Translations under genes and position numbers: made by a program
DNA from: a virus
Reading direction: 5' to 3' (one strand)
IMG/VR virus record: IMGVR_UViG_3300020200_002664
Coordinates: 1-27,380 of that record
Length of the DNA: 27,380 bases
Notes under the pieces: model-generated
What the model was told of the DNA's origin: nothing
What the model saw: the letters and a program-made list of their open reading frames with translations, nothing else
The model's database searches: none
Shown here: piece by piece, positions 1 to 27,380 of the stretch
How the letters are laid out: every line of letters begins with the position of its first letter
How positions within the stretch are numbered: position 1 is the stretch's first letter

Positions 1-1166
1 TCAAACCGCCAATAAATCCATCAACTTTTCTAATTTCATTTCCAAATTCATCTACTGCTTCTTCCGCTGCTTCATCTGCGTACTCTTCGCTTGCCACATC
101 TGATCCATCTTCAAGTTTTAAATTACCTCTTATGGCTAAGGTGGTTCCATCCCATGTTAGTTTTGTTCCAAGAGAAAATAACGAGTCACTGTCTACGTAA
201 AATGGCGTATCACTATTATTGTAGTTTCCGGCTCCTAAAAATATTTTGCCATTATTACCTATTTCAGTATCACCTTTAAGGCTTAAGTCATTTGTTGTAA
301 GACTATTGGCGTAAGCGTCTCCCTCTTTGGTAACCCTGAATGTTCCATCTACAAATACTCCAGCTCCAAGCCACATATTTCCTTCAATATCAACATGAAA
401 TGAACCAGAATCAAATCCGCCAATGTCAATAGAGCCAACTATGGTTGCATCATAAAAATAAGCCCTACCACTACCATTAATTAACCAGCCAGTGGTGGCA
501 TTTGCGTAACTGCCGCCACCCACATCAACTCCATCAAACGTAGAGGATTTAATTATTGAGGTTGCACCAGCCAAGGTAATCGTGTGAGCACCTATCGTAC
601 CAGCTGTTATCTTGCTTGCGGTCAAATTTCTAATGTGGGCTGATTCAATTAATGTAGTTGCAGTAGAGGCAGTTATTGGAGTCCATGATGAAACATTGCC
701 GCTTGTATCTACACTTCTAACTCTGCCAAAATATAACTTTTCTGTAGTTTGTTCAGTTATTATTCCAGTATTTTGATTTACTGCAATTTCGCTTGTTGAA
801 TTTTGTGGCACATCTAATGCGATAACATTTGCTGCAGAAAATCCGAGATATTAGGGGTTGTACGTTGGGTAAGACTACATATTGCGAACCGAGCTGACCG
901 ATACTCTCTGGCAAATAAACCTCGTATAAATATCCACTTAGATCTGGATCATTAGAGGGGTTAAAACTAATCATAATCGACTTATAATTTCCAACTATAA
1001 CAAAATCACCTAACTCCTGAGGTTTTGTTATGTCCTTGGGAACAACAAACCTTACCGCAGATGCTGGATCTAATGCGGCGTTTACATCTGCATCTTTTGG
1101 CTTAACCGTAAGAAGATACTGTTTACCTGGCTTTAAATTTTGTATGGTTTTTTTTATATTAGCCAC
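1..1166 (-). CDS. Tail tip / receptor-binding protein with Fn3-like N-terminus, one frame switch, runs off the left edge
   Basis: The first ~115 residues look like fibronectin type III domains (NLKPGKQYLLTV near the start, then DPDLSGYLYEVYLP). The frame then breaks and resumes one base on. From about 845 down to base 1 it is open and reads as a repetitive tail-fibre stem with motifs such as LTASKITAGTIGA, FDGVDVGGGSYANATTGW, FHVDIEGNMWLG and FRVTKEGDAYANSLT. These are typical of central tail-tip/host-specificity proteins. The resumed frame has a stop at 851-853, so the switch must lie just left of that, about 843-852; the unshifted frame runs into a nonsensical tail ending at 753. The start is GTG, overlapping the previous gene's TAG, with GGGGGA upstream. 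It is last in the tail-gene run and probably binds a host surface. The C-terminus is outside the window. Confidence 0.8.
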
Positions 1167-2167
1167 TATCTAATTCCCCCCAATGAAGTAAACACCAAAA
1201 TATTACTAAGTTGTTGTTCGCCCAATGTTATGTACATATTTTTTAAAAAACAAACTTTTATTATCTGAACTGACTTTCCCGTAGAAAGAACATTCTTATC
1301 CTCCAAAACTTCAATTTCAAGGTTGTAATCTTTATATTCTAAATTTGTTGTATTAAATACTACACTCTTTGCCTCCTGCAGTGCAAAGCAGTCTATTTCC
1401 GTCCAGTCAACAACAACTTTTTCAATATCACTTACTTTTTCTTGTTTTGATACAATTCTAATTCTTATTTTTCCATTTGCTGGACCAATCATTGCATGTA
1501 TATTTAAATTAGGTCCACTAAAAGACGCAAAGGCCTTAGCGCCGGAAGTTTGTGAAACAGATTCTTTCCAATCAACTCCATCATTAAAAAAAGCCAGCTT
1601 ATAGTAGCCTTTTGATTTTTCCGTAAGTGTCGTTTCATATAGGTTAACATCTGTTGGTGTGGCATCATAGAGTTTTGGTGAGTCTTGTGAATTATCATAG
1701 GATTCTGCGATTGTTTTCGAAACTGCTATGTACGCATATTTTGTTTTATTGTTTTGGACATATGGTGTTGCATGAATATACTTTAAATAATCTTGACCAT
1801 AATAAACAGAATATTTACCACCCATAGAGTAATCCTGCTGATGATTTTGAGCCGCTTGAAAATAAAGAATATTATTTTTAATCGTTGTTTTTACCGGAGA
1901 AGGAATAAAACTTAAAGACGATGGATCTAAACCATCATATTCGTATACAACTAAATACGAATGGTTTTGATCTTTTTTTAAAGAAGACTGATCATATATT
2001 TTATTTATTTCATTATTTCCAATATCAACAAACAACCAATCATTTTTGTATATGTATTCTCTTGGCGCCGAGAGAGATAATTCTCTTTTTAGAGAAGGTT
2101 GTATATATTCAAAATTCTCTGGAAAATCAAGATTGTTATCGCTAGATAAATATTTAAACCATGTCAT
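1166..2167 (-). CDS. Tail fibre / baseplate-associated protein with a beta-sandwich-like domain
   Basis: A 333-residue protein, ATG start two bases after the preceding gene's stop. The N-terminal half has no feature I recognise. About residues 195-310 follow the pattern of carbohydrate-binding or galactose-binding-like beta-sandwiches found in phage and secreted proteins: WKESVSQTSG, FSGPNLNIHAMIGPANGKIR, VDWTEIDCFALQ, VVFNTTNLEYKDYNLEIEV, KNVLSTGKSVQI. It lies between two tail-fibre-type genes with almost no spacing, so it is probably co-transcribed and part of the same distal tail structure. Domain assignment is by eye. A role in binding host surface sugar is inference. Confidence 0.65.
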   Translation of the reverse strand: MTWFKYLSSDNNLDFPENFEYIQPSLKRELSLSAPREYIYKNDWLFVDIGNNEINKIYDQSSLKKDQNHSYLVVYEYDGLDPSSLSFIPSPVKTTIKNNILYFQAAQNHQQDYSMGGKYSVYYGQDYLKYIHATPYVQNNKTKYAYIAVSKTIAESYDNSQDSPKLYDATPTDVNLYETTLTEKSKGYYKLAFFNDGVDWKESVSQTSGAKAFASFSGPNLNIHAMIGPANGKIRIRIVSKQEKVSDIEKVVVDWTEIDCFALQEAKSVVFNTTNLEYKDYNLEIEVLEDKNVLSTGKSVQIIKVCFLKNMYITLGEQQLSNILVFTSLGGIR

Positions 2168-2169
2168 AA

Positions 2170-3795
2170 TTATATTTCCGTGTACATTATTTCAAAATCA
2201 TATTTATCAACATAGTCATCTGGAATATCTATACTAATATTTACATCTGCCACAGGCGTTCCCCCCTGTAATATATCTGGAGTAAAAGAATCCACTGAAA
2301 TGATTATTTCATTCTGCAATGTACTTATTTGTTGTAGTTTAATGTTTCTTCTTACTGAATCATAATCAATGTCTATAGATCTTATCCTCTCCGAACCGTC
2401 AGAACCACGATGACTATGTGTAGCTATTTTAATTCCATCTATTTTTGCGTCGTTTTCAACAGATATATCACCGCTTATTTTTCCACCAGATTTCATTAAA
2501 TATTGAGGATGACTGTCTTGATTTAAATCGTCTAATAATGCATGACTTGATTTGAGCGGATTAATATCATCAATTTTAATAATTGATTGAAGTAGTGTTT
2601 GATAATCTTCAAAATTGGGGACATTTTGTGAAGTAATTTTTTCTTTTTTTACCGCTTTTACACCGAGTTGAGAAATATATCCGATGTATTTTCTTCTTTG
2701 GAGAATGTTTTGATATAAATTTTCTATTTTTGCGGTTATAGTATTTCTTCTTTCGATAAGATCACTGACAATTGATTTAAAGTTACCTTCTGCAACGAGT
2801 AATGCAATTGCGGCTTCTCCAGACATCGTTGGAAGGGTTGTCTTCATGGTTGTTGTTCGCAAATCAACAGAAAAATCAGAAACAACCTTTGTCTTAAACC
2901 TTAAAGCTGGACCAAGAAAACTATCATAAAAAATATTGCAGTTCAAAACCAGATCATTGTATAGCGACTCCAATTGCGAATCTATAGCAATAGTTAAAGA
3001 GTCTACTTTGATCGAAAAAAAGGCTTGAAATTGCGCTGCTTGTTTTTTAGTTGTTTTATCCACTTCGGCCTCTGGCAAAAGTACTGGTTGGAACGGTATG
3101 TTTTTGGCAAAGAGTTCCTGATAGTGGAGCGCCATTTTGAGCCAGTAAAAATAATGTGCTGCGACTTGTTGTTGTGATTCATCTTCATAAGACGTTCCAA
3201 AATCTCTTATTAAAGAAAATTTTATACAAGCCGCTTCGGCCAACAGACACTTAACAATTTCTCTATAGTCATAGATATGACCAAAGCTAGAATTAGAAAT
3301 AACATTATCATATTCTTTAACGAACCTCCTATATCCCCTGGTATCATTTTTTTCTGCGTATATATATTGGTCAAAACATATAAACGGTGGTCTTGGATAT
3401 TTAAACTCACCCAAATAACCTTCTACTTGAATTTTAGGAAAAGCTATTTCCATTACATTTATTTGATCCCAAACATATTTATGAGATTCATCTAAAGAAG
3501 GATTATTAAATGGGTCGAGATTTACTTGTCTTAGTAGGTTTTCTAAATCCAATTTGAACTGGTTTAACCTAGATATCGTATTGGCTGTTTCCTGTCTTAC
3601 GACCGCTAAAGAAACTGAATAAGTTTGATCACTACCATAGGCTCCAGACGTATTTTTGAGCAGTGCTTTATTTACAGTACTTAATGCGCTGGAATCTTCA
3701 TAATCAGAAACAGAGCTATTTGTTTCTGTCTTATAGTCCGCAAATACGGCGTTTTCCGGAACAACGTCACTTTGAATGGGATTAACAATTGACAT
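2170..3795 (-). CDS. Tail fibre / baseplate protein
   Basis: A 541-residue protein. The N-terminal 400 residues are helical and unfamiliar. Near residue 430 is a motif seen in many phage fibre proteins (NQDSHPQYLMKSGGKISGDI), followed by DAKIDGIKIATHSHRGSDGS, whose HSH cluster resembles the metal-binding His motifs of fibre shafts. The C-terminal ~90 residues are a beta-rich module. The gene follows terL by eight bases and precedes the other fibre genes, consistent with a tail operon. No clear ribosome-binding site precedes the ATG; translational coupling to terL is likely. Function beyond tail fibre/baseplate is not resolved. Confidence 0.7.
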   Translation of the reverse strand: MSIVNPIQSDVVPENAVFADYKTETNSSVSDYEDSSALSTVNKALLKNTSGAYGSDQTYSVSLAVVRQETANTISRLNQFKLDLENLLRQVNLDPFNNPSLDESHKYVWDQINVMEIAFPKIQVEGYLGEFKYPRPPFICFDQYIYAEKNDTRGYRRFVKEYDNVISNSSFGHIYDYREIVKCLLAEAACIKFSLIRDFGTSYEDESQQQVAAHYFYWLKMALHYQELFAKNIPFQPVLLPEAEVDKTTKKQAAQFQAFFSIKVDSLTIAIDSQLESLYNDLVLNCNIFYDSFLGPALRFKTKVVSDFSVDLRTTTMKTTLPTMSGEAAIALLVAEGNFKSIVSDLIERRNTITAKIENLYQNILQRRKYIGYISQLGVKAVKKEKITSQNVPNFEDYQTLLQSIIKIDDINPLKSSHALLDDLNQDSHPQYLMKSGGKISGDISVENDAKIDGIKIATHSHRGSDGSERIRSIDIDYDSVRRNIKLQQISTLQNEIIISVDSFTPDILQGGTPVADVNISIDIPDDYVDKYDFEIMYTEI

Positions 3796-3803
3796 ATATT
3801 ATA

Positions 3804-5661
3804 CTAAAACATCTTTCTAGCTACTTTTTTATTACTACCCTTTTTCCCAAATTTTGGTTTTAATTGACCGGTTCGATTCACATTTAAAATTACACTAGAT
3901 TCATTAGTGTTATAATCATCATTTTTTTTGCCCTGTGTTTTGGGCATAAAAAAAGTATTTGAAAATGACTCAACGTTGGTTGCCACTGCACTCTTACCAA
4001 ATTCGCCATAATTTTCAGTGATAGCCAACAGCGCCAACATTAAAGCATCATGAGCGTGATCTACGGCGGATCCGCCAGCTTCAAATACTGGTCTGCCAGT
4101 TTGGGTGGTTCTGACAACAACGTATGATATGATTTGCATATAAAACTCTTCGTCTGCTGCTGGAAATAACAAAAGAGATTTTTCAAAATACTGCCTTAAA
4201 TTATCAACCATATATGGTTTTATTTCTTTTTTAACAGGCAGTTTTGTGTATGGATCCTTAATCTCTATTAACTCACCAAACCCTATTCCCTTTACCCTAT
4301 CTCTTAAATTAGATCTGGGGTTTTCTATTCCATACTTTCTAAGTAGCTCTACTTGAACCTCTCCATATCCCCTGTCAACATAAATATGTTTTGGTTGAAA
4401 AGAGTCATTTAATTCCACAATTCTATTAACGGCGTTTGTCAAGGTGTATTCTGACTTCTCAATTTCTTCCCTGTAAGCTATTCTTATTTTATTTCTAAAT
4501 CTTTCTTCTTCATGATTTTGGTAACACGCCTCAAGTACAACTATATTTGTTCCTGCACCGTACTTATCCCAGTCAACACCGATAGTATACATGGACCTAG
4601 CTGAAGTTATTTCTGGTATATAGTTCCAAGATGGTTCTACAAAGGCGGCGTCAACAAATTTTCTTGGATAAACGCCCTCTGCGTCTTCTCCCCAATCTGC
4701 TTCAATTTCGTGTCTATATCCAGTTTCAGAGTATTGTTCCCTAAATTCATCTTCTTGTTCCTTGGAAAAAAATGGATTACAGTATGATGGAAACCAGAAT
4801 TCCCTAAATCTTTCCGATCTACACCATTCCCAAAATCTCTCCCTTCTACCAGTTGGAGTAGAAGCACCAATTAACACCTTATCTGGTTGATCCTCTGTTG
4901 TTTTCTGCAACATGGCATATAGGGCATCGAGATCATCTGTATGCATAAAATCCATTTCGTCTAACACAATCATATGGGCTTCCTGACCACGGGCCACGTC
5001 AGACTTACCGCCGGATCTCATTCCAGAAGTAAAAAATCTAATTGTAGAACCATTAGAAAACTCTATCAAAAATTGTGGACTCGTAACTTTTCTGGTTATT
5101 GAGTTGTGTACGATGTCGTTTTTTGTTGCGAGTCTATTTATTTCCTGATAAAGAAGTTCTACTTGTGTTTTCATTGGAGCAATAACCAAACAGCGTCCAT
5201 CCTTATTGGTATAACTATAATGCAGAAGCGCGATTGCCATACTAAATGTTTTACCCAAACGACGACCAGCTCTTAATACTTTACGTAGCGATGGATCTCT
5301 CAATATTAAAGTTTGATAAACTCTAGTTTCCGCACCGCAAAAAATGTTTTGTCCATCTACACGGATCTTTGGCTATATATATTTGTCTTTGTATTTCCGC
5401 AGATAGACCCGCATTAAGTAGGGTGTTATCAATCTCAAATGGTTCATCTATTAAAAGCACTAACTCTCTATTTGTCATTAACCTTTCTATAACGGGTGAA
5501 CCATCTTGCCAATTTAGGTGAGATAATTTATTTTTAAATACCCATTCAATTCTATTAATTTGTTTTACATACTCTGGATTTTGTGATTGAATAATTTCAA
5601 TTAAATCCTCTCTAGAAAGTGCTTCTAGTTGTTTCCTGAATTCTTTTGTTTTAGCTAACAT
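3804..5661 (-). CDS. terL: Terminase large subunit (ATPase-nuclease), split by one extra base
   Basis: TerL pumps phage DNA into the prohead with an N-terminal ATPase and cuts it with a C-terminal RuvC-like nuclease. Reading through one extra base in the A6 run at 5339-5344 gives 618 residues, the usual length (T4 gp17 has 610). Motifs in merged numbering: Walker A GRRLGKT (~132-138), Walker B VLDEMD (~232), motif III STPTGR (~268), nuclease acids in GVDWD (~361), YVDRG (~427) and DHAHDA (~534). The first ~118 residues lie in the upstream frame and end ..AKDPCRWTKHF; the next frame continues CGAETRVYQTLILRDPSLRK, exactly the conserved terminase lead-in. A start at 5303 would remove this lead-in and leave an implausible TTG start. 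Start ATG 5661. Confidence 0.93.
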
Positions 5662-5663
5662 GT

Positions 5664-7283
5664 TTACCCAAAATGCGCAGCCATCATTGCGCCCTCCGAA
5701 CCAAGAAGTGATCTGGCATTAAGTCTCGAATTTTGAATTGCCATTACTCCCCTAGCTCTTGATGTAGCCCTTACCTCATCATCTTTATATGTTCCAAATA
5801 TGCCGGCATTAATATTTCCTTGCATTGATTTCATTGCGTCTTTCCCAAAATTAATTGCGCCTTTAACAGCTATTCCACCAAGTTTAGCCAGTTGATAGGC
5901 CAAATCGGCTGCAAATATCATATTTATTCCCGGCATCGCCTTTAATAAAGCTTGGCCTCCAACAGCCAGGGCCACTCTCCCTCCACCAGCAGCGGCGGCG
6001 TGGGCGGCACCTCTATATCCAAGTGTCTCAATAAATCCCTTTTGTATTAATTGTCTTGACATTTGAGCTGCTCCAGCTTCAGTCATGGGAATGGCGCCTG
6101 CAAAAACTCCCTGACCAAGGCCTGTTAATACTCTTGTTTGAAATGCGGAGTTTCTTAATATGGTTTGTGATAGCGGCTTCATTAGTTTTTCTGCCGATTC
6201 AGTCATAATCATAGTGCCCCCAGCACCGCCAAGTGACCTTGCGGTTGCCGTTCCCATGCCGGTAAACATCTCTTCACCACCACCAACCGTTAACAGTGAC
6301 CTCATCATGTTTCGGGTCTTGTAACCCTTTATGCCTTCTGTCATTAAATAGCGTCTTTCGCCCACCGTTAGACGTCCACCACTGCCCACTTTATTAATAA
6401 GGCGCGCAAGTGGAGTTAGCTCTGTCCTAGTTCCGCCGCTAACCGTGGTGTCGGCTAACAATTTATAAGCGAATCCAGCATGTGGGTGCCCCGCAAGTCG
6501 ATTGACATTTCTGGGTGCTGCAACTGTCCTTGCTAATGTGCCCGCTTCCGCTCCATTATAGGTGGCTATCCTAGCAAGATTAAGATCCATTCTAGCCGCA
6601 GCGCCTGCTCCTTGACGGGCGACTCTTCTTTCGGTTGTAGTTAAAGCTCCCATTCTTGCCATTGTTCCACCGCTAAAACGTGGATTCTTTTCTGCTCCAA
6701 TATTTCCGAGCATGGCAAGCGCGCCACCAGAGCTAGGAGCGTAGAAATTTCTTCCTGGTGAAGCTAAAAATTCACTTAGTCCTTGTCTTCTAAAAAACCT
6801 CATTGGATTTAATGTAAAATTATTTTTTAAAAATCCTTTCATTAAAGGAGTTTTACTACCACGAGCCATCTGCTTGTCCAATAGTCTTTGACCACGGCGA
6901 GTTGTTCTGCCTGTTATGGTTTGACCGCCAACAAACTGATTTGCACCGGAACTTGGTGATAAATAAAGAGATTTACTTGAGTAATTACTAAACTTGCCTC
7001 TACCTCTGCGAAGTTTTTCGTGTATCCTACCTACATCGTCACCAATTCCGCCTCTAAGCAGTGTGTTCTGAGATCTAAACGCGGCAAAACCACCAAGGGT
7101 AACTGGATTTGTTACTCTGGCGACCTGCTCAAATCCAGGAGACCCTAAAAACCCCAATGCAGCGGGCATTTCTTGAATGTCTTCTTGGGTAATACCGGGC
7201 ATCATGCCTCGAGGATCAAGAAATCCGCCATATGGATCAAATGTGTTTGCGTCTTCTGCGCCCATATCCGCCATGTCAGACAT
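5664..7283 (-). CDS. Gly/Ala/Arg-rich virion-type protein with hydrophobic segments (possible ejection or internal protein)
   Basis: 539 residues, very rich in Gly, Ala, Arg and Met, starting MSDMADMGAEDANTFDPYGG. Hydrophobic Gly/Ala stretches lie around residues 385-400 and 430-475 (AAHAAAAGGGRVALAVGGQA, then MPGINMIFAADLAYQLAKLG). The C-terminus ends SRLNARSLLGSEGAMMAAHF. It starts six bases after the preceding gene's stop and abuts terL. Composition and location next to terminase resemble phage internal or ejected virion proteins that interact with the host membrane; this is inference. I do not recognise a named family. Confidence 0.7.
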   Translation of the reverse strand: MSDMADMGAEDANTFDPYGGFLDPRGMMPGITQEDIQEMPAALGFLGSPGFEQVARVTNPVTLGGFAAFRSQNTLLRGGIGDDVGRIHEKLRRGRGKFSNYSSKSLYLSPSSGANQFVGGQTITGRTTRRGQRLLDKQMARGSKTPLMKGFLKNNFTLNPMRFFRRQGLSEFLASPGRNFYAPSSGGALAMLGNIGAEKNPRFSGGTMARMGALTTTERRVARQGAGAAARMDLNLARIATYNGAEAGTLARTVAAPRNVNRLAGHPHAGFAYKLLADTTVSGGTRTELTPLARLINKVGSGGRLTVGERRYLMTEGIKGYKTRNMMRSLLTVGGGEEMFTGMGTATARSLGGAGGTMIMTESAEKLMKPLSQTILRNSAFQTRVLTGLGQGVFAGAIPMTEAGAAQMSRQLIQKGFIETLGYRGAAHAAAAGGGRVALAVGGQALLKAMPGINMIFAADLAYQLAKLGGIAVKGAINFGKDAMKSMQGNINAGIFGTYKDDEVRATSRARGVMAIQNSRLNARSLLGSEGAMMAAHFG

Positions 7284-7289
7284 TTTTTA

Positions 7290-8156
7290 TCACCCGCCTC
7301 TTCTTAGATTGTGCATGCCCAAAACAATGTTCCCGTCAGCATTCAGTTCTTGCGCGGTTTGGAGTGATGTGTTTCTATTCGAATATAAATTTCCACCATA
7401 TGACATATCTCTATTTAATTTTCTATTCCCAACGTATGGAGATTCTCTGAAAAATTTTTCATTTCTATTTATATAAGCGGACCCCAACCCCACTGCAACA
7501 CCAAGACCGGCTATTGCCCCAACTGCAGCTCCAGTTATCGTACCACGACTAAGGGATGCAGCCCCTTTTACCGCTCCCCTAACGGTTGATGCAGCGCCAG
7601 CACCAACCGAACCAATTGGCGCCCTGGTATACCTCAAACCAGACGCCATGTGCACCCTCCTGCTGGAGGGTGCCACCAATGTAGAATATGCCTTTCCTTC
7701 AAATGGACTTACCTGCAAAAGGGGCCTAAGATCTCCTGCTGCATCAGCACCAGCCCTGATGGTTCTACTAATGCGATCAGATCTTGCTGCCGCTCTAGTC
7801 ATCTTATATTTTCCAGCTCCTATAGCACCACCTATAAGTCCTCCACCTACGGCTCCAACTGTACCCAGTCCAGCAGCCATCGCCGCAGTTTGTGTTCCAG
7901 AGCTACCTCCTGGCACAATTGCATCAAACATCGCTCCTGGAGTTAATTTTCTACCCAAAAATGCGGTATCTGCGTTGGGATCTCCAAATGCCACGTCCAT
8001 GGCGGCATCCCTTGCAGCCGGTGCTGCTTTAGTAGCCATACCCAGAGCTGCAGCTCCGCCGATGATGCCAAACATACCAGGCCTGGTCATTGCGGCTCTA
8101 CCCGCCCCTACTGCCGTCTTTTTTGCTATTCCACCTACTAATCTACCAATTCCCAT
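7290..8156 (-). CDS. Glycine-zipper membrane-type virion protein
   Basis: 288 residues with three Gly/Ala-rich hydrophobic segments: about 28-48 (MFGIIGGAAALGMATKAA), 92-115 (AGLGTVGAVGGGLIGGAIGA) and 208-228 (GAAVGAIAGLGVAVGLGSAY). The last is followed at once by INRNEKFFRESPYVGNR. GxxxG spacing is typical of glycine-zipper helices that pack in membranes or pores. The basic Asn/Arg-rich stretch after the last span recurs in several neighbours. It is tightly packed between two other virion-type genes. It probably belongs to a membrane-active set of virion proteins, for example for DNA entry; that is inference. An opposite-strand ORF over 7648-8349 is a composition artefact. Confidence 0.7.
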   Translation of the reverse strand: MGIGRLVGGIAKKTAVGAGRAAMTRPGMFGIIGGAAALGMATKAAPAARDAAMDVAFGDPNADTAFLGRKLTPGAMFDAIVPGGSSGTQTAAMAAGLGTVGAVGGGLIGGAIGAGKYKMTRAAARSDRISRTIRAGADAAGDLRPLLQVSPFEGKAYSTLVAPSSRRVHMASGLRYTRAPIGSVGAGAASTVRGAVKGAASLSRGTITGAAVGAIAGLGVAVGLGSAYINRNEKFFRESPYVGNRKLNRDMSYGGNLYSNRNTSLQTAQELNADGNIVLGMHNLRRGG

Positions 8157-8158
8157 AT

Positions 8159-11100
8159 TTATCCGCCAAACAAGTGATTATTTTTATCAGGACCCATTGA
8201 AGTATGGTTTATTTTATTTCTGTCTAAATTACCAACTACACCAGCAGTTACCAGAGGATCTTTTCTTCTTGAGCCCATTTTTTGGGCAAAAAGAGCGTCT
8301 TGTATACCATATGGTCTTTCGCCGGATTCAACCGGCATACCATGCATAGTAGCGTCATATACGTCATTTTCATTTCTTTTTTTGGCCACCTGTGATCCAA
8401 CAACTGCGGCTGCAACTGCCAGTCCAGCTAAATATATTTTACCTTTATTTGCTCTGAAAAATTGTTGACCTGCCATAGCGGTATTGTCTGCAATGCTGAT
8501 GCCACCAGTAGCTCTTTGTGCTCTACCACTTGCGACAAGTTGTTGAGCGGTTTGAACTGTTCTTACTTTTGTGGGAGCTGTATGTATTTCCTGTAAGTTT
8601 TTAAGTGCTTTTAGATCTTCTGCTCGTCTTGCTGCTGCTATCTCTGCATCAGTTAAATTTAAGCCGATATTACCAGATGCTGTTTTTCTTGCTGCTGCCT
8701 CCATTTCAATGTCTGCAGTTGGAGAAAAAATACCGCCAAGAACTTGATTTTGTTTAGTCCCTTCGGCTATTCCCAATGCTGGATCGGATATATCTATATC
8801 TTTTTCAATCGTTGCTACAAGTCTTGCTCTTTTATTGCGACTAAAAGTGTCGGTTGGATTTGATTCAACTCCAGTTGATCTTTCAATTTCCCTAATATCA
8901 GTCACCGGGTTTTCACCTTGTTCAATTCTTTTAAGAAAAGGAGTTTTGTCTTTAATTGAAAATCCAATAATTCCGTCTGTTTCTATTTCTTTAGCCGTAG
9001 AGGTCACAAATGCTCTGTAGTTTTCAGCTGCTTTTGCTGCGTTTGGGATTTCTGAATCTAAACCCTGAATTCTGCTTACTACTTCTTTTTGGTCCAATAA
9101 AGTATCTTTTGTAAAAATTTTGTCAATAATTCCTTTGTCTCTTAATTCATTATAGTTCATCCCAAATATTCTTTGGGTCACAGCATTGAAGTCTTGCTTC
9201 ATTGTTGGGGTAACATACGACGAAGGGTGACTTAGTTTTTGATAGGTTTGCATTTGCAGGCCGATTACCTGATTCGCCAAATGTTCATATTGAGTTTGAT
9301 TTAAATTTCTTGGACTAAACACCATGTTAATGGTTGCTGGCATTCGCGCTTCACTGGCTCCCGCATGAACATATGATTCAAAAAAATCATTCATCGATGA
9401 TGCGTAAAATTCTTCGCTTCCAAACTTCATAAGTTTACCATTATCGTCCAAGAGTTGTAATTCCCTCATATCGTTGGCCAACATTGTTATTTTTTCGGAA
9501 CTGACTGCGCCACCGGCTTCACCGGCGGTCATTCTTATGTATGAATTTAGAACATAATCATTAGTCCTATAGTTTGCTGCTATCTTTTTTTTTGTTTGAT
9601 ATTGAATACCAAATACACTTTCAGATCCCTGCCCAATAGTGTACGTAAGTGGGGATATGTCGGCTAAATCTCCGAGTTGCGCTGCATCGGGTCTTTTAAG
9701 GGCAGTACCAATTTTATTGATATCCACTGATCTTGCAGTTTCTTCATTGCCAAATCTAACTCCCTCACTATGAAGCAGCTTTTTGCCAATAAACGATCCT
9801 GTTGCTCTTGATTTTGCAACTCCCATAAGTCTTGATCTACTATCTAGTGCACCGTAAGGCAGTCCTGCCGCCCTAACCTCGGCCATGTATGCCTCACCTC
9901 TTTGCAGGCCCACGTTAACAGCCGTGTTTAGCAGTCCGGGTTTTTGTAAGTTTTTTACCTGCTCCGCTGTTAATTCATCTCCAGATCTAACTTTATCAAA
10001 CAATAAATTTCTTTTAGCAATGCTTGCTAATGTTGAATCAGTTTTTTCTGCCTCTTCTAAACTTATTCCATAAAATCTATCTGTTATCGTTGCGCCCACT
10101 TCTAATAGACCGGCGTTCACCGGTGGTACCTGTGTTGTAATTTGCGAATTTAGTGCGCTTATATTAGCGAACATTTCATTAAACTCAGTGTGGGATATGT
10201 TTCTTACACCTATATCCACAATGTCATTTGCCCTTTTATTAACATTGCGAACTGTTCCAAGAATAGTCCCATCTTTTGCTCTAACCTGAACAGTTTCGGT
10301 AGCTGCTACTCTTGCGTCTTTCATTTTTTGTTCTATTAATTTACCAACATCAGAAGTTTTTCCTTTTAAGCTTTGTATTGTTCCTGATCTATAATCTTTA
10401 AATAAATAATTTCTATCTCCATCGAAAGCCTGAGTTTTTCCATAAAAAACAGATCCTACATTACTACCCGGAACCGTTCCTTCTACTTCTATACCTAGGT
10501 CTGTTGCTTCACTAGCGGAAATAGCCACTGTCATTTTTTGTCTACCCTCGTCAGTTGTGGAGAGGTAGTTAAACATTTCATTAGATAAACCTTGTAGATC
10601 TGCGACATTGGTTACTGGGGTAATTGCACTACTTTTTCTAAATCTAGTTCTTAAAAAATCAGCAAACTCAGAATACTTTTCATCAGTGCCCCTTAGGAAC
10701 CCTTTGGTACTTAGGATGTGTGTGATTCTATCATTGTTCTTTTCGATAAACTGTGCTAACTCCGCACTGTCAACACCAGCTGCAATATTACCTGGAGTCG
10801 GAAACCTTCTTATATGCAGCTGTCCGTTATTGATGAATTCAGACACATATGCATTTAATAGTGCGTCGATTTCACCAGTGTGTATACCCCTTGTTTCTAT
10901 CAGCTGAAAAAGACTTTCAAGTTTTTTTGGATCTTGTTTTCCAACACCCTCAAGAAGGTCTAAAAAATTTGTATTTAAAAATAAGTTTTCTAACGACTGT
11001 GCACTTTTTGTTCCAAGCAGCTCTGGAGCCACAGAAAGCGTTGATGCATAAAAATCCGCCACCTGTGTTCTTAGTTTATTATCTATACCTAAACCGGTCT

Positions 11101-12543
11101 ATCGCGTCTCCAACAGCGTCGATTATTCTATTTCTCTCTACATCCATTGCTATTATTGCACTATCAAGACTATCTTGCGCATAATATGCGTCTCTAATCT
11201 TATATTCTCCGCCTTTTTTAAGCGTAAATTCTTTCCATAAATCTTTTACCGCTTTTGCGTCTTGATTGCTTGGATCATTATATGCAGGAATAAATTTAAT
11301 TGTATCGTATAGCTTATCTATATCGAATGCCAAAGAGTTATGCCCTTCCAATCTGTGCACTATGCCGACTCTCGCGTCTTTACCCAAAAATATTTCCAAT
11401 ACTTCGCGAAGACTCTTAAGCGCTGTTTGTCCCTTAGATTCAAGAGCCTGCATTGCCTCTTGCGCGGCTGCGCTATATGTTCCGTCGGGATTAAAAGCAT
11501 CTGGTCCCATTTCCGATAGAATCGCACCTACAGATAAGGGCACGGGTTTTCCATTTCTGTAAACGTGAGCCAGATCCATCATATCTGATCTAAAATGTTT
11601 TGTCATAATAACTTCGGGCGCTGAAACTAATTCTGTAGTTCCATCTGCAAGAACTCTAACCCTTCTTTTAACCAATGCTATATTTCTAACTTTTGCATCG
11701 GGGCTAAGACCACTAGTTTCCGTGTCCCATGTTAATATGGTTTTTATTTGACCTACATCCTTGTCCAGATCAAAACCTAAATAATTTACAGCAGTTTTTT
11801 CACCGGCACTATCAGTAATAACCTTAATTCGCTTTGTTCTTTCATATAAGTTTCGTAAACTTGTTGGATTTCTCATTCTATTTTTACCTATAGAAATATC
11901 GCTTAATTTACTAGCGTATTCTTTGATGTTAAAGTTTGCCCTCATTAAACTTAACATCATTGGATGTATACCCTCACCTTTTTCTAAACCACTCATTACA
12001 TCAACCGCGTATCTTGCATATTGCCTATATGCGTTTGTGGAAGGAAATGATATTCCGGGAAACCCTACTTGTTCCAGAAGTTGTTTAATTGGTAACGTAT
12101 ATCCAAGATATTCACCATATACTTTATTAGCTATTTCATGATTGAAAATACTTAAATCTAAATTTTCTCTGTGCATCAATTCCATTATAAGACGCTGAAC
12201 TCCAAGATCACCGTCTGCTGCTTCTGCTGCCCCAAAAACGGTGTGAGCTCTTAAATTTAAACTTTCCGCTCTAGCTTCTGGAGTCCCTATAAGATCATAA
12301 TATCCCCTAAAAAAAAGGCCGAGCCGGATCGGCAGTACTCTGTCCTTGTCTAAAAAAATCTTCTGCAGTAATTTGCGGTTGAAGTAATTCGACAAGATGT
12401 TTAGCTGTGATTGGAAAACCTTGAATACCTCTAACTTTTGCATTTTGGATTGAATCACTTGAATCTAAAATCTTGCTTGATCTTTCGTAAAAATCTAATG
12501 CAAGTTTTTGCAACCTTGATGTATCAATATTTGGTCTAGGCAT
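8159..12543 (-). CDS. Giant virion-type protein with DnaQ-like (DEDDh) 3'-5' exonuclease domain and C-terminal membrane segment; two frame switches
   Basis: Three consecutive open frames (12543-12307, 12458-11079, 11062-8159) form one protein of about 1460 residues if single extra bases are removed at the A8 run 12309-12316 and near 11095-11101. The second join is supported by domain continuity: exonuclease motif I LTWDTETSGL (~273) and motif II GHNSLAFD (~401) lie in the middle frame. The following SLENL segment and motif III HTGEID (H ~554, D ~559; the Hx4D of DEDDh enzymes) lie in the last frame, just as DnaQ-fold domains are ordered. About 75 residues before the C-terminus is one membrane span (IYLAGLAVAAAVVGSQVA) followed by KKRN. 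The remaining ~800 residues are unfamiliar. Start ATG overlaps the previous gene's end, with AAGGA upstream. A DNA-degrading domain in a large, probably virion-borne protein could act on host or competing DNA; that is inference. Confidence 0.75.
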
Positions 12544-13279
12544 TGTTTGGTCCTTCTAAATTTTTAGACTCTTTTTCTGAATCGGCAATATATTCATCAA
12601 CATCGTAAACACCAAGTTTTCTTTTAATAAGTTTTTTGTTTTCTATTTCAATTGATTGAACCTTGTGTATTATTTCAGATATTGTCTGAGCCGTATCTAA
12701 TTGTATTTGACCGGTCTTTGCTCTTGCTTCTCTTGTGGCCAAAAGTTGATTTCTTAAATCTTTTCTTCTTTTATGAAGTCTATCTTCAAGCTCTACGGCT
12801 AAATGTAGTTCTTTTTTAAAAATTGGATTTCCATCTTTATCTATTCCAATAATATTTTCTTGAACAAAATGTTCTTTGGCCAACAGTTTTGTTTTTCTTA
12901 GATATTGAACTTCTTGATCTACCAAATCTCTAACCATGGAGACTTCTACCAAATTTTCTGGACTAACATCAAGCTGTTCCATATACTCTGCGGTAAATTG
13001 AGAAACCATTGACATTTCAATTGGACACGGTTTTCCATGTGGAGCTAAATTCTGCTGCAGAAGTGGACACGTTGATGCAAATATGCATTTTGTTGATTCG
13101 CAACTCATTGGAATAGAGGAGAACATAGACGTTCTCGTTCTTTGGGGTCTTACTAAATCAACGGCCTTTTGCTTATCTTCATCAGACCATTCAACCGGAA
13201 AAAACAAGTCAGGTCTAAGCGACTCGAATTTATCAAGGAAAGTACTTTTTTCTTCAAATTTATCTATTTCATTTCCCAT
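12536..13279 (-). CDS. Unknown protein with N-terminal cysteine cluster and long helical region
   Basis: 247 residues from the ATG inside the end of the preceding gene (a TTG nine bases upstream is less likely). Around residues 60-85 is CESTKCIFASTCP...GKPCPIE, four to five cysteines that could bind zinc or an Fe-S cluster. After residue 90 it is strongly helical and charged (EVSMVRDLVDQEVQYLRKTK, then LEDRLHKRRKDLRNQLLATR). The shape, with a helical middle and a basic C-terminal half, is loosely like small terminase subunits, but no helix-turn-helix is evident and the gene is several kilobases from terL. It overlaps neighbours on both sides, so it is translated as part of the virion operon. 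Confidence 0.65.
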   Translation of the reverse strand: MGNEIDKFEEKSTFLDKFESLRPDLFFPVEWSDEDKQKAVDLVRPQRTRTSMFSSIPMSCESTKCIFASTCPLLQQNLAPHGKPCPIEMSMVSQFTAEYMEQLDVSPENLVEVSMVRDLVDQEVQYLRKTKLLAKEHFVQENIIGIDKDGNPIFKKELHLAVELEDRLHKRRKDLRNQLLATREARAKTGQIQLDTAQTISEIIHKVQSIEIENKKLIKRKLGVYDVDEYIADSEKESKNLEGPNNA

Positions 13280-13463
13280 TGAAATCAATCCATTCTGATT
13301 TTACCAAGCCCTCATTTGTATATGTTTGAATCATGCATCCCTTACAGCCCGGACAGTAGTATTCTTGAACATGATAAGTGTCTTCTTTGGGAGCAACAAA
13401 TGCGGATTTTATAACGTCATCATAAACAAAATTAAGCTCATGACCACATCTGTCACATTTCAT
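13269..13463 (-). CDS. Small zinc-ribbon protein
   Basis: 64 residues with two CxxC knuckles: MKCDRCGH at the N-terminus and YYCPGCKGCM near residue 37. This is the layout of a zinc ribbon. ATG start with GGAAGAA upstream. It overlaps the following gene's start (ATGGGAAATGA) and sits three bases from the preceding gene, so it is in the minus-strand operon. The partner (DNA, RNA or protein) cannot be told from sequence. Confidence 0.7.
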   Translation of the reverse strand: MKCDRCGHELNFVYDDVIKSAFVAPKEDTYHVQEYYCPGCKGCMIQTYTNEGLVKSEWIDFNGK

Positions 13464-13466
13464 ATA

Positions 13467-13886
13467 TTACATTTCTTCCAAAAGTTTCATTAATCCTTTT
13501 TGTAACTTTTCCTGAACTTGAACACCTTGTGCGGCGCCAACAAACATACTAATCTCCCTCATCTCATTCGGAGATAGTGCAGAATTCATTACATATCTTG
13601 CACCTTTGCAAATATCACAATATATTTCTTTACCAGAATTATTCACTGGCGAGCATGCGCATTTTTCAATAATGCCAAAATACTCTAAAGCTTCAGCTAA
13701 GTCAAACCATTTATTTCTGAAAAGCTTTTTTGTTTGCTCTTTATAGGCTCTTAGCTTATATTGATCTTCCGATAAAAGCGTTCCCATATCTAAAGACTGT
13801 TTCATTAAATCATTAACTGTTCTATATAAAAAATTTGGTAATTCAAAATCACCATTTTGATTAATATAATTTTTCCAATCATTCAT
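13467..13886 (-). CDS. Small helical protein with a Cys-x-Cys / Cys-x-x-Cys cluster, unknown function
   Basis: 139 residues from an ATG placed 6 bases after GGAGG; an upstream in-frame TTG would place the Shine-Dalgarno inside the gene and is rejected. About residues 75-95 read KCACSPVN...YCDICKGA, a likely zinc-binding turn. The rest is helical (NDLMKQSLDMGTLLSEDQYK; KLQKGLMKLLEEM at the C-terminus). It is followed at once by the zinc-ribbon gene. No named family recognised. Confidence 0.7.
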   Translation of the reverse strand: MNDWKNYINQNGDFELPNFLYRTVNDLMKQSLDMGTLLSEDQYKLRAYKEQTKKLFRNKWFDLAEALEYFGIIEKCACSPVNNSGKEIYCDICKGARYVMNSALSPNEMREISMFVGAAQGVQVQEKLQKGLMKLLEEM

Positions 13887-13937
13887 AACATCCTCCAAAC
13901 AAATTCACATTAAATTATACCAAAAAACAACAAACGA

Positions 13938-14210
13938 TTAAAGAGTCGCTCCTCCAGAAGATTTAGGCCTTTGTGGATTGTAAGACCCTCTTTTGTTTAC
14001 ATCTCTTCTATGCATGCTGAATGCACCAACCGCTCCGGCCCCAACGCCAAATTTCCCGGTTCTTGTTCCCATTACCCTTGCACCGGTATTGTACATCCCC
14101 CTAGCCATAGCACCGGAACTTCTTCCAACCCTACTTGCTCCAGACAAAACTCTTGATCCACGCTGAGCAGCTCCGGCCATTATCGCAGCCATGCGAACAC
14201 CTAACGTCAT
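13938..14210 (-). CDS. Small Gly/Arg-rich one-span protein with basic tail
   Basis: 90 residues: an Arg/Gly/Ala-rich N-terminus, one short hydrophobic stretch (FGVGAGAVGAF, ~55-65) and the tail SMHRRDVNKRGSYNPQRPKS. It belongs, by shape and tail motif (RGSxNxP), with the two genes upstream and with C-terminal ends of larger proteins in this window. It starts one base after the preceding gene's stop. Possible small virion membrane protein; function unknown. Confidence 0.65.
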   Translation of the reverse strand: MTLGVRMAAIMAGAAQRGSRVLSGASRVGRSSGAMARGMYNTGARVMGTRTGKFGVGAGAVGAFSMHRRDVNKRGSYNPQRPKSSGGATL

Positions 14211-14211
14211 A

Positions 14212-14517
14212 TTATTCTATTCCTATCACTGGACTATTTTGGCTACCCCTCATCCCCCTATATCCAGCGTAGCCTAAACCACCTGCAGCTAAACCCATTG
14301 TTGTTTTTGGATGACGTGATGCAGCTAAAACTCCTCTGCCCATCGCGCCAACTAATCTTCCACTACTCCCACCACCCAATGTACCTACCCTGTTAAGATA
14401 AAGCCCACCAGCACGCATTCCTCCAGCTACTCCAGTTACAGCTTTTCCCCCAGTGCTTCTAGCAGCAGAAGCAACGGATCTCATTGCGCCAAGAGATCTG
14501 CCAACTAGATTTTGCAT
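14212..14517 (-). CDS. Small Gly-rich one-span protein with RGSQN tail
   Basis: 101 residues. A Gly/Ser/Arg-rich N-terminal half is followed by one hydrophobic segment (TTMGLAAGGLGYAGY, ~76-90) and the tail RGMRGSQNSPVIGIE. The middle part (GGLYLNRVG...SRHP) aligns by eye with AGLHINKAG...ARHP in the broken neighbour at 14521-14818, so the two are tandem paralogues. No clear ribosome-binding site; coupled translation from the neighbour is likely. Confidence 0.65.
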   Translation of the reverse strand: MQNLVGRSLGAMRSVASAARSTGGKAVTGVAGGMRAGGLYLNRVGTLGGGSSGRLVGAMGRGVLAASRHPKTTMGLAAGGLGYAGYRGMRGSQNSPVIGIE

Positions 14518-14520
14518 ATA

Positions 14521-14818
14521 TTAGTACATTGGGTAGTTTTGACTACCGCGTCGATTCATTGCTCGAGCTCCCATCATGCCACCAAGACCGATTGCACCAG
14601 CGCCTGTTCTTAATGGGTGTCTGGCCATGGCTCTTCCAGCCTTATTAATATGTAGTCCCGCACCCCTACGAATAAGATTTGTGCCATCACCACGCGCTTT
14701 TACGCCGAGCAGTTCTAACCCCCCTAGCTATACTGGCACCCATGCCCATCATTTTTCCAGAAACCGACTTAGGGATTAATCCCGCGACTGCGGATGAATA
14801 ACCTACACCCCTGGGCAT
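14521..14818 (-). CDS. Small Gly-rich one-span protein, broken by one extra base in a C6/G6 run
   Basis: Excellent ribosome-binding site (AGGAGG, six bases before ATG 14818). The first frame gives MPRGVGYSSAVAGLIPKSVS... and stops after 43 residues. One base on, from about 14720 to 14521, the frame is open and coding-like: ...KARGDGTNLIRRGAGLHINK, then ARHPLRTGAGAIGLGGMMG and the tail NRRGSQNYPMY. The switch coincides with a run of six C (six G on the coding strand) at 14719-14724; removing one gives a 98-residue protein very similar in layout to the next gene. Either a homopolymer sequencing error or a real frameshift. Confidence 0.65.
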
Positions 14819-14850
14819 AAAACCTCCTACTATACGTTTATATAGTAATG

Positions 14851-16276
14851 TTATTTATTCATAGATTTGGTTTTTGATGGTTTTTTAATGGTAAAGATAA
14901 AATCGTCTTCTGGAGTATAGGATATTTCAAATATTGTTCCTCTAGGCGGAACTGATTTGATTAAAATATCAGCTAGTTGATCTTCCATCTTTTCTCGCCT
15001 AACTTGGGCGAGACCCCTAGCACCTTTGATCGAATCTACCCCCTTTTCCAATAAAGCTTCTATAACACTATCTGTATAATTTATTATGTAGCCTTTTTGA
15101 GATAATTTATCAATTATTACTGACATTTCTAATTCCGCTATTTTTTGCATATCAAATTTCGACAAATGATTAAAAATTACTATTTTATCCAACCTGTTTA
15201 TAAACTCTGGTCTAAAATGCTTCCTAATTGCATCTAAGGTATTTTTTGCTACCATCTCCTGTGGAGGAAGTTCTTTAGTGGTATGCTTCATTCCCACTGG
15301 TCGAGCAAAGCCGGCACCACCGCCCAACAAGAAATCAACAGTTTTTTCACTGCCGAGATTTGTGGTCATAATGATAATGGTATTTTTAAAATTTACAGTC
15401 TCACCCTTACTGTCTGTTAAAATACCATCTTCAAATACACGCAAAAAAGTATTCCACATATCTTGATGCGCCTTTTCTACTTCATCAAGTAAAATAACAG
15501 TATGTGGATATTTCTTAACCTGGTTAGCCAACTGACCACCTTCGTCATGACCGACGTACCCTGGTGGGGAGCCAATTAATTTTTGATTTTCATGTTTGTG
15601 TTGAAATTCTCCACAATCAATTCTAACAATTGGATATTCCTCACTAAACATATATTTGTGAACCAATGTTGCTAAATGCGTTTTTCCAACGCCAGATGCT
15701 CCAGCAAAAAGGAAAATACCTAACGGTCTATTTTTATCGTTTAGTCCCACCTGCGATCTTTTAAGGGCAGAAACTACTGAATTAATAGCTTCTTTTTGAC
15801 CAATAACGTTAGATTCTAAATACCCCTGTAATCCGAAGAAATTTTTGTCTAGTTATCCTTTTTATTTTTTGTCTTGGTTTTATATCGTGCTTTTTATCAA
15901 ATTTAGATTGTAGGTGTTTGGCGAGTTCTGACTCAATGGAAGCAATATCTTGAAGCTCTTTAACATCTTTATCACTAATATTTTTAGCATATGCAAGTTC
16001 GATCCAAAGATCTATGTCGATACCGGGATTAAGCATTACGCATCCATGATACATCGCGTCTATGCAGCGTTCTGCTGCCTCTCTTGACATCAAGCGTAAA
16101 GATTCCGTAATTTCGGGCTTAACGTTATAAATTACATTTTCTAGTACTGCAAGTTTAAAGTCTTTTGGGGCCTTATTATCTAACTCCCCAATTAAGGATT
16201 CTATACTATCTGGATCTAGAACCTTGTATTTGACGTACGTAGCCAACTCTGGAACATAAATTTGATATAGCTTCAT
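14851..16276 (-). CDS. ClpA/ClpB-family AAA+ ATPase with a novel N-terminal domain; one frame switch
   Basis: An ATP-driven unfoldase-type protein, about 474 residues when frames 16276-15809 and 15855-14851 are joined. The AAA+ frame has no ATG, GTG or TTG before 15750, yet its conserved lead-in is complete upstream of that (FFGLQGYLESNVIGQKEAIN), so a start at 15750 would be wrong. The switch must fall in 15812-15852, most simply at the T5 run 15842-15846. Motifs: Walker A GASGVGKT (~192), pore loop GYVG (~239), Walker B LLDEVE (~262), sensor 1 TTNLGS (~304), Arg finger region RPEFINRLD (~355), sensor 2 GARGL (~418). This corresponds to one ClpB D2 ring with its C-terminal subdomain; D1 is absent. 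The ~145-residue N-terminal domain is helical and unfamiliar. Location suggests a role in virion assembly or remodelling; inference. Confidence 0.85.
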
Positions 16277-16297
16277 TTTTTAATACACCTCCCAATC

Positions 16298-16408
16298 CTA
16301 GAGATGTAGTAAATAGTAACCTCTATACTCAGTATATGCTGGATAAATCCAAACTGGGGTAACTAAATAATATTGTTCTTTAGTATTTGAGTTTCTCCCG
16401 TAAGAACA
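16298..16408 (-). other. Possible tiny ORF without a clear start, in the leader of the AAA+ operon
   Basis: One frame from about 16408 to the TAG at 16298 reads SYGRNSNTKEQYYLVTPVW then IYPAYTEYRGYYLLHL, which looks protein-like, and GGGAG lies near its beginning. There is no start codon in that frame; an ATG at 16409-16407 is one base out of frame and overlaps the promoter -10 box. It may be another gene with an extra base, or just leader sequence. Confidence 0.3.
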
Positions 16409-16437
16409 TTATAACAGCACGTGTCAAATAAAATCAA
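16408..16437 (-). promoter_or_regulatory. Sigma70-type promoter candidate for the AAA+ / virion operon
   Basis: On the minus strand, TTGATT (16437-16432) and TATAAT (16413-16408) are separated by 18 bases, upstream of the AAA+ gene. Confidence 0.45.
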
Positions 16438-16604
16438 GAAATATTTTTTCTTTTATGAATTTTTTCAATATAGGGGTATTTTTCTAGACAGGGACCGGTT
16501 ATTTTCCAAATTGTTACAAGATCTTCCACTGATTTAATTCTAGCAAGCAGTATTCTTGCTCTTGTAAAATCTAAATGCATCTCAATATTGATGGGGTTTT
16601 TCAT
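16434..16604 (-). CDS. Small helical protein, unknown function
   Basis: 56 residues beginning MKNPINIEMHLDFTRARILL and ending KYPYIEKIHKRKNIS. The start is supported by AGGAG seven bases upstream of ATG 16604 and by a TATAAT box on the same strand at 16638-16633. Helical, basic at the C-terminus. It lies divergently from recA and ends just before the promoter of the AAA+ operon. No family recognised. Confidence 0.65.
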   Translation of the reverse strand: MKNPINIEMHLDFTRARILLARIKSVEDLVTIWKITGPCLEKYPYIEKIHKRKNIS

Positions 16605-16632
16605 TCTTGACTCCTAAAAATGTTACTGAACT

Positions 16633-16638
16633 ATTATA
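16633..16638 (-). promoter_or_regulatory. -10 box (TATAAT) of the 56-residue gene
   Basis: TATAAT on the minus strand about 28 bases before the ATG; no convincing -35. Divergent with the recA -10. Confidence 0.4.
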
Positions 16639-16675
16639 CCATCATAAATCTGTAGTCGTTAGGTTATCTTTGTGA

Positions 16676-16681
16676 TATAAT
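16676..16681 (+). promoter_or_regulatory. -10 box (TATAAT) of recA, giving a probably leaderless transcript
   Basis: TATAAT ends seven bases before the recA ATG, so a transcript starting at the normal distance would begin at the start codon. No Shine-Dalgarno and no good -35 are present. Confidence 0.45.
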
Positions 16682-16688
16682 TAATGCC

Positions 16689-17669
16689 ATGGAAGAATCA
16701 AAGTCGATTGATATTGCAATTGCGCAATTGGATAGGCAATTTGGTCCAGGCACTGTAATGAAATTAGGAAATTCTGATCATCAACAATGGCCATCGATAT
16801 CAACAGGTGCTCCAACGTTAGATAAAATTTTGGGGATTGGCGGCCTACCGAGGGGTAGGATAGTGGAAATATATGGTTCTGAATCATCTGGAAAATCTAC
16901 TTTAGCGCTTTCTTTAGTCGCAGAAGCTCAAAAACAAGGCTTATGTTGCGCTTATATTGATGCAGAACACGCCCTAGATCCAGCTTATATGATCAGTTTG
17001 GGTATTGATTTGGACGAACTACTGCTTGCGCAGCCACATTATGGCGAAGAGGCACTAGAAATTGTTGATAAATTGGTAAAAACTGGTGAGATTGGACTGA
17101 TAGTTATTGATTCTGTTGCTTCATTAGTGCCAAAAGCTGAATTAGAAGGCGAAATGGAAGCAAATCAAATGGGTCTGCAGGCTCGAATGATGGCAAAAGC
17201 TATGCGTAAGATCACTGCTTTGGCAAATGAAAGTAAAACGCTTGTAGTTTTTATAAATCAGATGCGAAATAAAATTGGAATTATGTTTGGAAACCCAGAA
17301 ACAACACCTGGTGGCATGGCTTTACGCTTTCACTCTTCTGTTCGTATAGATTTACGTAAAAAAGAAGACATAAAAGATAAAGAAGGTAATGCAATTGGTA
17401 TTACCGTAAAAGCAAAAGTTATTAAAAACAAGATGTCACCACCACTTAAGGTGGCTGAATTTAATGTATATTACGGAAGGGGTATAGATTTAGTGGGTTC
17501 GCTATTGGATCTTGCAATACAAGCAGAAATATTTATTCAAAAAGGAGCGTGGATTTCCCATAACGGTGAAAATTTCGCCCAAGGTAGAGAAAATGCTATT
17601 AATAAATTAAAACAAAACCCTAAACTATTACAAACTATTAAGGATTTAGTTTTCAATGAATCTGAATAA
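16689..17669 (+). CDS. recA: RecA recombinase, bacterial type
   Basis: 326 residues, slightly shorter than cellular RecA (about 350). It forms ATP-dependent filaments on single-stranded DNA and drives strand exchange. Walker A GSESSGKST (~63-71), Walker B LIVIDS (~137-142), L1 region VPKAELEGEM, L2 region NQMRNKIGIMFGNPETTPGG (~190). It is a bacterial-type RecA rather than a T4 UvsX. Normal acidic C-terminal tail is short (DLVFNESE). First gene of a plus-strand operon with a zinc-ribbon gene that overlaps its end. For a phage, roles in replication, repair and recombination are expected. Confidence 0.95.
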   Translation: MEESKSIDIAIAQLDRQFGPGTVMKLGNSDHQQWPSISTGAPTLDKILGIGGLPRGRIVEIYGSESSGKSTLALSLVAEAQKQGLCCAYIDAEHALDPAYMISLGIDLDELLLAQPHYGEEALEIVDKLVKTGEIGLIVIDSVASLVPKAELEGEMEANQMGLQARMMAKAMRKITALANESKTLVVFINQMRNKIGIMFGNPETTPGGMALRFHSSVRIDLRKKEDIKDKEGNAIGITVKAKVIKNKMSPPLKVAEFNVYYGRGIDLVGSLLDLAIQAEIFIQKGAWISHNGENFAQGRENAINKLKQNPKLLQTIKDLVFNESE

Positions 17670-17853
17670 TAGTAATTCACATGATTACGGACTTGAGCTT
17701 CAACCTTGCCCTGAGTGTCCGTATCCAATGAATGTTTTGATAAACCCATTACCCACAAAAGATAATCAAGAACGTTTTGCTGTTACATGCAGAGAATGTG
17801 GTGATTCTTGGACTGAGGTATTTGAAACGGATAATGGTGATGAAAAAAATTGA
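17656..17853 (+). CDS. Small zinc-ribbon protein overlapping recA
   Basis: 65 residues; ATG lies inside the last codons of recA (14-base overlap), so it is translationally coupled. CPECPYP (~18) and CREC (~45) form a two-knuckle zinc ribbon. Acidic C-terminus (EVFETDNGDEKN). Could be a nucleic-acid-binding partner of the recombination genes; function unknown. Confidence 0.65.
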   Translation: MNLNNSNSHDYGLELQPCPECPYPMNVLINPLPTKDNQERFAVTCRECGDSWTEVFETDNGDEKN

Positions 17854-18004
17854 AGAAGAAGATATTTTTTATTTTTATTCTGGTGATGACATTAAAACGT
17901 CGTATTCCTCAAACTTAAATGTATACAACACTGAATTTAAATCCCAAATATTTTTTACTGAAAATCAATTAGAGTTTTTCATAAAGAAAAAAGAGAATAA
18001 TTGA
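17834..18004 (+). CDS. Small acidic protein, unknown function
   Basis: 56 residues from ATG 17834 (an equally possible ATG lies at 17840). Starts MVMKKIEEEDIFYFYSGDD and ends ENQLEFFIKKKENN. It overlaps the zinc-ribbon gene by 20 bases and is third in the recA operon. The longer upstream extension would be translated from another gene's interior and is rejected. Confidence 0.5.
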   Translation: MVMKKIEEEDIFYFYSGDDIKTSYSSNLNVYNTEFKSQIFFTENQLEFFIKKKENN

Positions 18005-18026
18005 TTTTTAATACAGACGTAAACTA

Positions 18027-19741
18027 TTAGGCTCCTCTATAGTTTGGTCTACCGCGATTTTTATGCATGTAGAGTACACCAGCTCCACCAGCCGCCAATG
18101 CCAATCCAAGTCCTAAGACACCACCCGCTGATTTTGGCCTTAGACCGCTAATTGCAGTTGATGTTCTGTTCACAGCTGAGGAAACAACATCACCTGCGAC
18201 ACTAGCTCCACCATCTACTACTGCAGTTGCAACTTTTGCCTCAACACTTGCTGCCATATCTGCCGCTGTAGCTACCGGTGGGGTCACTGGTGGGGTGGTA
18301 GAAGCAACTTTCGTTAGGTCATCAACTGGTGTGCCAACTGATATTGGTGTTTTTTTTGCTGGTGGTACTTCAAGTGCAGCTATTGATTTTGGCTTCATCA
18401 CTGCAATCTGTTCTCGTTTATTCATTTCTATTAGTTCATTAATAGATTTGCCTGGATTTTCTGCCTGTATATCTTTAAAAGATCTGCCTCCATAAGTTAC
18501 ATATATATCGCCGAGAGCGGTGCGCTCTTTCGCGAACCTCATTTAGAATTTGTTCATCAACAAATGTTTTATTTTTCCTTAACGCTTCTACAGTTTGTTC
18601 AAGCGCACTAAGGGAATCGTCACTAGCTTCATTAGATAAACGCCTTACCGCCTCGTCCGACACAGATCGGTAATCACCAACTCTGTATCCAGTATCAATA
18701 TCTCCCTTTAAAACACCTCCTTCTGATTTTACATCTCCAAGGTGTTTGAGGTATTTTCTATATAGTTCTTCTGGATCAGAAGTAAATTTAGCTATTTTTT
18801 TTCTAGCTGTAGCTGTACCAGTTATAAGTCTTTTTTTAGATGGAGTTGTATTAATTTTTTTTGTAATAGGATTATATTTTATTCCACCAGTACTTTCATC
18901 AAAAACTCCTCCTGTTCCAATTTTTTCAGCTGGAAAACTATCGGCTTCAAAAAGAACTGATCTTGCAACACCATTTGGATTATCAATTTTAGGATCCATT
19001 TGAAATGAATCTAACATTTCTGGAGTAACTTTTGTTTTATAAAGATCTAAAGTTTCACCTACATCGAGACCAGCGGGATTGAAACCAGAGAGTGTAGCTT
19101 TGGAGGGGTCTGTCCAAAAAAATATTTTTCCAGGACCCTGGGCTGCGTTCGATGCTCGATTGGCTATTATTCCTTTTTCAGAAATGCTCTCAGCGTACTT
19201 ATTTGGAGCAAAATGATAAAGATATCCCTCTTTTTCTATTGCTTCTCTTGTTGCAGGCCTCGCTAAATTATTTTGAGCTTTTATAGCTTCTTGTTCAGTT
19301 TTAACTCTTATCTTTTCTTGTTCTATAAATTCTAACGCAGCTGGAGAAGGTTTAGTTGGCGTATTTACTTCATCGGCAAACTCTGCTCTAATATTTTTTA
19401 AGTTTGGAGCTGCTGTGAGATTTGGTGCATCTGTAGTTATTGGTGCTGCCGTGCGCTTTGCGGCTTCCGATTCTCTATCCCATCTTTGAACTGCGGTTTC
19501 TATTTCTCCAGCAGCTACAGCTCTTTGATATTCAGCTTCCTCGGCTGCCATCTTTTTTTCGAATGCTGCATTACCTTCTTCCAGTAATTTATCTATGTTT
19601 TTGCTTTCCTGCAGTTCGGCTGGTGTTAATGGTTTTACATCATCTACTACCCATCCTTCTCCATCATATTCTACCAATTCTGTGCCGTTCTCGAACGCGA
19701 ACGCGAAATTCTTCGTTTAGTGAATTATCGTTTAATGCCAT
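18027..19741 (-). CDS. Membrane-anchored virion-type protein with a possible ADP-ribosyltransferase fold; one or two frame switches
   Basis: Three overlapping frames join into about 570 residues. ATG 19741 gives MALNDNSLNE; one base on, near 19706-19712, the frame continues FAFENGTELVEYDGEGWVVD (otherwise only a TTG at 19677 would be available). Near 18510-18530 it switches again into the frame of ALGDIYVTYGGRSFKDI; the alternative is a separate gene from ATG 18542, which has no ribosome-binding site and directly follows a stop. The middle contains GYLYHFAPNKYAESISEKGI, then GKIFFWTDPSKA and VLFEADSF, resembling H-x-E type ADP-ribosyltransferase/toxin folds; this is tentative. The C-terminus is Ala/Pro/Thr-rich, then a membrane span (GVLGLGLALAAGGAGVLYM) and the basic tail HKNRGRPNYRGA. 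Confidence 0.6.
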
Positions 19742-19787
19742 AATTATTCGCTTTTCGCCGCCAAAATTATTTTTTTTTATTTTTTAA

Positions 19788-19795
19788 TATTTATA
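19788..19795 (-). promoter_or_regulatory. T4-late-like TATAAATA upstream of the 570-residue gene
   Basis: Exact TATAAATA on the minus strand 46 bases before ATG 19741. It lacks the TG seven bases downstream that marks the plus-strand array, so it may be chance in an AT-rich spacer. Confidence 0.3.
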
Positions 19796-19814
19796 ACTAT
19801 TAATAGTTTATATT

Positions 19815-20078
19815 CTAAGCCGTTGGGAAATTACCAGCAGCTAATCTCTGTCTCATAATTGATCCCTGCGCAGGAGATATTGCGTCAGCTGCTTCTATCA
19901 TGTGTGGAGCCCTCTGTGCTGCCGGCAATGCGTCGAATTGTCGTTGAGTCATTCTTCCAGAAGAACGATTTCTAAAAGCCGCGACTCCCGCTGCCAATCC
20001 AAGGGCTCCGCCACCCAACGCCACCTTACCGCCTAATGATCTTGGAATTAATCTGCCCAAAGCGCCTGATGATCTCAT
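19815..20078 (-). CDS. Small Gly/Ala-rich one-span protein with basic tail
   Basis: 87 residues: basic N-terminus (MRSSGALGRLIPRSLGG), one hydrophobic Gly/Ala span (VALGGGALGLAAGVAAF, ~19-35), then RNRSSGRMTQRQFDALPAAQ and a helical C-terminus. Same span-plus-RNRxxG layout as its neighbours. TATAAT ends four bases before the ATG and there is no Shine-Dalgarno, so the transcript may be leaderless. Confidence 0.6.
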   Translation of the reverse strand: MRSSGALGRLIPRSLGGKVALGGGALGLAAGVAAFRNRSSGRMTQRQFDALPAAQRAPHMIEAADAISPAQGSIMRQRLAAGNFPTA

Positions 20079-20082
20079 ATGG

Positions 20083-20088
20083 ATTATA
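20083..20088 (-). promoter_or_regulatory. -10 box (TATAAT) of the 87-residue gene
   Basis: Minus-strand TATAAT four bases before ATG 20078; no good -35 seen. Confidence 0.35.
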
Positions 20089-20165
20089 GTAATAGTCGAA
20101 ATAAATGCTATACTAGTTTAGATTATTTTATTACTATTATTATCAGTTAACAGAAATGAGATTCC

Positions 20166-20535
20166 ATGATGGAATTTTGGGAAATGTTAAGGCAATATTT
20201 ACGGATCCAGAAATCCAGAGTTGCTTGAACAAGAATTTATTTTAAATCCGTTCGCTGAAGAAATCGATAAATATAACATGATTGCTACAGCCCACGCAAA
20301 AAATAACGATACATTAATTGTTAGTTTATTCCCAATGGATCAATGGGATATGATTATTTCTACGGCCACATCTTTAGACATAACCGCAGAAGATATCGTA
20401 CGTGAGCTAAGCCCCAATGAAGTTATTCAATATGAAATCAGTTCCAATGATTGGAATGAATTCTTTATTCAAAATGGATTAATTGGTAATAATGATTTAT
20501 TGGAAGATGGTGGGGATAATTTTAGCCTAAATTAG
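20166..20535 (+). CDS. Small acidic protein, unknown function, one frame switch near the start
   Basis: The bulk of the frame (NIYGSRNPELLEQEFILNPF to the stop at 20535) has no ATG until codon 20278 and only a poor TTG at 20221. ATG 20166 in the adjacent frame gives MMEFWEML and joins cleanly one base on within 20191-20225, for example as MMEFWEMLSNIYGSRNPELL, giving about 122 residues. The protein is acidic (DLLEDGGDNF near the C-terminus) with no known domain. Its end overlaps the convergent gene by 14 bases. Start is weakly supported; no clear ribosome-binding site. Confidence 0.5.
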
Positions 20536-21103
20536 ACAACATCTGGATATTTCCAGCTGGTTCCAATAAAGATAACTTACCATAGACACCATAGACGATG
20601 ACGCCATAAGATTCCAATGCATACCTAGAATTAAACTGGGGTGAATACTTGGTTGGTAACACGAAGTTATTTAATCCCTGTTTTCTACACTCAGGATGAT
20701 TCTCGGAATAGAGGTTCCAAATCGGTGTCTTTTTAAATAATGGAGCTAATCTTTGGTCATTCCAATATGGATATTCATTGAGGTTGCAGTTAATCAAAAC
20801 CGCGCCATCAAAAAAGATACCCTTATTCATAAAAAGATCCAAGAGATAGTATCCATCATCTTTATACCCGATATATACCATATGGCTATATCCAAGTCCC
20901 AGATGTGGTCGTAATTTCATGTACATCTTTTTTGTCCTAAATCGTAAATTTGCTTCCTGGTTGTCATCATTCTGCAAAAAATTATAATCTATAACAATTA
21001 TGTCATGCTCCTTTGTAAACAGTGACAGGAATTGATCCTTATTGGGGGACTTTATAAGCTCCTCTGATATAATTAATAATTTTTTATGATCGGTGTGTTT
21101 CAT
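20522..21103 (-). CDS. Unknown protein of mixed alpha/beta composition
   Basis: 193 residues from ATG 21103, chosen because AAAGGA stands six bases upstream; a longer start at 21175 overlaps the previous gene. Begins MKHTDHKKLLIISEELIKSP. The segment HLGLGYSHMVYIGYKDDGYY then FFDGAVLINCN hints at an alpha/beta hydrolase-like core, but no catalytic triad can be assigned. Second gene of a two-gene minus-strand unit. Confidence 0.65.
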   Translation of the reverse strand: MKHTDHKKLLIISEELIKSPNKDQFLSLFTKEHDIIVIDYNFLQNDDNQEANLRFRTKKMYMKLRPHLGLGYSHMVYIGYKDDGYYLLDLFMNKGIFFDGAVLINCNLNEYPYWNDQRLAPLFKKTPIWNLYSENHPECRKQGLNNFVLPTKYSPQFNSRYALESYGVIVYGVYGKLSLLEPAGNIQMLSNLG

Positions 21104-21168
21104 GATTTTCCTTTGTGTGTTTGGCATTCGTGTGTTGTTGGATGTTTGTATTTTAATATTACCGTTGA

Positions 21169-21336
21169 TCACCATTCGTGGTTACCATAGCTGTCTGAGT
21201 CGTAGTCCCAATCATTTGATGAATGGTTGGATCTGGTGTATTTTTTAACACTATAAGTATAAATATCTTCCAAGTCTATATACTCATCAAAGAGCTGTTC
21301 TTGATTAATATTGTTATTCTTTTTTTTACGGGCCAT
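21169..21336 (-). CDS. Small charged protein, unknown function
   Basis: 55 residues, MARKKKNNNINQEQLFDEYI to DSYGNHEW. The start is secured by AAAGGAGG eight bases before ATG 21336. A basic N-terminus is followed by an acidic, Tyr/Asp-rich C-terminus (NDWDYDSDSYG). First gene of the leftmost transcript reading away from the cassette array. Confidence 0.65.
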   Translation of the reverse strand: MARKKKNNNINQEQLFDEYIDLEDIYTYSVKKYTRSNHSSNDWDYDSDSYGNHEW

Positions 21337-21638
21337 TTTGTTATATCCTCCTTTTGGGATAATGGGTTGTTATGGCGGTCAGAACGCTAGCAGATCTTGT
21401 TCGTCTTTGCAACTCGTAGAGAGAAAAATGTTTCGAATTTTTCGTGGCAACCTGTATGTAGATATATAAACTAGCATATATGGGTAAAAAAATAGAGGAA
21501 AAATATTTTACATCAAGCTTAGGTTATATAAACCTATAAAAACTGAAATATATATAAGATATAAGGAAAAAATTTAAGGGGGTAATGATTATTGTATACG
21601 TATAGGCTATATTTTTAACTAGCCTACTACCGTATACG
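21337..21638. other. AT-rich non-coding boundary between the phage modules
   Basis: About 300 bases without a gene, between the minus-strand module and the plus-strand cassette array. It holds a small palindrome (AGGTT-ATATA-AACCT, 21521-21535) and the larger inverted repeat at 21594-21637. It must carry the promoter of the 55-residue gene; I see no convincing consensus for it. Confidence 0.6.
21594..21637. repeat. Bipartite inverted repeat before the cassette array
   Basis: GTATACG (21594-21600) pairs with CGTATAC (21631-21637), and inside it GGCTA (21604-21608) pairs with TAGCC (from 21620). It lies directly upstream of the first array promoter and could be an operator, terminator or replication site. 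Confidence 0.5.
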
Positions 21639-21662
21639 TTATATTATATAAATGTTCTGATG
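21639..21662 (+). promoter_or_regulatory. Array promoter element 1
   Basis: TATAAAT at 21647-21653, seven bases, TG at 21661. Drives the first 58-residue gene. Confidence 0.65.
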
Positions 21663-21689
21663 CGCAATTTCTCGAGAAAGGAGACTCTC

Positions 21690-21866
21690 ATGCGTAGCAA
21701 GAAAGAGCAAGCCGCTCGAATTGCTGACCTTTGCAAGAAGGCTGAAGTCGCTGGCACCCGCCACGGCCAAGCCATCCGTAAGGCACGAGTCACGACAGGC
21801 CAAGCCGTTCAGGTTGGCGCTGCTGTGTCTTGGTCGTACGTCCGCAAGACCGTCAGCAACGCTTAA
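21690..21866 (+). CDS. 58-residue basic helical protein, copy 1 of 3
   Basis: Start ATG 21690 follows GAAAGGAGAC; the in-frame ATG at 21660 lies upstream of the Shine-Dalgarno in a conserved leader and is rejected. Begins MRSKKEQAARIADLCKKAEV, then RHGQAIRKARVTTGQAV and SWSYVRKT. Basic and helical; no known family. Copies at 22854 and 24099 keep the pattern RHGxAIRxARxTTGQAVQ. The leader contains TTTCTCGAGAAA, a perfect palindrome abutting GGAG, so folding could affect translation. A nucleic-acid-binding or host-takeover role is possible but unproven. Confidence 0.75.
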   Translation: MRSKKEQAARIADLCKKAEVAGTRHGQAIRKARVTTGQAVQVGAAVSWSYVRKTVSNA

Positions 21867-21881
21867 GCAAGTCCCTTCCAG

Positions 21882-21899
21882 CCCCGACTCTGTTCGGGG
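21882..21899 (+). terminator. 3' hairpin of copy 1
   Basis: CCCCGA...TCGGGG stem, not followed by a U-tract. Confidence 0.5.
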
Positions 21900-21912
21900 T
21901 TGGTAAGGTGAG

Positions 21913-21938
21913 TTTATATATATATAAATATGTGGTTG
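21913..21938 (+). promoter_or_regulatory. Array promoter element 2
   Basis: TATAAAT at 21923-21929, TG at 21937. Followed by a 7-bp leader hairpin GACACAC/GTGTGTC. Confidence 0.65.
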
Positions 21939-21994
21939 GGAACAGACACACAATCCCGTGTGTCGTCCTACTAGTCCACAGAAAGGGGACTATC

Positions 21995-22216
21995 GTGAGC
22001 ACACTCACCGTCGACGTTAACGTGTTTGCAGACACGGTCAACGACAAGACAGAGATCCTTCTCGATGCTGCTCGTGCTCTGCTCCGTGCAGAAGCCGAGA
22101 TTGCCGTCGCGAAGGAAGAGCTACACAAGGCCATCACAGAACGCAAGTTCTTCGTTGACGGCGTCTTGTTTCAGCTCGTCAAAGACAGCAAGACCACTGG
22201 GCTTCCTGTTATTTGA
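21995..22216 (+). CDS. 73-residue helical protein, unknown function
   Basis: GTG start after AGAAAGGGGAC. The leader carries GACACAC/GTGTGTC and a second stem AGTCC/GGACT that would include the Shine-Dalgarno. The protein (STLTVDVNVFADTVNDKTEI, then RALLRAEAEIAVAKEELHK) is mostly one long amphipathic helix, possibly a coiled coil. Longer in-frame extensions would read through the promoter and are rejected. Confidence 0.65.
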   Translation: MSTLTVDVNVFADTVNDKTEILLDAARALLRAEAEIAVAKEELHKAITERKFFVDGVLFQLVKDSKTTGLPVI

Positions 22217-22221
22217 GTCGT

Positions 22222-22259
22222 TGTACATCTACCACCTTTACGGGTGGTAGCTCTGTACA
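22222..22259 (+). terminator. Compound 3' hairpin
   Basis: Outer stem TGTACA/TGTACA and inner TACCACC/GGGTGGTA. Confidence 0.6.
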
Positions 22260-22262
22260 GTC

Positions 22263-22286
22263 TATATTTATATAAATATTTGTATG
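22263..22286 (+). promoter_or_regulatory. Array promoter element 3 (palindromic)
   Basis: TATAAAT at 22271-22277, TG at 22285. The core ATATTTATATAAATAT is a perfect palindrome and could fire both ways. Confidence 0.65.
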
Positions 22287-22391
22287 ATGTCAGATTGCTC
22301 TGAGACATCAGTTGCGCCCCCAGGAGTGGGGAGTCGACGCAGCTTAAACGAGCAGCACAGCAACACACTCTGCGACTGAGTGTGTTGTTTT
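22285..22391 (+). ncRNA. Structured RNA family A, copy 1
   Basis: No ORF follows the promoter. Stem TGATGTC (22285-22291) with GACATCA (22304-22310) encloses a loop conserved in copy 2 (AGATTGCTCTGA). Next CCCC/GGGG (22317-22331), a conserved stretch GTCGACGCAGCTTAAA, and a terminator stem AACACACTC/GAGTGTGTT followed by GTTTT. Copy 2 at 23534 differs at paired positions in a compensating way. Function unknown. Confidence 0.7.
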
Positions 22392-22395
22392 GTGC

Positions 22396-22422
22396 TTTTA
22401 TATATATATAAATGTTTGTGTG
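22396..22422 (+). promoter_or_regulatory. Array promoter element 4
   Basis: TATAAAT at 22407-22413, TG at 22421. Confidence 0.65.
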
Positions 22423-22560
22423 CAGGAGGGTCTGGGCAACCTGATCCTGTTTAAGCGACCCATTGGTGGAGATTTGTGACTGCTTAGCAGCTCATCTCAC
22501 AGTACCTTGTACCGCTTGACACATCGCTCTAGGAGAAAGCTACCCCTTTGTGGGTAGTAA
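22421..22560 (+). ncRNA. Structured RNA B (single copy)
   Basis: No plausible ORF between promoter 4 and promoter 5. Possible helices: GGGTC (22428) with GACCC (22457); a longer arm around CTGC-TTA-GCAG closed by GAGAT/ATCTC; and a terminal hairpin CTACCC/GGGTAG (22540-22557). Not recognised as tRNA, tmRNA, SRP or 6S RNA. Confidence 0.5.
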
Positions 22561-22569
22561 GTAACCTAG

Positions 22570-22595
22570 TTTATATAGATATAAATATGTGGTTG
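22570..22595 (+). promoter_or_regulatory. Array promoter element 5
   Basis: TATAAAT at 22580-22586, TG at 22594. Leads into the shared GCGG/CCGC leader hairpin. Confidence 0.65.
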
Positions 22596-22619
22596 CGGTA
22601 TGTCCCGCAGGAGGTTTCC

Positions 22620-22760
22620 ATGTCTTATTGGAAAGCGTACAAGAAGGTCGCTTCGACCAACTTGGCCATCTTCGGTTTGGTTGTTCTTGTTGCCTTTGTG
22701 GCAGCAATGGTCAACCCCAAGATTCGTCAAGAGGTCGAGCGTCGCTTCGAGAGGGCCTAA
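22620..22760 (+). CDS. 46-residue single-span membrane protein
   Basis: ATG after CCCGCAGGAGG. MSYWKAYKKVASTN, then a strong membrane helix (LAIFGLVVLVAFVAAMV, ~15-31) and the charged tail NPKIRQEVERRFERA. Likely an inner-membrane protein with one end basic. Uses the leader TGCGGTATGTCCCGC that four other, unrelated array genes also carry. Small phage membrane proteins of this kind often act in lysis or exclusion; the role here is unknown. Confidence 0.75.
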   Translation: MSYWKAYKKVASTNLAIFGLVVLVAFVAAMVNPKIRQEVERRFERA

Positions 22761-22765
22761 GTTAG

Positions 22766-22799
22766 TACACATCCACGCCTTATGGCGTGGCTCTGTGTA
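22766..22799 (+). terminator. Compound 3' hairpin
   Basis: Inner CCACGCC/GGCGTGG with loop TTAT, outer TACACA/TGTGTA. Confidence 0.6.
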
Positions 22800-22801
22800 G
22801 G

Positions 22802-22826
22802 TTATATATATATAAATATTCTTATG
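22802..22826 (+). promoter_or_regulatory. Array promoter element 6
   Basis: TATAAAT at 22811-22817, TG at 22825. Confidence 0.65.
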
Positions 22827-22853
22827 CGCACTTTCTCGAGAAAGGAGACTCGT

Positions 22854-23030
22854 ATGCGTAGCAAGAAAGAGCAGCAAGCTCGACTTGCGGAACTGCGTAA
22901 GAAAGCTGAAGCCGCTGGCACTCGCCACGGTGAAGCGATCCGCAGGGCACGTATCACGACAGGCCAAGCCGTTCAGGCTGCAGCCGTCACGTCGTGGTCG
23001 TACGTCCGCAAGACCGCAACCAACGCCTAA
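22854..23030 (+). CDS. 58-residue basic helical protein, copy 2 of 3
   Basis: Begins MRSKKEQQARLAELRKKAEA, then RHGEAIRRARITTGQAV and SWSYVRKTATNA. Leader with TTTCTCGAGAAAGGAGAC as in copies 1 and 3. Closer to copy 3 than to copy 1, and shares with copy 3 the same 9-bp 3' hairpin, so the whole unit (promoter to hairpin) was duplicated. Confidence 0.75.
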   Translation: MRSKKEQQARLAELRKKAEAAGTRHGEAIRRARITTGQAVQAAAVTSWSYVRKTATNA

Positions 23031-23036
23031 GTAATT

Positions 23037-23058
23037 CCCTGGCCCGCGAGGGTCAGGG
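23037..23058 (+). terminator. 3' hairpin of copy 2
   Basis: CCCTGGCCC/GGGTCAGGG with a GCGA tetraloop; no U-tract. Confidence 0.6.
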
Positions 23059-23068
23059 GTTACCATTG

Positions 23069-23092
23069 TATATATATATAAATATTGATCTG
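23069..23092 (+). promoter_or_regulatory. Array promoter element 7
   Basis: TATAAAT at 23077-23083, TG at 23091; shared leader hairpin follows. Confidence 0.65.
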
Positions 23093-23117
23093 CGGTATGT
23101 CCCGCTGGAGGTAAGTT

Positions 23118-23318
23118 ATGTATTTCTTTTGGAGTTATTGGAAAGTTGGCATTGTTCACATGCCAGCTGAAGCTAACGAAGGCTTTGCTATGGATTTTAT
23201 CCATGTTGGTCCATTTGCTTGGGCCATTGCTGAGCATGAGTTGTGGGTTTTTCTACCTTATCGTTGGTATCGCCCTAGCGATCCTTGGGATGTTAGGTTT
23301 ATTTTCCCTCGTAAGTAA
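23118..23318 (+). CDS. 66-residue aromatic-rich protein, unknown function
   Basis: ATG after GGAGGTAAGTT. Begins MYFFWSYWKVGIVHMPAEAN and ends WYRPSDPWDVRFIFPRK. Very rich in Trp, Phe and Tyr. A hydrophobic stretch in the middle (IHVGPFAWAIAEHELWVFL) could associate with a membrane. Shared leader TGCGGTATGTCCCGC. Confidence 0.65.
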   Translation: MYFFWSYWKVGIVHMPAEANEGFAMDFIHVGPFAWAIAEHELWVFLPYRWYRPSDPWDVRFIFPRK

Positions 23319-23323
23319 TTTTT

Positions 23324-23368
23324 AGCTGTTAACTGTTTGTACCACCTTTTGGGGTGGTACTTACAGCT
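23324..23368 (+). terminator. Compound 3' hairpin
   Basis: Inner GTACCACC/GGTGGTAC, outer AGCTGT/ACAGCT. Confidence 0.6.
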
Positions 23369-23370
23369 AC

Positions 23371-23396
23371 TTTATATTTATATAAATACTTTCCTG
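23371..23396 (+). promoter_or_regulatory. Array promoter element 8 (palindromic)
   Basis: TATAAAT at 23381-23387, TG at 23395. Confidence 0.65.
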
Positions 23397-23500
23397 CCGC
23401 TCAACACTACCAATCTCTTGAGTACATGCTGTGACGAACTTCACGGTTACGAGCGCTGAAGGACCCGAATTACCACGACGGTGGTGATCTCTGGGTCTTT
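23395..23500 (+). ncRNA. Structured RNA C (single copy)
   Basis: No ORF between promoters 8 and 9. Possible stems CTCAA/TTGAG and GTGA/TCAC, and a terminal hairpin GACCC...ACCAC-GACG-GTGGT...GGGTC (23462-23497) followed by TTTC. No known family recognised. Confidence 0.45.
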
Positions 23501-23509
23501 CATGTTCAG

Positions 23510-23535
23510 TTTATATATATATAAATTTGTGTATG
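23510..23535 (+). promoter_or_regulatory. Array promoter element 9
   Basis: TATAAAT at 23520-23526, TG at 23534. Confidence 0.65.
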
Positions 23536-23645
23536 ACGTCAGATTGCTCTGAAACGTCAGTTGTGCCCCGTGCTACCGTGGGAGTCGACGCAGCTTAAAT
23601 GAGCACACAAACACACACCCGTTCGACTGGGTGTGTTGTTTTGTG
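23534..23645 (+). ncRNA. Structured RNA family A, copy 2
   Basis: Same layout as copy 1: TGACGT/ACGTCA first stem around the conserved AGATTGCTCTGA, then GTCGACGCAGCTTAAA, and terminator ACACACCC/GGGTGTGT followed by TGTTTT. Relative to copy 1 a T-A pair in stem 1 is C-G here, and a T-A pair in the terminator is C-G, so pairing is maintained while sequence changes. Confidence 0.7.
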
Positions 23646-23672
23646 TTTTATATATATATAAATATTCGTTTG
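23646..23672 (+). promoter_or_regulatory. Array promoter element 10
   Basis: TATAAAT at 23657-23663, TG at 23671; shared leader hairpin follows. Confidence 0.65.
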
Positions 23673-23697
23673 CGGTATGTCCCGCTGGAGGTAAGTT

Positions 23698-23880
23698 ATG
23701 TTCGATCCGTATGAGCTTCCGATAGGTCGTCTTCTTCGCTTTGTGTGTGAGAATCCACACGTTGCGAAAGATGTCCTTGCGGCTATGAATTTCCTCAGCC
23801 CTGGGGAAATTCTTCACATGCTCACTGAAGAAGTCACGTCGCCAGACGTCGATTCTTCTGGGGAACTCACACCTTTTTAG
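23698..23880 (+). CDS. 60-residue helical protein, unknown function
   Basis: ATG after GGAGGTAAGTT. MFDPYELPIGRLLRFVCENP, then HVAKDVLAAMNFLSPGEILH and an acidic, disordered-looking tail (EEVTSPDVDSSGELTPF). Leader TGCGGTATGTCCCGC. The last codons form part of the 3' hairpin. Confidence 0.65.
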   Translation: MFDPYELPIGRLLRFVCENPHVAKDVLAAMNFLSPGEILHMLTEEVTSPDVDSSGELTPF

Positions 23881-23893
23881 GTGTGGTTTTCCC
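23860..23893 (+). terminator. 3' hairpin overlapping the stop codon
   Basis: CACACC/GGTGTG with outer GGGAA/TTCCC. Confidence 0.55.
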
Positions 23894-23894
23894 A

Positions 23895-23921
23895 TTTTAT
23901 ATGTATATAAATATTTTGTTG
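23895..23921 (+). promoter_or_regulatory. Array promoter element 11
   Basis: TATAAAT at 23906-23912, TG at 23920. Confidence 0.65.
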
Positions 23922-24045
23922 GCGATTGTGGTCAGCTCGTCACGAGTGGCACCAGGAGTGTGCATATCTGCGCTCGTTGGATGGCTTATGCTCCAAGTGA
24001 CCTCACATACACACACTCATTAGATTGGGTGTGTGTTATTGTGAG
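23920..24045 (+). ncRNA. Structured RNA E (single copy)
   Basis: No ORF between promoters 11 and 12. Contains CTCG-TCA-CGAG, a longer arm GGAG..GCATA / TATGC..TCC, and a long terminal hairpin: CTCAC/GTGAG enclosing ACACACACTC/GGGTGTGTGT (24002-24045). The terminal hairpin resembles that of family A; the body does not. Confidence 0.5.
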
Positions 24046-24071
24046 TTTATATATATATAAATATTTTGATG
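24046..24071 (+). promoter_or_regulatory. Array promoter element 12
   Basis: TATAAAT at 24056-24062, TG at 24070. Confidence 0.65.
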
Positions 24072-24098
24072 CGCAACTTCTCGAGAAAGGAGATTCGT

Positions 24099-24275
24099 AT
24101 GCGTAGCAAGTCCGAGCAGAAGGCTCGTCTTGCGGAACTCCGTGCGAAAGCAGAGACTCTTGGCATCCGCCATGGTCGAGCGATTCGCAGAGCACGTATC
24201 ACGACAGGCCAGGCCGTTCAGGCTGCAGCCGTCATGTCGTGGTCGTATGTCCGCAAGACCGCCACAACTGCCTAA
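24099..24275 (+). CDS. 58-residue basic helical protein, copy 3 of 3
   Basis: Begins MRSKSEQKARLAELRAKAET, then RHGRAIRRARITTGQAV and SWSYVRKTATTA. The leader keeps CTTCTCGAGAAAGGAGA in the same position. See copy 1 for family description. Confidence 0.75.
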   Translation: MRSKSEQKARLAELRAKAETLGIRHGRAIRRARITTGQAVQAAAVMSWSYVRKTATTA

Positions 24276-24281
24276 GTGATT

Positions 24282-24303
24282 CCCTGGCCCGTGAGGGTCA
24301 GGG
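24282..24303 (+). terminator. 3' hairpin of copy 3
   Basis: CCCTGGCCC/GGGTCAGGG with a GTGA tetraloop; nearly identical to that of copy 2. Confidence 0.6.
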
Positions 24304-24311
24304 GTTACTGG

Positions 24312-24341
24312 TTTATATTTATATATATAAATTTTGTTATG
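24312..24341 (+). promoter_or_regulatory. Array promoter element 13
   Basis: TATAAAT at 24326-24332, TG at 24340. Confidence 0.65.
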
Positions 24342-24443
24342 CGAATTGGAGTTAGCTGGTACACCATCATGGTAGGTGTGGCTAGTTGGGTCTGGGAATC
24401 GCACGTTGCTGACATGCACCAATGAGCATGTCTTATGTAACGT
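24340..24443 (+). ncRNA. Structured RNA family D, copy 1
   Basis: No ORF. Stem TTAGC (24352-24356) with GCTAG (24381-24385), a conserved single-stranded TTGGGTCTGGGAATCGC, then stem CGTTGC (24404) with GTAACG (24437) enclosing GACATGC/GCATGTC (24411-24432) with the loop ACCAATGA. Copy 2 at 24974 supports each helix by covariation. Confidence 0.7.
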
Positions 24444-24445
24444 TA

Positions 24446-24470
24446 CTTTATATATATATAGGTTTATGTG
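24446..24470 (+). promoter_or_regulatory. Degenerate array promoter element
   Basis: TATATAG in place of TATAAAT, yet TG still follows after seven bases. The following ~50 bases are AT-rich and hold no gene or hairpin, so this looks like a decayed unit. Confidence 0.35.
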
Positions 24471-24517
24471 TATTATTATATTGTTATAAGGCATATAGTA
24501 TGTATTTAGTTTTACGA

Positions 24518-24542
24518 TTATATTGATATAAATGTTGGTGTG
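24518..24542 (+). promoter_or_regulatory. Array promoter element 14
   Basis: TATAAAT at 24527-24533, TG at 24541. Confidence 0.65.
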
Positions 24543-24662
24543 GAGCGCTGATGGCCTGTGAAGACACAGCGAAACGGTGGCATCAATAACTAGCTCGAGC
24601 TGCGACAAGAGCGCCGACCTCCCCCTAATCACTTAGCTTATGTGCTGAGTGATTGGGGTTTT
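24541..24662 (+). ncRNA. Structured RNA F with a strong intrinsic terminator
   Basis: No ORF. TGATG/CATCA encloses CTGTG-AAGA-CACAG, and GCGC near the 5' end can pair with GCGC at 24611. It ends in a near-perfect terminator, CCCCTAATCACTTAGC pairing with GCTGAGTGATTGGGG (24622-24658), then TTTT. The text CTGATG...CGAAAC recalls a hammerhead core but does not satisfy it. Confidence 0.6.
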
Positions 24663-24666
24663 ATGA

Positions 24667-24691
24667 TTATATTTATATAAATATATATGTG
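24667..24691 (+). promoter_or_regulatory. Array promoter element 15 (palindromic)
   Basis: TATAAAT at 24676-24682, TG at 24690. Confidence 0.65.
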
Positions 24692-24719
24692 GCCAAGTTC
24701 ACTGTCGAAAGGAGACATC

Positions 24720-24926
24720 GTGGCTTATCAAAGCTGGCACACAAACTGTAAGTTTGATGGTTGCACTGTTCGTCTGCGTGCGGGTCAAGGGCATTATGTC
24801 TGCGACCCGCATCCTCGAGCTTTGTGCGATGAGCACTTTGCTCAGGTTGCGCAGATGCGCAAGAATGCGCGACGTAAGAAGCGCATTTCTGCCATGCAAC
24901 CGCATTTGCCTATGGAAGGGATTTAA
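24720..24926 (+). CDS. 68-residue Cys/His zinc-binding protein
   Basis: GTG start after GAAAGGAGAC. The pattern C-x4-C (CKFDGC), then YVCDPH and LCDEHF forms two possible zinc sites, in the style of small treble-clef or RING-like knuckles. The C-terminal third is basic (RKNARRKKR). Likely nucleic-acid or protein binding. The longer in-frame ATG at 24687 would sit in the promoter and is rejected. Confidence 0.7.
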   Translation: MAYQSWHTNCKFDGCTVRLRAGQGHYVCDPHPRALCDEHFAQVAQMRKNARRKKRISAMQPHLPMEGI

Positions 24927-24941
24927 CCGTAAGGTTAAGTC
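24921..24941 (+). terminator. 3' hairpin including the stop codon
   Basis: TTAACC/GGTTAA with a GTAA loop, extended by GA/TC. Confidence 0.5.
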
Positions 24942-24948
24942 TCTTTCA

Positions 24949-24975
24949 TTTTATATGTATATAAATATTTGTCTG
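24949..24975 (+). promoter_or_regulatory. Array promoter element 16
   Basis: TATAAAT at 24960-24966, TG at 24974. Confidence 0.65.
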
Positions 24976-25077
24976 CGAGATGGAGCTAACTACTACACTA
25001 TCAGGGTAGATGTACTTAGTTGGGTCTGGGAATCGCGCGTTACTGACATGCACCAATGAGCATGTCAAAGTAACGTT
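24974..25077 (+). ncRNA. Structured RNA family D, copy 2
   Basis: Stem CTAA (24986) with TTAG (25016); conserved TTGGGTCTGGGAATCGC; CGTTAC (25038-25043) with GTAACG (25070-25075) enclosing GACATGC/GCATGTC (25045-25066). Against copy 1: T-G becomes C-G, G-C becomes A-T, and G-T becomes A-T, each pair kept. Confidence 0.7.
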
Positions 25078-25079
25078 AT

Positions 25080-25105
25080 TTTATATTGATATAAATGTAT
25101 GTTTG
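25080..25105 (+). promoter_or_regulatory. Array promoter element 17
   Basis: TATAAAT at 25090-25096, TG at 25104; shared leader hairpin follows. Confidence 0.65.
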
Positions 25106-25128
25106 CGGTATGTCCCGCGGGGGTAGTT

Positions 25129-25281
25129 ATGTTCACATGTGGTAAGTGTCGTATTCAGGCTGTTCCTGACGCCCAACGTTGCACGACCATGGAGATGGTT
25201 CGTGCTCATTATGGTGTTAAGCCTGTTGTGCAGGTTAAGCCCGTTAAGAAGCGTGTTCGAAAGACTCAGGCGAAAGCCTGA
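25129..25281 (+). CDS. 50-residue zinc-knuckle protein with basic tail
   Basis: ATG nine bases after CGCGGGGGT, using the shared leader. MFTCGKCRIQAVPDAQRCTT gives CxxC plus one further Cys; the tail VKPVKKRVRKTQAKA is strongly basic. Small nucleic-acid-binding protein is the likeliest class. The last six codons double as the 5' half of the terminator. Confidence 0.7.
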   Translation: MFTCGKCRIQAVPDAQRCTTMEMVRAHYGVKPVVQVKPVKKRVRKTQAKA

Positions 25282-25287
25282 GTTTTT
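25263..25287 (+). terminator. Intrinsic terminator overlapping the 50-residue gene's end
   Basis: ACTCAGGC-GAAA-GCCTGAGT followed by TTTT. Confidence 0.75.
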
Positions 25288-25321
25288 CCATTTTATATTT
25301 ATATAGATATAGATATTTATT

Positions 25322-25357
25322 TAGTATATATGATATATATGTTTAAATGTTTGTCTG
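25322..25357 (+). promoter_or_regulatory. Array promoter element 18 (TTTAAAT variant)
   Basis: TTTAAAT at 25342-25348, TG at 25356. Another AT element at 25291-25310 lacks the TG and looks like a remnant. Confidence 0.5.
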
Positions 25358-25433
25358 CTCAGTGTTAGTTCTATTTGCTGAGTCGGCCTGTGGTAGGAAC
25401 GCCTTCAAGTTCCCGCCAGATTGTGAGACTTCT

Positions 25434-25790
25434 ATGTCCGCATTCACATTTGCTGTGAACTTCGTCTCGACGAAGCCCAGCTCTACAGGGGAGTTTTATG
25501 CTCTCTTGAATCCCATTGGCACTGCGCCAGCGTATCAGCGTCTGGATGGCACTAAGTCGGTTACTTGGCAGATTTGGTTTGGTGAAACCAAAGCCGCTGA
25601 GTATTCTGCGATGCTCGAAGATGCCAAGAATCAACCGAATCACAGGTTGTTTGTGACGGCTGAGTTTGATGTACAGGTCAAGCCTGGTCTCAAACCTGGT
25701 CAGCAAACAAATCGCTTGGTTTTCAAGACCAAGGCTGTGAAGGAAGTCCGTCCTGTTCTGGTTGTTCCTACTCAGGACGAACTAGCTTAG
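25434..25790 (+). CDS. 118-residue beta-rich protein, unknown function
   Basis: Start chosen at ATG 25434; the upstream ATG 25347 lies at the promoter. MSAFTFAVNFVSTKPSSTGE, then VTWQIWFGETKAAEYSAMLE and LFVTAEFDVQVKPGLKPG. Alternating beta strands suggest a small beta-barrel, perhaps an OB-fold, but this is not demonstrated. The ~75-base leader holds CTCAG/CTGAG and GGAAC/GTTCC hairpins; the Shine-Dalgarno is weak. Confidence 0.65.
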   Translation: MSAFTFAVNFVSTKPSSTGEFYALLNPIGTAPAYQRLDGTKSVTWQIWFGETKAAEYSAMLEDAKNQPNHRLFVTAEFDVQVKPGLKPGQQTNRLVFKTKAVKEVRPVLVVPTQDELA

Positions 25791-25814
25791 GCGGTTTTCG
25801 TTTGCCAATGCTCT

Positions 25815-25853
25815 GCACACTTGCCACCATCAGTCGATGGTGGTAGGTGTTGC
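25815..25853 (+). terminator. 3' hairpin
   Basis: CCACCATC/GATGGTGG with outer ACAC/GTGT. Confidence 0.55.
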
Positions 25854-25857
25854 AAGG

Positions 25858-25897
25858 TTATATATATTTATTTATATTTGATATAAATTTTGTGATG
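25858..25897 (+). promoter_or_regulatory. Array promoter element 19
   Basis: TATAAAT at 25882-25888, TG at 25896; shared leader hairpin follows. Confidence 0.65.
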
Positions 25898-25921
25898 CGG
25901 TATGTCCCGCTGGAGGTAATT

Positions 25922-26146
25922 GTGTGTTTTTCGTTTTATGGTAGTGCAATGCCTGAGAAGCTTGCTGAACTGGTTGCTTACCAGTTTGAGCTTGATTACA
26001 GGAATTATTGTGAAGAATTTGTTAATCCCATTCAAAGTGACATTGTTCTGGTTGTTCCCTTGACTAATGATGAGTACTTTCGTGAATGGTTTGCTGAGTT
26101 CTCCAATGATGTTTCTTGTTGGTCATTGCGCCAAAGGGTAGTTTAG
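25922..26146 (+). CDS. 74-residue acidic protein, unknown function
   Basis: GTG start after GCTGGAGGTAATT, chosen by the shared leader. (V)CFSFYGSAMPEKLAELVAYQ, then FELDYRNYCEEF and FREWFAEFSNDV. Acidic, helical, aromatic-rich; a DNA-mimic or host-inhibitor role is conceivable but only by composition. Confidence 0.6.
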   Translation: MCFSFYGSAMPEKLAELVAYQFELDYRNYCEEFVNPIQSDIVLVVPLTNDEYFREWFAEFSNDVSCWSLRQRVV

Positions 26147-26155
26147 CCCAATGTG

Positions 26156-26186
26156 AAGAGTTCCGGTCCGTAAGGATCGGGCTCTT
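26156..26186 (+). terminator. Compound 3' hairpin
   Basis: CCGGTCC/GGATCGG with a GTAA loop, outer AAGAG/CTCTT. Confidence 0.6.
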
Positions 26187-26249
26187 TACATTTTATATGT
26201 ATATATTTATGTTTATAAAACATTTATATTATTTAAGTTTTATTTTTTA

Positions 26250-26275
26250 TATTATATATTCTAAATAGTGGCGTG
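26250..26275 (+). promoter_or_regulatory. Array promoter element 20 (TCTAAAT variant)
   Basis: TCTAAAT at 26260-26266, TG at 26274. The leader starts at once with GGTGCTCTC pairing with GAGAGTACC around CATAG/CTATG. Confidence 0.5.
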
Positions 26276-26369
26276 GTGCTCTCGGCTGTTCATAGATTTT
26301 CTATGATTTTCAGAGAGAGTACCAAGAAATAACCTACTCAACCAATGTCAAAGTTTAGGAGACTTTAGA

Positions 26370-26798
26370 GTGGCAACAATCCAAATCAACGCAGCTAGCG
26401 TCAACAAGAAAACAGGTCATTTCGTCGAAGGCAACGGACGCAGAAAGTTTCTCGTGTCCATTGTGAAGTATGACCCTGAGACTATTCAGCCTTCTTACGA
26501 ACAGAATGTAAGGCGAAGTGTCAGTGTCTGGCTTCCGCTCAAGGCGGAGAATGACAAAGGACACGAAATCACACTCGCTGAGAATGTGACCCGAGCACTT
26601 GAGAATCTCAAGAAGCAAGGCAAGGGAGAGCGTCTTCATCTCAATGCCGTCATTCGTAATCTCACAATGGGGGAACCCGCTGTTGGAGAGAATGACATTG
26701 TCTATCAAGACTTGACAGTCACGATTGACAACTCAGGGCCAAAGAGCATCACCAAGGTAGCACCAGCACCTTGGTCGATTGTCGAAAGCGACCTCTAG
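26370..26798 (+). CDS. 142-residue beta-rich protein, unknown function
   Basis: GTG start after AGGAGACTTTAGA. MATIQINAASVNKKTGHFVE, then RRKFLVSIVKYDPETIQP, SVSVWLPLKAEND and RLHLNAVIRNLTMG. Beta-rich with a central helical stretch (ENVTRALENLKKQGKGE); an OB-fold or other single-stranded DNA-binding type is possible but unproven. A highly structured ~95-base leader precedes it. Last and largest ORF of the array style. An opposite-strand ORF here is an artefact. Confidence 0.7.
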   Translation: MATIQINAASVNKKTGHFVEGNGRRKFLVSIVKYDPETIQPSYEQNVRRSVSVWLPLKAENDKGHEITLAENVTRALENLKKQGKGERLHLNAVIRNLTMGEPAVGENDIVYQDLTVTIDNSGPKSITKVAPAPWSIVESDL

Positions 26799-26850
26799 TC
26801 GTTCCTGTCAGCAAACTGCCCATCAGTTTCGAGTGAGTATGTGTGGGAGA

Positions 26851-26874
26851 GTAAGTTAGTTTCGGCTAACTTAC
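26851..26874 (+). terminator. 3' hairpin of the 142-residue gene
   Basis: GTAAGTTAG/CTAACTTAC, a 9-bp perfect stem; no U-tract. Confidence 0.55.
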
Positions 26875-26963
26875 CCCCACCGTACTTATTCTCAGCAATA
26901 TATTCTTCATCTGTAGGTCAATATAAATCTAATATCATTCAAAATGGGAGAACCTTTCAAAAA

Positions 26964-27089
26964 ATGAAAACATTTCTATTGATTGTTTGTTCATATATAG
27001 CGGGTATATACACAATGATTTTGTGGGTTCGGTCGATGTTCGGACGAATGGCCAAACAAAAGACCGATATGCTTACCAAGTCCCGCTGA
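26964..27089 (+). CDS. Possible 41-residue single-span membrane protein
   Basis: MKTFLLIVCSYIAGIYTMIL is a membrane helix, followed by WVRSMFGRMAKQKTDMLTK. GGGAG lies somewhat far upstream (about 14 bases). A longer frame from 26841 would run through the hairpin at 26851-26874 and is rejected. Confidence 0.45.
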   Translation: MKTFLLIVCSYIAGIYTMILWVRSMFGRMAKQKTDMLTKSR

Positions 27090-27380
27090 AAAAAACAATC
27101 TTCTAATAAATATGATTTGCCTTGTTCGGCTGGGCACCGTAACAAGCAAAACAAAAAAGGGGAGACAACTCAGGAGCGTACGGTCTTAGCATCCTTCTTT
27201 AATGCTAGACGGCTCATTCGCGAGTGCGACCCATCGTCTGGTTTCGGCTTCGTTTTCCTAAAACGAGCACACTCTCTTATCAACTATACAAACATTATGT
27301 TATAAAATAATGATTTATTGTTGGACAAACGCCCATTTTATGGTGCGTGCAGGGGAGTACCCATACTGACTAACTAACCA
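27090..27380. other. Stretch without a supported gene at the right edge
   Basis: An open frame over 27117-27305 lacks an ATG/GTG start and a ribosome-binding site. CGTTTT-CCT-AAAACG (about 27252-27266) is a hairpin, and ACGC/GCGT lies near 27329-27345. AATAAAT at 27105-27111 is a weak array-promoter lookalike with TG after six instead of seven bases. Confidence 0.4.

Follow-up and report, generated by a model that had tools for sequence, protein, structure and literature searches.

A modular array of about 20 putative mini-transcription units in a little-known group of phages

Organization of the locus

The 27-kb window, that is the whole stretch of 27,380 nucleotides that was analysed (W; related phage contigs carry G or L numbers), contains an array of short units whose promoter-like elements lie at 21647-26260. 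Behind its element, each unit carries either one tiny ORF or an RNA with secondary structure, followed by a terminator-like hairpin. At least nine contigs of related, uncultured phages carry the same locus, and the array-bearing phages are large and belong to a little-known group. The terminase has a T4-type domain, and its closest match with a name comes from Moorella phage MTATph1 (36%), in which no such array was found; two scans of GTDB genomes with the terminase, aimed at the host, returned no match. No tRNA was found in the window, Rfam returned only matches far below the gathering scores of the families, and a scan of the collection for TATAAATATATCNNTG gave single background matches only.

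An inverted repeat (21592-21640; GTATACGTATAGGCTA..TAGCCTA..GTATACG) marks the left boundary directly before the first element, and hairpins with other arms occupy the equivalent place in G009, G012, L144, G024 and G004. All units lie on the + strand, and the ORF starts given here are taken directly from the sequence. Unit 1 (21647-21922; element 21647-21662) encodes a 58-aa protein of the MRSKKEQ family (21690-21866), which is also found in G001 and G002, and ends in a 3' hairpin; a second and a third copy of the family are present in unit 6 (22811-23076; ORF 22854-23030) and unit 12 (24056-24325; ORF 24099-24275). The small hydrophobic MSYWxAYKKV protein of family PA, found in nine arrays, is encoded by unit 5 (22580-22810; ORF 22620-22760, 46 aa). 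Homologues in G001 are also available for unit 2 (21923-22270), where the element is followed by a 5' hairpin GGGA..TCCC and a GTG-start ORF (21995-22216, 73 aa, family PG), for unit 10 (23657-23905; ORF 23698-23880, 60 aa, family PH), and for unit 17 (25090-25341), which has a 5' hairpin and a 50-aa ORF (25129-25281). Unit 7 (23077-23380) combines the 5' hairpin GCGGtatgtCCCGC with an ORF at 23118-23318, while unit 15 (24676-24959) has a GTG-start ORF (24720-24926) whose Cys/His-rich product appears zinc-ribbon-like by eye and belongs to family PI, with a 44% match in G008.

The remaining units of the interior are RNA-only. Unit 3 (22271-22406), without any ORF preceded by a Shine-Dalgarno sequence, defines family rA and is paralogous to unit 9 (23520-23656, rA) and unit 11 (23906-24055, rA-like). 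Unit 4 (22407-22579; GGGTCTGGGCAACC) belongs to family rB, with homologues in G001 and G002. Unit 8 (23381-23519) is also RNA-only. Family rE includes unit 13 (24326-24526), in which a decayed element follows near 24447-24475, and unit 16 (24960-25089); unit 13, unit 16 and one unit of G001 share 90% mean column identity. Unit 14 (24527-24675; GGAGCG..CGAAACRRTGGCA) represents family rF, kept in L142, G009 and G012, with a helix showing two compensatory pairs.

At the right end, unit 18 (25342-25881) has a TTTAAAT variant element and a 118-aa ORF (25434-25790) that is likely a paralogue of the anchor gene, and unit 19 (25882-26259) has a GTG-start ORF (25922-26146). The anchor gene itself is unit 20 (26260-26800; element 26260-26275), whose 142-aa product (26370-26798) is weakly SSB/OB-fold-like. 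It forms a right boundary kept in G001, G009 and G012, and the TCTAAAT ahead of it is a fixed variant, identical in the same three contigs. Searched alone against viral contigs the anchor gene found no relative; used as an alignment it found three. The recA gene lies close by in W and G008.

The promoter-like element and its inferred start point

Eighteen exact copies of TATAAAT-N7-TG are present between 21647 and 25882, all on the + strand, together with the TTTAAAT variant at 25342 and the TCTAAAT variant at 26260, whereas dinucleotide shuffles of the array (n=500) contain 0.04 elements on average (maximum 1; opposite strand 0) and whole-window shuffles 0.75 (largest 5). The row of about 20 elements described in the original prediction is thus confirmed. 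The TG stands at offset 7 in all 18 TATAAAT copies, as had been claimed, but the seven bases before it are not freely variable, the first being A in 61% and the second T in 94% of cases, so that the element can be refined to TATAAATAT, then 6 nt, then G. Similarly, the proposal that upstream sequences are unrelated holds beyond -25, where nothing is common to the units, and no -35 box accompanies the TATAAATA of the array elements; it fails for the positions from -25 to -16, where the block TTTATATnTA is shared. TTTATAT/ATATAAA make up a dyad whose centre is 2 nt long.

The motif is confined to unit boundaries, in line with the original prediction. No exact copy occurs in the rest of the window and no element precedes the window's - strand genes. 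In G006 (150 kb) and G024 (145 kb) all matches outside the array fall within ORFs, and none was found ahead of the genes outside the array. Upstream regions of genes outside the array, those of structural genes included, are enriched in TTACTATA rather than TATAAAT, and the array motif is absent ahead of structural genes.

When 53 pairs of homologous units are compared, identity reaches 1.00 at the TG, against values of 0.28-0.49 at three of the N7 positions. Since homology steps up at the G of TG and the 5' hairpins begin there (GCGGtatgtCCCGC; GTAGGCaatcccGCCTAC versus GTAGACaattccGTCTAC), we infer that this G acts as the transcript start, which upholds the idea that TG marks the 5' end. With G as +1, TATAAATA would span -15 to -8, and an A at -11 and a T at -7 are nearly invariant.

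RNA structure and exchange of cassettes

A scan for terminator-like structures found 16 versus 5.4 expected, both strands considered. A strong 3' hairpin is folded by the last 62 nt of 15 of 19 units (z < -2, median z -4.3), and of the remaining four, units 13, 17 and 19 have their hairpin at a more upstream position, where a long AT spacer follows it; the median z is about -4 or lower in every array except that of G011. These data support the description of the units as monocistronic or RNA-only, each with its own hairpin. The T-tracts after the hairpins are weak, and termination may therefore be partial. Structure is also found around the ribosome-binding sites, as the Shine-Dalgarno sequence lies in a hairpin loop with a stem of at least 4 in 48 of 74 coding units (13.7 expected, maximum 25), and with a stem of at least 5 in 31 (3.3 expected). 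The RNA families are kept across phages.

Comparison of the arrays of relatives demonstrates that it is the entire cassette that is gained, lost or relocated, with clean exchange at unit boundaries. In particular, unit PN is found near the right end as G009_12 and in mid-array as L144_11. This unit-level gain and loss, along with the moved unit, bears out the modular nature claimed for the array.

A proposed model for the array

The element, its confinement to the array, the unit architecture, the RNA conservation and the cassette exchange make it quite probable that the locus is a modular cassette array in which about 20 mini-transcription units each have their own promoter and hairpin and give host-directed small products. 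In each unit, TATAAATAT-6 nt-G would work as a promoter without a -35, recognized by an RNA polymerase, probably that of the host; a phage factor, for instance the divergent sigma-70-family protein of relatives, may redirect it. The polymerase would start at the G of TG and stop at the next hairpin, and the products would therefore be made in parallel, independently of their neighbours. The transcript would have a structured 5' end, often displaying the Shine-Dalgarno sequence in a hairpin loop, and would carry one tiny ORF or structured RNA before the terminator hairpin, the cassettes being gained, lost, duplicated and moved whole. The array likely serves to produce, at a high level, small proteins and RNAs directed at the host, probably early or middle in infection, a timing that fits the SSB-like anchor gene and the proximity of recA in W and G008.

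Candidate readers of the element

In some relatives the entire array relies on another element, and switches that extend over a whole lineage are seen in G023, G004 and G008. Set-wise change of this kind points to fast co-evolution of the promoter and its reader. One may tentatively envisage a lineage-specific regulon in which all units exchange their common promoter together: most phages have TATAAATAT-N6-G, G024 has TATAAATT-N6-G, G023 a TTTAAAT-type and G004 a ATATCGGCATG-type element, and G008 a TTTTATGGGTA..CTAGACC repeat. A phage specificity factor that evolves quickly, namely a divergent, frame-split sigma, would change in step with the promoter, and the RNA-only units would be novel effector RNAs of the phage.

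A phage sigma factor is a possible reader, because relatives encode a divergent member of the sigma-70 family, which in G006 comes in two frame parts. The gene also occurs in G007 and G008, two contigs that showed no TATAAAT-N7-TG array; the G024 contig did not show the gene, and a search of the relatives for the sigma-70 region 2 family gave no match. The polymerase part of the original prediction, which invoked a gp55-like sigma or a phage RNA polymerase, fared less well: gp55 (phrog_234) was not found in 11 records of the phage group, the contigs being fragments, and a T7-type RNA polymerase was not found in relatives, while the T4 and T7 positive controls were recovered.

Plain host sigma-A promoters, for which the kept -11 A and -7 T would let the host holoenzyme alone suffice, are a rather unlikely alternative. 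The near invariance of these two bases is what such promoters would show, and sigma-70-like hexamers can be recognized by eye at some other genes of these phages; however, the array element differs from the sigma-70 consensus, a general sigma-70 scan of the array stays at chance level, and seven fixed bases with lineage-wide switches are atypical of sigma-A promoters.

The original assignment to T4-type late promoters, with a gp55-like sigma and host RNA polymerase reading TATAAATA late in infection, appears improbable. The match to the T4 late consensus, the missing -35 and the divergent sigma-70-family gene speak for it, but in T4 the octamer spans -13 to -6 (PMC1524935), so that the spacing to the inferred start would here be 2 nt longer, and both the absence of the motif ahead of structural genes and the lack of a gp55 match in the 11 records argue against it. 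It is very improbable that the AT-rich dyad is a site of recombination or transcript processing rather than a promoter: the TTTATATnnATATAAA dyad of W and the clean cassette exchange would suit such a site, but the dyad is weak in other arrays, the element is directional and keeps a fixed distance to a pyrimidine-purine start, the G is where 5' hairpins begin, and a terminator-like hairpin is already present at the end of each unit. A phage multisubunit RNA polymerase of the phiKZ/AR9 kind, reading an extended AT-rich promoter that is separated by 6 nt from a G, is scarcely credible despite the same geometry in the AR9 early promoter AAATATATATTAT-(6N)-G+1 (PMC5312081), as its beta (phrog_3295) and beta' (PF00623) families are absent from the 11 records, including contigs of 145-203 kb, with AR9 found as positive control, and a scan run without a positive control saw no NADFDGD-like motif in G006, G009x, G024 and W.

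Relation to known systems

Under the preferred reading as a modular cassette array, each phage would naturally offer about 20 promoter-gene-terminator cassettes that act independently, recurring in many phages, and the paired variation of promoters across lineages would make promoter-factor co-evolution and cassette exchange directly testable. Also predicted from the arrays are dozens of small proteins and about five families of phage RNA, all so far unstudied and probably acting on the host.

Several known systems share part of this organization. T4 late promoters have TATAAATA and lack a -35, but differ in location and gp55 and, with the G of TG as +1, would differ in spacing. The early promoters of AR9/phiKZ, served by the virion RNA polymerase, share the extended AT-rich element, the 6 nt and the putative G+1, but are spread over the AR9 genome, and no such RNA polymerase was found in the array phages. 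In the available accounts of haloviruses HGTV-1 and HF2 (PMC3950731, PMC8707807), promoter-bearing intergenic repeats likewise place AT-rich motifs before many small ORFs; those of HGTV-1 are described as archaeal BRE/TATA-type CGAAA..TTTA close to the start codon, unlike the array. The SPO1 host-takeover module clusters about 25 small genes with promoters and ribosome sites of the kind found at highly expressed genes (PMC6873191, PMC10531801), and is similar in its clustering of small, highly expressible genes; it differs in that the SPO1 genes form several operons with early promoters, whereas array genes stand alone, each with a hairpin to itself, and are interspersed with RNA genes. PeSL cassettes (Arbiol 2010, Comeau 2014; as summarized in PMC4503421 and PMC3950731) are units of a stem-loop and a host-type early promoter that flank small ORFs in T4-type phages and are tied to modular gene shuffling. 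As far as these summaries describe them, they share with the array the pairing of a terminator stem-loop with a promoter in the gaps between small ORFs, and the shuffling of whole cassettes, while the array phages are not known to be T4-like, their -10-only AT element is confined to one dense array and differs set-wise between lineages, and RNA-only units are included. The best reading, as judged from sequence, is that of a PeSL-like array that would work like the SPO1 host-takeover module.

The promoter-like element and the putative transcript start

TATAAAT-N7-TG occurs in 18 exact copies, all on the plus strand between 21647 and 26260, and nowhere else in the 27,380-bp virus contig, while array-only shuffles give a mean of 0.04 and a maximum of 1. 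These copies, together with the variants TTTAAAT (25342) and TCTAAAT (26260), bear out the repeated element of the original prediction. The TG follows at an offset of exactly seven in 18/18 cases, as claimed, but the seven bases are not all variable: the first two are mostly A and T, and the element is therefore better given as TATAAATAT-6 nt-G. Nor is the upstream sequence unrelated from copy to copy, as the ten bases directly before the element share TTTATATnTA, which forms a dyad with it. Before the array, an AT-rich region with short repeats (21400-21640), similar in four related phage contigs (G009, G012, G004, G024), might represent a replication origin or control region.

The proposal that TG marks the transcript 5' end is upheld at the sequence level. 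Indeed, across 53 homologous unit pairs identity is 1.00 at TG versus 0.28-0.49 at three spacer positions, with homology going on downstream, and the G is the first base of several 5' hairpins whose arms co-vary between phages. In the relative G023 the T is not kept, although pyrimidines prevail at -1 and G prevails at +1. We infer that the G is the putative start.

Content of the units

The spaces between elements are taken up either by very short ORFs, which have a strong Shine-Dalgarno motif and in the window encode 46-142 aa, or by stretches without a credible ORF, and a strong hairpin ends nearly every unit (z < -2 in 15/19 in the window array). Of 74 coding units drawn from ten arrays, 48 place the Shine-Dalgarno motif in a hairpin loop closed by a stem of 4 bp or more, versus 13.7 expected. 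GC3 is 0.51 in array ORFs versus 0.27 in other window genes. One relative (G011; L123, contig end) carries three paralogous units for a 37-aa membrane-like MKTSYFG protein, likely a recent duplication.

RNA-only families (rA, rB, rE, rF, rG) recur within or between phages, and no Rfam family fits these units. In one rF helix, two base pairs vary in a compensatory way (four sequences; score reached in 14/500 shuffles), which backs it modestly because the sequences are so few.

Relatives and edges of the locus

A terminase search of IMG/VR returned many relatives, and arrays with the same element are present in G001, G002, G011, G006/G009, G012, L142 and L144. The closest named terminase match, Moorella phage MTATph1 (36%), has no such array. 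Both edges of the locus are conserved, the left one being an inverted repeat and the right one the TCTAAAT-anchored gene, whose protein is modelled as OB-fold-like (mean pLDDT 79), with SSBs as top, weak structural matches (PDB E 0.08, BFVD E 0.013, Z 5.7). A CCTTGTTCGGCTGGGCACCG..GGCTCATTCGCGAGTGCGACCCATCGTCTGG stretch after the array (27100-27330), nearly identical in G001, is possibly another conserved RNA.

Candidate readers of the element

Recognition as a T4-type late promoter is not supported; the gp55 family was not found in the relatives while its positive control was detected. T7-type and AR9-type RNA polymerase families, likewise with working controls, were not found in them either; AR9 early promoters have the same spacing as the array element, which is taken as likeness only. 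G006, G007 and G008 carry a divergent sigma-70-family gene (phrog_351, E 7e-7 to 5e-5), located at L304:836-1683 (= G006:132713-133542), L302:1381-2239 and L303:1435-2300. Its best match to PF08281 (E 5e-5) is below the family cut-off, and its N-part matches PF12645 (E 7e-5). The gene is split over reading frames. All three phages change frame at a common place, about 20 nt past the N part, which may reflect programmed frameshifting, and a second change, at no common place, is present in G006 and G008.

This sigma-like protein may read the array element, a TTACTATA class, or neither. Beyond the array, element matches in G006 (150 kb) and the sole one in G024 fall within ORFs, in agreement with confinement of the element to the array. 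Upstream of non-array genes, TACTATA, part of TTACTATA, is the top enriched 7-mer (20/152 windows versus 2.4 expected), thus indicating at least one further promoter-like class. In G006, G024, G008 and the window, TTACTATA shows strong enrichment ahead of non-array genes, structural ones among them, and probably represents a second class of promoter in these phages. In the G009 extension (L125 end + L136), several genes lying downstream of the array are preceded by a CATACAAAG motif (four intergenic copies).

Set-wise change and cassette exchange

The element changes as a set between lineages: the spacer is N6 in 10/12 elements of G024, equivalent to losing A at -8; elements are TTTAAAT-type in G023 and ATATCGGCATG-type in G004; and G008 has eight TTTTATGGGT copies where unit homologues adjoin recA. 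This variation, which is what makes the array worth following, could reflect recombination-driven concerted change or an element co-evolving with a factor. We can infer, rather than observe, its function and timing. The modular-array idea is supported. The arrays carry differing whole units between the common units PA (MSYW) and PC (MKHE), and unit PN lies mid-array in L144 and near the right end in G009. This whole-unit exchange matches that described for the PeSL cassettes of T4-type phages (PMC4503421, PMC3950731).
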